64,000 bases of DNA, from contig JAFYQK010000001.1 of assembly GCA_017547165.1 (NCBI GenBank), positions 1 to 64,000 of the forward strand, in the 5' to 3' direction. Every line of letters begins with the position of its first letter. Position 1 is the stretch's first letter. Below the pieces are notes generated by a model that searched no databases, was not told the origin of the DNA, and saw nothing but the letters and a program-made list of their open reading frames with translations. A program made the position numbers and the translations under genes. This document shows, one piece after another, positions 1 through 64,000 of the stretch. Source of the stretch: Bacteroidaceae bacterium (GTDB lineage Bacteria; Bacteroidota; Bacteroidia; Bacteroidales; Bacteroidaceae).

Positions 1-61
1 AAGTTAAGCCCGTCCGCGCCGATGGTACTGCACACCCGTGGGAGAGTAGGTAGCCGCCGTT
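1..61 (+). rRNA. rrf: 5S ribosomal RNA, 3' part
   Basis: The first bases match the 3' half of bacterial 5S rRNA: the GTTAAGCCCG block, the GATGGTACTGC loop-E region and the closing GGGAGAGTAGG segment. The 5' half lies outside the window, so an rRNA operon probably ends here. A terminator follows at once. Confidence 0.9.
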
Positions 62-73
62 TTTAAGAAGAAG

Positions 74-107
74 AGACCTTGCAAGCTGATGTTTGCAAGG
101 TCTTTTT
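74..107 (+). terminator. Rho-independent terminator of the rRNA operon
   Basis: A 10-bp stem (GACCTTGCAA at 75-84 with its complement at 93-102), an 8-base loop and a T run at 103-107 directly follow the 5S rRNA. Confidence 0.9.
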
Positions 108-243
108 AATTTCTGCCCTATCTGATGTATATTTAGAAAATATGTTAAGTCTTGGTCTTTATTCATTTTTATATATCCTTAATTTGGCGTTTTTTATGTA
201 ACTTTGTACACATGCTAAGTATAATGGATAATATCAATATTGT

Positions 244-879
244 ATGAAGGTTATAAGTTCTCATATTTTTAGATCAATATGCTCTCTTCTTGTTGGTCTG
301 TTGTTGTTTTTTAACTCCGAACAGATGGGCAGTATTATTGTACGTGTTATTGGTTTGTTGTTTTTATTACCAGGAATCATTGGCGTTATTGTTTATTTAT
401 TCACTAATTTAAGTAAAAATGCCATTGTTCGTACATCATTTCCAATACTCTCTATAGGTTCAATTTTGTTTGGAGTGTATCTTGAAATGTACCCCGACAG
501 TTTTGTTAGATATCTCTTGATTTTATTAGGAATAATCTTGTTACTGGCAGGAATAAATCAATTCTCGTCAATGATTGTTAATCGTAAATTTTCACCATTT
601 TCGTGGGCGTTAGTATGTATTCCTATAGTTCTTATTGGTGTAGGCATCTTTTGTATTATGCACAGTGCCGAGGCCTCTGCCACTTTGTTTAAGATCTTGG
701 GATGTACTCTAGTATATTATGGATTAAGTGATGTTTTTCTAACTATTCGCACCAAACATTATGCTAAGATTTACGAGCGAGAACTTAAGAAGGCAGAAGA
801 AGCTGAACGAAGGGCAAGAGAAGCTGAATATGTAGAATTCGAGGTAGTAAATGCAAATGATACAGATGATAACAAATAA
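244..879 (+). CDS. HdeD/DUF308-type membrane protein
   Basis: A 211-residue protein with about six hydrophobic segments between residues 8 and 165, arranged in pairs as in the DUF308/HdeD family, followed by a charged Lys/Glu-rich cytosolic tail (about 178-211). HdeD relatives are inner-membrane proteins; the enterobacterial member is linked to acid resistance, but the role in Bacteroidales is unknown. A TAACTTTG -7-like element lies at 199-206, about 38 bases upstream of the ATG. The next gene starts 3 bases after the stop, so the two are probably co-transcribed. Confidence 0.7.
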   Translation: MKVISSHIFRSICSLLVGLLLFFNSEQMGSIIVRVIGLLFLLPGIIGVIVYLFTNLSKNAIVRTSFPILSIGSILFGVYLEMYPDSFVRYLLILLGIILLLAGINQFSSMIVNRKFSPFSWALVCIPIVLIGVGIFCIMHSAEASATLFKILGCTLVYYGLSDVFLTIRTKHYAKIYERELKKAEEAERRAREAEYVEFEVVNANDTDDNK

Positions 880-882
880 AAT

Positions 883-2352
883 ATGAAGAAATACGAATTA
901 TTGCAAATTATATTATTTTTCATTTGCCTCTATGTTAATGCCGGCATTCCTGAGGGATATTATAACCATGCCAATGGAAAGTCTAAGGCAGAACTTAAGG
1001 CGGCTTTACATGACATTATAAGAACTGCATCAGTTTTAAGTTATGGCAGTGGTTCGGGGGCCACTTGGAGTGGCTTTTATTATACCGATCGCACCTCCGA
1101 TAATTATTGTATTGACAGATACAGTGCAGAAAGACGTCAGTTCACATCCACTACTTCTGCTATTTCTGGTATGAATATTGAGCATTCCTTTGCCAAGAGC
1201 TGGTGGGGAGGCAGTAAGAATCAGGCTTATAAAGATTTGTTCAACTTGATGCCAAGTGACGCTGCAGCAAATTCTGCCAAGAGCAACTATGCTATGGGTA
1301 AGGTGACAAGTGCTACTTACAACAATGGAAGCATAAAGATAGGCTCCTGCAGGGAGATATCTAATAAGGTATGGGAACCAGAGGACAAATGGAAAGGCGA
1401 TTTCGCCCGTAACTATATGTATATGGTAACATGCTATAGTGATTTGACGTGGACAAGTAATGGTTTGGACCAGTTGGACAACAATCAATGGCCTACATTT
1501 AATGATTGGACAACAAAACTTTTGCTTGAATGGTCGCGGCAAGATCCTGTAGACGAAATAGAGACAGCACGTAATGAGGCTGTCTATAAAATTCAAGGCA
1601 ATCGTAATCCTTTTATTGATTTTCCCAACCTTTGTGAGTATATCTGGGGCGACAGCATCAACTATGTTTTTTCTATTGATGGCTCTGCCACACCCTCCGT
1701 TCCTCCAACAGATGACACTGACCCCACAATCATCGTATCAGAATCCTTAACAAACGGATTGGGCATTTTTCGTGATGTCGCCTATGACGGAACTTCTGGT
1801 ACAATCTGGCGTAGTGACCTCAACTACGGAGCACTTGCCAATGCATATAGTTTGGGCAAATTGGCCGATAATTATCTTCTCGCCAACATTGATTTAACTG
1901 GTTATAAGAGTGCAACTCTTGAATTTGAACATCAAACAGGTTTCAATAAGGGGGTTAATGTAGAAAACAAGTATTTCTATATTCTCGTTACCGATGATTA
2001 CAGTTACTCTCCAGAGGAAACTGCCTGGGAAGTGTTAGATGCAGATTTTCCTACTCCTCCCTCATCCAATTGGACCTCAACGCTTAATTCAGGTGTCATC
2101 GATCTTGATGTATTTGCAGGCAGAAAGATTACTTTAGCATTCAGGTACATCAGCAATAGTAGCGCATGCTATGGATGGGAAATACGTAACGTACAGATAA
2201 AGGGTGTTCCTATAAGTACAGGCATTAGTGATGTCATGTCTGGAGAGTCAAATACTATTTGCAACAAATCTTATGATATAACAGGACGTAGGATAAATAC
2301 TCCAACAACCAAAGGCGTTTTCATCAAAAAAGGTAAGATTTATATAAGATAG
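883..2352 (+). CDS. Secreted endonuclease I-family nuclease with choice-of-anchor J domain
   Basis: The first 20 residues form a signal peptide (hydrophobic core LLQIILFFICLYVNA). Residues about 25-250 form an endonuclease I domain: the NIEHSFAKSWWGG motif carries the general-base His101, and the metal-binding Asn region LFNLMPSDAAANSAKSNY follows at about 119-136. This family makes double-strand cuts in DNA non-specifically outside the cytoplasm. Residues about 285-445 resemble the choice-of-anchor J accessory domain also present in the lipoprotein at 6246-8291. The last 40 residues (YDITGRR, then IKKGKIYIR) resemble a type IX secretion-type tail, suggesting surface delivery. It begins 3 bases after the DUF308 gene. 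Confidence 0.85.
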   Translation: MKKYELLQIILFFICLYVNAGIPEGYYNHANGKSKAELKAALHDIIRTASVLSYGSGSGATWSGFYYTDRTSDNYCIDRYSAERRQFTSTTSAISGMNIEHSFAKSWWGGSKNQAYKDLFNLMPSDAAANSAKSNYAMGKVTSATYNNGSIKIGSCREISNKVWEPEDKWKGDFARNYMYMVTCYSDLTWTSNGLDQLDNNQWPTFNDWTTKLLLEWSRQDPVDEIETARNEAVYKIQGNRNPFIDFPNLCEYIWGDSINYVFSIDGSATPSVPPTDDTDPTIIVSESLTNGLGIFRDVAYDGTSGTIWRSDLNYGALANAYSLGKLADNYLLANIDLTGYKSATLEFEHQTGFNKGVNVENKYFYILVTDDYSYSPEETAWEVLDADFPTPPSSNWTSTLNSGVIDLDVFAGRKITLAFRYISNSSACYGWEIRNVQIKGVPISTGISDVMSGESNTICNKSYDITGRRINTPTTKGVFIKKGKIYIR

Positions 2353-2410
2353 TTACTTGTAGTTTATTGAGGAATATCTCCACCTAAACCTTACTCTAAA
2401 CAATCTTTAT

Positions 2411-3136
2411 ATGCGTTATTTCATCACATTCTCTTACGACGGAACTGCGTATCACGGATGGCAGATTCAGCCTCATAGCAACAGCGTGCAGGAGGAATTA
2501 CAGAAAGCCTTGTCTACATTGCTTCGAGAATCTGTAGAGGTGGTTGGCGCAGGGCGTACTGATACAGGTGTGCATGCACGCAAAATGATAGCACATTTTG
2601 ATTTTAGGGAGATGGATTGCCATCAAGTTGTATACAAGTTAAACAAGATATTGCCCAAGGACATAGCTGTGCAAAGTATAGAACGGGTTGCAGATGATTT
2701 GCATGCTCGTTTCTCTGCTACATCAAGAACCTATCATTACTTTGTGCATCTCAAGAAGAATCCTTTCCACAGGGCCTATAGTTGGCTGGTATACGGAGAA
2801 CTGGACTTTGATCTTATGAATCAGGCAGCAACAGTATTGATGAAGTATCAGGATTTTACGTCATTCTCTAAGAGCAATACCGACACCAAGACCAACAATT
2901 GTACCATCACCTACGCCAGATGGGATAGGGTAGATGATGATCAATGGCGCTTCACTATCACTGCTAATAGATTTCTCCGAAACATGGTGCGTGCTATTGT
3001 AGGTACATTGGTAGATGTAGGCAGAGGTAAGATTACAATGGATCAGATGAGAAAGATCATTGAGGCAAAAGACCGCTGTCAGGCAGGAGATAGTGTTCCT
3101 GGTAATGCACTTTTCCTTGTTGATGTGAAGTATTAA
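2411..3136 (+). CDS. truA: tRNA pseudouridine(38-40) synthase TruA
   Basis: A 241-residue TruA of normal length. The catalytic motif GRTDTGVHA is at residues 48-56, with Asp51 as nucleophile. The N-terminal YDGTAYHGWQIQ and C-terminal RFLRNMVRAIVGTLVDVG are also family signatures. The enzyme isomerises uridines 38-40 in the anticodon arm of many tRNAs. The EamA-family gene follows after 29 bases in the same direction. Confidence 0.96.
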   Translation: MRYFITFSYDGTAYHGWQIQPHSNSVQEELQKALSTLLRESVEVVGAGRTDTGVHARKMIAHFDFREMDCHQVVYKLNKILPKDIAVQSIERVADDLHARFSATSRTYHYFVHLKKNPFHRAYSWLVYGELDFDLMNQAATVLMKYQDFTSFSKSNTDTKTNNCTITYARWDRVDDDQWRFTITANRFLRNMVRAIVGTLVDVGRGKITMDQMRKIIEAKDRCQAGDSVPGNALFLVDVKY

Positions 3137-3165
3137 AAAATTAAATTATAAGGAGGTAAAGGACT

Positions 3166-4047
3166 ATGTGGATTTTATTTGCTTTTGTCAGTGCCACTCT
3201 GTTGGGTTTTTATGATGTCTTTAAGAAGCAGTCGCTCAAAGGAAATGCTGTACTCACAGTTTTGCTGCTCAATTGCTTGTTTTCATCCATCATTTTCCTC
3301 CCCATGGTATGGTATGCACCTTTTGGAGGTTGGGAAGTTCAGAAATACATTGTTCTGAAAGCCTTTATTGTTCTGAGTTCATGGATATGTGGATATTATG
3401 CCATGAAACATCTGCCTATCACCATTGTTGGCCCAGTCAATGCCAGTCGTCCTATGCTGGTATTACTTGGAGCTATTTTTATATTTGGAGAGAAGCTCAA
3501 CCTATTTCAGTGGGGCGGCGTTTTGTTAGCAATATCCTCATTCCTTTTGCTTAAGCGAGGTGGTAAGAAAGAAGGCATTGACTTCTTCCATAACCGTTGG
3601 GCATTGTGTCTGATTGCAGCGGCTCTCTTAGGTGCTTTCAGTGGATTGTACGACAAGTATCTTTTGTCTCCTGTAGCCGAAGGAGGCTTAGGCCTGAACA
3701 GACTCACTGTTCAAAGTTATTTCAACTTCTATCAATTGGCCATCATGCTTGTCGTGATATGGTTGGAACGTCGAAGCAATACAGAGTCTACCCCCTTTCA
3801 ATGGCGTTGGACCATCCCCTTCATCAGCATTTTCATCTGTGCTGCTGATTTAGCATATTTCTATAGTCTTTCACTTGATGATGCCATGATAAGTGTTATC
3901 AGTATGGTGCGCCGTGGCAGTGTTATTGTAAGTTTCATGATGGGAGCATTCTTCTTCCACGAACGTAATCTCAAGAGCAAGGCTGTCGATTTGGTTCTTG
4001 TACTCTTGGGTTTAATCTTCCTCTACCTTGGTACTGTTGGTTATTAA
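3166..4047 (+). CDS. EamA/DMT-family transporter
   Basis: A 293-residue protein with ten predicted membrane helices in two EamA repeats (about 1-130 and 145-292), the usual drug/metabolite transporter layout. The LPITIVGPVNASRPMLVLLGA segment closes the first repeat and MISVISMVRRGSVIVSFMMG the second. The substrate cannot be read from sequence. An AGGAGG Shine-Dalgarno at about 3151 precedes the ATG by roughly 9 bases, unusual here because most genes in the window lack one. Confidence 0.85.
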   Translation: MWILFAFVSATLLGFYDVFKKQSLKGNAVLTVLLLNCLFSSIIFLPMVWYAPFGGWEVQKYIVLKAFIVLSSWICGYYAMKHLPITIVGPVNASRPMLVLLGAIFIFGEKLNLFQWGGVLLAISSFLLLKRGGKKEGIDFFHNRWALCLIAAALLGAFSGLYDKYLLSPVAEGGLGLNRLTVQSYFNFYQLAIMLVVIWLERRSNTESTPFQWRWTIPFISIFICAADLAYFYSLSLDDAMISVISMVRRGSVIVSFMMGAFFFHERNLKSKAVDLVLVLLGLIFLYLGTVGY

Positions 4048-4063
4048 CATCAAAACGAAAAAC

Positions 4064-4678
4064 ATGTCACGATATCTCTTGGTCTGTGCCCTATTGTTAT
4101 CCTCCATTTTGGCATCTGCACAAACACGCATGCGAAATATATTTGCAAATGTGCCAGATACCATTTTTCCTCTCCTTACTCTTAACAATAGATTAGATTG
4201 TATTGATTTTATTGAAAATAACATGGAGGCTCGAGTGAAGAACAAACTTGATGAGCATGTTGTTCTGGAAAACATTACCGACAATTACCTGAGAATAGAG
4301 TTAAGTGCCCACTCTGTTGTAGAAATGAAACTATTTTCTCAGGAGAAAGACACCTTTGTATGCGTTAATAAAATATATCGTGGCCCAGTAGAAGATAGTG
4401 AGGTACTTGTATACGATCTTGCATGGAAAAAGATACATACAATTCCCCGCCCTAAGGTTGAAAGTTTTCTAAATAAGGCATCCGCTTTAGAACTGAATAC
4501 CGACACTATGTCTTTGCTTCACAAAGAAGCAGAGTATCTTCCTTTAATAAAAGCATCTCTGTCGCCAGTGGATGAATCACTGACATGGACTCTTCAGTCC
4601 GGGGAGTTTACTAAGGACATAAAAAAGGTTGCAGACAAGTATCTGCAACCCATTGTAGTCCCTTTGGCCAATAAATAG
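4064..4678 (+). CDS. DUF3256 family exported protein
   Basis: I start at the ATG at 4064, which gives a clean signal peptide ending ASAQ; upstream in-frame extension relies on TTG and overlaps the transporter. The mature part has the DUF3256 pattern: DTIFPLLTLNNRLDCIDFI, then a short charged stretch (MEARVKNKL), then repeated strand-like segments. The family is restricted to Bacteroidetes and has no assigned function. It sits 16 bases after the EamA gene. A perfect 9-bp hairpin at 4627-4650 lies inside the 3' end of the gene. Confidence 0.8.
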   Translation: MSRYLLVCALLLSSILASAQTRMRNIFANVPDTIFPLLTLNNRLDCIDFIENNMEARVKNKLDEHVVLENITDNYLRIELSAHSVVEMKLFSQEKDTFVCVNKIYRGPVEDSEVLVYDLAWKKIHTIPRPKVESFLNKASALELNTDTMSLLHKEAEYLPLIKASLSPVDESLTWTLQSGEFTKDIKKVADKYLQPIVVPLANK

Positions 4679-4726
4679 GAATGGTCTTTATTTATTTTTC
4701 TGTTTTCGGTCCTTTTTCACTCTTCA

Positions 4727-5671
4727 TCAATTCCACCCCCAGGCAGTAAGATTATATTTACTCTCCACTTCATCCTCGATGTTATCGGGCAAATTGCAGA
4801 AGAAGTCGATACCAGTCTTTTCCTCCAGTTTGTCAATGCTTACTGCATATTTTTGAGGAATTGACTTGCCATTTGTAGTATCGCCTTCCCTATGCTCTAT
4901 CCATAAGGCAATTGCTTTATAACCATGGGTCTGCGATTTCCCGGACTTGTAGAGCAATGCCATGTAGAAGTATTTGGGAACGATGATATTGTTTGTAGAA
5001 CCGCAACTTGTATACCCCAATATATTGCTGCTATTGTCTATAGTACCACCCTTTACCACATATATGGTATCAGTTGCATTATATGTCTTTGTCCATCCTC
5101 CGTATAGCTTTCTCACGAGTTGCTCTGTATTCACCCACACGTAGCTGCCATTGTTGTCATAGCCATTAAATCTGCCATATTGCGGCTGCATGTTGGTCAT
5201 GTAGAATGTTTGCTTATTGGCATCAACCGAGCATTGTCGGTCTTCGCTTGCCAGCATATGTCCACGTTGATAACCTTTAAAGTAACCCTCAACCCGATAT
5301 TGGCTTATAATATCTGGATCGCCCATAAAGTCTCCCGCACGTCCACAATTGCTGTCGTAAGTATTGTCTATGTCCCAACGGAAGGCTGTCCATCTCGAAG
5401 ATCTTTTCTTCAAGTCGTACTCAATGCAGAAGTTAACAAACATATCGGTTCTGTTATCCCTTAGTTTTGCCTTCTTCACTATGAACTGGTTTTCCTCACC
5501 ATCTTTTAGTTTGGGTATTTCCAATCTGCTTGCTTCCACAAAGTTACTCTTATTAGCGTTGGTATTTATGTCTATAGAAGGTTTTTCCGGTTCAGGCAAA
5601 TCATTGTTGCACGACCATATAAATAAACTTGCTCCAACTATTACCAATAGTTTGCAATAGTTATAGTACAT
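4727..5671 (-). CDS. DNA/RNA non-specific endonuclease lipoprotein
   Basis: The product has a lipoprotein signal (LLVIVGASLFIWSC) and a NUC1/NucA-type DNA/RNA non-specific endonuclease domain. The core RGHMLASEDR holds the catalytic His, and TFYMTNMQPQYGRFN supplies the metal-binding Asn. The usual Asp of DRGH is replaced by Gln (QRGH), a variant that occurs among Bacteroidetes members. I start at 5671 because it leaves a short n-region before the lipobox; ATGs at 5707 and 5710 are possible. It should act in the periplasm or on the cell surface, degrading single- and double-stranded nucleic acid, and is one of three exported nucleases within 13 kb. Confidence 0.85.
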   Translation of the reverse strand: MYYNYCKLLVIVGASLFIWSCNNDLPEPEKPSIDINTNANKSNFVEASRLEIPKLKDGEENQFIVKKAKLRDNRTDMFVNFCIEYDLKKRSSRWTAFRWDIDNTYDSNCGRAGDFMGDPDIISQYRVEGYFKGYQRGHMLASEDRQCSVDANKQTFYMTNMQPQYGRFNGYDNNGSYVWVNTEQLVRKLYGGWTKTYNATDTIYVVKGGTIDNSSNILGYTSCGSTNNIIVPKYFYMALLYKSGKSQTHGYKAIALWIEHREGDTTNGKSIPQKYAVSIDKLEEKTGIDFFCNLPDNIEDEVESKYNLTAWGWN

Positions 5672-5730
5672 AGAATTATGTAAAGTGTTTACAGAAGAAT
5701 TTCTCATCATCAAAGTATTGTCCTATATAC

Positions 5731-5766
5731 AAAGAAGATGTGCCATTTCTATAGCACATCTTCTTG
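5731..5766 (-). terminator. Hairpin terminator downstream of rpmE
   Basis: A 12-bp perfect stem (AAGAAGATGTGC at 5732-5743 with its complement at 5754-5765) lies between the L31 gene and the nuclease gene. On the minus strand it ends in a short T-rich stretch. Confidence 0.6.
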
Positions 5767-5803
5767 TAAGTCTTTATAAAAGCTTTATTACGCTTTATCG
5801 CAA

Positions 5804-6055
5804 TTACTTGCGGGTCTTTGCGTAACGGCTCATGAACTTGTCCACACGACCAGCGGTGTCCACCAACTTGTTCTTACCAGTGTAGAAGGGGTGAGAAGTG
5901 TTAGAGATTTCCAACTTAACTACGGGATATTCCTCGCCTTCGAAAACAACGGTATCAGTTGTCTTGCAGCAAGAACGGCTCAGGAACATGTCGCCATTGC
6001 TCATATCCTTGAACACAACGGGACGATAATTCTCGGGATGAAGTCCTTTTTTCAT
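5804..6055 (-). CDS. rpmE2: Ribosomal protein L31, type B
   Basis: An 83-residue L31 beginning MKKGLHPENYRPVVFKDMS. It lacks the CxxC zinc ligands of type A L31, since the only cysteines are the adjacent pair in SRSCCKTTD, and it carries the type B insertion, so it is the zinc-independent form. It ends SHPFYTGKNKLVDTAGRVDKF as expected. It appears monocistronic, with hairpins on both sides. Confidence 0.96.
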   Translation of the reverse strand: MKKGLHPENYRPVVFKDMSNGDMFLSRSCCKTTDTVVFEGEEYPVVKLEISNTSHPFYTGKNKLVDTAGRVDKFMSRYAKTRK

Positions 6056-6187
6056 ATCTGTATTTTATTTATTATTATCTTTTGGGTTATATAGCTGGTA
6101 ACTATATATGTGTAATGGAGTGCTATTTCGGAGTGCAAAGATACGGCATTTTATCTTCACTGCCAAACATTTAAAGCAATAATTTCT

Positions 6188-6224
6188 CAAAAAAGCCGCC
6201 AAGTTAGATACTTAGCGGCTTTTT
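6188..6224 (-). terminator. Rho-independent terminator of the TonB-receptor operon
   Basis: AAAAGCCGC at 6191-6199 pairs with GCGGCTTTT at 6215-6223, with T runs on either strand. It follows the stop of the lipoprotein gene by about 20 bases on the minus strand. Confidence 0.8.
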
Positions 6225-6245
6225 GTTGTTATATATATGTTGAGG

Positions 6246-8291
6246 TTAATCAACCTTTACCAATGACGCATCATCTACAAGGATATTCTGTGAAGTGTGG
6301 TAACTGCTGTTCTTGGGTGACATAACAACCAAGCATATAGTTGTCTCCTCGGTTAGAGTGAATTCATGTTCAACCAATGTCCATTCTGTAGCACTCAACG
6401 TTGCATAATCACCATATTTGTAGTTGCTACTATCAATAGTTCCGTCAGCCTTCATTGGCACATAGCCAACACGTGTCTGGCACTTGCTACCAGCATCGGT
6501 GTTTGTTCCCTTTGCCCAGAATGAGAATTTGTATGTGCCGGGAGCATAAGTTGTCTCCTTGTATGCCAAACGCTTGTTTGCGCTTGAAGCATATCCTACA
6601 CTAACGGCATACGAACCACCATGAGCCTTGGTGCTTTGTGATAATGTTGCATTACCTGCACTAGAAGCACTTTTCCAGTTCAAAGGAGTATTGCTATCCC
6701 ATGCTTCAAAGTCACCATTAGATAGAAGATTGCCTTCTGTTGGAGTATCGGGAGTGTCTGGTGTGTCCTCGCCACCTTCTTCGCCTTCGTTGCCACCCTC
6801 GTTATCACCGCCTTGGCTTCCGCCCAACTCAACGCCATTACGCTTTTGTGAGTAGATCATACCGCCCTGAGCAGTTTCAGGAGTGTTGCCCATATAGTTT
6901 ACAAGAGAAGCATATACAATAACCTCGTCACCTACTTGCACATCATCTGACGATGTTATGTCTGCACCATTCAAACCCTTGGTGCGGAAGATGTAGAACT
7001 GAGTACCATTTGCACTGCCATCATCAGAGATATGGAATGTAGCGTTCTTGTATTGTGTACTGATGTCCATCTTGTTGCTCTCACAGACGATACCCTTGAT
7101 GTAGAACTTCTCTGTTGTTGCTTGGTCAGCAGGTAAAGCAGAAGTGTAGTTGAATGCAGCTGCAGCATTGAAAGGATTTTCAAGAGAACCATCACCTTGA
7201 GCACCCTCTGCAGGTGTATCATTACCACCTTCATCAGTATTTCCGCCATCGTCACTGGTTGGAGCAGTCAACGAGTACTTGCTGATTTCCTTCAAGCCAG
7301 GAGCACCGCAGTATTTAGTTGCTTTACCCTTCAGCCAAACTTCCTTGCCCAGCATGGCAGGATTCTCTTTTAGGTTTAGGTTAGCTCTTGCTGCAGAACC
7401 CGAAGGCAACTGCACGGGCGCACACTTACTATAATTTGTTTCGGCAGGATCGTCGGCAATACACATATTTGTATAATGCGCACCATCTGCAGTGAAGGTC
7501 ATATTGCTCAATACTGTTGAAGCTGCGCCTTCAGGAATAGAACCTACGATGTAAGCATGTACCCAAACCTCTTTACCAGTCTGGTTTGCAATGGCCTGAG
7601 CTACGGTATAAGGTTTGTCCCATGTTCCACCATCCTCACTGGGTGTCTCGGGTGTATCAGGAGTTACCTCGCCACCAGGTTGGGTAGAAACATTCAAGTT
7701 GGTAAGCTCCCATGTTGATGCACCTTCGCTGTTACATTCATAACGGAATGCTATGCGGATGTTCTTGCCTAATAGTTCTGCAGGTATGCTCATTGTGTTG
7801 GCAGGATACATATCCCATGAACTTGTGTTTGAACGTTCCTTGGGAGCAAAAGGCAACTTCACCCAATTAGAAGTTGCAGGATCTGCGCTATTGTATTCTG
7901 TGCATACAAGCACCTGATGTCCAGCTTCCAATCCAAGTTTGTTTGTGTAGGCAATTACATAATTGAAGTCTACATAAACGTTTTCTGCATCGCCCAAGTT
8001 TATTTCTGGCGAAATCAGGTAAGTGATGGTAGTTGCAGTGGTTTTGTCAGCGCTATTGTATCCAGTAGCCTTAGCATATGAATTTCCTAAACTCCAAGCA
8101 TTACCTGTTGGTGTATATACATCAAACCCAGTATTCAGACTTGCACTAACGAAGGGAAGACCATTTTCTTCGCTACCATTGCCACCTCCTGGAATCTCAG
8201 GTTCTACGAAAGGAGCAGGGACATCCTCACAACTTGCCAAACAGAATGCTGCAATAGTGGCAAGCATCATTGTTTTGAATAACTTTTTCAT
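6246..8291 (-). CDS. Multidomain surface lipoprotein (choice-of-anchor J, DUF6359 OB-fold, CBM-like)
   Basis: A 681-residue lipoprotein with lipobox LASC (Cys21). Residues about 45-205 form a choice-of-anchor J domain. Residues about 220-345 match DUF6359 (WDKPYTVAQAIANQTGKEVWV, then GYIVG-like strands), an OB-fold-like module. Residues about 365-480 form a second OB-like segment (EKFYIKGIVCES). Residues about 525-680 form a jelly-roll binding module (NLLSNGDFEAWDS). Acidic Gly/Pro/Asp/Thr linkers separate them. OB folds commonly bind nucleic acids or oligosaccharides. It is the last gene of the TonB receptor - DUF5689 - lipoprotein operon and probably captures substrate on the outside of the cell. 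Confidence 0.75.
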   Translation of the reverse strand: MKKLFKTMMLATIAAFCLASCEDVPAPFVEPEIPGGGNGSEENGLPFVSASLNTGFDVYTPTGNAWSLGNSYAKATGYNSADKTTATTITYLISPEINLGDAENVYVDFNYVIAYTNKLGLEAGHQVLVCTEYNSADPATSNWVKLPFAPKERSNTSSWDMYPANTMSIPAELLGKNIRIAFRYECNSEGASTWELTNLNVSTQPGGEVTPDTPETPSEDGGTWDKPYTVAQAIANQTGKEVWVHAYIVGSIPEGAASTVLSNMTFTADGAHYTNMCIADDPAETNYSKCAPVQLPSGSAARANLNLKENPAMLGKEVWLKGKATKYCGAPGLKEISKYSLTAPTSDDGGNTDEGGNDTPAEGAQGDGSLENPFNAAAAFNYTSALPADQATTEKFYIKGIVCESNKMDISTQYKNATFHISDDGSANGTQFYIFRTKGLNGADITSSDDVQVGDEVIVYASLVNYMGNTPETAQGGMIYSQKRNGVELGGSQGGDNEGGNEGEEGGEDTPDTPDTPTEGNLLSNGDFEAWDSNTPLNWKSASSAGNATLSQSTKAHGGSYAVSVGYASSANKRLAYKETTYAPGTYKFSFWAKGTNTDAGSKCQTRVGYVPMKADGTIDSSNYKYGDYATLSATEWTLVEHEFTLTEETTICLVVMSPKNSSYHTSQNILVDDASLVKVD

Positions 8292-8325
8292 ATGTATTTT
8301 ATTTAGTTTTTATTAAATTTATGGG

Positions 8326-9201
8326 TTATATTTCAACAAGGTCGCTATTGGTGCGCATCAGAATCTGCCAAGTGCCATTGTAGTAGGTACATACACCAAT
8401 CACCTTGACTTTACCAGTTGGTATGGGGCGGGTAGCAAAATCGCTGTATGTACTTGTGCGCAATACAATATTATTTGTACCTGCACCAATGATGTTACGG
8501 TTGGCGCAATTGCTTGTCAAACGAACACTGCCATCCTCTGGCGCCAAAGTCTGTGTACCCTCACCACTGATGGTTACATTATTCAGTTCAACTATTCTGC
8601 CTATCATGCTATTGTAGTCAGACGCTGGGGTGAATGGAATTATGTCAACCACAGAGTTCATCTTTATTGTTACAGGCTGATCATTCTCATCCAGACCGGC
8701 AACCTCATCACCCACGAGGCGCACACTCTTTTTCCATGTTGCCAGTTCCATACGACCAAGACCTCCGTTGTATTCTGAACCAATCTGTGCCATGCTGCCA
8801 TATGTACCAACATACAGTCCTTTGAGGTTGATTACCAGTTTTTGTCCTACTGGCATCATAGCATACAGGTCGGTACCATTGATGCCGATGATGATACCAC
8901 CAGTCTCGTCCTGAACGGAGATCTGCTTGTAAATATTGCCGCCCTGGTCATTGCCATTCACAACAACATGCAGTTGCAAGTCGTCGGTCACCTGTTGGAA
9001 ACCACTTTTTTGACTGAAGACATTAGCATATTTGTTTTTCAGATCGGCAATGGTAATCTTCTTGCTTAAGCTTGCTACAATCTCATTGTTGCCATAAGGA
9101 GGGTTGTCTCCAAAATCGGGCGCCTGCCAATCCTCGTTCATGCACGCCGTCAAGCTAAGTGCCCCCAACAGTATTGCTACTAAAAACTTTATCTTTTTCA
9201 T
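8326..9201 (-). CDS. DUF5689 lipoprotein
   Basis: A 291-residue lipoprotein with lipobox LTAC (Cys20). Residues about 45-290 fit DUF5689: ITIADLKNKYAN, then LHVVVNGNDQGGNIYKQ and VQDETGGIIIGINGTDLY, which look like OB-fold strands, and a second beta-rich half ending VKVIGVCTYYNGTWQILMR. DUF5689 proteins of Bacteroidetes often accompany or are fused to exported nucleases; I recall this as general knowledge of the family, not a search result. It lies 25 bases downstream of the receptor gene and 34 bases upstream of the OB-fold lipoprotein gene. Confidence 0.8.
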   Translation of the reverse strand: MKKIKFLVAILLGALSLTACMNEDWQAPDFGDNPPYGNNEIVASLSKKITIADLKNKYANVFSQKSGFQQVTDDLQLHVVVNGNDQGGNIYKQISVQDETGGIIIGINGTDLYAMMPVGQKLVINLKGLYVGTYGSMAQIGSEYNGGLGRMELATWKKSVRLVGDEVAGLDENDQPVTIKMNSVVDIIPFTPASDYNSMIGRIVELNNVTISGEGTQTLAPEDGSVRLTSNCANRNIIGAGTNNIVLRTSTYSDFATRPIPTGKVKVIGVCTYYNGTWQILMRTNSDLVEI

Positions 9202-9226
9202 ATCTTTCTATATTCCTATGTTATTA

Positions 9227-11791
9227 TTAGAAACGGTAGTTCACATTCAGCATGAAGTTGAAGCCTTGTGCATAATACTTCTTGGGATTCTTTAAGAAGT
9301 TATATGTACGATTAGACATTTCACCATTGTTCACACTATAGTTCATGCGGCTCTGCTCATAACCGCCAGTGCAAAGACCAGTGTTATTAGTTATGTTGCT
9401 CAGGTTAAGATTCACGCTCAAAGGATTTTTTCCAAAGTAGAATTGTTTGCCTATAGAAGCATCCAGAACGAATCCACCCTTGCCTTTGGCCTGTTCGGGA
9501 ATAGCGTATACCGAAGTTCCGTCTACGTCAATATATGCGCCACCGTAATTATTCTGTGCCCATAATTCTTGTACTGATTGTAGACGACTTACTGGACTAT
9601 AGCTCAAATAAATGCGATCATAGTAGTTACCGGTGAGTCCAAGATACCAACCTTTAATTTTATAATTCAGTGCAAGACTTGCTGCAGCCAAAGGTGTTCC
9701 ACTCTCTCGCATACCATTTGCAAAACATACTGTGCGCTTTAAGGTTCCGTTGTTAGAAAGCATATAATCAACATCAGTGTTTCCAACAATCATAGCGTCA
9801 GAATATGTTCCTAAAAGTGTAATGTCAAAGTTGCTCGTAATCTTGAACTTGGCACCAAGTTCTACACCATAATTGCGCTTTGTAATGTTCTGAGAACTAA
9901 CATACATGAAGCTGCTCTCATTGTCATCGTAGAAGCATGACCATTCTGTACCATCATATCTATGGCTGAAATAACCTGTTACATTCAAGCGCAACCAATT
10001 GTTGTTCAGACCATAACTGATTTCTGCACTTGCAATCTTTTCGTTTTTTAGGTTATACACAAAATCATTGTTCTTCTCTGGGCAGATGAATGCATCACGA
10101 GCACTTGGGGTCTTTGCTTCGAAACCACCACCGATGCTGATAGAATGGCCGCTACCAAGATTTAGGGTGCTTGCAAATTTAACACCTCCGTCAATGAAAC
10201 CAGCTGCCTCGCTCTCACCATAACTGTTATCGGCGAACAAACCATTCTTCATCTTGCCATCACGCCACATGCGTGTGCCACCCAAACGGGCTACCAGATA
10301 GTTGTGTGCCTTTCCTATGTTCTTTGTGTAAGAAGCATAGGCATTGAATTTCTGAACCATAATGTTGTAGTCATAACCATAGCGGTCACCCTCTCTTACG
10401 ACTCTGTTGCGATTGTTCAGGTCATAATCGGCGCGTGGGTCAGTCTCCACGAATGTACCAACAAGATGGCGGTCAACATTATGGAAATATTCTCCACCCA
10501 GCAAATCTTCCAAAGTCTGGTAGTGCATGCCGGTAGTGTTGCTCAACTGAACACCCAAGTTCAATTTGCTGGTCTTGTCAATGTTCCAATTGAAATTGCT
10601 ACCCAACGAAGCGGTCAGGTGGTCGTTGTGGCGAGCCTGAATCCAATATATGGCATCACTTTGGGTCTTGTTCAGCTGCTGGTTGGCAAAATACAATTCG
10701 TCGAAGTTTATCTGACGAGCATGAACACCACTCTGCCAATAATCTTTTGCGGCATAGTAAGCATCTATATCATTGTTACTGCCATCGGTGGTACCCCACA
10801 CATCATAGTTATAAGAAGGGAAGTTCTTCCAATAGTCAGGAGCGGGATTAGTGCCACTATAATCCAACTTGGTGCTGCTATACATCTGATAACGCATCAT
10901 GGCACTTGTGGTCAGTTTCATGTCGTCGTTAATTTGATAATCCCAGGTCAGCAATGCTGTTGGAGCATAGTCGTTAACGATACGACTTGAACGCTTTCTG
11001 CCGTTCTGGTAACCCCAATATGGGTTATACTGTCGGTCGTTTGCCAACCAATAAGCCTCGTCGGTGCTGGCACCCTGCTGAGCACGCTCTGTAGGATTAC
11101 CCCATGTCGCAAGGTTAAGCGAATGACCATTGTTCCACTTCTTCTGAACCGATAGCAGATACGACAGACTATTATAGAATGTGCCGTCTACCGCAGCTGT
11201 TTCCATGTTGCCCCAACGATAGGCCAATGTTCCGTAGAAAGCCCAACCGTTCTTTGTTAAACCGGTGCCATGAGAGAAGATACCGCGTACAGTGTAGTTA
11301 CGGTTCAAACCGCTCAATGTTAGCTTGCTGCCGGTGCTCATGCTTGAGGCGCGGAAATCGTAGTTTGTAGCACCGCCAAGTCCTGGCATTGCAAAAGTGT
11401 TGCTCTCAAAGGGATTTGATGCATCCTTGTTGCGCGCAGCATCGTTCATACCACCGATGTTAGAAAACTGGAAGCGTCCGTTCTCCACCTGATTAGCCGA
11501 AACACCATTTATGTACACATCGTTGTATTTGTTGTCCAAGGCGCGGAATTTGAAACGTGCGGCGCTCCATGTATATCCGATATTGCTTGTGTACAGGTTT
11601 GATGAAGACCCTACCTGTATTACGTCAGAAGTCATGTCATCATCTTCACCCAATTGAGACTCCGAAATGGTAAAATCACCAGCATCAATAGCCATGATGG
11701 TAGAGTCTTCTACCGACTCATATGTGCTTTGTGCATAACTGCAGATAGCAGATATCAAAGCAAGAGCCGTCAGTTGAAACTTTCTTTTCAT
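9227..11791 (-). CDS. TonB-dependent outer-membrane receptor
   Basis: An 854-residue exported barrel protein. A signal peptide ends ICSYAQ. A short plug-like region follows (RFKFRALDNKYNDVYINGVSA, about residues 82-105), then a long run of alternating amphipathic strands ending with a terminal aromatic (LNVNYRF), as in TonB receptors. The N-terminal carboxypeptidase-like and extended TonB-box region typical of SusC proteins is missing, so it belongs to a simpler receptor class. It heads a three-gene operon with two OB-type lipoproteins and is divergent from the EEP nuclease gene, suggesting import of a product released by nucleases. Confidence 0.85.
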   Translation of the reverse strand: MKRKFQLTALALISAICSYAQSTYESVEDSTIMAIDAGDFTISESQLGEDDDMTSDVIQVGSSSNLYTSNIGYTWSAARFKFRALDNKYNDVYINGVSANQVENGRFQFSNIGGMNDAARNKDASNPFESNTFAMPGLGGATNYDFRASSMSTGSKLTLSGLNRNYTVRGIFSHGTGLTKNGWAFYGTLAYRWGNMETAAVDGTFYNSLSYLLSVQKKWNNGHSLNLATWGNPTERAQQGASTDEAYWLANDRQYNPYWGYQNGRKRSSRIVNDYAPTALLTWDYQINDDMKLTTSAMMRYQMYSSTKLDYSGTNPAPDYWKNFPSYNYDVWGTTDGSNNDIDAYYAAKDYWQSGVHARQINFDELYFANQQLNKTQSDAIYWIQARHNDHLTASLGSNFNWNIDKTSKLNLGVQLSNTTGMHYQTLEDLLGGEYFHNVDRHLVGTFVETDPRADYDLNNRNRVVREGDRYGYDYNIMVQKFNAYASYTKNIGKAHNYLVARLGGTRMWRDGKMKNGLFADNSYGESEAAGFIDGGVKFASTLNLGSGHSISIGGGFEAKTPSARDAFICPEKNNDFVYNLKNEKIASAEISYGLNNNWLRLNVTGYFSHRYDGTEWSCFYDDNESSFMYVSSQNITKRNYGVELGAKFKITSNFDITLLGTYSDAMIVGNTDVDYMLSNNGTLKRTVCFANGMRESGTPLAAASLALNYKIKGWYLGLTGNYYDRIYLSYSPVSRLQSVQELWAQNNYGGAYIDVDGTSVYAIPEQAKGKGGFVLDASIGKQFYFGKNPLSVNLNLSNITNNTGLCTGGYEQSRMNYSVNNGEMSNRTYNFLKNPKKYYAQGFNFMLNVNYRF

Positions 11792-11981
11792 AGTTTAGTA
11801 TAAATTAGTATTATCTTTTTTCTCTCACAAAGTTCGTAAATTATACTCAATATACAATATTCGTAAATGCATTTTTTTTAGGAAAAAAGCGCTATTCTTG
11901 TAAAAAAGTGCTAACTTTGCGCTGTGTGATTATAGTGGGGTGTCATATCTTTATGCATTCTCATATAACGAAAAGATGTAT

Positions 11982-13031
11982 ATGAAAAGAAAATATGCCT
12001 TTCTTTTGATTTTGGGTGTGGTATTTTTTGTACAGCATTTGTTTGCCCAAGATCGTAAGTTGCAGATGCATGCTGTAGCATTCTACAATTTGGAAAATCT
12101 CTTTGACACTTGTCATGATGCAGGCAAAAACGATTGGGAGTTCTTGCCCAACGGAACAAATCACTGGACCAAGATAAAGTATGAACACAAACTTGCCAAT
12201 ATGGCCCGTGTCCTCAGTGAATTAGGTTCAGACAAACTGCCTTACGGGGCAAGCATCATAGGGGTCAGCGAGGTTGAAAATTCCAAGGCTCTTGACGACC
12301 TTATTGCACAACCCAAGATGCAAAAACGCGGTTTTCGTTATATCCACATCGAAGGTCCCGACAAGCGCGGTGTCGATTGTGCCTTGATATACAATCCACG
12401 TGCTTTTAAAATCACCAAGGCATTCAATAAGGACTATGTATATGAAAATGGTGATACAGTGCGTCGCACCCGTCCATTTTTCTGTGTCCAGGGCAAACTT
12501 GCTGGCGACAATGTCACTGTTATCGTATGCCATTGGCCCAGTCGCGCTGCCGAGGGCATTTTCCGTGAGTACGGCGGCCGTCAGGTACGAGCTCTTACCG
12601 ACAGCATCAGCAAGGCCGATCCTAGTCAGCACATCATCGTTATGGGTGATATGAACGATGACCCAGATAATGCCTCTATGGCGCAATGTCTTGGTGCCAA
12701 GCGCAAGATGAGCGAAGTGGGGGAGGGCGATTTCTACAACCCTTGGTGGGATATTCTCCGCAAAAAGGGACAAGGAACGCTTAGTTATCAGGGAGCCTGG
12801 AACCTCTTCGATCAAATTGTTGTAAGTCGTAATCTCATAGAAGAGACTAAGTCAAAGTCATACAACGGACTCACCCTTCAGTCCTACCATATTTTCAAGA
12901 GAGATTATCTCTTTAATACAGAAGGAGCCTACAAGGGAACCCCTAAGCGCACCCACTCCCGTGGAGTATGGCTCAACGGATACAGCGATCACTTGCCTGT
13001 AGTTGTGTATCTGGTTAAGGAGCAAAAATAA
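11982..13031 (+). CDS. Exported endonuclease/exonuclease/phosphatase (EEP) family protein
   Basis: The signal peptide begins MKRKYAFLLILGVVFF and ends LFAQ; the ATG at 11976 is an equally close alternative. The EEP fold is complete: FYNLENLFDT, GVSEVENSKAL (metal-binding Glu), DCALIYNPRAF, VIVCHWPSR, VMGDMNDDP (Asp/Asn pair) and the terminal GYSDHLPVVVYL (catalytic Asp-His). Family members hydrolyse phosphodiesters of nucleic acids or inositides; with a signal peptide it acts outside the cytoplasm. A TAACTTTG promoter element at 11912-11919 supports transcription from the gap shared with the divergent receptor gene. Confidence 0.85.
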   Translation: MKRKYAFLLILGVVFFVQHLFAQDRKLQMHAVAFYNLENLFDTCHDAGKNDWEFLPNGTNHWTKIKYEHKLANMARVLSELGSDKLPYGASIIGVSEVENSKALDDLIAQPKMQKRGFRYIHIEGPDKRGVDCALIYNPRAFKITKAFNKDYVYENGDTVRRTRPFFCVQGKLAGDNVTVIVCHWPSRAAEGIFREYGGRQVRALTDSISKADPSQHIIVMGDMNDDPDNASMAQCLGAKRKMSEVGEGDFYNPWWDILRKKGQGTLSYQGAWNLFDQIVVSRNLIEETKSKSYNGLTLQSYHIFKRDYLFNTEGAYKGTPKRTHSRGVWLNGYSDHLPVVVYLVKEQK

Positions 13032-13103
13032 TATGATTTTAAACCGACCAAATAGAGAGAAATATACATTCAATTTATAACCCTTTAATAAATTATTTTA
13101 AAA

Positions 13104-14102
13104 ATGACAAGTTACAAGGAATTGGGTTTGGTGAACACCCGTGAAATGTTCGCTAAGGCTGTAGCTGGTGGCTACGCTATCCCCGCATTCAACTTCAACA
13201 CCATGGAGCAGATGCAGGCTATCGTTCAGGCTGCTGTAGAGTGCAAGTCTCCCGTTATCATGCAGGTATCTAAGGGTGCTCGTGCTTATGCTAATGGTAC
13301 TATCCTCCGCTACATGGCTCAGGGTGCTGTTGAGTACGCTAAGGAGTTGGGTTGCGAGAATCCTCAGATTGTTCTTCACCTCGACCACGGTGACAGCTTC
13401 GAGATCTGTAAGGAGTGTATCGACAACGGTTTCTCTTCAGTTATGATCGACGGTTCTCACCTTCCCTACGAGGAGAACATCGCTCTTACCAAGAAGGTTG
13501 TTGAGTATGCACACGCACACGACGTAACCGTAGAGGCTGAGCTCGGTGTATTGGCAGGTGTTGAGGATGAGGTTTCTTCAGAGGTATCTCACTACACCAA
13601 GCCCGAGGAGGTTGTAGACTTCTCTACACGTTCAGGTTGCGACTCTTTGGCTATCTCTATCGGTACCAGCCACGGTGCTTACAAGTTCACTCGTGAGCAG
13701 TGCACAGTAGATCCTCAGACTGGCAAGCTCGTTCCTCCTCCATTGGCATTCGACATCTTGGCAGAGATCGAGAACCAGTTGCCCGGTTTCCCCATCGTAT
13801 TGCACGGTTCTTCTTCAGTTCCTCAGGACGAGGTTGACACCATCAACCAGTTCGGTGGTAAGTTGCCCGACGCAGTAGGTATCCCCGAGGAGCAGCTCCG
13901 CAAGGCATCAGAGAGCGCAGTATGTAAGATTAACATCGACTCTGACTCTCGTTTGGCTATGACAGCTGCTATCCGCAAGCACTTTGCAGAGAACCCCGGT
14001 CACTTCGATCCCCGTCAGTACTTGAAGCCCGCTCGTGAGAACATGAAGAAGATGTACGTTCACAAGATCGTTAACGTACTTGGTTCTAACGACAAGCTCT
14101 AA
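13104..14102 (+). CDS. fba: Class II fructose-bisphosphate aldolase
   Basis: A 332-residue class II aldolase. The zinc and catalytic site LHLDHGD is at residues 91-97 (Asp94 catalytic, His95 zinc ligand), with VEAELGVLAGVEDE, then ISIGTSHGAYKF and VLHGSSSVP as further active-site blocks. It cleaves fructose 1,6-bisphosphate to two triose phosphates in glycolysis and gluconeogenesis. Codons are strongly biased (TAC, AAC, CGT, GGT), as expected for a highly expressed gene. It lies 72 bases after the EEP gene and has its own strong terminator. Confidence 0.97.
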   Translation: MTSYKELGLVNTREMFAKAVAGGYAIPAFNFNTMEQMQAIVQAAVECKSPVIMQVSKGARAYANGTILRYMAQGAVEYAKELGCENPQIVLHLDHGDSFEICKECIDNGFSSVMIDGSHLPYEENIALTKKVVEYAHAHDVTVEAELGVLAGVEDEVSSEVSHYTKPEEVVDFSTRSGCDSLAISIGTSHGAYKFTREQCTVDPQTGKLVPPPLAFDILAEIENQLPGFPIVLHGSSSVPQDEVDTINQFGGKLPDAVGIPEEQLRKASESAVCKINIDSDSRLAMTAAIRKHFAENPGHFDPRQYLKPARENMKKMYVHKIVNVLGSNDKL

Positions 14103-14116
14103 TATCCGGTCCACGG

Positions 14117-14160
14117 ACAATAAAAAAGAGAGGATACGCATCCTCTCTTTTTTTATTGTT
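14117..14160 (+). terminator. Strong Rho-independent terminator of fba
   Basis: A long near-perfect stem (AAAGAGAGGAT at 14125-14135 with its complement at 14140-14150) has flanks ACAATAAAA and TTTTATTGT that extend the pairing and a T7 run. Confidence 0.93.
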
Positions 14161-14177
14161 ATTAGGGAAGAAAAAAG

Positions 14178-14254
14178 CTTAGGAACCCCTAGGAAAACCT
14201 AGGAACCCCTAGGACAGCCTAGGAAAGCCTAGTACATCCTTGCCCCCCCCCCCC
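14178..14254. repeat. 10-bp phased CCTAGG array plus C12 homopolymer
   Basis: Six or so 10-bp units of the form CCTAGGAAAA/CCTAGGAACC run from 14178 to about 14232, each centred on CTAG or CCTAGG. Then 12 consecutive cytosines occur at 14243-14254. The tract lies between the convergent fba and obgE genes, 8 bases after the obgE stop. Confidence 0.85.
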
Positions 14255-14261
14255 TAGGGTT

Positions 14262-15419
14262 TCAATCCCATTCCTCCTCGTCGTAATCCTCTATCTCGTA
14301 TTCGTCCTCGTCAAGGAATTCTATTTCATCGTCCTCGCCCTCATCCTGCATTTCATATTGCAGTTTGGCAATGTCCTTGTTGCGATGTACTATACTCTCT
14401 TCGTGAGTTATAGCCGCAATTTTGTTGCTCTCGGCATTGAGGGCACTCCAAAGTAAGTCTTTAAGTTCGGTGATACCCTTTTGTGCCACCGCAGAGATGA
14501 ATACCACAGGCAAGTCTGTTGGAAGGTCCTCCGAAAGCATCTGTTGTAATTCGTCATCAAGCAAGTCACTCTTTGTGATAGCAAGTATGCGTTGCTTGTC
14601 CATCAGTTCCGGATTGAATGTCGCCACCTCATTAAGCAAGATCTCATACTCCTTCTTGATGTCGTCCGTATCGCCAGGCACCATAAACAACAGAAGAGAG
14701 TTACGCTCGATGTGTCGCAGGAACCTGAGTCCCAGTCCGCGTCCCTCGCTTGCACCCTCTATGATACCAGGTATATCAGCCATCACAAAAGACTGTCCGT
14801 TGCGATATGGCACAATACCCAGCGAAGGTTCCATTGTGGTGAAGGGGTAGTCCGCAATCTTTGGCTTGGCACTCGACAAACTTGAAAGCAAGGTACTCTT
14901 GCCAGCATTAGGGAATCCAACCAGACCCACGTCAGCCAGCAGTTTTAGTTCCATAATTACGGTCATCTCCTGCATCGGCTCACCAGGTTGTGCATAGCGA
15001 GGCGCCTGATTTGTTGAAGTGGCGAAATTCCAGTTACCTAATCCGCCACGGCCACCCTTCAGAAGAATAACCTCCTGTCCATCCTCCTTTACGTCACAGA
15101 TGTATTCGCCTGTTTCTGCATTGTATACAACAGTTCCACAAGGCACATCAATATATTTGTCTATACCATTGGCACCAGTAGACTTGTTCTTGCCGCCATT
15201 CTCGCCATGAGTGGCAAATATATGGCGGTCATATCTTAAATGAAGCAATGTCCAGTAGTTGTGGTTGCCACGCAATATTACATGACCGCCACGTCCGCCA
15301 TTGCCACCATCCGGTCCACCCATAGGAGCATACTTTGCTCGATGCATATGCATGGAGCCACGTCCGCCCTTGCCAGAGCGGCACACTATCTTGACATAGT
15401 CTACAAAATTACTTTCCAT
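14262..15419 (-). CDS. obgE: GTPase ObgE/CgtA
   Basis: A 385-residue Obg GTPase. The glycine-rich Obg fold ([12 protein letters not shown], about residues 34-45) is followed by the G domain with Walker A GFPNAGKS at 168-175, switch II DIPG at 215-218 and TKSD further on. The C-terminal 30 residues are almost entirely Asp/Glu/Tyr, an extreme acidic tail typical of Bacteroidetes Obg. It acts in late 50S ribosome assembly and the stringent response. It follows adk on the same strand, separated by a 9-bp-period array. Confidence 0.96.
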
Positions 15420-15493
15420 TTCTATATTGTTTCTGACGTATCACACTACGTCGCAACACATTATACGTTCGGCGTTAATCTTATTAACCGATT

Positions 15494-15622
15494 ACCTAAA
15501 GCCCCTAAAATTCCTAAGGACCCTAAAGACCCTAAAGACCCTAGAGACCTTAAAGACCTTAAAGACCCTAGAGACCTTAAAGACCTTAAAGACCTTAAGG
15601 ACACTATAGACTCTAACAACCT
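15494..15622. repeat. 9-bp tandem array (GACCTTAAA/GACCCTAAA)
   Basis: About 13 consecutive 9-bp units with the consensus GACC(C/T)TAAA or GACCCTAGA fill most of the adk-obgE gap. A related array is at 19776-19880. Because 9 is a multiple of 3, the plus strand reads as an artificial KDPKDL-type open frame that I do not regard as a gene. Confidence 0.9.
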
Positions 15623-15644
15623 TCTTCGTTTATCCGCTCACCGC

Positions 15645-16223
15645 TTATGCCTGAGCGTCTATTGCATTGAAGATAGCTTCCAGCATACCCTCTTTGGTGC
15701 CAAGTTTGGCCCATTCAAAGGTGTTGCGCATACCTTCTTTCTCAAACCATTCAGAAAGAGGAGCAGTTTGAGAGTGATATACGGCAAAGCGCTTTTTAAT
15801 GGTCTCTTCGTTATCGTCAGCGCGACCCTGTTCTTTAGCGCGATTCAGAAGACGTGCCATCAAAACATCCTCATCAACAACCAGCTCTATCATCATGCCC
15901 ATGTCGTGGCCACGCTCTGCCAACATCTTTTTTAGTGCTTCAGCTTGTGGTATTGTGCGAGGGAAACCATCAAAGATAACACCCTTTCCTGCAGGGAACT
16001 GGTCGTATGCATCAGCAAGAATGTCAATCATCAGTTCGTCGGGTAGCAATTGTCCGTGGTCAATATAGCCCTGAGCAGTCTTGCCCAATTCTGTACCAGC
16101 CTTTATTTGAGCGCGCAACACATCGCCTGTGCTGATATGTCCCATGTTGTATTTTGCAACAATCTCGTCGCTATAAGTACCCTTTCCCGAACCAGGAGCA
16201 CCAAAAATGATAATGTTCTTCAT
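15645..16223 (-). CDS. adk: Adenylate kinase
   Basis: A 192-residue adenylate kinase. The P-loop GAPGSGKGT is at residues 8-16, the AMP-binding HISTGDVLRAQI at about 29-40, and FDGFPRTIPQAEAL follows. The LID is the short type (RLLNRAKEQGRADDNEE), without the zinc-ribbon insertion of long-form enzymes. It interconverts ATP + AMP and 2 ADP. It sits between hpt and obgE on one strand, with repeat arrays in both gaps. Confidence 0.97.
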   Translation of the reverse strand: MKNIIIFGAPGSGKGTYSDEIVAKYNMGHISTGDVLRAQIKAGTELGKTAQGYIDHGQLLPDELMIDILADAYDQFPAGKGVIFDGFPRTIPQAEALKKMLAERGHDMGMMIELVVDEDVLMARLLNRAKEQGRADDNEETIKKRFAVYHSQTAPLSEWFEKEGMRNTFEWAKLGTKEGMLEAIFNAIDAQA

Positions 16224-16330
16224 ATTATTTATTATTATTATTTTTGTTCTATTTGCTATTCTTAAAATCTTTAGCCGTGGTTGCTGTAATTTATAATTTG
16301 CTAAGCGTAATTAGTAAGTCGTTCTTGAGC

Positions 16331-16462
16331 TTCCTCTCACCGCTCACCTCTCACCGCTCACCGCTCATCCTCTCACCGCTCATCCGCTCATCGCTCATCG
16401 CTCACCTCTCACCTCTCACTGCTCACCGCTCACCGCTCACCTCTCACCGCTCACCGCTCATC
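16331..16462. repeat. 7-bp tandem array (GCTCACC/GCTCATC)
   Basis: About 18 consecutive 7-8-bp units of GCTCACC, GCTCATC or TCTCACC fill the hpt-adk gap and run into hpt itself. The last hpt codons (GAT GAG CGG TGA on the minus strand) are in register with the array, so the array supplies the hpt stop codon. Confidence 0.9.
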
Positions 16463-16993
16463 CACCAGCGTATAAATATCCTTCAGACCTCTGCCCAAAC
16501 CATTGTAGTCCAAGCCATATCCCAGGATGAAATCGTTTGGAATCTCCATTGCCACATACTTGATGTCCAACTTCACTTCCAGTTTTTCAGGCTTCAGCAA
16601 CAGAGTGCAGATCTCAATGCTTTTGGGATTCTGCTTCTTCAGGGTCTCTATCATGTGAGCCATTGTTATACCGCTCTCAACGATATCTTCCACAATAATT
16701 ACCGGGCGGCCGGTAATGTCTGTATTCAGTCCAATAACCTCTCTTACCGTACCTGTTGAAGATGTTCCTTCATACGAAGCAAGCTTAACAAACGAAACTT
16801 CGTCTGACACCTTAATTTCTCGCATCAGGTCAGCAGCAAAGATGAACGCACCATTCAAAACCACCATAAACAAGGGAGACTCACCCTCGTAATCACGGTT
16901 TATTTCCGAAGCCACACGGCGTACCTGTTCCAGAATTTTTTCAGCAGGAATACTTGGGGCGAAGACTTTGTCAAGAACTTGGATTTTATTCAT
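16451..16993 (-). CDS. hpt: Hypoxanthine phosphoribosyltransferase
   Basis: A 180-residue purine phosphoribosyltransferase. The PRPP-binding loop VIIVEDIVESGIT spans residues 98-110, and LNGAFIFAADL and SYEGTSSTG are the other substrate loops. It salvages hypoxanthine and guanine to IMP and GMP. The C-terminal Asp-Glu-Arg-stop is encoded inside the adjoining 7-bp array, so the final residues may have been altered by repeat expansion. It is divergent from the DUF4831 gene; a minus-strand TACCTTTG element lies at 17025-17032. Confidence 0.95.
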   Translation of the reverse strand: MNKIQVLDKVFAPSIPAEKILEQVRRVASEINRDYEGESPLFMVVLNGAFIFAADLMREIKVSDEVSFVKLASYEGTSSTGTVREVIGLNTDITGRPVIIVEDIVESGITMAHMIETLKKQNPKSIEICTLLLKPEKLEVKLDIKYVAMEIPNDFILGYGLDYNGLGRGLKDIYTLVDER

Positions 16994-17126
16994 TTTATAT
17001 TATATATATAATATTCTTTGTAGGCAAAGGTAGTAAAAAAACTTCAAAGTATTATCATCTTCTATCTTTGTTTTGATATTTTTCGTATCTTTGTTTCGAA
17101 TTTAAACTATAGTAAAAACGCTGCAT

Positions 17127-18236
17127 ATGCAAAATAAACTATCCGTTATCCTAAGCAAGACACTGCTTTTGTGTGCTTTCATATTTACATCCGCAATAGT
17201 ATCCGCCCAGACCCAGATAGAGAAATTCATTCCTGGTGCAACACTCGAAGGTGTATGCTATTATCTGCCCCGAACAGCTTTCCGTTTGATTATCACAACC
17301 GAGAAGACTGTTGTAAATCCGGGTAACTTCCATAATTATGCATACAAATATATGCGTATCCAGGACGTTCCTGTCAACTCCACCACCACATGGCAGCTCA
17401 AGAGCATAAAGCTCATTCCCTATGGCACTCCCGATCTTGACAAAGCCTATAGCCTCAAGCTAAAGCCACGCACCGTGGCACCTCTTCTCAGCCTCACATC
17501 CGACGGTCTTCTCCTTGGCATCAACACACAGGAGACAGAAACACATCTGCCTTCACTCCCAGAGTCAAGCATCGTCACACCCGCTATCAAGCAAGCAGAT
17601 GTTCAGAAGTACATGACCCGCGAAATGCTTCAGGCAGGTTCTACGGCCAAGATGGCAGAACTTGTAGCACAAGAGATTTACGACATCCGTGAGAGTCGTG
17701 ACGCTTTGCTCCGTGGCGAGGCCGACAACACCCCTAAGGATGGTGAGCAACTTAAACTTATGCTCGACAATCTCGAATTTCAGCAACAAGCTCTCACAAG
17801 TCTTTTCGTTGGCACCACCGAGGTGTCTCAGCATACCTATGCCATCGATGTTGTTCCCGGAGAACAAACCGATAAGATGCTCCTTTTCCGTTTCTCAAAG
17901 TGGACAGGCTTGGTTGATGCCGATGACATGTCTGGTGTGCCCTATTATCTTGGCATGAAAGTCATTGGTGAGCTTCCTGCCCAGTCTCTCGACGCACAGA
18001 TCGAGGTTAAGCGAGGCAAGATGCAAAGTGCCGTTTACTATAATGTGCCAGCACAAACCGAGGTACGTATTTTCAACCCCACCGTCACTTTTGTTGATAT
18101 GCAACTCCCAATGGCCCAGTTTGGATACACCGAGGTCCTTTCAGGAGTTCTGTTCGACAAGAAACCGCTCACCAAGGTAAGTTTCTATCAGGAAACAGGA
18201 GGCATCAAAGAGATTAAGGCAGATATCCTGAATTAG
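17127..18236 (+). CDS. DUF4831 family exported protein
   Basis: A 369-residue protein with a signal peptide ending IVSAQ and a body matching the Bacteroidetes family DUF4831: GVCYYLPRTAFRLIITTEK near the start, then a PLLSLTSDGLLLGIN strand, a central helical MAELVAQEIYDIRESRDALLRGEAD, and a beta-rich C-terminus (YYNVPAQTEVRI). No catalytic motif is visible and the function is unknown. TATCTTTG elements at 17063-17070 and 17086-17093 lie upstream. pgeF starts 21 bases after its stop. Confidence 0.8.
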   Translation: MQNKLSVILSKTLLLCAFIFTSAIVSAQTQIEKFIPGATLEGVCYYLPRTAFRLIITTEKTVVNPGNFHNYAYKYMRIQDVPVNSTTTWQLKSIKLIPYGTPDLDKAYSLKLKPRTVAPLLSLTSDGLLLGINTQETETHLPSLPESSIVTPAIKQADVQKYMTREMLQAGSTAKMAELVAQEIYDIRESRDALLRGEADNTPKDGEQLKLMLDNLEFQQQALTSLFVGTTEVSQHTYAIDVVPGEQTDKMLLFRFSKWTGLVDADDMSGVPYYLGMKVIGELPAQSLDAQIEVKRGKMQSAVYYNVPAQTEVRIFNPTVTFVDMQLPMAQFGYTEVLSGVLFDKKPLTKVSFYQETGGIKEIKADILN

Positions 18237-18257
18237 GTCCCCGAACTCCCTCTAAAA

Positions 18258-18896
18258 ATGCTTATCTACGATACCCCCTCGTGGCTCTCTGCCGGCACCA
18301 CCGGCAAGGGAGAGCAACTTGATGATGACCGAGCTTTTGGTAATGGCGCTCCTTTGGCACTTCCGCGCCAGACTCACTCCGCCAATGTTTGTCGTGTTGA
18401 GGCATCCTGCCGTCCCGACGACACCGATGCCGTCTTTACCGATGTTCCCGGCCTGTGCCTTGCCGTCAAGACAGCCGATTGCATCCCTGTTCTCCTTTTC
18501 GACCATCGCAAGCACACCATTGCCGCCATCCATGCCGGATGGAAGGGTACGGTTCAGTATATCGTCGAAAAGACTATCAAGGCAATGGAGTCCGACGGAG
18601 GCGACCTGTCCGCCATCATAGGTCCTGGCATCTCGCAAGATTCCTTCGAGGTAGGCGACGAGGTTTACGACCGTTTTCTCAAAGAAGGATTTCCCATGGA
18701 ACGAATCGCATGCCGACAAGAAAAATGGCATATCAACCTATGGGAGGCCAACCGTTGGATATTGGAGCAATGCGGTGTTTCCGACATCCGCATTGCCGGC
18801 ATCGATACCATGACCTCTCCGTTATATTATTCAGCTCGCCGCGAAACCATCAATACCGGCCGCAACTACAACTGGATTGTAATAAAAGAATACTAG
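18258..18896 (+). CDS. pgeF: Peptidoglycan editing factor PgeF (YfiH/DUF152), short form
   Basis: A 212-residue member of the multicopper-polyphenol-oxidase-like PgeF family. The His-Cys-His metal site is present: QTH (His40), KTADC (Cys75) and IHAGWKGT (His92). IGPGISQDSFEVG and the terminal TGRNYNWIVIK are also conserved. The family removes mis-incorporated L-Ser from UDP-MurNAc precursors in E. coli; others report purine nucleoside activity. It is about 40-60 residues shorter than usual, the missing part being the N-terminal strand region before the metal site. It ends in TAG at the start of a CCTAGG-type array. Confidence 0.88.
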   Translation: MLIYDTPSWLSAGTTGKGEQLDDDRAFGNGAPLALPRQTHSANVCRVEASCRPDDTDAVFTDVPGLCLAVKTADCIPVLLFDHRKHTIAAIHAGWKGTVQYIVEKTIKAMESDGGDLSAIIGPGISQDSFEVGDEVYDRFLKEGFPMERIACRQEKWHINLWEANRWILEQCGVSDIRIAGIDTMTSPLYYSARRETINTGRNYNWIVIKEY

Positions 18897-19021
18897 GGTT
18901 TTGCTATGGTTTGCTAGGGTATCCTAGGCCTTCCTAGGTTTTCCTAGGCCTTCCTAGGTTTTCCTAGGGCTTCCTAGGGTGTCCTAGGGCTTCTAGTTTT
19001 CCTAGGTTCTCCCAGGCCTTC
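18893..19021. repeat. 10-bp phased CCTAGG array between convergent pgeF and coaX
   Basis: Around a dozen units of TTTTCCTAGG, CCTTCCTAGG and GTGTCCTAGG follow one another, most exactly 10 bp apart. It starts at the pgeF stop codon and ends at the coaX stop codon, filling the whole gap. Confidence 0.92.
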
Positions 19022-19714
19022 TTAGCCTCTTATCTCCCCCCTAAACGCTGCCAAGAGCCCCTTTTGCACCAGCATAGGGTCGCATGTTATTATCCTGGCA
19101 AGGTCGCCTGGCAACTCCTTGCTGTCACCACCAGTAAAGAATACATGCAATGTTGGATATTTTGCCAACATACATCTTATATACCCCTCAATCTCCCACA
19201 TCATACCATTTATGGCACCGCTACGCATTGCCGAAGGAGTATCATATCCTAATACCGGATGATCACCTATAGCATCCAGCAAGGGTAGGGCAGCCGTATA
19301 GTCATGCATCGCCTTAAGCCTGAGATTGACACCAGGCGATATAGCACCACCAATTATAGTGCCATCGCTATCTATAACATCAAAGGTAAGGCAAGTACCA
19401 GCATCTATTATTAGCAATGGCTGCTCGGGATACATGCTCCTCGCCCCAATATCAGCCGCAACACGGTCGGCTCCAAGACCTGCCGGAATCTTTTTCAACC
19501 ACTTCGTAGCCTCTGCCGATTCCCATGTCAGTATCCTGCATCCAGGGTGTTGTCTCACCTCCTCAGGCAAGGCACTCTCTCCCGCCACATTGCTCACCAG
19601 CACTCTATTTGCATGAGGCAAAATCTCCTGCCAGTTTTCAATAGCACGTATTTCATTACCCTCTATGGTGGAAACCTTCATCCTTGTGTTTCCAATGTCA
19701 AAAATCAGGGTCAT
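19022..19714 (-). CDS. coaX: Type III pantothenate kinase
   Basis: A 230-residue CoaX. The ASKHA-fold signatures are visible: FDIGNTRMKVS at the start (phosphate 1), GADRVAADIGA (about residues 100-110), LIIDAGTCLTFDVID and GGAISPGVNLRLKAM. It phosphorylates pantothenate in the first step of coenzyme A synthesis and is K+-dependent and CoA-insensitive. It is convergent with pgeF, with only the CCTAGG array between them. Confidence 0.95.
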   Translation of the reverse strand: MTLIFDIGNTRMKVSTIEGNEIRAIENWQEILPHANRVLVSNVAGESALPEEVRQHPGCRILTWESAEATKWLKKIPAGLGADRVAADIGARSMYPEQPLLIIDAGTCLTFDVIDSDGTIIGGAISPGVNLRLKAMHDYTAALPLLDAIGDHPVLGYDTPSAMRSGAINGMMWEIEGYIRCMLAKYPTLHVFFTGGDSKELPGDLARIITCDPMLVQKGLLAAFRGEIRG

Positions 19715-19775
19715 AGTAGTTATACAAACTGAAAAGTTAATTAAACTGAGCCGATGTCAAGGCTCCGACTGGTTT

Positions 19776-19880
19776 TAAGGACTCTAAAGACTCTAAAGAC
19801 TCTAACGACTCTAACGACTCTATGGACTCTAAGGACCTTAAGGACCTTAAAGACCTTAAAAACTCTAAAGACCTTACGCC
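19776..19880. repeat. 9-bp tandem array (GACTCTAAA/GACCTTAAA)
   Basis: About 11 9-bp units (GACTCTAAA, GACTCTAAC, GACCTTAAA) lie between coaX and the AmpG-like permease gene. It is the same family as the array at 15494-15622 with a different dominant variant. Confidence 0.9.
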
Positions 19881-19910
19881 CCTTTCTTCACCCTTCTTCG
19901 CCCATCCGCT

Positions 19911-21218
19911 CTAAGTCTTCCTCTCCTCCGGAACTTTCACCAGCGCACTCACCAGCACCGTCACCAGGCAACACACCATCACCCACCAGAAGAAGTTTGC
20001 GAAGCCCCACTGGTCGGCCAGATATCCCGCCATCATACCCGGTATCATCATTCCTAATGCTTGCAAGGCGGTGCATATGCTGAACACACTCGTGCTCTTC
20101 TCTCCTTTGGCAAAATACACAAGAAACAGCATATAAGCCGTAAATCCCAAACCATAGCCAAACTGCTCTATTGCCACACACCCGTTTATTATTGCCAACG
20201 AAGTCGGTTGTGCCATAGCCAGATAGATGTACACCGCATCAGGCAACGAAATGGCAGCTATCATAGGCCACCACCATCTCTTCAACCCATGCTTGCTCAC
20301 AAGCCATCCGCCCAGAATACCACCCCCAAGCAGAGCTATAACACCCAATGTGCCATAGGTTATACCAACGGTTTCGGTACTAAGTCCCAAACCACCTTCC
20401 TCCGTATTCCTCAGCATAAAAGGTTGTGCCATCTTTGCCAGTTGTGCTTCGGGGAAACGGAACAATATCATAAACAATAGTGCCGGGCCTATGTTTTTCT
20501 TCGTGAAGAACGCCACCAGAGTCTCAACAAATGGCATAAATGGTTTCAGTATCCAACAGAGCTCCTTATCTTCCGCCCACGTTGGCATTACAGACTCTCC
20601 TTCTTCCGCTTTCGCCTTCTCCTTTCCCTTCGGCAATGCCAGTTTGTGCCATAGGGCCAATCCCACCATTATCGCACCCATCACCCCTAAGGTAATACTC
20701 CATGCCATGTCAATAGGGTAGTGCTTCTGTAGTTTTCCAGCCAGAAAAACCAAACCACCCTGACAGAATATTGTTCCAATGCGATAGAAGGTAGAGCGCA
20801 AACCCACATACAAGGCCTGCTCCTTCTCGTTCAATCCCAAAATGTAGAAGCCATCGGCGGCAATATCATGCGTGGCACTGCTGAATGCCATCAACCAGAA
20901 GAAAGCCAAAGTCATCTTTAGCCACATCTCCGTCTGCAATGTCAGCGCCACTCCTGCCAACGAAGCACCAACAACCACCTGCATCACCAGTATCCACCAG
21001 CGCTTCGTCTTCAGAGCGTCCACCACAGGACTCCATACAGGCTTTATCACCCAAGGCAGATATAGCCACGAGGTATACAGAGCCAACTCGGTATTCGACA
21101 ATCCCATGTTGGTATACATCACCGTCGACAAGGCCATCACCGCCATATATGGCAATGCCTCGGCAAAATACAGCGAGCTTACCCAACTCAACGGACCAAG
21201 TTTTTTTATCTTTTTCAT
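19911..21218 (-). CDS. MFS permease, AmpG-like
   Basis: A 435-residue protein of about 12 membrane segments. The N-terminal half is typical of AmpG relatives: SSLYFAEALPYMAVMALSTVMYTNMGLSN, LPWVIKPVWSPVVDALKTKRWW and FSSATHDIAADGFYILGL. AmpG imports GlcNAc-anhydroMurNAc muropeptides for peptidoglycan recycling; Bacteroidetes AmpG-like proteins may carry other glycosides, so the substrate is not certain. I use the ATG at 21218; an upstream in-frame TTG would add four residues. The stop is followed by a 9-bp array. Confidence 0.8.
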   Translation of the reverse strand: MKKIKKLGPLSWVSSLYFAEALPYMAVMALSTVMYTNMGLSNTELALYTSWLYLPWVIKPVWSPVVDALKTKRWWILVMQVVVGASLAGVALTLQTEMWLKMTLAFFWLMAFSSATHDIAADGFYILGLNEKEQALYVGLRSTFYRIGTIFCQGGLVFLAGKLQKHYPIDMAWSITLGVMGAIMVGLALWHKLALPKGKEKAKAEEGESVMPTWAEDKELCWILKPFMPFVETLVAFFTKKNIGPALLFMILFRFPEAQLAKMAQPFMLRNTEEGGLGLSTETVGITYGTLGVIALLGGGILGGWLVSKHGLKRWWWPMIAAISLPDAVYIYLAMAQPTSLAIINGCVAIEQFGYGLGFTAYMLFLVYFAKGEKSTSVFSICTALQALGMMIPGMMAGYLADQWGFANFFWWVMVCCLVTVLVSALVKVPEERKT

Positions 21219-21253
21219 AATAGTTATCAAAAGAGGGTGGCCTCACCACCCTC

Positions 21254-21436
21254 TCTTTTGTGTAATCTGTCGTGGCTTTAGCCTGCGACAAATCTGATTA
21301 CTTTAGCGTAAGCGTAGCAGGTGTGGTTGCTTTAATTCTTTTATAATCTGCTTCTTCGCGTAATCTGCGTGAAAATATAGCAATTAGTGGTGTGTGTATT
21401 GTTTTGGCACGTAGATTTCGCGAAGGGGCGAACTTA
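21254..21436 (+). repeat. Large palindromic intergenic repeat, copy A1 (degenerate)
   Basis: It contains the left outer arm (CTGTCGTGGC to CGACAAATC) and both inner hairpin arms (AATCTGCGTG at about 21362, then GGCACGTAGATTTCGCG), but breaks off where the right outer arm should begin. Confidence 0.8.
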
Positions 21437-21447
21437 GAGACCTAAAT

Positions 21448-21640
21448 CTATTATAATCTGCTCCTCTGCGTAATCTGCGTGGCAATAAATACACAGACAG
21501 GTGGAAAACTTTTGGGGCACGCAGATTCCGCGAAGAGAGAGATTGAGCAGAGAATATGGCGCTGTCGCTGAGATTAACTAATTTATCGCAAGCTTCGCTA
21601 CGACAGAGAGCGCAGAGGACTTTGTTAAACATTAACCTCT
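21448..21640 (+). repeat. Large palindromic intergenic repeat, copy A2
   Basis: It consists of the inner arms (CTCTGCGTAATCTGCGTGG, then GGCACGCAGATTCCGCG) and the complete right outer arm ending GAGAGCGCAGAGG and TTTGTTAAACATTAA. The left outer arm is absent. Confidence 0.85.
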
Positions 21641-21648
21641 CACCCCCT

Positions 21649-21905
21649 TCTCCGTGTAATCAGTCGTGGCTTGTGCCTGCGACTACTCTCCTTAATCCAG
21701 CGTAAGCGTGATTTACTTAGAAACTAAATCTATTATAATCTGCTCCTCTGCGTAATCTGCGTGGCAATAAATAAACATATAGCATGGAAAGTTTTCTTAG
21801 CACGCAGATTCCGCGAAGAGAGAGATTGAGCAGAGAATATGGCGCTTCGCTGAGATTAACTGATTTGTCGCAAGCTTCGCTACGACAGAGAACGCAGAGG
21901 GGGTT
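21649..21905 (+). repeat. Large palindromic intergenic repeat, copy B (full length)
   Basis: The best complete unit, about 257 bp. Left outer arm (CAGTCGTGGCTTGTGCCTGC to CCAGCGTAAGCG), left inner arm (AATCTGCGTGGCAA), 20-base loop, right inner arm (GCACGCAGATTCCGCG) and right outer arm (CGCTTCGCTGAGATTAAC, then CGCAAGCTTCGCTACGACA). The two outer arms are imperfect complements of each other, so the whole unit folds on itself. Confidence 0.88.
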
Positions 21906-21919
21906 ACGAACGGAAAACC

Positions 21920-21968
21920 ACTCACTACTCACCGCTCACCACTCACCGCTCACCGCTCACCGCTCTTC
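21920..21968. repeat. 7-bp GCTCACC array downstream of proS
   Basis: About seven units of CTCACCG/CTCACTA lie between palindromic copy B and the proS stop codon. On the minus strand it reads GAGCGGTGAGCGG, the same orientation relative to proS as the array at hpt. Confidence 0.9.
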
Positions 21969-21991
21969 GTTAATCGTTAGTCCGCTCACCT

Positions 21992-23470
21992 TTAATAAGA
22001 CCTTGCTATCAGCACGCGAGCTACCGAAGGTTTGCCGCTCACCATGTCCACACCAGGAGTCTGCTCCACACCGAATGGCACACAACGGATTGTAGCCTGT
22101 GTCTCCTCCTTGATCTTCGCTTCAGTCTCGGCTGTGCCGTCCCAATGGCAGAGGAAGAAACCGCCATCCTTCACGCGCTCCTTGAACTCCTCGTAGTTGT
22201 CGCACTCATAGATACGAGCATCGCGAGCATCCTTAGCCTTCTTGAAGATGTTCTTCTGAATCTCGTCAAGCAAGTTCTTGACATACTCCTCGATACCCTC
22301 TACAGATCTGTTCTCCTTCTCCAATGTATCGCGGCGCATAACCTCTACCAAGCCCTGCTCCAGATCGCGAGCACCCAATACAAGGCGCACGGGCACACCT
22401 TTCAGCTCATAGTCGGCAAACTTGAAACCAGGACGCTTGTTGTCGGCATTGTCATACTTCACACTCACGCCCATAGCCTTCAGCTTGTTCATTATCTCGT
22501 TAGCCTTGGCATCAAGCTGCTCCATCTGTGCAGGCTTGCCAATCGGGATGATAACCACCTGAATGGGAGCCAAAGCAGGAGGCAGAACCAGGCCGTTATC
22601 GTCGGAGTGAGTCATAATCAGCGCACCCATCAAGCGTGTGCTAACACCCCAACTTGTAGCCCAAGCATACTCGGGCTTGTTCTCCTTGTTAAGGAACTGT
22701 ACATCGAAAGCCTTGCCGAAGTTCTGACCCAGGAAGTGACTTGTACCGCTCTGCAAAGCCTTGCCGTCCTGCATCATAGCCTCAATGGTGTAGGTGTCCA
22801 AAGCACCAGCGAAACGCTCTGTCTCGCTCTTTACACCCTGCACCACAGGCACCGCCATGTAGTTCTCTGCAAAGTCGGCATAAACCTTCAGCATCTGCTT
22901 GGCACGCTCCTCAGCCTCCTCGCGAGTAGCATGTGCGGTATGACCCTCCTGCCACAAGAATTCCGCGGTACGAAGGAACAAGCGGGTACGCATCTCCCAA
23001 CGCATTACATTACACCACTGGTTCACCAGCAAGGGAAGGTCACGGTACGACTGTATCCAGTTCTTGAAAGTATTCCAGATGATAGTCTCCGAAGTGGGAC
23101 GAATGATGAGTTCCTCCTCCAGCTTGGCAGAGGGATCTACCACCACACCATCCTTGGTGTCGTTTGTCTTCAAGCGGTAGTGAGTCACCACTGCACATTC
23201 CTTGGCGAAACCCTCCACATGCTCAGCCTCTCTCGAGAGGAAGCTCTTGGGGATAAGCAAGGGGAAGTAAGCATTCTGCACACCCGTCTCCTTGAATTTG
23301 TCATCCAAAGCACGCTGCATCTTCTCCCAGATGGCATAGCCATAAGGCTTGATCACCATACAACCGCGCACATCACTCTGCTCAGCCAAGTCGGCCTTCA
23401 CCACCAACTCGTTATACCATTTAGAGTAATCCTCACTTCTTTTTGTGAGGAAATCCAATTCTTTTGCCAT
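21992..23470 (-). CDS. proS: Prolyl-tRNA synthetase, archaeal/eukaryotic type
   Basis: A 492-residue ProS without the editing insertion of the bacterial long form. Class II motifs are clear: motif 2 in [16 protein letters not shown] and [20 protein letters not shown] with the EGHTAH loop, motif 3 near [12 protein letters not shown]. The C-terminal domain ends RVLIARSY, the Tyr terminus typical of this type. It charges tRNA-Pro in the cytoplasm. The opposite strand carries a 443-codon open frame that is only a codon-usage shadow. Confidence 0.97.
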
Positions 23471-23501
23471 ATATAATAGTATATTTTAATTCCGCCTACA
23501 A

Positions 23502-23641
23502 AATTACGATTAAGTGAGCGATTTACCAAATTTATTTGAGGAAATCCGAATGTGAGTAATTTAGAGGCGCAGTCTCAAAGTTCGATTAAGTGAGCGATTT
23601 ACCAAATTTATTTGAGTAAAACCGAGTTAGAGCAATTCCGA
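23502..23641. repeat. 76-bp direct repeat (CGATTAAGTGAGCG...TTTATTTGAG), two copies
   Basis: CGATTAAGTGAGCGATTTAC begins at 23507 and again at 23583, each time followed by CAAATTTATTTGAG and an A-rich stretch. A diverged version is at 24640-24815 and a fragment at about 35400-35437. It lies upstream of proS on the minus strand. Confidence 0.85.
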
Positions 23642-23651
23642 TAATGATTTC

Positions 23652-23698
23652 AAAGCCGCTAAAAAGCGAGCAAAAGCCCAACTTCGCCAGCGGCTTTT
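23652..23698. other. Inverted repeat downstream of the four-helix gene
   Basis: AAAGCCGCT at 23652-23660 pairs with AGCGGCTTT at 23689-23697 across a 28-base loop. It could be a weak terminator of the minus-strand four-helix gene; the loop is long and no clear T run follows. Confidence 0.45.
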
Positions 23699-23755
23699 AT
23701 AGGATATCCTAGGGCTTCCTAGGGTGTCCTAGGTTTTCCTAGGCTCTCCTTGGCC
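23699..23755. repeat. 10-bp phased CCTAGG array overlapping the 3' end of a gene
   Basis: Five or six units (TATCCTAGGG, CTTCCTAGGG, TGTCCTAGGT, TTTCCTAGGC, TCTCCTTGGC) run from noncoding DNA into the last nine or so codons of the four-helix gene. The gene's stop codon (TAG) lies within a CCTAGG unit. Confidence 0.88.
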
Positions 23756-24406
23756 TTCTATGGCCTCCAGCCTTTTCTTCAGCCTCTCTATTTCGGCTTT
23801 CAGGCGCTGGTTCTCTTCCTCCAGTTGTGCCATGTGCTCGTCCTGCAACTTACGATACCCTGTGCGAGCGGCATGCATGCGCTCCTTTATCCCCCCTTCG
23901 GTTACGAAGCGTTGCTCCAGTTTCTCCACATAGGCGCACATCATCTTGTCCGTCTGGTGGCAAAGGGTCAGGAGCAGGTTGGCGAACTCCTCGTCGTTCA
24001 TCCTCTCTGCCAAGGGAGCATAGTCCTGGAAATCGTTGTGCGAGTGGCAGAAATCCCTCAACCGTCTCTGCCTTTCGCTATCGGCAGACCATAGCACAAG
24101 TTGGTGCGTGTTGATATAATCGACGTAATCCTCTCGCAGTTCCTGCAAACTGCTGCGAGCCACGTTCAGCAGTTTTATCTCCATCTCGGAACTGGTCATA
24201 CCATCCTCGCTACCCTCTATGATATTCTGTTTTCCTGAGCGAGCAGCCTGCACCATCTGATCCACGGTACGGTCACCATGAGCAGGCAGGAAACGCTTGC
24301 AGAAATTCACCGTAAGCTGATATATAGCATCACTTTTGCGGTAGAAGTATAGGTTTTTCCAAACCACGGGCTTCTTAAGCACCGTTCCCTTGGTATTGTA
24401 CTCCAT
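23729..24406 (-). CDS. Four-helix-bundle suffix domain protein
   Basis: A 225-residue all-helical protein. Residues about 20-130 resemble the four-helix-bundle family of 23S rRNA intervening-sequence proteins (AARSGKQNIIEGSEDGMTSSEMEIKLL), followed by the longer suffix-type C-terminal half. The last 40 residues before the end are a coiled coil (LEEENQRLKAEIERLKKRL). Function is unknown; related small bundles bind RNA or reverse transcriptases. The final residues GEPRKT and the stop are encoded by a CCTAGG array. Arrays of the same kind flank the gene upstream at 24459-24600. Confidence 0.75.
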   Translation of the reverse strand: MEYNTKGTVLKKPVVWKNLYFYRKSDAIYQLTVNFCKRFLPAHGDRTVDQMVQAARSGKQNIIEGSEDGMTSSEMEIKLLNVARSSLQELREDYVDYINTHQLVLWSADSERQRRLRDFCHSHNDFQDYAPLAERMNDEEFANLLLTLCHQTDKMMCAYVEKLEQRFVTEGGIKERMHAARTGYRKLQDEHMAQLEEENQRLKAEIERLKKRLEAIEGQGEPRKT

Positions 24407-24458
24407 AGTAAATAGGTTTTAAGAGGTAGCGAGCTAAGCATCGAAGTTTTATAGAGTC

Positions 24459-24600
24459 CAAGGTTTTCCTAGGGCTCCTAGGCCTCCTAGACTCTCCTAG
24501 GCTTTCCTAGGCTTTCTAGGCCTTCCTAGGGTGTCCTAGGCTCTCCTAGGCCCTCCTAGGGTGTTCTAGGCTTTCCTAGGCTTTCTAGGGCCTTTTTCCG
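24459..24600. repeat. 10-bp phased CCTAGG array upstream of the four-helix gene
   Basis: About 14 CTAG-centred units (TTTTCCTAGG, GTGTCCTAGG, CTTTCCTAGG, CTTTCTAGG), mostly spaced 10 bp with some 8-9-bp steps. With 24640-24815, 24836-24940 and a terminator it accounts for almost all of the 600-bp gap between the four-helix gene and the 57-aa gene. Confidence 0.9.
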
Positions 24601-24639
24601 CCTTCCTTTTCTCTCCGCTACCCATTGTTTTCCCAACAA

Positions 24640-24815
24640 AGGTACGATTTAGCGAGCAAAATACCAAACTTGTTTGAGTATTTTCGAGCGTGAGTACCTT
24701 CGACGCGCAGCGTCAAAGTTCGATTAAGCGAGAGAAAAGCAAAAAAGTTCTCTTTATCTTGCTTTTCCGAGCGATAGTCCCTTCGGGGCATTGCCCCAAA
24801 GTTCGATTAAGCCCA
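24640..24815. repeat. Diverged copies of the TTTATTTGAG repeat with GTTCGATTAAG words
   Basis: It holds GTACGATTTAGCGAGCAAAA, TGTTTGAGTATTTTCGAGCG, and three GTTCGATTAAG-type words (about 24642, 24719, 24799). It is related to the pair at 23502-23641 but drifted. Confidence 0.7.
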
Positions 24816-24835
24816 ACTTCCCTGGACTTTCCTGT

Positions 24836-24940
24836 GGGGCCTAGTTTTTCCTAGGATTCCTAGGGTTTCTTAGGCCTTCCTAGGCCTTCCTAGGCTTTCC
24901 TAGGGTTTCTTAGACTTTCTAGGCCCTCCTAAGCCCTTCC
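24836..24940. repeat. 10-bp phased CCTAGG array
   Basis: Nine or ten units (TTTTCCTAGG, GCCTTCCTAGG, TTTCTTAGG, TTTCTAGGCC) between the diverged repeat and the terminator of the 57-aa gene. Confidence 0.88.
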
Positions 24941-24943
24941 AAT

Positions 24944-24981
24944 CAAAAACACCGCCGGGTTTTATTAACCACGGCGGTGTT
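24944..24981 (-). terminator. Rho-independent terminator of the 57-aa gene
   Basis: AACACCGCCG at 24948-24957 pairs with CGGCGGTGTT at 24972-24981; on the minus strand the stem runs into TTTTTG. It follows the small gene's stop by about 25 bases. Confidence 0.88.
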
Positions 24982-25006
24982 GCGTTATTTATTTGCTGTT
25001 AGCTTC

Positions 25007-25180
25007 TTACCAGCCCTGTTCCCATACATTGGGGCGGCTGGGTTTATCCTCACGACCAAGCTGACCGCCATCAGTGTTAGTGTCAACTGTTGTGTCGTTT
25101 AAGTCCAAGCTTGCTGCAAGCATGGTGGTTGCCTCCATTTTAAATACCTCTACTGAAGGCGCGATATATGTCTTTTTCAT
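25007..25180 (-). CDS. 57-aa small protein, MKKxYxxPxVEV type
   Basis: This gene lies below ordinary length cut-offs. It reads MKKTYIAPSVEVFKMEAT, then TMLAASLDLNDTT, an Asp/Thr/Gly-rich middle and a terminal RPNVWEQGW before TAA. An ATG after an A/T-rich leader and a strong terminator 25 bases beyond the stop both support a real gene. The N-terminal pattern (MKK-Y-x-x-P-x-x-E-V, then a hydrophobic LAAS) recalls short, unnamed proteins that I remember as recurrent in Prevotella, with a conserved head and variable acidic tail. Function is unknown; a leader-type or modified peptide is possible. It follows the 1123-aa secreted protein gene in the same direction, with a hairpin between them. Confidence 0.72.
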   Translation of the reverse strand: MKKTYIAPSVEVFKMEATTMLAASLDLNDTTVDTNTDGGQLGREDKPSRPNVWEQGW

Positions 25181-25228
25181 ATTGTATTCTTTATTATTAT
25201 ATATATAATGTGTATTAAGGTATTGTGT

Positions 25229-25263
25229 GCGAAGCGGAGAGGTGTTACGCTCACCGCTTGCGC
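25229..25263. other. GC-rich hairpin between the 1123-aa gene and the 57-aa gene
   Basis: GCGAAGCGGAGAG pairs with CTCACCGCTTGCGC around a short loop. It has no T run, so it may be a processing or attenuation structure rather than a terminator. Confidence 0.5.
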
Positions 25264-25278
25264 TCCACTATAGCTTTA

Positions 25279-28200
25279 TTACTTAATCACCTTCTTGCCG
25301 TTTACGATGAAGATACCCTTCTGAGCGTTCTGCACACGACGGCCAGCGAGGTCATAAACCTCAGAGTTTGCATTTCCGTTTTCACCCTCTACGCTCTCAA
25401 TGCCGGTTTCGTTGCCACCGAAGTCGAATACGAAGAAGCGAGAATTAGAACCTGCAGGCTTGGGTAAATATGCCTTGAAACCGTTGTTGAGCCATGAGGT
25501 ATTGTCCTGCTGGTTCTTGGTAGCTGTGTAGAAACCAATTTCAGAATCAGCAGGCTTAGAGAGAACGTAAGCGTCGTCGCTGATGTAGGTTGCGGCCGCG
25601 GTACCATTCAACATGTTTGTAACTGCTGAAGCCTCACCACCAATAGTTAGGCTGTATTCATTAGGTTCACCCTGAAGGATAACACCGGTGTTTGCAGGAA
25701 TAACAGCAGGAATAACAGCAGGGATAACATCTGTAATCGGAGTCATTTGAGCCTTACCATTATCTGTTGAAGCAACATAGTAAGCAGTCAAACCTTCGGG
25801 CAAAGTAACTGCTACGGGGCAGTAGAATGTTGCATAACCTGCTGCGCTGATAGTAATGGGGAGTTCCTCAACTGGTTCAAAGATCCATGCTGCGTTTGCA
25901 TCATTATTTCCGTAAGTAGTTCTAGCACTAGTTAACCAATCTGAAAGATAATAATTGTCCTGACCTCCCTGCGCATATGTACCTAGCAAATCTCTGTTCT
26001 CAACAATTCTCCAGGATGTGGGTTCTGAACCGACCTCGCCAATGAGACCGACACCACCTTCTGCATCATAGTCATTTACATAAAGGCCAGAAGCATAACT
26101 GAGTATATTATCATTTGCAATATACATAATGCTTTTTGCATCAATATTTCTATCCAATTTAAGTCCAGTTCCATCTACATAATTTTGGACATACTGACCT
26201 TTCTTGGTATTATCATTGCCATTCATGCTCTTAATACGATAGAAACCTGCTGGAGGCATATTAAGTGTAAGAGCATCAACAGCGCTGCCATATTCATATA
26301 ATGCATATACGGAATATCTTGCTTTCTCGATAGCCGATACTTCTTCCGGAAGTGCCAAAGCATTGAAACCATCTTTCATTTCCTCAGGCATACCCGAGTA
26401 TTGGTTTGCACCAGTTCCTATCTCATGCTGTGTTAGAGTATTGAACTGTGAAGTCAGGTTGCTTTGCCATTGAGCCTCTATATCTTCAGTTACTTCTTCT
26501 ATAAGCCATTGAGAGGCTGTTGAGCTACGCTGCCATCCTACAATTTGCTTAGAACCAGCCCAACTATACCAATGGAAGAAATCGCCATCTTGACCTCCAG
26601 CGTTAATGTTTGACGTTAAACAATGGAATACAAAGTGATTGTCTTCTATCTCTATCTTATATTTGCCGGCCTGTTCCTCTGTTTTGCTCATGTAAGTATC
26701 TTGATTTGTTGCTCTGATAGAACCAATATACCAATCGTAGTAGGGGTTGTACAGGTAGAAACACTGTTCTTCGTTAGTAGCCTTCAGCTCCCAGCAAAAC
26801 CTATAGTCTATGTTAGAACCGTTCTTAGTTTGGTAAGAAATCCTCTTTGTTGTTGGTTCTTCAGAATTGTCCAACTTACCTCCTGAGAAATCTGCATAGA
26901 TGTAGTCATTTGCATGATCTCTGTTCTTGATAAAGAACTTGTCTCCTTCCTTGAAATTGGATACAATGGCATATGTCAATGTTATGGTTTTACTTTCTTC
27001 GTCCAAAACAACATTTGTACATTCTTTTCCTGGAACTCTCTTGGCCGCTATGTCTGCATCTGTTAATGTGGCATTTGCAAAAATGTACTCGCCATTTGTA
27101 TAGTTCTTTCCTTCGTAAACCGCTGCACCGTTGGTTTCTGTGGTTATAACTTTATACACAAGAGAAGCCTCGTGCAATTTGAGTTTCAGTTTTCTGTTTT
27201 CATCAGTTTGATTCACAAACAATGCGCTACCATTTGCATGTCCTTCATTACCAAGGAATCCGTTACGTTTTCCGCTGGTGTTTTCAAGCAACACATTATA
27301 ACTGTCATTGTTTTTTACGAATGAAACTGCCCATGAGAACCCAGACTGATCTTCATTGACTTTTGTGTTCCATTGGCGATCATCTGGATATTGCCCCAAA
27401 TAACTGCCACCATCAGCAGTGGTGTGTATTTTCCATGAATAGTTTTCTGCGGTGATATACAATGACTGCTTTTCGCTATTCAAGGACGCTAATTCATTGT
27501 AATCCGCCTGACCTGACTCCTGAGTAAGATTGTTGATATCAAGGAACAGCTTGTGAGTTGCATCGTATAGCACATACTCAACACTAGTCTTGGGTGTAAA
27601 ACTTTCCAGAGCATCAAAAGCATTATTAATATCTTGTATTTCCTCATCTGTCAAATCACGAACAACCATAATCTGATGAACACTACCAGCATCTCCTGTG
27701 GATCTCAAACCACCTTCAGCATTGTTTCCTTTCCAGTTCGCTACACCAGGAGCAGCACCATGATTGAAATGGTTAATTGCGCCATAGTTATCGGTAGAGA
27801 ATAGGAAGGGATAGTCGCTAACAGTACTGCTTACTATTTGTACATCATTCTGAGGCAATACCTGCATAGGATATCTTCCACCTTCATTAGTATTTTGACC
27901 AATAAACTTCTTGCCTTCAAGACTATAGAAATAGTATTTGTCGTTATTCTTGATAATAGCCCACTCCGCAGCAGTAGAAGTATTGGAGATATTTCCGTAA
28001 GCTACTGTTGATGACAACTGAGTAGGATTAGCGGAATTATACAGCAACGCACCACGCTTGCTTCTCAAATAGTATGCCTTGGTGTTATCCAAATTAGCAG
28101 TGGATGTAATTTGCTTAGCTTTTGCTATGGCTGTTGCAATGCTCTCTGAAAAATCGTTTTCTCCATTTTCTACACGAGTAACGGTAAAATACTGAGATGC

Positions 28201-28650
28201 TGCTTCTGTTTCAGAAAGCCATCTTACCATTTCTGCATAACCGAGACAACAACTTAAATTATGCGAATTAGATTTGAAGACGTAATATTCTCCATTTTTC
28301 ACAATTTGCATGCCTGCGGATGGAACATTATCAGAAAATACTGCATAATTTCCGCTTTTGTCAGCAACGAATTTGTTGTTTCCCAAATTGTACAAGTAGG
28401 TCTTACCGAACAAGGTGAAAACATACCACTTTTCGCCATTTTCCACTGATGTTTGGCTATTGTTCTCATAACCACTAAGGGTAATACCGGTAAGAGCAAC
28501 ATTGTTAATACCATCTGCTGCACAAAGGGTGCCTCGTTTGTTGTAGACATTCTCGATGGTATAAACACCATCCTCTAGCCCCTCGAGCCCTGTCGCCCAC
28601 GCACTCACCGTACCACACAGTACGGCAAGCGTAAGTAAAAGTTTTTTCAT
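25279..28650 (-). CDS. Large secreted beta-rich protein with type IX-like tail
   Basis: A 1123-residue protein with a signal peptide (MKKLLLTLAVLCGTVSAWA). I recognise no catalytic domain. It contains repeated modules of about 120-150 residues with a pattern such as YYLRSKRGALLYN, KFFIKNRDHANDYIYAD and FYRIKSMNGNDN, followed by Trp-rich strands; these look like beta-trefoil (ricin-like) sugar-binding units, and the GH20-GH33 protein has a similar one (MYRLRNISRQNATLYLAPED). The C-terminal 35 residues (EVYDLAGRRV, GIFIVNGKKVIK) match the tail of that enzyme. It probably binds host or plant glycans at the cell surface. A long structured leader precedes it. Confidence 0.7.
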   Translation of the reverse strand: MKKLLLTLAVLCGTVSAWATGLEGLEDGVYTIENVYNKRGTLCAADGINNVALTGITLSGYENNSQTSVENGEKWYVFTLFGKTYLYNLGNNKFVADKSGNYAVFSDNVPSAGMQIVKNGEYYVFKSNSHNLSCCLGYAEMVRWLSETEAASQYFTVTRVENGENDFSESIATAIAKAKQITSTANLDNTKAYYLRSKRGALLYNSANPTQLSSTVAYGNISNTSTAAEWAIIKNNDKYYFYSLEGKKFIGQNTNEGGRYPMQVLPQNDVQIVSSTVSDYPFLFSTDNYGAINHFNHGAAPGVANWKGNNAEGGLRSTGDAGSVHQIMVVRDLTDEEIQDINNAFDALESFTPKTSVEYVLYDATHKLFLDINNLTQESGQADYNELASLNSEKQSLYITAENYSWKIHTTADGGSYLGQYPDDRQWNTKVNEDQSGFSWAVSFVKNNDSYNVLLENTSGKRNGFLGNEGHANGSALFVNQTDENRKLKLKLHEASLVYKVITTETNGAAVYEGKNYTNGEYIFANATLTDADIAAKRVPGKECTNVVLDEESKTITLTYAIVSNFKEGDKFFIKNRDHANDYIYADFSGGKLDNSEEPTTKRISYQTKNGSNIDYRFCWELKATNEEQCFYLYNPYYDWYIGSIRATNQDTYMSKTEEQAGKYKIEIEDNHFVFHCLTSNINAGGQDGDFFHWYSWAGSKQIVGWQRSSTASQWLIEEVTEDIEAQWQSNLTSQFNTLTQHEIGTGANQYSGMPEEMKDGFNALALPEEVSAIEKARYSVYALYEYGSAVDALTLNMPPAGFYRIKSMNGNDNTKKGQYVQNYVDGTGLKLDRNIDAKSIMYIANDNILSYASGLYVNDYDAEGGVGLIGEVGSEPTSWRIVENRDLLGTYAQGGQDNYYLSDWLTSARTTYGNNDANAAWIFEPVEELPITISAAGYATFYCPVAVTLPEGLTAYYVASTDNGKAQMTPITDVIPAVIPAVIPANTGVILQGEPNEYSLTIGGEASAVTNMLNGTAAATYISDDAYVLSKPADSEIGFYTATKNQQDNTSWLNNGFKAYLPKPAGSNSRFFVFDFGGNETGIESVEGENGNANSEVYDLAGRRVQNAQKGIFIVNGKKVIK

Positions 28651-28879
28651 AAAAATTTAGTTTTAGTTTATATTTAGTTGTTTATTTTAGTTTCTTTGCT
28701 ATGTTGTGGCCTGCCAAGGTGGGGCGGCAGGGTAGGGCACCGCTGTGCCTGTAGCTTGAATATACGACAAGACTAATATACAACATGCCGTGCTTCCCCG
28801 GTGTGAGTCATATCTGTCTATACACGGTTTAGTTTTATCTCAAATCAGTAGATATATGCGTATATTCTGCGCAAAGTTA
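28651..28879 (-). promoter_or_regulatory. Promoter and long structured 5' leader of the 1123-aa gene
   Basis: A minus-strand TAACTTTG -7 element (plus-strand CAAAGTTA at 28872-28879) predicts a leader of about 215 bases. The leader holds two hairpins: CCTGCC/GGCAGG at 28710-28731 and GGCAC/GTGCC at 28736-28749, then an A-rich unstructured stretch before the ATG. The rest of the gap up to 28970 shows nothing I can name. Confidence 0.5.
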
Positions 28880-28984
28880 CGAGTTTTAAGAACATCTTCA
28901 TAATATTTGCGCCCCAAAATGCGCTAAATTATTAAAAATGTGATAACTTTTTTGGCATGTCCTATATTTCAGCGTTGCAATAAA

Positions 28985-29297
28985 TAAACAGACATAGATA
29001 AAGCTTTTTTGCACGCTTTTTTTATTTTGGCACGCAGATTTCGCGAAGGGGCAGATTGAGCAGAGGATATGACGAACGGAAAGGTGAAAGCTTTTTTTAT
29101 TTTGGCACGCAGATTTCGCGAAGGGGCAGATTGAGCAGAGGATATGACGAACGGAAAGGTGAAAGCTTTTTTTTATTTTGGCACGCAGATTTCGCGAAGG
29201 GGCGGATTTGGCAGAGAATATGGCGCTTCGCTGAGATTAACAAATTTGTCGCAAGCTTCGCTACGACAGAGGGCGCAGAGGGTTTTGTTAAACATTA
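28985..29297 (+). repeat. 75-76-bp tandem duplications leading into palindromic repeat copy C
   Basis: TTTGGCACGCAGATTTCGCG starts at 29026, 29101 and 29177, so a block carrying the right inner arm plus GACGAACGGAAAGGTGAAAG is repeated with a 75-76-bp period. Only the last copy continues into the complete right outer arm (to about 29281) and TTTTGTTAAACATTAA. Confidence 0.9.
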
Positions 29298-29309
29298 AAT
29301 TCTAAGTTC

Positions 29310-29571
29310 TCCTCCTTCTTTGCGTAATCAGTCGTGGCTATTGCCTGCGACAACTCTCCTTAATCCAGCGTAAGCGTAATGTCATGAAAACCTAAATCTT
29401 TTATAATCTGCTTCTCTGCGTAATCTGCGTGGTAATAAATAAACATATAGCGTGGAAAACTATTTTGGCACGCAGATTCCGCGAAGAGGCGGATTGAGCA
29501 GAGAATATGGCGCTTCGCTGGGATTAACTGATTTGTCGCAAGCTTCGCTACGACGGAGAGCGCAGAGTTTT
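29310..29571 (+). repeat. Large palindromic intergenic repeat, copy D
   Basis: A full-length copy with left outer arm, inner arms, loop and right outer arm ending GGAGAGCGCAGAG. It ends 68 bases before the GxxExxY gene. Confidence 0.88.
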
Positions 29572-29638
29572 TTTCAGATGATTTGTATTTGTATCTGTTT
29601 TTTACTATTTTTGCTAAGCGGATTAAATAAATTATTTT

Positions 29639-30019
29639 ATGAGAAGTATAGATGAGTTGTCCTATAATGTTATTGGGTGTGCCATGGAAGTACATAAAAA
29701 ACTTGGCCCAGGACTTTTAGAAAGTGTTTACGAACAAGCTCTTGTTCATGAGTTAAATTTGAGAGGCATATCCGTAAGAAGTCAAGTTGATATTGATGTT
29801 AATTATAAGGGACTTGTCATACCAAATGGTTTTAGATTGGATCTGATTGTGGATGATGAATTGATAGTAGAACTGAAATCCGTTGAAGACATAAGGCCCC
29901 TTTATCATAAGCAATTATTAACATACTTAAGAATAATGGATAAGCGTATAGGTCTTCTTATCAACTTTAATACCACTAATCTGAGAGATGGTATCAAGCG
30001 TATCGTAAATAAATATTGA
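29639..30019 (+). CDS. GxxExxY family protein (PDDEXK-like)
   Basis: A 126-residue protein with the family signature GPGLLESVYE (Gly25, Glu28, Tyr31) and a nuclease-like core: FRLDLIVDDELIVELKSV gives Asp68, Glu78 and Lys80, matching a PD-(D/E)xK pattern. The family is widespread and uncharacterised. Here the gene lies between palindromic copies D and E, and replaces the left outer arm that copy E should have. It has no other gene partner within 1 kb, so its cargo-like position inside the repeat cluster is the main clue to its biology. Confidence 0.85.
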   Translation: MRSIDELSYNVIGCAMEVHKKLGPGLLESVYEQALVHELNLRGISVRSQVDIDVNYKGLVIPNGFRLDLIVDDELIVELKSVEDIRPLYHKQLLTYLRIMDKRIGLLINFNTTNLRDGIKRIVNKY

Positions 30020-30023
30020 TTTT

Positions 30024-30195
30024 CAGTTTTGCGTAATCTGCGTAGCAATAAATAAACATATAGCGTGGAAAGTTTTTTTGTCACGCAGATTCCGCGAAGG
30101 GAGAGATTTGGCAGAGAAATTGGCGCTTCGCTGAGATTAACTAATTTGTCGCAAGCTTCGCTACGACGGAGAGCGCAGAGGACTTTGTTAAACAT
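30024..30195 (+). repeat. Large palindromic intergenic repeat, copy E (left outer arm missing)
   Basis: It starts with GCGTAATCTGCGTAGCAA, 5 bases after the GxxExxY stop, and continues through the inner arms and the full right outer arm to TTTGTTAAACATTA. Confidence 0.88.
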
Positions 30196-30204
30196 TACCC
30201 TCTC

Positions 30205-30466
30205 CCCCCTTCTCCGTGTAATCAGTCGTGGCTTGTGCCTGCGACAACTCCCCTTAATCCAGCGTAAGCGTAGTGTACTTAAAAACTAATTCTTTTATAA
30301 TCTGCTTCTCTGCGTAATCTGCGTGGTAATAAATAAATAGACAGCGTGGAAAGTTTTCTTGGCACGCAGATTTCGCGAAGAGGCGGATTTGGCAGAGAAT
30401 ATGGCGCTTCGCTGAGATTAACTGATTTGTCGCAAGCTTCGCTACGACAGAGAGCGCAGAGGGCTT
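30205..30466 (+). repeat. Large palindromic intergenic repeat, copy F (full length)
   Basis: A complete unit in the same orientation as B, D and E, ending GAGAGCGCAGAGG. Confidence 0.88.
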
Positions 30467-30685
30467 TGAGATGTGAGTTATGAGCCACCTGTCTTAGGGG
30501 GATATAGTAAACTGAAAGGTGAAAACGGAAAACTATCCACCCCCTCCGCACTTCGCGCTCCCTCCGGGTCCAGCGTCGCAATGGAAATTGCGACCCTCAG
30601 AGAGCACAGAATGACATCAAGTCATTCTTCTAAAGACCCTCTTCGCCCACCTGTCTCAGGGGGACAGAGTAAATGGCAAACTTAA
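30467..30685. other. Noncoding spacer with a 20-bp direct repeat
   Basis: It carries CCACCTGTCTTAGGGGGA at about 30485 and CCACCTGTCTCAGGGGGA at about 30650, each followed by an A/G-rich AGTAAA. It also holds GGTGAAAACGGAAA (30518-30531), a word found in the 3' coding ends of two secreted-protein genes in this window. No gene is convincing. Confidence 0.6.
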
Positions 30686-30733
30686 CCGCTCACTGCTCAC
30701 CACTCACCGCTCACCGCTCACCGCTCATCCGCT
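30686..30733. repeat. 7-bp GCTCACC array
   Basis: Six to seven units of CTCACCG/CTCACTG. It lies 3' of palindromic copy F, in the same relative order as at copies B and I. From 30734 to 30960 only G/T-rich words (GCTTGTTGGCTGTTGGAC) are seen. Confidence 0.88.
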
Positions 30734-30963
30734 TGAGTAAACATTTTTCCTTATGCCTATTGGGGGTGTTGCAGGTTGGACGTTGCTTGTTCGCTGTTGA
30801 GCATGGCTTGTTGGCTGTTGGACATCGGCTGTTGAGCGGTTGGAGGGTGGGGGTACAGTAATATCTTGATAGTCAACGGTTAGTGGGGGAGGGGTGGCGC
30901 GTCGCTGTTATCTTGAAAATGCCTCTGTGTTGTCTTTGTTTTAGTGCCCCCCAATCTTCCGCT

Positions 30964-31045
30964 CGTGACATTACAATCTTCCGGCCCGAAGATTGTAATC
31001 TTGTGCCCCGAAGACAGTAATCTTATGCCCCGAAGATTAGGGCGC
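30964..31045. repeat. 22-bp direct repeats with a 12-bp hairpin
   Basis: CCCGAAGA occurs at 30985, 31007 and 31029, spaced exactly 22 bp, each time but the last followed by a GTAATCTT word. The first copy also forms a perfect 12-bp stem: ATTACAATCTTC (30970-30981) with GAAGATTGTAAT (30988-30999). It lies just downstream of the 31060-31857 gene and may end or regulate its transcript. Confidence 0.75.
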
Positions 31046-31059
31046 GTTTTGGGGTACAT

Positions 31060-31857
31060 TCAGGCATAATTACGGTGTAAATATTTTTCGTGACATGTGA
31101 AGTCAGGCATCCCCCAATGCGAACATGTTATTTTTTTTATCAATTCTGTTGTTTTTACGGCGATGCTGTGGTAGAGCTCATACCTTTTTCCACCAAACGG
31201 AGCACGTTCCATGCTCCATTGCGATACGGGACGCGCAAAGCAGTCTATCGCCATACGTCTCAGTGTGGTGGCATCGGGCATGATTGCTGGTTGTGGCACC
31301 ATGCTGTACACCAGCTGTGTGAAGGTCTCGTACATCCCTTCCTCCACAATGCCGTTGTCTGCAAAGGCACGATATACGGCATACCAGTGGCGCTTTATCC
31401 CAATCATGTGCGCTATGCTCTGAAGCACTCCGCCAACCTTCTCTTTCGAAGGCAGATGCCTGCCAGGCAGCTCTTTGCCAGCATCAATCCTTTGTCGGAG
31501 CAGTTCTGTTGCCACCCGTGGCGAGCGAAGGCTGTACCTTATCACCTTGCCGAGAATTTCTATGCCGCTGTCGCCATCGGCAGGGAATATCAGTGGCTCC
31601 TTGTCGTTGCAGGACACCAGCCACCCCTTGCCCTCGTTGTCGGTGTGGTATGCCAGCGCTATGAGAGTGCCGTTGTGCACTGCCACCACAATGTCGCCAT
31701 TGCCGGCAAACGAGGAGAGCAGCACCTCCAGTTCGCAGTTGGGCTGGAATCCGGCGTCCTTCATGCTGTCGTCGTCGATGTATATCCTTACTGTCATGCG
31801 TTGTTGCAGTACGTGTTTTAGTACCGGCAACATGTTTTCCAATCTGTTTCTATTCAT
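31060..31857 (-). CDS. Unrecognised protein with degenerate S24/LexA-like domain
   Basis: A 265-residue protein. Residues about 22-115 follow the S24/LexA peptidase plan: DDDSMKDAGF where the catalytic Ser belongs, then CELEVLLSSFAGNGDIVVAV, and a closing IEILGKVIRYSLRSPR. The lysine expected in the following strand is absent (GTLIALAYHTD), and there is no helix-turn-helix, so it is unlikely to be an active LexA-type repressor. Residues about 130-245 form a helical domain I do not recognise (HWYAVYRAFADNGIVEEGMY, FGGKRYELYHSIAVKTTELI). The C-terminus WGMPDFTC is encoded in one arm of an inverted repeat that flanks the gene. Confidence 0.6.
   Translation of the reverse strand: MNRNRLENMLPVLKHVLQQRMTVRIYIDDDSMKDAGFQPNCELEVLLSSFAGNGDIVVAVHNGTLIALAYHTDNEGKGWLVSCNDKEPLIFPADGDSGIEILGKVIRYSLRSPRVATELLRQRIDAGKELPGRHLPSKEKVGGVLQSIAHMIGIKRHWYAVYRAFADNGIVEEGMYETFTQLVYSMVPQPAIMPDATTLRRMAIDCFARPVSQWSMERAPFGGKRYELYHSIAVKTTELIKKITCSHWGMPDFTCHEKYLHRNYA
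31103..31121. repeat. Left arm of an imperfect inverted repeat flanking the S24-like gene
   Basis: TCAGGCATCCCCCAATGCG here matches the reverse complement of 31887-31904 with one substitution and a one-base gap. The arms are about 766 bp apart and enclose the 31060-31857 gene except its last codons. Confidence 0.6.
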
Positions 31858-31886
31858 GTTTCAAATATTTGTTGTTTAGAAAAACT

Positions 31887-31904
31887 CCGCATGGGGGATG
31901 CCCG
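31887..31904. repeat. Right arm of the imperfect inverted repeat
   Basis: CGCATGGGGGATGCCCGA lies upstream of the gene's start codon. On the plus strand it would encode WGMPDL, mirroring the gene's C-terminal WGMPDF, so it may be a remnant of a second copy in opposite orientation. Confidence 0.55.
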
Positions 31905-31914
31905 ATTTGGGTTT

Positions 31915-31952
31915 AAAAAAGGTGGCAACCACCGTGAAGTGATTGCCACCTT
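31915..31952 (-). terminator. Rho-independent terminator of the lipoprotein gene
   Basis: AAGGTGGCAA at 31919-31928 pairs with TTGCCACCTT at 31943-31952, and the minus strand continues with six T. Confidence 0.9.
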
Positions 31953-31988
31953 ATATATTATATATAATGTGTTATGAGGGAATGCGTG

Positions 31989-32822
31989 TTAGTCAACCAA
32001 CACCCAGCCAAGGTCTTCATATCTCTTGAAGCTCATCTTCTCAACCACTCTGAAGCCTTCCTTCTTCACGCCCATAGCATAGCCGAAAGGAGTCTTGTCT
32101 ACGAACTCAAGGATGATCTTGCACTCGCCCTTGCCAACCTTCTGGTACTCTTCGGGGCAGTAAACCTCCTTGGCAGTTACGAGATCCCACTCGCCAACGA
32201 TAACGGTAACATTTTCGCTGCTCACCTTAGCCTTGGCCTTTTCATAAGCAGAAGGCTCCTCTGGAGTGCTGTTTGAAGAAGAGCGACGACTTGTAGAACT
32301 GCTGCTATAATCAGCATACTCAGCATCACCTTCAGCAATTTCGCCAACCTCTTCATTAGCAGAAGGATCTGGCAATAACATGTTTATCTTTACAGCAGCA
32401 TATTCTTTCATATACTTTGGCAAAGACTCTTCCTTGTCGTTATCCTCCAACTCCTCAAGCAAGTCCTTGCGGCCCTTCTTTACCTCCTCGGTGAGGACAT
32501 ACTTCTGACCCTTCTCGGTCAGTGCAACCTTAGCAAAGTAATGATTATAATATTCTACAGATCTCCATCTCTTGCGAGCCTCAACAGCCTTGTCTACAGA
32601 CAAGGTAATCACGCCGGCAGCCTGCAACTGCTGAAGAGCGGTAATATCGGACTCTTCAACCTCGTAATAACCGACACTGAAGGATCTTGTCTCAACAGGA
32701 TTATCCCAATAAGCATCCTTCTTTACTGCATCCTTTGCCGAACCAGCGGTAAGTACAGTGTCGTCACATGATGTGAACAGTGCCATGATGGCAACTGGAA
32801 CTAAAACCAATAATTTCTTCAT
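31989..32822 (-). CDS. Lipoprotein of unknown function
   Basis: A 277-residue lipoprotein with lipobox LFTSC. The mature part starts with an acidic region, has a helical block RKDLLEELEDNDKEESLPKY, then a Ser/Thr/Arg-rich linker (SSSSTSRRSSSNSTPEE) and a small beta-rich C-terminal domain (VTVIVGEWDLVTAKEVYC to VVEKMSFKRYEDLGWVLVD). I recognise no family. Its gene has its own promoter-like sequence and terminator, so it is monocistronic. Confidence 0.75.
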   Translation of the reverse strand: MKKLLVLVPVAIMALFTSCDDTVLTAGSAKDAVKKDAYWDNPVETRSFSVGYYEVEESDITALQQLQAAGVITLSVDKAVEARKRWRSVEYYNHYFAKVALTEKGQKYVLTEEVKKGRKDLLEELEDNDKEESLPKYMKEYAAVKINMLLPDPSANEEVGEIAEGDAEYADYSSSSTSRRSSSNSTPEEPSAYEKAKAKVSSENVTVIVGEWDLVTAKEVYCPEEYQKVGKGECKIILEFVDKTPFGYAMGVKKEGFRVVEKMSFKRYEDLGWVLVD

Positions 32823-32875
32823 AGTAAAAAGAATTTAAGTTTTGAATAATGGTTAGTTAATAAATGTTTACGAGG

Positions 32876-32906
32876 CAAATTTAGCAAAAATATCCTTTCC
32901 CTCCAA
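32876..32906 (-). promoter_or_regulatory. Promoter of the lipoprotein gene
   Basis: On the minus strand TAAATTTG (plus CAAATTTA, 32876-32883) lies 19 bp from a TTGG -33-like element (plus CCAA, 32903-32906). The predicted start is about 48 bases from the ATG. Confidence 0.55.
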
Positions 32907-32961
32907 GGAATGAGACAAAAAACAACTCATGAGGAGGGAGGATGAGCGTTTAGAGATTAGG

Positions 32962-33028
32962 GAGTGAGTAATGAGTAATGAGTAGTGAGCGGTGAGTGGT
33001 GAGCGGTGAGTGGATGAGCGGATGAGAG
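32962..33028. repeat. 7-bp GAGCGGT/GAGTGGT array, reverse orientation
   Basis: Units of GAGTAAT, GAGCGGT and GAGTGGT are followed by GAGCGGATGAG. The array lies on the 3' side of reversed palindromic copy G, keeping the unit-then-array order of the other loci. Confidence 0.88.
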
Positions 33029-33087
33029 TTTTCAGTTTTATTATTCACCTTTGGTTCATCAAGCTCCGCAAGTCCGTTTGCCTTTGC

Positions 33088-33340
33088 CTCTGCGCTCTCT
33101 GTCGTAGCTTTAGCTTGCGACCACTTTGTTAATCTAGCGAAGCGCACACTCCTAAAAAATCTGCATTTTCGCGAAATCTGCGTGGCAAAAAAGGTTTTCA
33201 CATTTCCGTTCGTAACTTCCTCTGCTCAATCCACCCCTTTGCGGAATCTGCGTGCTAAGAAAACTTTCCACGCTGTCTATTTATTTATTTATTTATTGCC
33301 ACGCAGATTACACAGAGGAGCAGATTATAAAAGAATTTAG
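33088..33340 (-). repeat. Large palindromic intergenic repeat, copy G (reversed)
   Basis: On the plus strand it reads right outer arm (TGCGCTCTCTGTCGTAGC), diverged inner arms (GCGGAATCTGCGTG, GCCACGCAGATTACACAG) and a TTTA microsatellite in the loop. It ends 5 bases before the hipA stop codon. Confidence 0.82.
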
Positions 33341-33344
33341 TTTC

Positions 33345-34625
33345 CTATGTCCTATATAGCAATGTATCATCTATTGCTGTTATCATTTCTGTCGGTATAT
33401 CATAGTCCTTTGCAATCGTTGACCACATGGATACAACATCGCAAATCTCATTAACAATCTCATTTGCTCGCTTAATATGCATTGCCTCGGCCACAGACAA
33501 TAAATCCGCTCTTGTAATATCATCCCATTTGTTATTAATAGACATCTGGTGATGTGAGGTCCATTCTCCACTGGGATTGTATGCCCAAGATACATCATAT
33601 GCTGGAGACAACCTCCAGGTTCCGCTCCTATCCATAAGGAATGAAATGTTTTTGGTATGGTCATCCTGATTACGGGCAATAACATTGAAGACCATTCGTC
33701 TGAACATTTGCTCGGCCTGCCCGTAAGGCAGACGAAGGCGTCGCATAATCTGGAAAGCCTGCTCATATGAATATGCGTGCAACATTTTATAGTCGTAATG
33801 GGCCAATCCACAAAGTGTCTGCATATGCACCTTCTCATTGCCTCCGATACGATCGAAGCGCTTTGTCATAAAGTGTGCCCGTCCGTTCTCCTCAAGCAGG
33901 CGACATTCACTCATCTCCAAACCTGCCTTCAAAGCCATAATGTAGTAAACATACTCGATCTTTCCATAGTGCTGCGGATCGCCAAGGGCTGCATTTGTCA
34001 CACCATCTAATTTCAAGAGCCAATGGCAAAAACCATCAGGAGCCTCTACCTGCCCCGAACGTACCTCACCAGTCTCGTCATTATATGCTATAACAGCCTT
34101 TGCTCTTTGACCTCCTGCTGATGTACTTACCTTGATAATATTGACAAGCGCCTCCTTTGTATTCTCCTTCAAGTTGGTATCTAATTCCGCTTTGTTGGAC
34201 AGAACCTCTGAAGCAACTTCAACCAACGAGCTAATCTCTATGGATGATGATTCCTCTAAATAATCATCTTTAGCAGGAACAAACTCCAACGCTCCCATCG
34301 AGCGTTTACCTTGGTAGCATAATCTCTCTACAGGATTGGCAAAAGTACGACCTAACGACGCAAGCCATCTGTCCAGCAATGCCTTTCCATATGCGTCTGG
34401 CAACGCATCTGCAAGCAGACCTGGCAATCCCATAAATGTTCCCCTAGACAATTCCCCGAATGCATAAGGGCTGTTGTCTTTCAACGGCATCATCAATGGC
34501 GACAATTCCCAACCGTTCTTAGAAAATGAAGGTTCGTATTCGAAAGTTGCTGTTCCTGTGCTTTCATTCCATAATACAGCCCCAGCATACTCTCCCCATA
34601 TATATACTTTTGCCAGATTTACCAT
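33345..34625 (-). CDS. hipA: HipA-family toxin (Ser/Thr kinase)
   Basis: A 426-residue HipA-type protein. The N-subdomain begins LAKVYIWGEYAGAVLW. The kinase part has the ATP-loop equivalent STSAGGQRAKAVIAY (about 168-182), the catalytic loop ARNQDDHTKNISF (Asp322, Asn326) and the Mg-binding motif SPAYDVSW (Asp344). HipA toxins phosphorylate aminoacyl-tRNA synthetases such as GltX and drive growth arrest and persistence. It starts 7 bases inside the upstream antitoxin gene, so they are translationally coupled. Palindromic repeats adjoin both ends of the module. Confidence 0.9.
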   Translation of the reverse strand: MVNLAKVYIWGEYAGAVLWNESTGTATFEYEPSFSKNGWELSPLMMPLKDNSPYAFGELSRGTFMGLPGLLADALPDAYGKALLDRWLASLGRTFANPVERLCYQGKRSMGALEFVPAKDDYLEESSSIEISSLVEVASEVLSNKAELDTNLKENTKEALVNIIKVSTSAGGQRAKAVIAYNDETGEVRSGQVEAPDGFCHWLLKLDGVTNAALGDPQHYGKIEYVYYIMALKAGLEMSECRLLEENGRAHFMTKRFDRIGGNEKVHMQTLCGLAHYDYKMLHAYSYEQAFQIMRRLRLPYGQAEQMFRRMVFNVIARNQDDHTKNISFLMDRSGTWRLSPAYDVSWAYNPSGEWTSHHQMSINNKWDDITRADLLSVAEAMHIKRANEIVNEICDVVSMWSTIAKDYDIPTEMITAIDDTLLYRT

Positions 34626-34963
34626 TCCGATTCAAATTTGTCGTTTTTAGTTTTATCAGAAGACGCTCGCTTGCGAGAAACTTGACTCTCTAATAGTTTG
34701 GCGTATGCAATCGGACTGAGTTCACGCTCTTTCAGAAATTCAGATAACATATGCAATGAATTGAGAGCCCTTAATAGAGGAATCAGTGTTTTAAGAGAGA
34801 CACTCTCTCCTCGCTCAATAGCAGCAACACTGCTAATTGAAATACCAGCAGATGATGCCAGTTTCTTTTGACTGATATTCTGCTCAAGCCGTTGGCGTTT
34901 AATAAATTCTCCAATCATTGAGAGAATCATATTATCTGCAAGTGCATACACATCCATAATCAT
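34619..34963 (-). CDS. hipB: HipB-like antitoxin, XRE-type HTH
   Basis: A 114-residue protein from the ATG at 34963. The XRE helix-turn-helix is in FIKRQRLEQNISQKKLASSAGISISSVAAIERGES, followed by an antitoxin tail rich in Lys and Ser. Earlier in-frame codons exist, but they would translate part of a palindromic repeat and lie upstream of the promoter, so I reject them. It neutralises HipA and represses the operon; a palindrome overlapping the promoter is a likely binding site. Confidence 0.88.
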   Translation of the reverse strand: MIMDVYALADNMILSMIGEFIKRQRLEQNISQKKLASSAGISISSVAAIERGESVSLKTLIPLLRALNSLHMLSEFLKERELSPIAYAKLLESQVSRKRASSDKTKNDKFESEW

Positions 34964-34985
34964 TGCTTTTTCAGTTATTACACCG

Positions 34986-35020
34986 CAAATATAGTAACAA
35001 TCGTTGGATTTCCAATGATT
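34986..35020 (-). promoter_or_regulatory. hipBA promoter with overlapping operator palindrome
   Basis: On the minus strand ATTG (35013-35016), 19 bp and TATATTTG (34986-34993) form a Bacteroidetes promoter, giving a leader of about 16 bases. The palindrome AATCGTTGG/CCAATGATT (34999-35020) covers the -33 element and spacer, as expected for autoregulation by HipB. Confidence 0.7.
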
Positions 35021-35104
35021 AGACATACTATTTTTCAAGAAACAGAGTATTTTATTCCACTCCACCTTCAAAAGGTGAGAGTTTAATGTTGAGAGATCAA
35101 CAAA

Positions 35105-35389
35105 AAACTCTGCGCCCTCTGTCGTAGCGAAGCTTGCGACCACTTTGTTAATCTAGCGAAGCGACATATTCTCTGCTCAATCTCTCCCTTTGCGTAATCT
35201 GCGTGCAAAAGAAGAAACAGTTTACCGTTCAACAAGTTAGCAGTGATACCTATTCATTTATTTGGTTTCACGCAGATTACGCTAAGACGCAGATTATAAA
35301 AGAATTAGACTTGTCAATCAGGCTACGCTTACGCTAAAGTAAGCAGATTAGTCGTAGGCTAAAGCCACGACAGATTACGCGGAGAGGCA
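35105..35389 (-). repeat. Large palindromic intergenic repeat, copy H (reversed, diverged loop)
   Basis: On the plus strand it contains the right outer arm, inner arms (GCGTAATCTGCGTG, CACGCAGATTACGC) with a longer unrelated loop, and the left outer arm ending CCACGACAGATTACGCGGAGAG. With copy G it flanks hipBA as direct repeats. A fragment of the TTTATTTGAG family follows at about 35391-35437. Confidence 0.85.
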
Positions 35390-35441
35390 TTACCGATTTG
35401 GGTTAAATTTATTTGAGGAAATACTAACGAGAGTTATTTTT

Positions 35442-36716
35442 TTAGTCTTTTAGGCATCCGATAGGAATTACATACACACCATCTTCTCTTTGATATGCAT
35501 AATTTCCTACTCCAATAATAACTGCCATAAAGGAAGGGGATGGCATCTTGTCTGTGTCTATGTTTCGAGAGAGTTTGATCAAGTTTGCAGCACCCTCATC
35601 AATGAGATCCTTGCCTCCAAGTTTCACTTCTAACACTGCATAGCTTCCGTTACGTCTATGTAGTACGGTGTCGCATTCAAGACCTGTACTATCTCTGTAG
35701 TGATATAACTTACCGTCCAGAACTTCTGCGTAAACACGAAGGTCTCTTACAACCATATCTTCAAAGAAGAAACCGAATGATTTCAAATCGTTAATTAGGT
35801 CTCTGGGACCGAGTCCTAATGATGCGGTTCCTATGCTTGGATCAACGAAATGACGAGTGTCTGCTGTCCTGATAGCGGCCTTACTGCGAATGTTTGGATT
35901 CCATGCGGTCAGATCCTCTATGACGAACAGTTTCTTCAAGGCTTTGATATAGTCAGCAACAGTATCTTCGTCCAAGGTACTTGAGTCGTTGGCAAGCATA
36001 TCTTTTCTGATAGTTGAATATGGAATCTGCTGCGAAATGTTTCTTGCATATGAACGCAGAAGTAGCCTGGCACGTTCAGCACTGCGTTTGACACCATCAA
36101 CACGTTGAATGTCCCTGTTGACTACAGAATCTACATAGTCAAACGCTTGGTCAAGGGCAACCTCCTTGGAAATCAGTGTTGCCCATGGCCATCCTCCGCG
36201 ACAAGTCAGAAAAGCAAGGTCATCTATAGTCAAGTCATTAGTTTGTATATCGAAGGGTTTTCCTTCAAATAAATCAGACAGACTTACCCTGCCATTTGAC
36301 TCGCCGGATTCATAAAGACTCATAGGACGCATCCTAATATAAGAGAATCTTCCTGTGCCGCTATGAATTGTCTCGTCTGCTTCGGCAAGGACAGACGAAC
36401 CTGTCAAGATGAATTGTGATGGTTCTCCTCTTTTATCGACTTCACTGCGAATGGAATCCCAAATAGGAGGCAAGGCTTGCCATTCGTCAATCAACCTGGG
36501 TGTTTTGCCTTCCAGCAATGTCTTAGGACTTAAGTCAATCAATTGGGCACTTTGTTTCAAGACAGAGGAATCGCCAAGGTCAAGAATACTGTTGGAAAGT
36601 TGCTTTGCTGTAGTAGTCTTGCCACACCATTTAGGACCTTCTATCAATACAGCTCCCTTTCCAAGTACCTTGCGCTTAAGTATCCTGTCCGATATACGTT
36701 GTTTATATTTTGCCAT
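35442..36716 (-). CDS. ATP-binding protein, DUF4143 type
   Basis: A 424-residue AAA-type protein. Walker A GPKWCGKT is at residues 27-34, Walker B LIDE at 75-78, and sensor-like ILTGSS follows. The C-terminal half is the DUF4143 region with a PD-(D/E)xK-like core (LECDTVLHRRNGSYAVLEVKLGG). Such proteins are common in gut Bacteroidales and have been proposed to act on DNA or in stress responses; no firm role is known. A promoter and three 23-bp direct repeats lie upstream. Its nearest neighbours are palindromic repeats H and I. Confidence 0.85.
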   Translation of the reverse strand: MAKYKQRISDRILKRKVLGKGAVLIEGPKWCGKTTTAKQLSNSILDLGDSSVLKQSAQLIDLSPKTLLEGKTPRLIDEWQALPPIWDSIRSEVDKRGEPSQFILTGSSVLAEADETIHSGTGRFSYIRMRPMSLYESGESNGRVSLSDLFEGKPFDIQTNDLTIDDLAFLTCRGGWPWATLISKEVALDQAFDYVDSVVNRDIQRVDGVKRSAERARLLLRSYARNISQQIPYSTIRKDMLANDSSTLDEDTVADYIKALKKLFVIEDLTAWNPNIRSKAAIRTADTRHFVDPSIGTASLGLGPRDLINDLKSFGFFFEDMVVRDLRVYAEVLDGKLYHYRDSTGLECDTVLHRRNGSYAVLEVKLGGKDLIDEGAANLIKLSRNIDTDKMPSPSFMAVIIGVGNYAYQREDGVYVIPIGCLKD

Positions 36717-36733
36717 AACTAATTATTTTGTGG

Positions 36734-36765
36734 CAAAATTAGTGTATGTATTTTAAAAAAACAAA
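36734..36765 (-). promoter_or_regulatory. Promoter of the DUF4143-type ATPase gene
   Basis: On the minus strand TTTG (plus CAAA at 36762-36765), a 20-bp spacer and TAATTTTG (plus CAAAATTA at 36734-36741) precede the ATG at 36716 with a leader of about 11 bases. Confidence 0.72.
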
Positions 36766-36800
36766 TAATTCAGTAGAAAATCGGTTATTTGAGGTTATTT

Positions 36801-36854
36801 TGTTCGGTTAAATGTTTGTATTCTGTTCGGTGGTTTGAGGCGCCTTTGTTCGGT
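36801..36854. repeat. Three TGTTCGGT direct repeats spaced 23 bp
   Basis: TGTTCGGT occurs at 36801, 36824 and 36847, exactly 23 bp apart, just upstream of the ATPase promoter; this looks like an iterated protein-binding site. The rest of 36855-37030 holds only a duplicated TCATCAAGCT word. Confidence 0.7.
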
Positions 36855-37031
36855 AGTTTGTGGATTTTGGGTGGTTATGGGTGCCCAAAAACAACATCTC
36901 TCCTTTCTTACCTTATGGAAGTTCCGAAGGGGAAGGGGTAGATAAGTTTTCTGTTTTATTATTCACTTTTGGTTCATCAAGCTAAAGCAGTCGCTTTTGC
37001 TCATCAAGCTCCGTAAGTCCGTTTGCCTTTG

Positions 37032-37267
37032 CCTCTGCGTTCTCCGTCGTAGCGAAGCTTGCGACAAATCAGTTAATCTTAGCGAAGCGCCATATTCTCT
37101 GCTCAATCTCTCCCTTCGCGGAATCTGCGTGCCAAAATATTTTCACGCTGTCTATTTATCTATTACCACGCAGATTCCGCGAAGGGAGAGATTGAGCAGA
37201 GAATATGGCGCTGTCGCTGAGATTAACAAATTTGTCGCAAGCTTCGCTACGACGGAGAGCGCAGAGG
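37032..37267. repeat. 100-bp-arm near-perfect inverted repeat (palindromic copy I)
   Basis: Left arm 37032-37131 and right arm 37167-37267 are reverse complements at roughly 95% identity, separated by a 35-base loop. Both arms are the right-hand half (inner plus outer arm) of the large palindromic repeat, so two half-units are joined head to head. Differences are a GCGCTTCGCT/GCGCTGTCGCT indel and about four substitutions. Confidence 0.92.
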
Positions 37268-37284
37268 GTTTTGTTAAACAGTAA

Positions 37285-37395
37285 ACTCTCATCCGCTCAT
37301 CCGCTCACCGCTCACCGCTCATCTGCTCACCGCTCATCCGCTCACCGCTCATCCGCTCACCACTCACTACTCACTACTCACCGCTCACCGCTCAA
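37285..37395. repeat. 7-bp GCTCACC/GCTCATCC array
   Basis: About 15 units of GCTCACC, GCTCATCC and ACTCACT lie between inverted repeat I and the promoter of the GH20-GH33 gene. Confidence 0.9.
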
Positions 37396-37433
37396 TAAAA
37401 ATGGGGGAGGGGAGGAGATTGTGTGGGGGAAAG

Positions 37434-37463
37434 TTTGCAAGTTTGTGTAATTTTTGTAAATTT
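37434..37463 (+). promoter_or_regulatory. Promoter of the GH20-GH33 gene
   Basis: TTTG (37434-37437), 18 bp and TAAATTTG (37456-37463) match the Bacteroidetes consensus. The leader of about 52 bases is A-rich. Confidence 0.75.
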
Positions 37464-37521
37464 GTGGCGTAATTGGCGAAATATCAGTAAAAAATAACAT
37501 AACTAACTTAACTTAATCAGA

Positions 37522-40500
37522 ATGAAGAAGACTTTTCTGACATTGGCTTTAGCTGCTTTGGCTCTTATGCCACAGACTCTGCAGGCCAAGGTGGAGCATT
37601 TGTTGCCCAAACCGCAACAGATTACCGTGAATGAAGGTGCTGCACCATTTGCTTTGGGTGGTAGCGTGACTATCTCCTACAATGGCGGTGCTGCTAAGTG
37701 TGAACTTCTGGAGGAGTTCTTCACCCAGAATGGTTGCACATTGGGCCAGGGTGGAACTACCGTTAGAGTCGACATTGTTGAAATTATCGATGGCGCATAC
37801 GACTATGAGTTGTACGGCTATGAGAACGAGGCCTACATGTTGAAGGTGACAAGCAGTGGTATCACCATCAGTGCCGTTACCAACACTGGTGTTATCCGTG
37901 CCGCACAGACCTTGGTGCAGATGGCCGAGGGATGGGACGGAGCTGCGGCTCTGGAGGCTGTTACCGTGAAGGACTGGCCTGCATTTAAGGTGCGTGGTTA
38001 TATGCACGACGTTGGTCGCTCGTTCATCAGTGCCGACGAGTTGGTGAAGCAGGTTGAGTTGTTCTCTCGCTTCAAGGTTAATACCTTCCACTGGCACATG
38101 ACCGAGAATCAGGCATGGCGCTTTGAGGTGAAGGCTTATCCCGAGTTGACATCTTCAGAGAGCATGACACGCTTTGCCGGTCAGTACTACACCCAGGAGG
38201 ATTGCAAGAAGGTGTTGGCAGCAGCCAAGAAGCACGGCATGATTGTTGTGCCCGAGATAGATATGCCCGGTCATAGCGAGGCTTTCGAGCGTGCAATGCA
38301 CTTTGGCATGCAGACCGAAGAAGGCAAGGTGGTGTTGAAGAAGGTGCTTGACGAGGTATGCGAGCTCTTTGCCGATGCTCCCTATATCCACATTGGCGGT
38401 GACGAGGTTTCAACTTCCGCCGATTACCTGAACGAGATGATTGCTTATGTTGAGAGCAAAGGCAAGAAGTGTGAATTGTGGAACCCCATCAACGGTATCG
38501 GTCAGGATGCTTTGAACCACTCTTTGGCTCAGATGTGGGGTACTCGCGGTTATCTTGCTTCTGGCAAGGCAAACATCGACAGCCGTTACAACTATACCAA
38601 CCACTTTGACGTATTTGCCGACCTGGTAGGTATCTACAAGAGCAATATCTACTATCACGAGAAGGGCACTCCCGAGGTGGCAGGTTCTATTTCCGGTTGC
38701 TGGAACGACCGCAAGGTAGCCGACGAGAAGGCTATCATGGCACAGAACAACGTGTGGGCCAATGTTATTGCTACAGCCGAGCGCACATGGATTGGTGGCG
38801 GCAAGCAGTATATCGATAACATGACAAACACTCCTGCCAACCTTAAGGCAGACGGCGGTCATGGCGGCGTCATGCTCCCCAACAGCGGTGAGGAATATGA
38901 GGAGTTCAAGAGCTGGGAGACCCGTTTCCTTTTCCATAAGGCAAACAGTTTGAAGAACGAGCCCATCCCCTACGTCAAGCAGACAAATGTGCGCTGGCGC
39001 ATTACCGATGCCTTCCCCAACGGAGGTTCGGAAACAGCAGCCTTTGGTCCCGAAGCGGAAGGCAAGACCACTTCTACCGCCCTTCTTCCCGAGGTGTTCA
39101 CACACGAGGGCAAGACATATTACACTGGTATGGCAACAGGTGCCGGCATCTATCTGGCACACACATGGGGCAACAGCATCATCGATGCATACTATGACAA
39201 TCCTCAGTACAACCATACTGCCTACGCATGGACCTATGTTTACTCTCCAAAGGCACAGACAGTGGGTGCACAGATTGAGTTCCAGAACTACAGTCGTTCG
39301 GAGCAGGACGCTGCCGCACCAGCAGGTAAGTGGGACCACTTCGGTTCTAAGATTTGGGTGAATGGCGAGGAGATTGACGCTCCCGCATGGGACAATACCG
39401 GTGTGAGCATCAGCAGCAAGGAGGTGGAGTTGAAGAACGAGAACTTCCCCGGTCGCACTCCCGTCAAGGTGACTCTGAAAGAAGGTTGGAACAAGGTGTT
39501 CCTGAAGTTGCCCTATTTCAACAAGGGTTATCGTTTGAAGAAGTGGATGTTCACCTGTGTGTTCACCGACACCGAGGGTAAGAATGCCGTAGAGGGTTTG
39601 ATATACTCTCCCAACCAGTGCAAGGATGAGGCAACAGAGATTGTTGCTGCCAAGGTTAGCGAGGTGAAGCGCCAGATGGGTCTGTACCTTAACGACAAGG
39701 TAGGTTGCTGGCCAGCATCACTGGGCGAATCATTGAATACCAAGATTGCAGAGATAGAGGCAACATATTCGGAGACAATGACACTGGCCGAGCGTGAGGC
39801 GCAGGTGGCAGAGATAGAGGCAGCTGCAGCTGTTGTGTTGGCATCTCTGACAGCCGAGAATATCAACAAACCCGTGGCAGGAAAAACATACAGAATGTAC
39901 ACTCCGCAACGCGGAAGCAGATATGTAACGTCATACGGCAATGGTCAGGCTGTCATTGGAGAGCAGAACCCAAGCACCAACTCTTCGGTGTGGAAGTTTG
40001 TGGTTCGTCAGGATGGTTCATACGATATCCAAAACTTTCACGACCTGACCTATATCTCACCAGCAAGTGCAAATAACACTGCCCTGAACACAGTCAAGGC
40101 CGCTCCAAATGCTGGTTGGACAGTAAACGCCGCCAGCGTGAAGGGTTTGGTGATCATAGTTAGCGGAAGCGCTCAGTTTAATCAAACAAATAGCGCACAG
40201 AACTATCAGGTTTATAACTGGGGTAGCGGCACCAACACCACCGATACCGGTTGTATGTACCAGATTGAGGAAGTAAGCGTGAACGCCGAAGAAGAGGGTG
40301 CAGGAGTCCCCGATGGTATAGAACCCCCTTTTAAGACTACCACTATCGTAAACGGAGAGTTCGCTCCCGGTACGGTATGGTACACAATGCAGATAGGTTC
40401 TTCTCAGCATATTATTTCGGACAACGGCACAGCCGACAAGATTTCTTTGCAGACAACGAAGACCGACCTGGCAGCTGCCGACCTTTGGTGTTTCGTAGGC

Positions 40501-43500
40501 AATGCCGAGAATGGTTATAAGATCTACAACAAGCAGGCTGGTGCTACAAAGGTGTTGGCATCGAGCAGCGAGATGAAGCCGTTGAGCGGTTATGGCGGCA
40601 CTGGCGGTGCAACATATCCCACTCTCCAAACTGAAGCATCTCTGCCCAATGGTTACATAGGTGCGTGGGACCTTCAGGTTTCCGACGAGCTTGCTGACAC
40701 AGAGGGATACTTTTTGGTGCTTCATGGCACACAGTATGCAGTGAACAACTTTGGCAATGTAGGCAATCTGGCTTTCTGGGCAGAGGGTAAGGATGCCGGT
40801 TCTACCGTAACCTTCGCTTTTGCCGAGGCAACAGTAGAGATTAATGCTGCCAATGGTGAGTTCACCGCCAGCAATGCCAACAAGACCTGGCATTCGAAGT
40901 GGGAGAGCAACCAGTTGGAGGGTTTCTCTCTGGGTTTGAATGCCAACAACATGCAGGCAAGCAACGGTTATCTTAATATCTTCTCTGGCCAGTCAGGTTC
41001 TTGCTCTATCACATTGACAGCTCCCGAGGGTGCTATTGTTGCCGAGTATGGTTTTGACTATGTAAACATTGAAACCGGTTATGAGTTGACACTCACCGTG
41101 GACGGTACTGCCTACAAGACCTCTACAACAAAGAAGAGCCTCAAGGTTACTGACGGTGAAACCCGTACTGCTTCGTTCACTCAATCCGGTGCCAACAAGG
41201 GTGTGACATACAGCAACTTCATGGTGACAGTGCGCCGCTCAACACAGGAGGCGGAACCTCAGTATGAGGTGTTCACCACCACAACAACTTCGGTGCCTTA
41301 TCGTATTCCTGCCATTGCTCAGGCAAAGAACGGTAATTTGATAGCTGTGGCCGACTATCGTCATAGCGGTGCAGATATAGGTATGGCAACAAATGGTCGT
41401 ATCGATATTCATGGCCGTATCAGTAAGGACAATGGTCAGACCTGGGGAGATGTCTTCCCCATCATAGAGGGTCAGGGTGCGGCAGCAGCAAATACCAACT
41501 CCATGTATGTGGCTTTTGGTGACCCATGTCTGGTTGCTGACAGCGAGAGCGACAAGGTGATGTTGCTGACTTGCTCGGGTAATGTAAGCTTCCCTAACGG
41601 TCAGCGCAACAACCACCAGGGTATAGCTCGTTTCTACTCTGAAGACGGTGGTGAGAACTGGGGTACTCCCGTTGATATCTCAGAAAGCATATATGAGCAG
41701 TTTGACCAGCGTGCCGATGGCGGTATCCGTTGCATGTTCATCGGTTCTGGCAAGATTTCACAGAGCAAGACAGTGAAGGTGGGCAGCCACTATCGTTTGT
41801 ATTGCGCTCCTTTGGTGAAATTGACAAACGGTTCAAATGTGAACTTCGTTTTGTACTCTGACGACTTTGGCGGCACATGGAAGGTGCTTGGCGGTGTGGA
41901 GACAAGTCCTATCCCCAGCGGCGGTGACGAGCCCAAGGCCGATGAGTTGCCCGATGGCCGCATATTGATAAGTTCTCGTACCAGCGGTGGCCGTATCTAC
42001 AACATCTACAGCTTTACAGATGTGGCAAAGGGCGAAGGAAGTTGGGGCGTAGCAGCATGGTCAAATGCTAACAACAATGGTACTGTAGCAACAAGCAACT
42101 CTACCAACGGTGAGATTATCTTCATCCCCGTTAAGCGTATTGAAGACCAGAAGCAGATGTATATGATGTTGCAATCAGTGCCTCTGGGTAGCGGTCGTGC
42201 CAATGTGGGTATCTACTACAAGGCATTGGAGAGCTTGAACGACTTTATGACTCCCGACAGTCTGGCAAAGGATTGGGATGGCCGTCATCAGTCAAGTTTC
42301 ATTGGTTCGGCTTACTCTACTATGTGCTGGCAGGCCAATAATACTCTGGCTTTCGTATATGAGGAAGAAACACATTGCAATACTTCTCGCGGTGGTTACA
42401 CCATTATATATAAGAACTACTCTATAGAGCAGATTACCGACAGTGCATTTACATACGATGCTTCTTCAAAGGCAGAGGATGTGGTAAAGGCAGGTATTGA
42501 CAGTCGTAAGATTCAGGCTGGCGAAGGCAAGTATGTTGGCGAATACAAGGCTTCTTCTGTTGCTACTGTTGATGAGGCCGTTGAGGCTTACAAGACAGCA
42601 CCAAGTGCCGAGAACTATGTAGCAATCAACAAGGCTTTGGCTTTGGCTGACCGTATAGAGGTTGAGGAAGGTCAGATGTATCGTCTGCGCAATATCTCCA
42701 GACAAAATGCCACATTGTATCTGGCTCCAGAGGACACACGCTTCACTGCCGCTGCAAGCAATGTTATGACTGCCGATCAGGTATTCACCTTCGTTCCTGC
42801 TGCCAACAAGGGCGAGTTCTATATGTACAACCCCAACTACAACCTGTATCTTGGCAAACTGGTTGCAACAGAGACCCAACCCGTGGTGATGAGCACCACA
42901 GAGAATGCCGGTACATGGAAGTTTGAGAGCAAGCCCAGTGGTGAGAGCAAGGTAATAAATGTTAACCGCGAGAGTGGTGGTAACGATGGCTTGCATCTTG
43001 CTGGTGACAACACCAGACTTGTGCCCTGGACAAGTGGTGCTGAAGCATCTCAGTGGTTCATTGAATTGGTTAAGGAAGTGCCTGCTGTAGTACCCGCCGA
43101 GGGTTATGTTACCGCTAATCTGCCCTTCGCCGTTAAGTTGCCTCAGGGACTGGTTGCCTATAAGGCGGTAGCTCCAGCAATGGTGAACGATGTGATGTGC
43201 ATGTATATTGAAGAACTGGGCACTGAGGTGGTTCCTGCCAATACTCCCGTTGTGCTTGCTGGCGAGGCTGGTGTGCATATGTTGCAGTTCGTGAATTTGC
43301 CTGCTGCTGCAGAGGCTGCCTCTGAACAGGGTTGGAAGGGTACATTGCGTGCCACCACTTTGCAGGAGGAGTTCTTTGCTCTGCAGGGAGACCAGTTTGT
43401 GAAGACAACAGGCAACATTGCCGCCAACAAGGCTTACTATATTGGTGATGTTGATGTTGATGCAATGCCTGTATCTTTGGAAGATGGTACCGAGACTGGC

Positions 43501-43626
43501 ATTGACGAACTGGAAGGTGAAAACGGAAAGGTGAAAACTGAAGTTTATGACCTGAGCGGTCGCCGTGTAGTAAAGCCCGTAAGCGGCATTTATGTGGTTG
43601 ACGGCAAGAAAGTGCTTGTAAAGTAA
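37522..43626 (+). CDS. Secreted GH20 beta-N-acetylhexosaminidase - GH33 sialidase fusion
   Basis: A 2034-residue enzyme with a signal peptide ending LQAK. Residues about 25-150 form the GH20b domain and 155-480 the GH20 catalytic barrel: FHWHMTENQAWRFEVKAYPEL, then HIGGDEV with the catalytic pair Asp294-Glu295. Residues about 1250-1640 form a GH33 sialidase: YRIP (Arg1261), Asp-boxes SKDNGQTW (1301), SEDGGENW (1373) and SDDFGGTW (1446), GGRIYNIYSF for a further Arg, and WQANNTLAFVYEEE. Between and after them are beta-rich binding modules, and the tail VYDLSGRRV to GKKVLVK is type IX-like. It should remove sialic acid and then terminal GlcNAc/GalNAc from host glycans on the cell surface. Confidence 0.92.
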   Translation: MKKTFLTLALAALALMPQTLQAKVEHLLPKPQQITVNEGAAPFALGGSVTISYNGGAAKCELLEEFFTQNGCTLGQGGTTVRVDIVEIIDGAYDYELYGYENEAYMLKVTSSGITISAVTNTGVIRAAQTLVQMAEGWDGAAALEAVTVKDWPAFKVRGYMHDVGRSFISADELVKQVELFSRFKVNTFHWHMTENQAWRFEVKAYPELTSSESMTRFAGQYYTQEDCKKVLAAAKKHGMIVVPEIDMPGHSEAFERAMHFGMQTEEGKVVLKKVLDEVCELFADAPYIHIGGDEVSTSADYLNEMIAYVESKGKKCELWNPINGIGQDALNHSLAQMWGTRGYLASGKANIDSRYNYTNHFDVFADLVGIYKSNIYYHEKGTPEVAGSISGCWNDRKVADEKAIMAQNNVWANVIATAERTWIGGGKQYIDNMTNTPANLKADGGHGGVMLPNSGEEYEEFKSWETRFLFHKANSLKNEPIPYVKQTNVRWRITDAFPNGGSETAAFGPEAEGKTTSTALLPEVFTHEGKTYYTGMATGAGIYLAHTWGNSIIDAYYDNPQYNHTAYAWTYVYSPKAQTVGAQIEFQNYSRSEQDAAAPAGKWDHFGSKIWVNGEEIDAPAWDNTGVSISSKEVELKNENFPGRTPVKVTLKEGWNKVFLKLPYFNKGYRLKKWMFTCVFTDTEGKNAVEGLIYSPNQCKDEATEIVAAKVSEVKRQMGLYLNDKVGCWPASLGESLNTKIAEIEATYSETMTLAEREAQVAEIEAAAAVVLASLTAENINKPVAGKTYRMYTPQRGSRYVTSYGNGQAVIGEQNPSTNSSVWKFVVRQDGSYDIQNFHDLTYISPASANNTALNTVKAAPNAGWTVNAASVKGLVIIVSGSAQFNQTNSAQNYQVYNWGSGTNTTDTGCMYQIEEVSVNAEEEGAGVPDGIEPPFKTTTIVNGEFAPGTVWYTMQIGSSQHIISDNGTADKISLQTTKTDLAAADLWCFVGNAENGYKIYNKQAGATKVLASSSEMKPLSGYGGTGGATYPTLQTEASLPNGYIGAWDLQVSDELADTEGYFLVLHGTQYAVNNFGNVGNLAFWAEGKDAGSTVTFAFAEATVEINAANGEFTASNANKTWHSKWESNQLEGFSLGLNANNMQASNGYLNIFSGQSGSCSITLTAPEGAIVAEYGFDYVNIETGYELTLTVDGTAYKTSTTKKSLKVTDGETRTASFTQSGANKGVTYSNFMVTVRRSTQEAEPQYEVFTTTTTSVPYRIPAIAQAKNGNLIAVADYRHSGADIGMATNGRIDIHGRISKDNGQTWGDVFPIIEGQGAAAANTNSMYVAFGDPCLVADSESDKVMLLTCSGNVSFPNGQRNNHQGIARFYSEDGGENWGTPVDISESIYEQFDQRADGGIRCMFIGSGKISQSKTVKVGSHYRLYCAPLVKLTNGSNVNFVLYSDDFGGTWKVLGGVETSPIPSGGDEPKADELPDGRILISSRTSGGRIYNIYSFTDVAKGEGSWGVAAWSNANNNGTVATSNSTNGEIIFIPVKRIEDQKQMYMMLQSVPLGSGRANVGIYYKALESLNDFMTPDSLAKDWDGRHQSSFIGSAYSTMCWQANNTLAFVYEEETHCNTSRGGYTIIYKNYSIEQITDSAFTYDASSKAEDVVKAGIDSRKIQAGEGKYVGEYKASSVATVDEAVEAYKTAPSAENYVAINKALALADRIEVEEGQMYRLRNISRQNATLYLAPEDTRFTAAASNVMTADQVFTFVPAANKGEFYMYNPNYNLYLGKLVATETQPVVMSTTENAGTWKFESKPSGESKVINVNRESGGNDGLHLAGDNTRLVPWTSGAEASQWFIELVKEVPAVVPAEGYVTANLPFAVKLPQGLVAYKAVAPAMVNDVMCMYIEELGTEVVPANTPVVLAGEAGVHMLQFVNLPAAAEAASEQGWKGTLRATTLQEEFFALQGDQFVKTTGNIAANKAYYIGDVDVDAMPVSLEDGTETGIDELEGENGKVKTEVYDLSGRRVVKPVSGIYVVDGKKVLVK

Positions 43627-43647
43627 GGAATAGGTGATATTTGTGAT

Positions 43648-43684
43648 ATGCCCCTTCCCTCGAATGGTGGGAGGGGGCATTGAT
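43648..43684 (+). terminator. Hairpin terminator of the GH20-GH33 gene
   Basis: ATGCCCCTTCCC at 43648-43659 pairs with GGGAGGGGGCAT at 43669-43680 with one G-T wobble, followed by TGATTTTG. Confidence 0.75.
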
Positions 43685-43779
43685 TTTGGGGAGGAGAAGC
43701 AAGGAAAACCTTGGATGATTCAGGCTCCCCACAGGAGGGACAAGGATAAGATAGGATTTAAGAGAAAAAAGAAACAGAA

Positions 43780-44463
43780 ATGACTATACTTAAACAACTG
43801 AGAACATTCTTGCGTTGGGCGGTGGGGGTGTTTTTCGTTTCCTCAATATTGGCAGTAGTTGTTTATAAATGGCTGCCAGTGCCAGTGACCCCATTGATGT
43901 TAATACGTTGTTGTCAGCAGATGGCGAGGGGAGAAAAAATACGCTTGAAACATCATTGGGTGAGTATGGAAGATGGTATGCCCCCTGACCTGGCTTTAGC
44001 TGTGGTGGCAAGTGAGGACCAGAGGTTTATGACACACCATGGTTTTGACTTTGAGGCAATATCCATGGCATGGGACGAACGCGTGGATGGAAAGAGAAGG
44101 CGCGGAGCAAGTACAATATCGCAGCAGACGGCAAAGAACGTGTTTCTGTGGCCTGGGGGAGGTTGCTTTAGAAAAGGACTTGAGGTGTATTTCACCATTT
44201 TGATAGAATTGGTGTGGGGGAAGGAAAGGATATTGGAGGTGTACCTCAACAGTATTGAGATGGGGGATGGTATTTATGGCGCTGATGCAGTGGCATGGCA
44301 ACATTTTGGGAGAGAAGCAAAAAGATTGACAAGGGCTAATTGTGCACTAATTGCTGCTACATTACCAAATCCGTTAAAGTTCAGCTCGAAAAATCCTTCA
44401 AGATATATGCTTAAACGTCAAACTAAGATATTGAGGGAGATGAGAAATTTAGGCAGCATATGA
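43780..44463 (+). CDS. mtgA: Monofunctional peptidoglycan glycosyltransferase
   Basis: A 227-residue GT51 enzyme with one N-terminal membrane anchor (about 13-30). Catalytic Glu79 lies in VVASEDQRFMTHHGFD; the second catalytic motif region is RGASTISQQTAKNVFLWP and EVYLNSIEMGDGIYG follows. It polymerises lipid II into glycan strands without a transpeptidase domain. A normal-length MtgA, probably the only gene in its transcript. Confidence 0.94.
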   Translation: MTILKQLRTFLRWAVGVFFVSSILAVVVYKWLPVPVTPLMLIRCCQQMARGEKIRLKHHWVSMEDGMPPDLALAVVASEDQRFMTHHGFDFEAISMAWDERVDGKRRRGASTISQQTAKNVFLWPGGGCFRKGLEVYFTILIELVWGKERILEVYLNSIEMGDGIYGADAVAWQHFGREAKRLTRANCALIAATLPNPLKFSSKNPSRYMLKRQTKILREMRNLGSI

Positions 44464-44491
44464 GCTAAAAGTGCATTTTTGTAACGTAGAC

Positions 44492-44522
44492 TTTGCAAAT
44501 TAAAGGAAAAAGTGTATCTTTG
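44492..44522 (+). promoter_or_regulatory. Promoter of the second ATPase gene, within an inverted repeat
   Basis: TTTG (44492-44495), 19 bp and TATCTTTG (44515-44522) form a consensus promoter with a leader of about 20 bases. ACGTAGA (44484-44490) and TCTACGT (44539-44545) flank it as inverted repeats, a possible operator. Confidence 0.78.
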
Positions 44523-44548
44523 TCTGCGTAAATGTATATCTACGTAGC

Positions 44549-45730
44549 ATGTTGGAGACCCTTTTTAGAACCCACCAATACTTATTGGAACATTTAGGTG
44601 AGCCTATCAGACGTTCGCTGATGGATGAGATAAACTGGCGCGATCGTTTGATTGGTATCAAGGGATGTCGTGGGGTAGGAAAGACGACTTTCCTATTGCA
44701 GTATGCCAAGGAGAATTATTCGGCAAAGGATACGCGTTGTTTGTATATCAATATGAACAGTTTCTTCTTCCAAACATATAGTTTGGTGAAGTTCGCGGGT
44801 GAATTCTATAAGGCCGGTGGTCAGGTGTTGCTGATAGACCAAATATTCAAACTTCCCAACTGGAGTCATGTCCTGCACGAGTGTTACGAGAAGTATCCCT
44901 TGCTACGCATAGTCTTTACTGGCAGTACAGTGATGAGACTAAAGGATGAGAATCCTGAACTCAATGGTATATGTCGCAGTTATAGTCTGAGAGGTTTCTC
45001 GTTTAGAGAATTTCTCAATATGAAGGCGGGACTTGATATTAAACCTTATACCTTGCGTGAATTGGAAAACAGGCATGAGCGTATAGCCAAGGAGGTTTGT
45101 GCAAAGTGCAATCCACTGGATTATTTCATGGCTTACCTGCATCATGGATATTATCCCTTCTTCCTGGAGAAGAGAAACTTCAGCGAGAACTTGCTGAAAA
45201 CAATGAACATGATGATAGAGGTGGACATCCTTTTGATAAATCAGATGGAACAGAAGAACCTCAGCAGAATAAAAAAATTGTTCTTCTATTTGGCTACGCG
45301 TGGCACTGGAGCTCCAAACATAAGCCAGTTGGCTATTGATGTTCAGACTTCGAGAACAACAACAATGAACTATATCAAGTTCCTTGCTGATGCGCGATTG
45401 CTGAATATTATATACCGAAAGGGTGATGACTATCCGAAGAAGCCTGCGAGGGTGATGATGAACAATACAAACCTTATGTATGTTATGACACCAGGAAAGG
45501 TGAATAAGCATGAATTGATGGAAACTTATTTCCAGAATGCTGTTTGGGGAAAACATAAGGTGAAGGTGGCTGACAGGATTGGTACTTTCTTGTTAGATGA
45601 TAAGTACAGATATAAAATTATGGATAGCATGCCTAAACGCAAGGCAACGGATGTGGTGTATGTGAATCCGGAAATATCTGTTGGTGAGGGACAGGAAATT
45701 CCTCTTTGGATGTTTGGGTTGCTGTATTGA
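44549..45730 (+). CDS. AAA-type ATP-binding protein with altered Walker B
   Basis: A 393-residue protein of the AAA_14/DUF4143 group. Walker A GCRGVGKTT is at residues 39-47. Walker B reads VLLIDQIFKLPNWSHVL, so the usual catalytic Glu of LIDEI is Gln98; sensor-like IVFTGSTVMRL follows. The C-terminal half has the winged-helix pattern LSRIKKLFFYLATRGTGAPNISQLA and a short last domain. With Gln at this place hydrolysis would be slow or absent. Function is unknown. It is related in plan to the ATPase at 35442-36716 but diverged. A 10-bp CCTAGG array follows its stop. Confidence 0.8.
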   Translation: MLETLFRTHQYLLEHLGEPIRRSLMDEINWRDRLIGIKGCRGVGKTTFLLQYAKENYSAKDTRCLYINMNSFFFQTYSLVKFAGEFYKAGGQVLLIDQIFKLPNWSHVLHECYEKYPLLRIVFTGSTVMRLKDENPELNGICRSYSLRGFSFREFLNMKAGLDIKPYTLRELENRHERIAKEVCAKCNPLDYFMAYLHHGYYPFFLEKRNFSENLLKTMNMMIEVDILLINQMEQKNLSRIKKLFFYLATRGTGAPNISQLAIDVQTSRTTTMNYIKFLADARLLNIIYRKGDDYPKKPARVMMNNTNLMYVMTPGKVNKHELMETYFQNAVWGKHKVKVADRIGTFLLDDKYRYKIMDSMPKRKATDVVYVNPEISVGEGQEIPLWMFGLLY

Positions 45731-45735
45731 TAGCA

Positions 45736-45800
45736 GGAGGGGCTAGGAAGCCCTAGGAAAACCTAGGAAAACCTAGGAGGATATAGGAAACCTTAGGTTA
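45736..45800. repeat. 10-bp phased CCTAGG array
   Basis: Units GGCTAGGAAG, CCCTAGGAAAA, CCTAGGAAAA and CCTAGGAGG, 10 bp apart, occupy the gap between the ATPase gene and nifJ. A small CAGGC/GCCTG hairpin (about 45833-45848) then precedes nifJ. Confidence 0.88.
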
Positions 45801-45868
45801 TAAAAAATAGATTAAATAATTTTTAACCGCAGTCAGGCTTTGGCCTGGCAATAAAACAATATATAACA

Positions 45869-48800
45869 ATGGCAAAAGAAAAGAAATTTGTGACTTGGGA
45901 TGGTAATACCTGTGCCGGACATGTTGCTTACATGTTTAGCGAGGTTGCTGCTATTTATCCCATCACTCCTTCGTCACCAATGGCAGAGCATGTTGACGAG
46001 TGGGCTGCTCAGGGCAGAAAGAATCTGTTTGGTGATACTGTGCTGGTACAGGAAATGCAGTCAGAGGGTGGTGCAGCAGGTGCTGTTCATGGTTCTTTGC
46101 AGGCTGGTGCTTTGACATCTACTTTTACTGCAAGTCAGGGCTTGTTGCTGATGATTCCAAATATGTACAAGATTGCTGGTGAGTTGCTTCCCAGCGTATT
46201 CCATGTGAGCGCTCGTACCGTGGCAACACACTCTTTGTGTATCTTTGGTGACCATAGCGACGTGATGGCTTGTCGTCAGACTGGTTTCGCTATGTTGGCA
46301 GAGGGCAGTGTGCAGGAGGTTATGGACCTCAGCGCTGTGGCTCATCTGGCTTCTATTGAGGCTCGTGTACCTTTCATCAACTTCTTCGACGGTTTCCGTA
46401 CTTCTCATGAGTACCAGAAGGTTGAACTTATTGAGGACGACGATGTTCGTGACCTGGTGGACATGAAGGCTGTGAGCGAGTTCCGTTCTCGTGCCTTGAC
46501 TCCCGAGCGTCCCATGGCAAAGGGTATGGCAGAGAATCCCGAGACTTTCTTTGCTCACAGAGAAAGCTGCAACCGCTACTATGATGCTGTTCCTGCCATC
46601 GTGGAGAAATACATGGCTGCTATCAGCGAGCGTACAGGTCGTAAGTATGACCTCTTTACATATTATGGTGCAGAGGATGCAGAGAATATCATCATCTTGA
46701 TGGGTTCTGCTACCGAGGCTGCTCGTGAGGCTATCGACTATGCAAATGCCAATGGCAAGAAGTATGGTATGATCAGCGTTCATCTGTATCGTCCCTTCTC
46801 TGTTAAGCACTTGTTGAAGGCTGTACCTGCAAACTGCAAGCGTATTGCTGTGCTTGACCGTACAAAGGAACCCGGCAGCAACGGCGAACCTTTGTTGCTT
46901 GATGTGAAGGATGCTTTCTACGGTATGGAGAATGCTCCTTTGATCGTTGGCGGCCGTTATGGTTTGGGCAGTGCTGACGTTACTCCCACCATGATTCTGG
47001 GCGTATTCGAGAACCTCGAGTTGCCTATGCCCAAGGATCACTTCACCGTAGGTATCGTTGACGACCTAACCTTTACCTCTCTGCCCAAGAAGGAAGAGAT
47101 GGCTTTGGGCGGCAAGGGTATCTTCGAGGCCAAGTTCTTCGGTTTGGGTGCTGATGGTACCGTAGGTGCCAACAAGAACTCTGTGAAGATTATCGGTGAC
47201 AATACCAACAAGTACTGTCAGGCTTACTTCTCTTACGACTCAAAGAAGAGCGGTGGTTTCACCTGCTCGCACTTGCGTTTCGGCGACAGCCCAATCCGCA
47301 GCACATATCAGATCAAGACTCCAAACTTTGTGGCTTGCCATGTTCAGGCATACTTGCGCATGTATGATGTAATCCGTGGTTTGCAGCCCGGTGGCCAGTT
47401 CCTGCTGAACACTATCTTCGAGGGTGAGGAGTTGGTTAACTTCATCCCCAACAACCTGAAGAAGTATTTTGCTGAGAAGAACATTACCGTTTATTATATC
47501 AACGCTACCAAGATTGCTCAGGAGATTGGTTTGGGTAACCGTACCAACACCATTCTGCAGTCTGCATTCTTCCGCATCACCGAGGTTATCCCCGTGGAGC
47601 TCGCAGTAGAGCAGATGAAGAAGGCTATCGTGAAGTCTTATGGCAAGAAGGGTGAGGATGTTGTGAACATGAACTTTGCTGCCGTTGACCGCGGTGGTGA
47701 GTACAAGACTCTGGAGGTGGATCCTGCATGGGCTAACTTACCTGCTGATGAGGCTCCTAAGTATGAAGAACCTGAATATATCACAAGTCTGGTACGTCCT
47801 ATCAATGCTCAGAATGGTGACTTGTTGCCAGTGAGTGCATACAAGGGTATCGAGGATGGTGCATGGGAGCAGGGCACTTCTGCTTTCGAGAAGCGTGGTG
47901 TAGCTGGTTTCGTACCTGTTTGGAACAGCGAGAACTGTATCCAGTGTAACAAGTGTGCATTCGTTTGTCCTCATGCTGCTATCCGTCCTATCGTTATGAC
48001 CGACGAGGAGTTGGCTGGTTACGAGGGTGAGAGCATCGAGATGAAGGCTCCTGCTACTATGAAGGGCATGCACTTCGTTATTGCTGTTGACGACAAGGAC
48101 TGTCTGGGTTGCGGCAACTGTGCCGATGTTTGTCCCGGCAATCCCAAGAAGGGCGTGGCTCTGACTATGAAGGCATACGATGATTCATCTGCGGAGGCAG
48201 TGAAGAATGCAGCAGACTGGAAGTACTTCATGCAGAAGGTTACAAGCAAGCAGCATTTGGTAGATATCAAGCAGAGTCCTAAGAACAGCCAGTTTGCACA
48301 ACCATTGTTTGAGTTCAGCGGTGCTTGTGCAGGTTGTGGCGAGACTCCTTATGTGAAGCTCATCAGCCAGTTGTTCGGTGACCGTGAGATGGTAGCCAAC
48401 GCTACAGGTTGCTCTTCTATCTACTCTGGTTCAATTCCTTCTACTCCCTATACCAAGAATGCAGAAGGTCAGGGTCCTGCATGGGCTAACTCATTGTTCG
48501 AGGACTTCTGTGAGTTCGGTTTGGGTATGGTATTGGCAACAAAGAAGATGAAGGCCCGTATCAATGCATTGCTCAGCGAGGCTATTGCCGGTGATGAGGC
48601 TCCTGCTGAATTCAAGGCTGCGGCACAACAGTGGATTGATGCACAGAATGATGCAGAAGGTTCCAAGGTTGCCGCAAACGCACTGAAGCCAATGATAGCT
48701 GCAGGCGTAGAGGCTGGTTGCCCATTGTGTGCGCAGTTGAAGGAGATGGAGCACTATCTTGTTAAGCGTAGCCAGTGGATTATTGGCGGTGATGGTGCTT

Positions 48801-49435
48801 CTTACGATATCGGTTATGGCGGTTTGGACCATGTTATCGGTTCTGGCGAGGATGTTAATATCTTCGTTCTCGACACCGAGGTTTACTCTAATACCGGTGG
48901 CCAGGCATCAAAGGCTACTCCTATTGGTGCTATCGCACAGTTTGCCGCTAACGGTAAGCGTGTTGGCAAGAAGGATCTTGGCTTGATGCAGGCAACATAT
49001 GGCAATGTTTATGTGGCTCAGGTTGCTATGGGTGCCGACCAGGCTCAGTGTCTGAAGGCTTTGCGTGAGGCAGAGGCATGGAATGGTCCTTCACTGGTGA
49101 TTGCTTATGCTCCTTGTATCAACCATGGTTTGAAGGCCAAGGGCGGTATGGGCAAGAGTCAGGCCGAGGAGGCTAAGGCTGTTGAATGCGGTTACTGGCA
49201 CTTGTGGCGCTACAATCCCGCTTTGGGCGAAGAGGGCAAGAACCCCTTCCAGTTGGACAGCAAAGAACCTGCTTGGGACAAGTTCCAGGACTTCCTTGAG
49301 GGTGAGGTTCGCTTCCTCTCATTGAAGAAGGCTGCTCCTCAGGAGGCACAGGAACTCTTCGATGCTTGTAAGGAGGCTGCACAGCGCCGTTACAAGGCAT
49401 ATGTTCGCAAGACTCAGGAGGATTGGTCTTTGTAA
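45869..49435 (+). CDS. nifJ: Pyruvate:ferredoxin (flavodoxin) oxidoreductase
   Basis: A 1188-residue single-chain PFOR. It begins with the domain I loop AIYPITPSSPMAEHVDEWAA. Two [4Fe-4S] sites are present: CIQCNKCAFVCP from Cys690 and CLGCGNCADVCP from Cys745. An additional cluster motif is CAGCGE, and the TPP/Mg site is GDGASYDIGYGGLDHV through VYSNTGGQASK (about 970-1015). It oxidises pyruvate to acetyl-CoA and CO2 and reduces ferredoxin, the main pyruvate route of anaerobic Bacteroidales. Codon use is strongly biased, fitting high expression. Confidence 0.97.
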   Translation: MAKEKKFVTWDGNTCAGHVAYMFSEVAAIYPITPSSPMAEHVDEWAAQGRKNLFGDTVLVQEMQSEGGAAGAVHGSLQAGALTSTFTASQGLLLMIPNMYKIAGELLPSVFHVSARTVATHSLCIFGDHSDVMACRQTGFAMLAEGSVQEVMDLSAVAHLASIEARVPFINFFDGFRTSHEYQKVELIEDDDVRDLVDMKAVSEFRSRALTPERPMAKGMAENPETFFAHRESCNRYYDAVPAIVEKYMAAISERTGRKYDLFTYYGAEDAENIIILMGSATEAAREAIDYANANGKKYGMISVHLYRPFSVKHLLKAVPANCKRIAVLDRTKEPGSNGEPLLLDVKDAFYGMENAPLIVGGRYGLGSADVTPTMILGVFENLELPMPKDHFTVGIVDDLTFTSLPKKEEMALGGKGIFEAKFFGLGADGTVGANKNSVKIIGDNTNKYCQAYFSYDSKKSGGFTCSHLRFGDSPIRSTYQIKTPNFVACHVQAYLRMYDVIRGLQPGGQFLLNTIFEGEELVNFIPNNLKKYFAEKNITVYYINATKIAQEIGLGNRTNTILQSAFFRITEVIPVELAVEQMKKAIVKSYGKKGEDVVNMNFAAVDRGGEYKTLEVDPAWANLPADEAPKYEEPEYITSLVRPINAQNGDLLPVSAYKGIEDGAWEQGTSAFEKRGVAGFVPVWNSENCIQCNKCAFVCPHAAIRPIVMTDEELAGYEGESIEMKAPATMKGMHFVIAVDDKDCLGCGNCADVCPGNPKKGVALTMKAYDDSSAEAVKNAADWKYFMQKVTSKQHLVDIKQSPKNSQFAQPLFEFSGACAGCGETPYVKLISQLFGDREMVANATGCSSIYSGSIPSTPYTKNAEGQGPAWANSLFEDFCEFGLGMVLATKKMKARINALLSEAIAGDEAPAEFKAAAQQWIDAQNDAEGSKVAANALKPMIAAGVEAGCPLCAQLKEMEHYLVKRSQWIIGGDGASYDIGYGGLDHVIGSGEDVNIFVLDTEVYSNTGGQASKATPIGAIAQFAANGKRVGKKDLGLMQATYGNVYVAQVAMGADQAQCLKALREAEAWNGPSLVIAYAPCINHGLKAKGGMGKSQAEEAKAVECGYWHLWRYNPALGEEGKNPFQLDSKEPAWDKFQDFLEGEVRFLSLKKAAPQEAQELFDACKEAAQRRYKAYVRKTQEDWSL

Positions 49436-49461
49436 TAGTATGACAAAAAGCATATAATATT

Positions 49462-49500
49462 CACAGACACCTCTCCGCCATAAGCAGAGAGGTGTCTGTG
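49462..49500 (+). terminator. 14-bp hairpin downstream of nifJ
   Basis: CACAGACACCTCTC (49462-49475) pairs perfectly with GAGAGGTGTCTGTG (49487-49500) over an 11-base loop. It is followed by an A run instead of T on the plus strand, so termination may rely on the stem alone. Confidence 0.65.
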
Positions 49501-49541
49501 CAAAAAAACTTCAGGATTCTGCGTTACATAGATTTGTTGAT

Positions 49542-50474
49542 ATGTTACTGTCCTTTGTTATTCCAGCTTATAATGCTGCAGATTATATAAAGTCATGTAT
49601 CAAGAGTATATTCGCTCTTGACTTGCATGGGAGAGACTTTGAGGTTATTGTCGTGAACGACGGTTCTACAGACAATACTGCAGAGGTGCTGGAAGACTGT
49701 ATGCGCGAATATGCTTTGAAGACTATCAGTCAGGACAACATGGGACCAAGTGTCGCACGGAATGCAGGCTTGTCATATGCTAAGGGCAAGTATGTCGCTT
49801 TTGTTGATGCTGATGATGAGCTGATAAGCACATCGGACATATCTTCCTTGATCTCTTTAATGGAGGGAGATGCTCCAGACATAATAGGTGTAAACCTAAG
49901 ACAGCGTGATTTCAATGGTAAGGAGGCACCTTATCGCCGATATGTGCCCACCTACAACAAATGCTATGCTCCTGCTTATAAATTTATGACGGGGAGAAAC
50001 ATTTTTCCGTGTATACCGGCATATATGTTTAGAAAGGAATTCCTGGACAGGAAAGGACTCGAACTATTTCCAAAGAAATTTCATGAGGATGAGGAGTTCA
50101 CACCAAGGGCCTTCGCATTGGCAGACAGTTTCGTGGCGTTGAATATTGACTGGTATCTTAGAATCCTTCGCAAAGAGAGTATTACCACAACAACCGATCC
50201 GGAGAAGCAGAAGAGAAACATCAGGGATATGTTGCGTATACTGGCGCGTATGACCGATTTCGCTATGAAGAGTCCCCATTTAAGGATTGCCATGTCATGT
50301 AAACTGGACTATATGGTGGTTGATTTACTTTTGTTACTGCATAAGCAAGGACATGATAAAGAATTTCAACGCGAAGTTTTAGCAGAATTAAGGAGAATGG
50401 GTTGTTTCCCATTGCGATGGAGAAACGATTTAAAGTATATGGCATTTAACCTATGGACAAGAATATTCCTGTGA
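49542..50474 (+). CDS. Family 2 glycosyltransferase
   Basis: A 310-residue GT-A-fold transferase beginning LLSFVIPAYNAADYI. The nucleotide-sugar site is VIVVNDGSTDNT and the metal-binding motif is FVDADDE. The acceptor region ends FLDRKG and FHEDEEFTPRAFALAD, typical of GT2 enzymes in polysaccharide clusters. Donor and acceptor are unknown. The next glycosyltransferase gene overlaps its last 22 bases, suggesting translational coupling. Confidence 0.9.
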   Translation: MLLSFVIPAYNAADYIKSCIKSIFALDLHGRDFEVIVVNDGSTDNTAEVLEDCMREYALKTISQDNMGPSVARNAGLSYAKGKYVAFVDADDELISTSDISSLISLMEGDAPDIIGVNLRQRDFNGKEAPYRRYVPTYNKCYAPAYKFMTGRNIFPCIPAYMFRKEFLDRKGLELFPKKFHEDEEFTPRAFALADSFVALNIDWYLRILRKESITTTTDPEKQKRNIRDMLRILARMTDFAMKSPHLRIAMSCKLDYMVVDLLLLLHKQGHDKEFQREVLAELRRMGCFPLRWRNDLKYMAFNLWTRIFL

Positions 50475-51316
50475 TATTGTCTGTCATAATTCCTGTGTAC
50501 AAGACAGAGAAAACCTTGGACAGATGTATAGAAAGTGTGGTCCAACAGGGTGTAGAGGGTATGGAACTTATTCTTGTTGATGACGGCTCGCCTGACGGAA
50601 GTCCTGCCTTGTGTGATGCGTGGATGTCACGTAATGCCATGGTTAGGGTGCTGCATAAGTGCAATGGAGGCTTGAGTGATGCCCGAAATGCAGGAATAGA
50701 TATAGCAAGGGGTAAGTATATCACTTTCGTTGACAGTGACGACTTCGTAGAGAAGGGTACCTACAAATCCTTGTTGGAATGGTTGAGGTGCAATGCCGAG
50801 TGTGATATACTTGAATTTCCAATCAAACATATAGGTACGGACCGGAGAGCAACACCACGTTTTACAGACAGGATATTTTCTTCTGCACGTCAATACTGGT
50901 ATGTTACAGAAGCATGGGAGCACACTTATGCATGTAACAAAATATACAGAAGGTCAATGTTTGACGATGTGCGTTTTCCTGTGGGATGCGTTTTTGAGGA
51001 TGTGTATACATTACCACAGTTGCTATGCAGAAATCCGAGGGTAGCCACGTCATCGCATGGGACTTATTGTTATGTTTGGAACGAAGAGGGAGTCTCTGCA
51101 TTGGCATCGACAAATGTTGCACATACCAAGCAACATCTTGAGGCTTTGATAATGGCTGCCAAAAGAATGAAAATGACCCTCTGGAACAGAAATGGCTACA
51201 AGATTTATCTGTCGATGTTATACCGACAGATAGATATATATCGTATGGGTGGGGAAATACTTTTGGACTGGCCTTTTGTACGTTTGATTTGCTGGCTTCA
51301 CAGCAAACTGAGGTAG
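50453..51316 (+). CDS. Family 2 glycosyltransferase
   Basis: A 287-residue GT2 enzyme: VIIPVYKTEKTLDRCIESV, then LILVDDGSPDGSPALCD and the DxD motif FVDSDDF, with CVFEDVYTLPQLL near the acceptor site. It starts inside the previous glycosyltransferase gene. Its 3' end overlaps the convergent GT4-like gene by 19 bases (51298-51316), so the two operons meet tail to tail with no gap for a terminator. Confidence 0.9.
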   Translation: MDKNIPVILSVIIPVYKTEKTLDRCIESVVQQGVEGMELILVDDGSPDGSPALCDAWMSRNAMVRVLHKCNGGLSDARNAGIDIARGKYITFVDSDDFVEKGTYKSLLEWLRCNAECDILEFPIKHIGTDRRATPRFTDRIFSSARQYWYVTEAWEHTYACNKIYRRSMFDDVRFPVGCVFEDVYTLPQLLCRNPRVATSSHGTYCYVWNEEGVSALASTNVAHTKQHLEALIMAAKRMKMTLWNRNGYKIYLSMLYRQIDIYRMGGEILLDWPFVRLICWLHSKLR

Positions 51317-52401
51317 AGCTGCTCGTATTGTCTGGCAACCTTGATGTAATCGTGATGGCGGTGTATGTATTCTATGCTTTGTTGTTTTAGTGAGGCAAGT
51401 TTTTCGGGGTGTAGTATGATATGTTCCAACTCGCTATAACAACTTTCGTATGTAGGAAGAACGTTTATGATGGGGCGTAGTTCTGTCTCGTCAAGAATCT
51501 GGTAGTTTTCTTCTTCACCACCACCAACATTCACAACTCCTTTGCTCATTGCCATGAGTGCATTCATAGCAGGGGTGTAGGAATAGAGTTGGTCAAGTAT
51601 TAGGTCGCTATCCTCTACCATCTTTTGATATTGCTCAAAAGGGACACCGTTGACAATGGCAAGTTCTGCTTTTTCGTGATACTTGTCAACCAGGTCTTTG
51701 GCAGCCTTTAGCATAATGTCAGTGCCCTTGTACGCGGAACGTGATTTACTGATGCCAATGAAGATGCGAACTTTTTTATCTTCCGTCTTGCAGACTGCTG
51801 TGTGCTGTGGCATTTCTATTGGGAATGGAATGAAAGACATTTTCTCTCTGAGACCTGCCACTTCGTTGTATGTAGCCCAATACTCCTGAAGACCAGCAAC
51901 AATCCAGTCTGAAGTAGTGGCAATATGTTTACTGAGTGTTTCTTTTGCGGTATTCACCCAATCGCGTCGTATGACTTCGGCTGTATCATCAGTACGTACG
52001 CAGTTACCAATATTAAAATCACTATATCTTAATGGTCTGATATCGGTATTTACCTTCACCCAATAATAATCGATGCCGAAAGCACCCAGAATAACGCGTT
52101 TGTTGTGGCGTTTCAGATACCTATATATATATATAATGTGTTCGGCCTTTAGTTCAAGGAACATTGGATTTATGAGCTGCACTATGTCATATCCTCGCAT
52201 TTTGGGCAGACTGAACATCAATTTAAGGAGAAAAGATAGTGTTCCGAAAATTCCCTCCTTGCGTTCCAAATCAATGTCTCTTTCGTATTGCTTCCAGAAG
52301 TCACCATTGCTTGCAACAATACATTCGTGCCCAAGGGTTCTCAGACCTTTGGCAAGTGTGGCATGAACATTAGAGTATTCACCGAGGAGGAGTATTTTCA
52401 T
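51298..52401 (-). CDS. Glycosyltransferase, GT4/GT-B like
   Basis: A 367-residue protein of GT-B type. The N-terminal half starts MKILLLGEYSNVHATLAKGL; the C-terminal half has RIFIGISKSRSAYKGTDIML, LILDQLYSYTPAMNALMAMS and a GGGEEE loop where the EX7E motif region of GT4 enzymes lies. It probably adds one sugar in the same polysaccharide pathway. It is the last gene of a minus-strand run with a GT2 and a flippase. Confidence 0.8.
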   Translation of the reverse strand: MKILLLGEYSNVHATLAKGLRTLGHECIVASNGDFWKQYERDIDLERKEGIFGTLSFLLKLMFSLPKMRGYDIVQLINPMFLELKAEHIIYIYRYLKRHNKRVILGAFGIDYYWVKVNTDIRPLRYSDFNIGNCVRTDDTAEVIRRDWVNTAKETLSKHIATTSDWIVAGLQEYWATYNEVAGLREKMSFIPFPIEMPQHTAVCKTEDKKVRIFIGISKSRSAYKGTDIMLKAAKDLVDKYHEKAELAIVNGVPFEQYQKMVEDSDLILDQLYSYTPAMNALMAMSKGVVNVGGGEEENYQILDETELRPIINVLPTYESCYSELEHIILHPEKLASLKQQSIEYIHRHHDYIKVARQYEQLYLSLL

Positions 52402-52419
52402 GTCAATTCATTTAAGTAA

Positions 52420-53532
52420 TTAGACTATAGCGGTTCTATATAGTCTGTAGTCGTTTTGGTTTATGGAGCGAACAAGAATTTTAGATGTTTGTGACAATAT
52501 GTTTATGACATCATTATTTTGCAGATACTCATTAAAGTATTTCCGGGTAGTGTGGGTTATAATTTTAAAGAATGATTGCAGAAGTTTCTCGTTGCCCAAG
52601 GTGCGTAAGTGGGAAGTTGTAGATAGTGCGTCTTTAATGTAATCAAGGAAAAGTTGTTGGGTGGCAGAGTTGCCTGTGGAGAAATAATCATTAAGAACTC
52701 TCAGACTCACCCACAGTGAGTCGATTGAACGGAATGTTCCCTGGAACGAATGCATTATTGAACCTGGGTTCTGTCTGTAGAAATAGTGCTTGCCTGGAAC
52801 GAGTATTTTTTTCTTACATAGAGGATATAGATAAAAAATATTTATAGTGTCCTCGAACCAATAGTGTGGGGGAAAATGTATATTGCTAAAGAGTTTGGAA
52901 TAATAGACCTTGCCCCATGCGAAACCATGTGATGATCCTGTGGTGAAATTACCTTCTGCGATTTCTGCATTGTTTTCTATTGCGGCATCCATAAGTGCTT
53001 TGATTGCTCCAGGCATAAGGGTGTCGTCGCTATCGACAAACATGATATATCGTCCACGAATGTTGTTGAGTGCCTTGTTACGAGCACACGATGGCCCTTG
53101 GTTGGGCTGATGTATGATTTCTATATTATCTTGATGCTCGGTGCCGTCAAGTGATGTGCGGAAGTTCTCAATTATCTGAGCACTGTTGTCGGTGCTTCCG
53201 TCGTTGATGATGCTGACAAAGACATCGTATCCGCTTTCTTGGTTAAAAACCGAATTGAGACAGTCGCCAAGATATGCGGCAGTGTTGTAGACGGGTATGA
53301 TGATATGCAGGTCGTGGTCGGCAATGATTTTGTTGGTGCACAAGCAAGTTTCCCCCTTGTCGGGGTGTATGGAGGAGATGTGGTTCAGGGCTTCTTCATA
53401 TGTGGTTGAAAGGTGTTTGGGGAAACGAAGTCCTGTGGTGTGGTAGAAAAGTGGAAATAGGGAATGACTTACTTCTTTGAACCGGTATTTGAGCATTTCC
53501 CTTATTTTTACAATATTGTATGAATGTTCCAT
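52420..53532 (-). CDS. Family 2 glycosyltransferase
   Basis: A 370-residue protein from the ATG at 53532. After about 75 leading residues the GT2 domain begins (IIIPVYNTAAYLGDCLNSVF), with SIINDGSTDNSAQII and the DxD motif FVDSDDT; YWFEDTINIFY is the acceptor-side motif. It starts 2 bases after the flippase stop and lies 18 bases upstream of the GT4-like gene, so these are one operon. Confidence 0.88.
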   Translation of the reverse strand: MEHSYNIVKIREMLKYRFKEVSHSLFPLFYHTTGLRFPKHLSTTYEEALNHISSIHPDKGETCLCTNKIIADHDLHIIIPVYNTAAYLGDCLNSVFNQESGYDVFVSIINDGSTDNSAQIIENFRTSLDGTEHQDNIEIIHQPNQGPSCARNKALNNIRGRYIMFVDSDDTLMPGAIKALMDAAIENNAEIAEGNFTTGSSHGFAWGKVYYSKLFSNIHFPPHYWFEDTINIFYLYPLCKKKILVPGKHYFYRQNPGSIMHSFQGTFRSIDSLWVSLRVLNDYFSTGNSATQQLFLDYIKDALSTTSHLRTLGNEKLLQSFFKIITHTTRKYFNEYLQNNDVINILSQTSKILVRSINQNDYRLYRTAIV

Positions 53533-53534
53533 TC

Positions 53535-54995
53535 TCAATTGGAGGAGTTATATTCTTTTTTGACACTCTTGGTGAGTGAATGGTAGGTATGTGTTGCGAC
53601 AATAAGAATGAGTGGTATTCCTAATGCGTAACGTAGGATGTCAGTGCACGTCAGGCATAGTAGCATGGTGAAACATACAAGACATGATGTACTGATGATG
53701 TGGAACCAGTTTTTGCGTGTGATGCTGATGTTGTAGAAAAAACGGTTTACTATACTTAAAACCACTGTGTTTGATACTCCAACGGTAGAGAGGGCAATGC
53801 CAATGCCTTCGAGTCCCCAAAGACTATAGAGGTAGTATGTGGAAGTGATTAAAATAATGTTGTATGTTGCTTCAAGTAAAAAAAACATCCACGAATGTCC
53901 ATGGGCCAAGGATACATATTCCAATGGAACTGTGATTGAACGGTGAAGTTGGAAAAGACCTGCCAAGGTGCACATGGTGATAATAGGGGAGAAGTCGGAG
54001 GTGAACAGCAGGTTTACGCTTAAGGGCAGTGCAATGATGAAAAGCATGACGATGGGAGTGCTGATGGAGAGACCGACATTTATTTGCTTGTTGACTGTCT
54101 CGTTCTTCTTTATCTTATCATTGCAGACACTTGTAAGCCGTGGAAAATAGTCGGTGGCGGTGGAACTGAGTATTACACCCATATAGTACATGATAAGTGC
54201 ATAGCCTGCTTTGTAGAGACCAACTTGCTCGGTTGAGGTTATTATGTGGTATATGCAGGTGGTGGTGACAACTCCAATTATTGATGTGATGGCATAAGGA
54301 ATGCCAAACTTTAATAGGGGAAGTCCCTTAACATATATTTCTTTCTCAAATAAGGCAACGCGGTATGGAAAACTTTGTGTGCAGAACCACAGGTGTACTG
54401 ATGCTTCAATGATAAAGCAGATGTTCAGGCAAGGAATGATTCCTTTAAGTCCGAAGATGGAATATATAACTATTGTGGACAGAACAGTGAATATGGTACC
54501 AAGTACCTCTACTGTTGCCACGCGCTTAAGTTTGTGTGTTCCTTTAAGTATGGCACATTCTCCTATTGTTATGGGAATAAAGAATGCTGCAGGTATGAAC
54601 ATGAGAATTTCCCAATGGTGTTGGCCTTCCTTGAAAAATATATTTGAGGCAAAAAAGAATAGCGCAACGCAAATCAGGATATCAATAATAGCCATTAAGA
54701 GTGACCAACTGCGAATCACTCTTGCCATAATGATTACATCATCAATATGCTCTTTTTCGTCTATTTCGCTAAGCTGGCGTATACCTGCTGTTTCAAGACC
54801 AATGTTGGTGCATGAACGTATTAGTTCAAGAATATTTTGGTATATAGCAATAAGGCCAGTGCCAAAAGGACCGAGCAGAAGAGCTGTTACCTTGCCACGT
54901 GCGAGATTGGCTATTATCTTTAGCATCTCCACGCTACCAAAGATGCTAATGTATTTTAGTATATGATGTATTGAGGAATGTGGGTTGTTTTTCAT
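53535..54995 (-). CDS. Polysaccharide flippase, Wzx/MOP superfamily
   Basis: A 486-residue protein with about 12-14 membrane helices. The first helices show the Wzx pattern (ANLARGKVTALLLGPFGTGLIAIYQNILELI), and TEQVGLYKAGYALIMYYMGVILSSTATDYFPRL is typical of the middle of the family. It should move lipid-linked oligosaccharide repeat units across the inner membrane. Its neighbours are glycosyltransferases on the same strand, in agreement with surface-polysaccharide synthesis. Confidence 0.9.
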   Translation of the reverse strand: MKNNPHSSIHHILKYISIFGSVEMLKIIANLARGKVTALLLGPFGTGLIAIYQNILELIRSCTNIGLETAGIRQLSEIDEKEHIDDVIIMARVIRSWSLLMAIIDILICVALFFFASNIFFKEGQHHWEILMFIPAAFFIPITIGECAILKGTHKLKRVATVEVLGTIFTVLSTIVIYSIFGLKGIIPCLNICFIIEASVHLWFCTQSFPYRVALFEKEIYVKGLPLLKFGIPYAITSIIGVVTTTCIYHIITSTEQVGLYKAGYALIMYYMGVILSSTATDYFPRLTSVCNDKIKKNETVNKQINVGLSISTPIVMLFIIALPLSVNLLFTSDFSPIITMCTLAGLFQLHRSITVPLEYVSLAHGHSWMFFLLEATYNIILITSTYYLYSLWGLEGIGIALSTVGVSNTVVLSIVNRFFYNISITRKNWFHIISTSCLVCFTMLLCLTCTDILRYALGIPLILIVATHTYHSLTKSVKKEYNSSN

Positions 54996-55014
54996 GTATT
55001 ATATCGTGCGAGGG

Positions 55015-56244
55015 TTAAAAGTTGGTGTAGACGCATTGGTAACCAACAATTCGGTCGTATCGTCCGCCAATTTCACGATAATAGATAAAGGTTTGATATT
55101 CATTTTCCGTCTGCCAGAAGTCGCCCATTGTCTGCAATGTGCTTCCATCAGAGGTGATATACAGGTATTCGTAGTATCCTTGCTTGAGAAGGATTGATGC
55201 TTCGTAGCATTGGTATTCTTCGTTGTAGAACATCTTACACGTTGGATCGAATTCACCATTAGTCCATTGACCGCTGACATAGACATCTTGATCAAGGCGC
55301 GGGATTTCAAGTGTGAAGTGAACAATGACATATTCAGATTGGGTAGAGTTGCTCTCCTGATCTTGTGTGCGAGGATAAAAGACACCATTGTTGTCTTGTG
55401 CAGAGAGGTAACTTTGAGAAAGGGTATTTATCCACAGGGTGGCATGGTGGTAGGGTTCGAACCAACGCATGTTGTCAACATTCATACCGGATTGGTAGAC
55501 ATTGAGCACTTCAAACTTGTGATACTCATTGCCTGCCGGGAATATAAGCTCGTTGTGGTGGTTCCATTCCAGTCCGTTTGCCTTATTGATATTTGGCTTG
55601 ATGCCAGAGACCGTACGTGACGGACGTCGGTTCTGCATCACAACGGCATGAATCTGGTTGTAAGGGTCAAGTACCTTTAGAGGGCCGTAGTTGAGTTGTA
55701 ATGTTACTTGTTGGTGGTGTTCGTTGAAATCAATGTCGGTATTGGAAGATACTTGCATTGAGAGTTTTGCTTCGTCTTCAACCACCATGAAACGTGCTTC
55801 AAGTATAGGGTCCGAATCCGTGTCGCCATTCTCATATACCAACAGTTTGTAGTTGCCACTAAGCAATACGTTGGCATTTCGGTTGGGAAATGTTAAGGAG
55901 TAGTGTGTGTAATTTTGTGTGGTGTTGAAGCTTGTCTCATAATCTTCGACAGGATTGTCGTTGGTGCCTCGGAGGTAGTCACTCTCAAAGATGTCTGTAG
56001 TAGGTTGCCAATCACGAGTGCAATGTTGGATGCGATAGGTGTAGTGGTGATAGTCATGCGACATATCATCCCACGAGATGGTGAGATAGGAAGAGTGGTT
56101 TAATTTCAATACCGGGGGAAGAAGAGGATTATTGTTGGTGGTGATTTGTAGCGAATGCACATTCTTGTCATATACAATGTGCTGACCATACAAACTAATG
56201 GTCAGACACAGTGCAATGAAGACGTGTGTGATTCGTTGAATCAT
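55015..56244 (-). CDS. DUF5103 family exported protein
   Basis: A 409-residue exported protein from the ATG at 56244; the signal peptide ends SLYGQ. The body matches DUF5103: LPPVLKLNHSSYLTISWDDMSHDYHHYTYRIQHC near the start, a beta-sandwich middle, and YYEYLYITSDGS near the end. The family is confined to Bacteroidetes and its role is unknown; the sandwich suggests an envelope protein. It lies between a TRIC-type channel gene and the flippase with gaps of 9 and 19 bases. Confidence 0.85.
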   Translation of the reverse strand: MIQRITHVFIALCLTISLYGQHIVYDKNVHSLQITTNNNPLLPPVLKLNHSSYLTISWDDMSHDYHHYTYRIQHCTRDWQPTTDIFESDYLRGTNDNPVEDYETSFNTTQNYTHYSLTFPNRNANVLLSGNYKLLVYENGDTDSDPILEARFMVVEDEAKLSMQVSSNTDIDFNEHHQQVTLQLNYGPLKVLDPYNQIHAVVMQNRRPSRTVSGIKPNINKANGLEWNHHNELIFPAGNEYHKFEVLNVYQSGMNVDNMRWFEPYHHATLWINTLSQSYLSAQDNNGVFYPRTQDQESNSTQSEYVIVHFTLEIPRLDQDVYVSGQWTNGEFDPTCKMFYNEEYQCYEASILLKQGYYEYLYITSDGSTLQTMGDFWQTENEYQTFIYYREIGGRYDRIVGYQCVYTNF

Positions 56245-56253
56245 GCTCAAAAA

Positions 56254-56922
56254 CTATTCTCCCCTTACAATAGGCAAGTGCCAATGGAATTTAACAGCAA
56301 AGCATCTTACAGCTATAACAACGATGCTGGAGAGCATGGCACTGATGGCTGCGTCGAATCCAAGTGTGTGCATGATAGAGTAGACTATACCGCCTGCAAC
56401 ACATGCCAAGGCATATATCTCTTTGCGGAAGATAAGGGGCACCTCGTTGATGAGAACATCACGGATTACACCGCCGGCAGCACCGGTGACGGAACCCATT
56501 GTGATGGCAGTCCACATGGGGAATCCCATCTGTAATGTCTTTTCTATGCCAACCACATTAAACAGAGCCAAACCAACGGTGTCGAAGATGAACCATGTGT
56601 TCTTCTGCTTTACAAGGTATTTGGCAAAGATGTGTACAAAAAGTACGGCGAGGGCACACCAGATGAAGTATATCTCGTTTATCATCCAGAATGGATTTAC
56701 TCCGAGCATGATATCGCGCAAGGTTCCTCCTCCAATAGCTGTTGCCATACCTACAATCCAAGCTCCAAAGACATCAAATTGTTTGGCACTTGCCAAACGG
56801 ATACCAGAGAGGGCAAAGGCAAAGGTTCCGACAAATTCAATCATGATGAAGAATGAAGGAAGGTGCAAAGTGTCAGCCAAAGCATTAAACCAGTTTATGG
56901 CATCAAGCCAAATCTGTTCCAT
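56254..56922 (-). CDS. TRIC-type cation channel family protein (YadS/UPF0126)
   Basis: A 222-residue protein with seven membrane helices and the two UPF0126 repeats: GTFAFALSGIRLASAKQFDVFGAW, GGGTLRDIMLG and the partner GSVTGAAGGVIRDVLINEVP. The glycine-rich bends with Arg-Asp (LRD, IRD) are the family signature. Prokaryotic relatives form trimeric potassium-permeable channels. It is followed by the DUF5103 gene after 9 bases. Confidence 0.9.
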   Translation of the reverse strand: MEQIWLDAINWFNALADTLHLPSFFIMIEFVGTFAFALSGIRLASAKQFDVFGAWIVGMATAIGGGTLRDIMLGVNPFWMINEIYFIWCALAVLFVHIFAKYLVKQKNTWFIFDTVGLALFNVVGIEKTLQMGFPMWTAITMGSVTGAAGGVIRDVLINEVPLIFRKEIYALACVAGGIVYSIMHTLGFDAAISAMLSSIVVIAVRCFAVKFHWHLPIVRGE

Positions 56923-56955
56923 GTTGTTAAATTGAAGTTACAAATATAAATAAAT

Positions 56956-57222
56956 CTATTCTGCTAATCCAATCTCTTTCCATTCCTGCATGGTGTGAAG
57001 AGCATCTTTGAGGGCTGTTTCTCTGTCAACCTCGTAGTTAGAGAGGAGTACTTCTGCCATATCGTCAGCAGAAAAATCCTTGTCGCATAGGGTTTGCCAC
57101 ATGAGGGCCGCAGATTCGTTGAGACTGATTATTTTGGAGAAATCAATGTTCTTCTCTCCATGTGCTATCACTATGTATTCTCCGCAAAGTTCGCGTAGTT
57201 CAAAACCTTCTTTTATTCTCAT
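56956..57222 (-). CDS. PqqD-family peptide-binding protein
   Basis: An 88-residue protein from the ATG at 57222; a longer frame begins with GTG and overlaps the previous gene. It has the PqqD winged-helix pattern: FELRELCGEYIVIAHGE, then SLNESAALMWQTLCDKDFSADDMAEVLLSNYEVD. PqqD/RiPP recognition elements bind leader peptides and present them to modifying enzymes. It is the last gene of a four-gene overlapping run with a peptidase and an HprK-like kinase. Confidence 0.85.
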   Translation of the reverse strand: MRIKEGFELRELCGEYIVIAHGEKNIDFSKIISLNESAALMWQTLCDKDFSADDMAEVLLSNYEVDRETALKDALHTMQEWKEIGLAE

Positions 57223-57242
57223 TTCTTTTGCAATGGTTAAAT

Positions 57243-57803
57243 TTATATGATTGTTCGGTATATGAAAAGCAAATATCTCCTGAGGGGTAGTAACTTGTTC
57301 CACAAGATAATACTTTTAGTAAGTTGGGGCTTATCGGCAGGTATAATTCTATTTGGTCGAATGTAATGCGTTACTATACCGCAAAGATCCTTCCGCATGC
57401 ATTGCTCAGTTTCTCTTATGTTGCCATCGCCCATAAGTGTTATCTCATCAAGATTTGAGTCCTGGGGATGGTGTTTTATGTTTATTATTCGATGCAGAAC
57501 ATATTTGCCTAGTGATATTTCTGCCAATACTGCATCGTATTTTTGGGCATTTTGGGGTGAGTCCAATTGTACCTTGTCGCGTATGTGCTCAAGAAAAGGA
57601 CGCATGCTCCAACCTTTTACCATTATTGTTGCTGTATACCCTTGGCGGATACTATCTCTGACCGCGCCAAGAAGTATTTCGTTGGGAATCTCCTTGTGGG
57701 TAGCATGAGTCTGTGTACCGTTGCGTTTTCGGTAACAAATCCTAATAGGCAAGAACAACAGATGAAGTGCCTTATATATTACATTCTTTACAGATTGTGT
57801 CAT
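57243..57803 (-). CDS. S24/S26-family peptidase-like protein
   Basis: A 186-residue protein. The LexA/signal-peptidase fold starts at VKGWSMRPFLEHIRDKV (Ser66 in the GxSMxP motif), with VLAEISLGKYVLHRI and LMGDGN as the following strands. Where a catalytic Lys is usual, HRI is present, as in a Bacteroidetes subgroup of S24/S26 proteins. It overlaps the HprK-like gene by 32 bases and precedes the PqqD gene by 20, so it probably acts on a peptide handled by PqqD. Confidence 0.82.
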   Translation of the reverse strand: MTQSVKNVIYKALHLLFLPIRICYRKRNGTQTHATHKEIPNEILLGAVRDSIRQGYTATIMVKGWSMRPFLEHIRDKVQLDSPQNAQKYDAVLAEISLGKYVLHRIINIKHHPQDSNLDEITLMGDGNIRETEQCMRKDLCGIVTHYIRPNRIIPADKPQLTKSIILWNKLLPLRRYLLFIYRTII

Positions 57804-58656
57804 GGCAAAGTTTTGCAGCCTCGTTATCTGGCAGACATCGCAGTTCCCAGATATTGCAATGTTGTATGAGCTTTGTTACACTGTCGCATATTCCGCTGTA
57901 TACCCGCTTATCCCACTTCATATTGCTGCAGGCTGGCAAGATATATGTCATTGCTTCGATGGGTCGAAGTTGACGGATGACATTCTCGGAGTGCTGCTTG
58001 ATACGCACTATGCCTCCGATGGGCACTTGTGTGTTGCGATAACAAGGTGTTTTCCCACTCCATGGAGATCCATAGACATATGGAGTTCCGTCGGGCAGTA
58101 TTCTGATGATAGGGTTGTCGTCGTTTAATAATTCACAATTATTAATTGTGGTATACCAAAGATGTGTGTGGGTGCTTTTGCCTGTGCCGCTCGGAGCCGT
58201 CATGAGGTATCCCATGTTTTTGTGGCGTATCACACTTGAGTGTATCAGTATCGTGTCAAGAGTTGCCGTGGCAAAGGCAAAGGCCATCATTATGCAGTTG
58301 TTGAGCCCGTAGTGGCATTGCGCTTCTGTACCATCGTAGATTTTTACTTTACACAATGTAAAAAGGGAGTCAGAATGCATTGTAGCACACAGATGTCCGA
58401 GAGAATCGTGCAAATCAAATCTATAACCGCCGAATGGTGTTCGGTAGACCCCGTAATCGCATCCGCCAACATCAAAAAGTCCAACTTCGGTGATGCCGTC
58501 TTCTTCTGGGAGTGTATCTGTTACGATGACTGACAGAATAAAGTCTTCCTCTTCAGAACATGAAAATGGAATGAGATTGGGCAACAGAACTTCGTCGTGG
58601 GTGATGTGGCCGAAATCTATAGATATATTATGTCCTGCAATTTTATAGGTTTTCAT
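57772..58656 (-). CDS. HprK-like serine kinase
   Basis: A 294-residue protein with an HPr-kinase-like C-terminal half. The P-loop APSGTGKST is at residues 154-162, and LLNDDNPII (Asp179, Asp180) corresponds to the HprK Mg/substrate site; YGSPWSGK follows. The first 140 residues are beta-rich and unlike HPr kinase. Related enzymes in lasso-peptide clusters phosphorylate a Ser on the precursor. It overlaps both neighbours by 14 and 32 bases. Confidence 0.82.
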   Translation of the reverse strand: MKTYKIAGHNISIDFGHITHDEVLLPNLIPFSCSEEEDFILSVIVTDTLPEEDGITEVGLFDVGGCDYGVYRTPFGGYRFDLHDSLGHLCATMHSDSLFTLCKVKIYDGTEAQCHYGLNNCIMMAFAFATATLDTILIHSSVIRHKNMGYLMTAPSGTGKSTHTHLWYTTINNCELLNDDNPIIRILPDGTPYVYGSPWSGKTPCYRNTQVPIGGIVRIKQHSENVIRQLRPIEAMTYILPACSNMKWDKRVYSGICDSVTKLIQHCNIWELRCLPDNEAAKLCHDTICKECNI

Positions 58657-59071
58657 GTTCGGTCCATTCTATTGGAGTGAATTTGAATTCTCCGGCATCA
58701 AGGACTTTAAGGTATGTGGATTTGTCTTTAAGATTTTTGTCTCTGACCTTGATATATTTCTTCTCTAAGGAATTTCTCTTTTTACTGAAGAATATGGTGC
58801 ATGTAGTATTTGGCTGTTTCTTGAAATGCTCAATCCAAATCTGCAACTGTTGCGAATAGATACTTCGGTCGTAAAGAAAACCGGTTTTGGTTTCTATGTA
58901 TGCAGGGTTAATCACCTGAATGTCGGTGATGTATGTGATGGAGTCGGTAAAATTTGTGCTTACTCCAAAAATATAGACTTTTTGCGCTTTAGGCTTTGCT
59001 TCGGCATTTATGACATGCAGCGACAGAATAGCTATGAGGCTAATGCAAAGAATTTTGCTCCAATTTTTCAT
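58643..59071 (-). CDS. Small exported protein of unknown function
   Basis: A 142-residue protein with a signal peptide (IALLSLHVINAEAK). The mature part is basic and beta-rich: KAQKVYIFGVSTNFTDSITYITDIQ, then a Lys-rich helix and VLDAGEFKFTPIEW. I recognise no family. Its 3' end overlaps the HprK-like gene by 14 bases, placing it as first gene of the kinase - peptidase - PqqD cassette. A TAACTTTG element about 20 bases upstream of the ATG suggests its own promoter. Confidence 0.7.
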   Translation of the reverse strand: MKNWSKILCISLIAILSLHVINAEAKPKAQKVYIFGVSTNFTDSITYITDIQVINPAYIETKTGFLYDRSIYSQQLQIWIEHFKKQPNTTCTIFFSKKRNSLEKKYIKVRDKNLKDKSTYLKVLDAGEFKFTPIEWTEHENL

Positions 59072-59189
59072 TTTAGTATATTATTATTTTGTGCAAAGTT
59101 ACAAAATTAAGTGGAGAATAGAAAACGCTTGCTATTAAAACATTGATTTAACAGGTTATTTGTCGGAAATGTATGCTGCAAAAGTGTTT

Positions 59190-59232
59190 AGAAAAAGGAA
59201 AGGAGGATGTAGTCTGTGCCACATCCTCCTGA
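59190..59232 (-). terminator. Rho-independent terminator of the DegP-like gene
   Basis: AGGAGGATGT at about 59201-59210 pairs with ACATCCTCCT at 59221-59230; on the minus strand it runs into TTTCCTTTTTC. It separates the protease gene from the HprK cassette. Confidence 0.85.
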
Positions 59233-59250
59233 ATGCATATATGTATAGGT

Positions 59251-60714
59251 TTATTCTTCTGCTAGATCAATAACAAAGCTTTGCTTTCTGCCACTTGGGG
59301 CAATGGCCTTGATCCAAAGGGTACGGTCAGAACTCTGGTTGGTTGTTTTAATGACTTTTTCCCAGTCTTCTGTGGTTTCAAGTCGTGTGTCATTGATATC
59401 AAGGATAATGGTGCCTTTGGTTACTCCTGCCTTTTGCATTTTGCCTTTGCGTATTGCCTTGACAACAAGGCCATATGGCAAGCCCAGACGTGATTTCTCG
59501 TCCTGAGAAAGTTCCGCAAGTGAAACTCCCATTTCGTCGACATCTACTTCTTGGATGACCTTGGTAGAGCCTTGACTGTTTTTTAAAGTGACAGTTTGGG
59601 TATGTTTTTGTTTGTTGCGTAGCCATGTTATGCTGACTTTATCACCTGGGCGATGCTGGGTGATAGCTTCCTGAAGTTCTGACATCTTGTGAACTTCCTT
59701 GCCATTGAAATGTGTGATGGCATCTCCTTGCTGGAGACCGGCCTCTTCTGCCGCAGAACCTTGTGACACTTCGTTGACCCATATACCAGTGAGAGTGCCA
59801 AGATCGGGGGTGTTTCCTTTGGCTTTTTCGGCATCGATGTAGTTTGTTACGTCGCCACCAGAAACACCAAGAATGGCACGTTGCACTGTTCCGAAGGTTT
59901 TGAGATCGTAAACAACCTTGTTCATTATGGAAGTTGGAATAGCAAAACCATAACCGCTATAGCTACCTGTTTGCGAATATAGCATGGCATTGATGCCAAC
60001 AAGTTCTCCGCGTGCATTGACAAGGGCTCCACCAGAGTTGCCTTGGTTAATGGCGGCGTCGGTTTGAATGAAACTCTCAATACCATTAGCTCCAAGACTT
60101 CTTGCCTTGGCTGAAACAATACCTGCTGTAACGGTGCTTGTAAGATTGAATGGATTGCCAACGGCAAGAACCCATTCGCCAATCTTGAGATTATCGCTGT
60201 TTCCAATGGGAAGTGTTGGAAAGTCTTTGCCTTCAATCTTAATGAGAGCAAGGTCGGTGATGGGATCAAGTCCAATAATTCGGCCTGAGAACTCGCGGTT
60301 GTCATTCAGTTTTACAAGTATTTCGTCCGCACCGCCTACGACATGGTTGTTTGTTACGATGTAGCCGTCGCTTGAGATGATGACACCAGAACCGGAACCA
60401 CGACTGTCTGGTTCTTTATATTCGCGTTGCTGAGGAGTGTATCCGCGTTGACCGAAAAAGTCTCCAAAGAATTCGGCAAAAGGGTCGCGGTAGGTTATCT
60501 TGTGTGTCTTGCCGGTTTTTGTGACTTTGATATATACTACGGCGTTTACGCTCTTCTCGGCTGCATAGGTTAAATCCACATAACCTTGGGGTACCGCCAT
60601 GGAAACTGTCTTTTCTTCTGTAGACTTAATGTTTGCTGGTTCTGCCGCACTCTCAGCTTTTCCTGTGCATGACATCAGGGTTGAAGCTAAAAGGATAATC
60701 AGTGTTTTCTTCAT
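59251..60714 (-). CDS. degP: DegP/HtrA-family serine protease, lipoprotein
   Basis: A 487-residue Do-type protease. The start MKKTLIILLASTLMSC is a lipoprotein signal (Cys16), so it is membrane-tethered in the periplasm, as in other Bacteroidetes. The catalytic triad is His124 (TNNHVV), Asp154 (DPITDLALIK) and Ser227 (QGNSGGAL). Two PDZ domains follow (about 290-390 and 400-480). It degrades misfolded envelope proteins. A promoter was not resolved. Confidence 0.95.
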   Translation of the reverse strand: MKKTLIILLASTLMSCTGKAESAAEPANIKSTEEKTVSMAVPQGYVDLTYAAEKSVNAVVYIKVTKTGKTHKITYRDPFAEFFGDFFGQRGYTPQQREYKEPDSRGSGSGVIISSDGYIVTNNHVVGGADEILVKLNDNREFSGRIIGLDPITDLALIKIEGKDFPTLPIGNSDNLKIGEWVLAVGNPFNLTSTVTAGIVSAKARSLGANGIESFIQTDAAINQGNSGGALVNARGELVGINAMLYSQTGSYSGYGFAIPTSIMNKVVYDLKTFGTVQRAILGVSGGDVTNYIDAEKAKGNTPDLGTLTGIWVNEVSQGSAAEEAGLQQGDAITHFNGKEVHKMSELQEAITQHRPGDKVSITWLRNKQKHTQTVTLKNSQGSTKVIQEVDVDEMGVSLAELSQDEKSRLGLPYGLVVKAIRKGKMQKAGVTKGTIILDINDTRLETTEDWEKVIKTTNQSSDRTLWIKAIAPSGRKQSFVIDLAEE

Positions 60715-60845
60715 AATTATATAGATGTTTAATGTGTTTTATTTCGGGAAATGGGAAGTCGTGGTGATTGTGTTGGCAAAAGTATGAAGAAATCGATTAG
60801 GTTGTCATTTTCGTTGTCTTTATTTAACCTTTTAATGGTGTGGGT

Positions 60846-60876
60846 TTTGCCATTTTAAGGAATATTCGTAAATTTG
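60846..60876 (+). promoter_or_regulatory. rnpB promoter
   Basis: TTTG (60846-60849), exactly 19 bp and TAAATTTG (60869-60876) match the Bacteroidetes consensus; transcription should begin near 60884. Confidence 0.9.
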
Positions 60877-60883
60877 CACACAA

Positions 60884-61308
60884 AGAAACAGTGGTTTGGC
60901 TTGTCGCTGGTCTTTTTGATTTTTAAGAAAGACGAGAGGAAAGTCCGGGCAACACAGGACAATCCGCTACCTAACGGGTAGGAACCAGTGATGGTTGGTC
61001 AGTGCAGAAGAAAATAACCGCCTATGTTTCATGGGTAAGGGTGAGAAGGTGGGGTAAGGGCCCACCAGGCGTGTGGTGACATGCGTGCTGTGCACTCCGG
61101 ATGTTGAAAGTTCGCGTATACCAGCGCAGATTCTTTTTGCAGAATTGTGAAAGGGCGAGAGGGCTGTCCGTCCGAGCTGGAGGGTAGAACGATAGAGGCT
61201 GATGGTGACATCAGTAGTGGATAAATGACAAGCGGCGACATGTATCAAGCGATTGTTTGCTATATTGACGTGCACAGAACCCGGCTTATAGAACCGCTGC
61301 TTCTTTTT
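60884..61308 (+). ncRNA. rnpB: RNase P RNA, class A
   Basis: The conserved 5' core GAGAGGAAAGTCCGGGC is at about 60952 and the 3' core ACAGAACCCGGCTTAT at about 61274, with the class A P1 stem pairing the 5' CAGTGGTTT to the 3' GAACCGCTG. The RNA is the catalytic subunit that removes tRNA 5' leaders. A T-rich tract at 61301-61309 marks the end. Confidence 0.96.
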
Positions 61309-61334
61309 CTAAATTATAAAAATAAAGAATTTAT

Positions 61335-62624
61335 ATGACTTTAGAAGAAAGAATGGAGATGTGGTGGAATATTGATGAGAGCCAATGCTGTTGTTTTAAG
61401 CGTTGGGCTCTTGTGCTTTTCAAACGTATCTATATCACCATAGAACATTTTATCAATAATAATCTTGGGTCATATGCCTCGGCTTTGACATATAACACCA
61501 CTCTTGCTGTTGTGCCGGTTCTGGCCATTATCTTTGCCATAGCAAGGGGATTCGGGTTTGATAATTTAATTGAGGGACGACTCCGCTCGGCTTTGGCTTC
61601 TTTCAGTCCCGAGATGACAGAGATGGTGCTTGATTTTGTGGAGCGTTACCTGCAACATACCAAGAGTGGAGTATTCCTTGGCTTTGGTCTGCTGTTGTTG
61701 TTTTATACTTTGGTGAACCTTACATCCAACATAGAAACTGCATTCAATACTGTGTGGCAAGTTACAAACAGTCGTAATATATACAGAAGGATAACAGATT
61801 ACATATCGGTGTTTTTGCTGTTGCCTATATTGATGATTATTACCAACGGTCTCAATGTAGTGATGCTGGCCTTGGAGACGTGGTTTGAGGTGACTTTGTC
61901 AATGGGTAGCACTTTCCATGTTATTGTGGTAATGTTGCCTGTCTTTGTCAGCAGTTTGGTTTTTGTGCTGCTTTATAAACTGATGCCGAATACCCATGTA
62001 CGTTGGACGGCATGCATTGGTCCTGGCATTATTGCAGGCTTACTGTTCTTAGGATTGGAGTATTTTTACATTCATTATCAGATAAAACTTTCGTCATACA
62101 ATGCCATTTATGGTTCGTTTGCAGCCATACCTTTGCTTTTGATTTTCATTCAGTTTACATGGTACATATGTCTAATTGGATGTCAGTTGACATATGCAAA
62201 CCAGATGGTGAGGGAATATGCCTTCGAACGTTCGACAAGGGGCATGAGTAGACGGTTCAGAGATACTTTGTCTATCTTATTGGTGCGTCATATTTCAAAA
62301 GGCTTTGCAGAAGGAAAGCGTCCGCAAAGCCAACAGGAACTCTCGCACGCGACAAGATTGCCTAGTGCACTGGTAAGCGTTTTGCTGGAGGAGTTGGTTA
62401 GTGTCGGAGTATTGGCAGTGACATACAACAACTCTGGGACAGAAATGCTTTATACTCCTGCTGTTGATATTCATAAACTGACTGTGCGAATGGTGGTGAG
62501 CAAACTGGATGCTCGTGGTACAGAGGACTTCTCTCCATCATGGATGTTGCACAATTCAGAATGGAAACATATAAGGCATTACAGATATTACGATGTTGAT
62601 GATGCCTTGATATTGGATATATAA
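61335..62624 (+). CDS. YihY/BrkB-family inner-membrane protein
   Basis: A 429-residue protein. Six membrane helices lie in residues about 40-300 with the YihY pattern (SYASALTYNTTLAVVPVLAIIFAIARGFG, LVNLTSNIETAFNTVW, YASYNAIYGSFAAIPLLLIFIQFTWYICLIG-like). A cytosolic C-terminal domain of about 130 residues resembles a winged helix, as in many Bacteroidetes members. The old annotation as ribonuclease BN is wrong; the function is unknown. Confidence 0.9.
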   Translation: MTLEERMEMWWNIDESQCCCFKRWALVLFKRIYITIEHFINNNLGSYASALTYNTTLAVVPVLAIIFAIARGFGFDNLIEGRLRSALASFSPEMTEMVLDFVERYLQHTKSGVFLGFGLLLLFYTLVNLTSNIETAFNTVWQVTNSRNIYRRITDYISVFLLLPILMIITNGLNVVMLALETWFEVTLSMGSTFHVIVVMLPVFVSSLVFVLLYKLMPNTHVRWTACIGPGIIAGLLFLGLEYFYIHYQIKLSSYNAIYGSFAAIPLLLIFIQFTWYICLIGCQLTYANQMVREYAFERSTRGMSRRFRDTLSILLVRHISKGFAEGKRPQSQQELSHATRLPSALVSVLLEELVSVGVLAVTYNNSGTEMLYTPAVDIHKLTVRMVVSKLDARGTEDFSPSWMLHNSEWKHIRHYRYYDVDDALILDI

Positions 62625-62638
62625 CTAATTAAAACAAA

Positions 62639-62700
62639 TTGTTGACGTACCAACAATCCTTTTATGTAGTGTCATTAAAGAGTTGTTGATACGTCAACAA
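62639..62700. repeat. Two direct copies of an 18-bp palindrome
   Basis: TTGTTGACGTACCAACAA (62639-62656) and TTGTTGATACGTCAACAA (62683-62700) are imperfect palindromes 44 bp apart. The following bases (about TTTTATGTAnnGTC) are repeated as well, so a unit of about 41 bp is duplicated. It lies between convergent genes and could be a paired protein-binding site or bidirectional terminators. Confidence 0.75.
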
Positions 62701-62738
62701 AGTTTTTATGTATGGTCGTAAAAATGACCTTTCGTAAT

Positions 62739-63638
62739 TTAGAATTCGTGATTGTATTCTCCATCGTAATCCAACTCAAAAACAATCTCGCCAGATTCCG
62801 ATGCATAAGGAAAGAATTTGCCAGAATAGTTTGTGGCATAGTTGATTTTCATAGGAACGTTGATGAAGTTCTGTTTGCCAAGTTCTTCTCCGTTGACATC
62901 TAAGGCAGCAACACTGATATTTATATTCGCACTGTCTTCCGGCAGGAAGAAGTAAGAAGATACATATTTTATTTTTGAAGGTTCAATATTCACATCAATT
63001 GTGCGACTGAAATCCTTTATGTTGGCACAATGTTTAGTTTCGCTATTAAGGACATTACCGGCATCGGAACTGCTGATGACAAATTTACTGAGATTTGATG
63101 GTATATGTTCGTCTTTTAGATATACTGCAAAACGTGCAGTGCATCTTTTGAGGGATAGTGTGCGTGTATCAGAATAACTTTCGCTTACAACAATATTTTG
63201 CCGGCATAGCAGAGTGTTGGGAACCCATCCTTCACTGAAATATATACTGTCAGAACTTGCTACATGGCATTGTTGGCTGCCGTCCCATCCTAATGCAAGG
63301 ATGGTGTACTTGCCATATTTCAATGTGCGGGAGAACTTGCCAAACGAGTAGTCGTCTTTGTCTTGATATTCGATACTATCAAGCAGGTTTCCATTCAGGT
63401 CATATATGCCCAAAAGTAGGTTGTCGGTGCCAGACTTTTCTGTAGCTCGTGTATCAAGTTCCTCAAAACTGTCAAGGTTAAATCCAGTGACTTTAAAGTG
63501 CATGAGTTTTTCTCCCCTTGAAGAGTCTGGTGTGCTATCTTCTTCTTCAAAACTCATAATCTGGCACGAACAGACAAACAGCATGCAACCTAAAATATAT
63601 AGGAAGTGTTTTGTGAGCATTGATAAGGTTCTATTCAT
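62739..63638 (-). CDS. FimB/Mfa2-like fimbrial lipoprotein
   Basis: A 299-residue lipoprotein with signal ILGCMLFVCSC. The pattern fits the DUF1812/FimB-Mfa2 group: LHFKVTGFNLDS-type first strand, YGKYTILALGWDG, then TLSLKRCTARFAVYLKDEHIPSNLSKF and a terminal barrel-like stretch with FFPYA. In Porphyromonas such proteins anchor or limit the length of fimbriae. It has its own neighbourhood of a polysaccharide exporter and no other fimbrial subunit gene in the window. Confidence 0.72.
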   Translation of the reverse strand: MNRTLSMLTKHFLYILGCMLFVCSCQIMSFEEEDSTPDSSRGEKLMHFKVTGFNLDSFEELDTRATEKSGTDNLLLGIYDLNGNLLDSIEYQDKDDYSFGKFSRTLKYGKYTILALGWDGSQQCHVASSDSIYFSEGWVPNTLLCRQNIVVSESYSDTRTLSLKRCTARFAVYLKDEHIPSNLSKFVISSSDAGNVLNSETKHCANIKDFSRTIDVNIEPSKIKYVSSYFFLPEDSANINISVAALDVNGEELGKQNFINVPMKINYATNYSGKFFPYASESGEIVFELDYDGEYNHEF

Positions 63639-63660
63639 GGTATTATATTAAGTAAGGTAT

Positions 63661-63704
63661 AAAAAACACACACATAAGAAGTGTTTGGTTCTTAATGTGT
63701 GTGT
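63661..63704 (-). terminator. Rho-independent terminator of the exporter gene
   Basis: ACACACACAT at 63666-63675 pairs with ATGTGTGTGT at 63695-63704, the stem is extended by AAGAA/TTCTT, and the minus strand continues with TTTTTT. Confidence 0.88.
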
Positions 63705-63718
63705 AATGATTATTTGGT

Positions 63719-64000
63719 TTAACTTCCCGATTCTTTCTTGATGGCAAACACTAGAGCTACTATACTTGAGGCTAAACCGAGTATACTCGCGCCAGCACCG
63801 AGGAAAGTGTAGAAAGCACTGCTCTTAACGCCAAGACTCTTATTGGGTTCTATGTATATCATGTCGTTTTGTTGTACATAGAAAGCAGGACTATTGAAAA
63901 TGTCAACATTTGTTAGATCTAAGGTAAACATTTCTCTCTTTCCATCTGTTTCGCGGAACAATTTGACTTTGGTACGAATGGAGGATTCGCTCAAATCGCC
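63719..64000 (-). CDS. Polysaccharide export protein (Wza-like), C-terminal part
   Basis: The last 93 residues of a protein whose start is outside the window. The strand pattern TKVKLFRETDGKREMFTLDL, FNSPAFYVQQNDMIYIEPN is the SLBB-type end of Bacteroidetes polysaccharide export lipoproteins, and a final membrane helix (FLGAGASILGLASSIVALVFAI) follows. It should form the outer-membrane channel for capsule or exopolysaccharide, and fits the glycosyltransferase-flippase genes at 49.5-55 kb. Confidence 0.85.
   Translation of the reverse strand, partial: GDLSESSIRTKVKLFRETDGKREMFTLDLTNVDIFNSPAFYVQQNDMIYIEPNKSLGVKSSAFYTFLGAGASILGLASSIVALVFAIKKESGS

Follow-up and report, generated by a model that had tools for sequence, protein, structure and literature searches.

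Arrays of the palindrome CCTAGG lying between genes of Prevotella-related gut bacteria, together with a matching protein gene, suggest an undescribed repeat-reading system. We analyzed a 64-kb stretch of the genome of a Bacteroidaceae bacterium (hereafter the window) and compared it with related genomes. The reading that we favor, with a probability of about one half, is that a TIGR04258 protein recognizes the arrays as its cognate elements, dispersed over the genome, that they would serve as cooperative binding platforms, and that the gene of this protein is itself wrapped in them. What can be seen directly in the sequences is that gene and arrays pair, that the array word agrees with the clade of the protein, that the same genomes contain dispersed arrays with this word, and that hexamers change more slowly than spacers; protein binding at the arrays is what we infer, and recognition at the RNA level is an alternative.

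CCTAGG arrays in the window and in the genome

All six arrays were found in the window where the original prediction had placed them. Their features, and those of the gene among them, are as follows.

Array 1, 14178..14233: four exact CCTAGG units at 10-bp steps with degenerate edge units, in the convergent gap between fructose-bisphosphate aldolase (+) and Obg (-).
Array 2, 18892..19024 (the site of the original prediction): seven exact units at 10-bp steps and another at 19001, with degenerate edges; it fills the convergent gap between a YfiH-like gene (+) and type III pantothenate kinase (-), and its first unit contains the YfiH stop codon TAG (18894-18896).
Array 3, 23698..23763: four exact units; it overlaps the TIGR04258 gene at its 3' end, where it provides the TAG stop codon (23729-23731).
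TIGR04258 gene, 23729..24406 (-): 225 aa, with a TIGR02436 four helix bundle, a TIGR04258 suffix domain and a C-terminal coiled coil.
Array 4, 24458..24594: nine exact units, upstream of the TIGR04258 gene.
Array 5, 24840..24940: five exact units, farther upstream of the TIGR04258 gene.
Array 6, 45742..45797: three exact units with degenerate edges, between tandem genes for an AAA_14 protein and pyruvate:ferredoxin oxidoreductase.

The window contains 34 copies of CCTAGG, compared with a mean of 9.36 (sd 3.12, maximum 19) in 100 dinucleotide shuffles. Mostly exact 10-bp spacing had been claimed and was borne out, since 20 of the 28 spacings of at most 60 bp between neighboring copies were 10 bp; the other eight were 9 (two), 18 (one), 19 (two), 20 (two), and 35 bp (one). 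CTAG was also depleted as expected, with 62 occurrences in the window versus approximately 112 predicted from trinucleotides. An excess over the whole genome (2.26 Mb in 26 contigs, 84.5% complete) was confirmed for the phasing but not for the hexamer itself: CCTAGG occurred 98 times and its reversed control GGATCC 135 times, while exact triples of the form CCTAGG-N4-CCTAGG-N4-CCTAGG numbered 16, 13 of them within the window, against none for the reversed control. The description of the arrays as intergenic holds for the most part, with the qualification that an edge unit can hold the stop codon of a gene, as in arrays 2 and 3.

It had further been proposed that the six bases and their spacing are what is kept, and this was supported in two ways. 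In a set of loci selected for CCTAGG, this word formed 545 N4 triples, and the other 63 of the 64 six-base palindromes together formed one. Orthologous arrays of different species differed at 29 of 188 spacer positions versus 14 of 282 hexamer positions, an approximately threefold slower change of the hexamer (arrays aligned by spacer similarity, pairs not independent, and the pair L018/L070 yielding no aligned unit). The proposal that all palindromes lie on one side of the helix was not supported. The step is 10.0 bp rather than 10.5 bp, and 9 bp in sister families. Helical phase alone was therefore rejected, and a fixed tile size fits the 9-10 bp steps better. The arrays had been attributed to cooperative protein binding or DNA shape; a specific protein partner is indicated by the data below, whereas DNA shape alone is insufficient because GGATCC, of the same composition, formed no arrays in all 301 genomes of the family.

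Position and anatomy of the arrays

We collected 167 distinct arrays with at least three exact units, most of them fetched because they matched. By context, 94 were tandem, 46 convergent and 11 divergent, 16 lay at a locus edge, and none was inside a called gene. Compared with other gaps of at least 40 bp in the same loci, array-containing gaps were less often divergent (7 of 119 versus 64 of 297, p = 7e-5) and more often convergent (44 of 119 versus 68 of 297, p = 0.005). Such locations suggest that the arrays work as boundaries or at 3' ends, or that a selfish pair is being tolerated. Among gene ends within 40 bp of an array, the stop codon was array-phased in 67 of 148 cases, and 58 of these 67 were TAG. 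A six-frame stop device was nevertheless rejected as a general purpose, since the sister word GTCNGAC contains no stop codon.

The edge units of the 94 tandem arrays tended to retain only their inner half (TAGG at the 5' edge, approximately 65% per base; CCTA at the 3' edge, approximately 78%), the outer half having been lost (33-41% and 54-22%, respectively). Therefore, TAGG-N4-CCTA describes the elementary unit better than CCTAGG. We saw no block copying of arrays: two-spacer words common to arrays of one genome numbered 37, no higher than the 39.5 (sd 7.5) predicted from the composition of the spacer pool. Fixed hairpin pairs were rejected as well, because exact-unit counts showed no preference for even numbers (most arrays having been selected for at least five units) and compensatory changes in neighboring units were found in only 2 of 41 cases. 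Flanking terminators were dropped as proof of a role as DNA, being present on both sides in just one of the 46 convergent arrays.

A TIGR04258 gene accompanies the arrays

Three of the six window arrays (arrays 3, 4, and 5) surround the gene at 23729-24406(-). Its product scored 75.2 bits against TIGR04258 (cut-off 40) and 34.5 against TIGR02436 (cut-off 24), and 30.1 against PF05635, under the cut-off of 33.8. Its profile matches included no transposase or nuclease family, no binding domain of known mechanism was found, and comparison with PDB gave no significant match. By tblastn over the collected loci, most of which were fetched for their arrays, a TIGR04258 gene turned up in 22 loci besides the window, with three overlapping duplicates left out of the count. 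Each adjoins a phased CTAG array at a distance of at most 73 bp, except for one at 300 bp.

When 66 distinct TIGR04258 genes were gathered, both for arrays and regardless of arrays (genes fetched both ways counted once), phased palindrome arrays were found to flank 45 of them, compared with none of 66 control genes. The strict palindrome score was passed by 26 of the 47 genes fetched regardless of arrays and by 19 of 19 in array-selected loci, and several of the 21 failing genes had degenerate or non-palindromic arrays by eye. TIGR04258 genes of genomes without CTAG arrays had flanks with GTCNGAC, CTCNGAG, CTATAG, ACTAGT, TCTAGA or TCCGGA, and some had less clear 9-bp units. In total, TIGR04258 was found in 105 of the 301 family genomes, with one to several genes per genome. 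It occurred in 31 of 35 array-bearing genomes versus 74 of 266 others (p = 4e-12), and the association persisted after stratification over the nine array-bearing genera (odds ratio 10.5, p = 0.001; genus table compiled by hand from the scans).

Two further observations were made on these genes. Type I restriction genes (hsdR or hsdS) lie in the fetched locus of 11 of the 66 (L058, L111, L215, L218, L227, L229, L230, L232, L233, L234, and L253). In L223, L256, L262, and L264 the TIGR04258 reading frame enters a 9-bp array, so that the encoded C terminus is repetitive (for example SDKSDRSD or PIKPTKP).

Array words follow protein clades

TIGR04258 clades differ in their array word (CCTAGG, ACTAGT, TCTAGA, CTATAG, TCCGGA, and GTCNGAC, at 9-10 bp steps). 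On a tree of 66 proteins with 12 word labels, 13 changes were required (minimum 11), compared with a mean of 32.2 for shuffled labels, none of 200 shuffles being as low; 22 of the 66 labels were assigned by visual inspection that was not blinded to the protein, and of these 21 had a strict score below 2 and four were labeled 'other'.

The words also recur away from the genes. In scans of 25 hand-chosen genomes, GTCNGAC arrays were present in all five genomes that carry a GTCNGAC-flanked gene versus 1 of 20 others (p = 1e-4), and CTATAG arrays in 5 of 5 genomes with a CTATAG gene versus 7 of 20 others (p = 0.015). Each of the five CTATAG-matched genomes has at least one CTATAG array away from the gene. 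In G181 and G139, the matches of these scans may be just those beside the gene. G166, which has an ACTAGT-flanked gene, carries ACTAGT arrays at three additional places.

Distribution across genomes

The N4 triple of CCTAGG was found in 28 of 301 family genomes (8 of 30 genera) and four CTAG at 10-bp steps in 34; G231, with the triple only, completes the array-bearing set of 35. The reversed control gave no match in any family genome scanned for CCTAGG, CTAG, CTATAG or GTCNGAC arrays. Among 395 genomes drawn over the phylum, the four-unit CCTAGG pattern occurred only in the genome of the window. A five-unit scan of named genomes matched at least 118 stretches; among the matches listed, 116 of 118 were named Bacteroidota, mostly rumen and gut MAGs and including Prevotella sp. 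ne3005, and the other two (L067 and L109, from other phyla) resemble plain satellites. A viral origin was considered and rejected: 18 IMG/VR stretches match the triple, and most of those inspected repeat one spacer exactly or nearly so, as simple satellites do.

Within the genera of the family the distribution is patchy. Free loss of arrays among strains had been held to count against the original prediction, and this was seen in part: in 29 other members of the genus with the same upstream gene, no CCTAGG was seen in up to 260 bp past the YfiH stop codon, and array 2 was therefore gained or lost.

Genomes that do not fit the pairing

The 35 array-bearing genomes comprised 18 with a matching-word gene (G256 and G072 judged by eye), nine with other-word genes only, four in which no TIGR04258 gene was found (G053, G065, G079, and G204), and four that were not fully inspected (G222, G122, G152, and G034). 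Thus 13 of the 31 resolved genomes do not fit. Five of the nine other-word genomes have a different CTAG-core word (G086, G124, G148, G169, and G231). Matched genomes had more array matches than the rest (median 8.5 versus 2, p = 0.002), with G086 (19 matches) and G065 (10 matches) as strong exceptions. G017 has 79 CTATAG triples and no known CTATAG gene. The 13 non-fitting assemblies are 62-98% complete, and it is possible that genes were missed in incomplete ones. Conversely, 74 of the 105 TIGR04258-bearing family genomes have no CTAG arrays. TIGR04258 occurs in 50 of the 395 phylum genomes, our own included, and thus also outside the family, where none of 29 fetched loci passed the palindrome score and 11 showed weak 8-11 bp repeats only, the flanks used being crude.

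Other repeats and genes in the window

The window also contains 7-bp and 9-bp minisatellites with other sequences. Arrays of 9 bp (CCTAAAGAC, TAAAGACTC) at 15495-15616 and 19776-19872 are similar to flanks of another TIGR04258 clade (L228, L243, L261, and L314), and no TIGR04258 gene of that clade was found in the genome. We had predicted the CCTAAAGAC word for a second TIGR04258 gene in the same genome (L251, G000:C26:318500-323700); this failed, because its upstream arrays consist of CTATAG, of which one further array lies at G000:C13:7354. The array at 15495-15616 occupies the obg-adk gap, which contains CCTAGG arrays in L018 and L070. Dispersed CTCACCG-type 7-bp arrays (16336-16460, 21917-21965, 30685-30733, 32964-33026, and 37288-37394) form a further intergenic minisatellite family with no known partner, and TRF detected one 27-bp stretch of a 9-bp unit (TAATCTGCG) at 21454, 21736, 29404, and 30298. 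Adjoining array 5, a 1123-aa protein with no Pfam match is encoded at 25279-28650, and a HipA-like kinase gene with an adjacent HTH gene, possibly a toxin-antitoxin pair, lies at 33345-35143.

Proposed mechanism and alternatives

The palindromic symmetry shown by most words, the 9-10 bp step with 6-7 bp palindromes, the half-site edges, the slow hexamers and the clade-specific words are consistent, taken together, with an oligomeric reader that packs along the array. From binding onward, we infer the following steps. The protein, which combines an S23/Avd-like four helix bundle with a suffix domain and a coiled coil, would act as an oligomer that reads the palindrome, TAGG-N4-CCTA being the elementary site with two half-sites around the spacer, and adjacent oligomers would line up at 9-10 bp intervals as a cooperative filament. 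Arrays beside the TIGR04258 gene may thereby autoregulate it. Because the dispersed arrays follow genes or separate cistrons and seldom occupy divergent gaps, we propose that, once bound, they form boundaries (as a roadblock, in a terminator-like manner or by organizing the nucleoid) and are not classical promoter operators. In MetJ boxes, omega heptads and ParR/parC, which are tandem operators, adjacent sites at 7-11 bp steps are filled cooperatively. The likeness to these concerns the proposed cooperative mode only; the protein family differs by sequence, and here many arrays are dispersed, mainly behind genes. In an extended reading, which we hold to be slightly less likely than not, TIGR04258 proteins would be a nucleic-acid-binding family that reads clade-specific palindromes and forms filaments with a 9-10 bp pitch on chromosomal arrays of their own, and several such pairs per genome, each with its own word, would constitute an undescribed gene-end marking layer in Bacteroidales.

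A selfish pair resembling REPtrons, in which the gene and its flanking arrays form an autonomous element, mobile or repeat-generating, and the dispersed arrays are derivatives of it, tolerated at sites of little harm, is unlikely but a serious contender. It would agree with a gene whose flanking repeats are also dispersed in the genome, with the patchy distribution within genera and one to several genes per genome, with the scarcity of arrays in divergent gaps, and with the presence of array 2 at a site where 29 relatives have no CCTAGG. However, the protein has no transposase or nuclease family, the sharing of spacer words gives no sign of block copying, and hexamers that change more slowly than spacers argue for a maintained function. 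Ordinary minisatellites, arising by slippage behind genes and retained where TAG in all frames renders them harmless, are a very improbable explanation: three units at 10-bp steps do place TAG in all six frames, nearby stop codons are often array-phased, other minisatellites are present in the window, and the matches from other phyla resemble plain satellites, but the spacers diverge while the hexamers stay, GTCNGAC has no stop codon, and neither a partner gene nor clade-specific words would be expected.

We also regard as rather improbable a role at the RNA level, in which transcribed arrays would form rod-like hairpins that are read by the TIGR04258 protein or a nuclease and affect 3' ends or stability. 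Compared with shuffled sequence, folding is better for three arrays of the window (z = -3.3, -4.6, and -2.9), although any palindrome array is expected to fold, and GGATCC arrays, which should fold alike, were not found. The arrays are located in 3' and intercistronic regions, and most may be transcribed, since detected terminators enclose only one of the 46 convergent arrays; the low number of compensatory changes speaks against pairing of neighboring units, distant pairing in a rod being outside that count. A relative of the protein, Avd, serves in DGRs, where an RNA template is copied, according to the available part of PMC10053308. For the TIGR04258 protein as reader of the arrays, duplex DNA is the likelier target than RNA, perhaps by 3 to 2.

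Comparison with known systems

REPtrons are nearest in architecture. The available text on REP/RAYT describes short palindromic extragenic repeats that are dispersed in the genome and border a gene presumed to act upon them (PMC3733652), and TIGR04258 arrays likewise, with exceptions, flank their gene and recur elsewhere in its genome. However, the REPtron gene encodes an IS200/IS605-type tyrosine transposase and the window protein belongs to TIGR02436/TIGR04258; the REPtron repeat ends in GTAG (or CGTC), whereas TIGR04258 words are CCTAGG, ACTAGT, CTATAG, GTCNGAC and others, in phased tandem 6-7 bp palindromes with free spacers. Among repeats, the nearest are the TAACTGA heptamers, which the accessible part of PMC4679880 describes as phased short intergenic repeats, some of them in Bacteroidetes, and as a proposed regulator target. 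These are 7-bp non-palindromic direct repeats mostly just upstream of start codons, and that part mentions no gene with matching flanks (PMC4679880); the present arrays consist of CCTAGG at a 10-bp period.

By TIGR02436, the window protein falls in the same superfamily as the S23 or 23S rRNA intervening sequence proteins and Avd, and PF05635 is said to resemble the DGR accessory protein Avd in the part of PMC10053308 available. The window protein differs by its additional suffix domain and coiled coil, and the portions of the sources at hand make no mention of palindrome arrays for S23/Avd. CRISPR differs in repeat layout, having long repeats and spacers of similar length, compared with units of 6-7 bp and spacers of 2-4 bp here. 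Other interspaced-array systems are treated in PMC10910872, where a legend lists 23S rRNA IVP among CRISPR adaptation associations, and a minisatellite within a P. gingivalis MITE appears in PMC4596501, each as far as the available part of the source goes. In the open-access literature searched, we found no paper on Prevotella CCTAGG arrays or on TIGR04258 with repeats. Each known system that was tested has defining traits that the TIGR04258-array pairing lacks; the general architecture of a gene flanked by its own dispersed repeats is already known from REPtrons.

We found no described function for the TIGR04258 family, many variants of which, in bacteria common in the gut and rumen, are now paired with palindromes that are their likely targets. 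If this pairing is upheld, nature would offer a set of matched proteins and words for deducing a code of recognition, and many short intergenic arrays would be accounted for.
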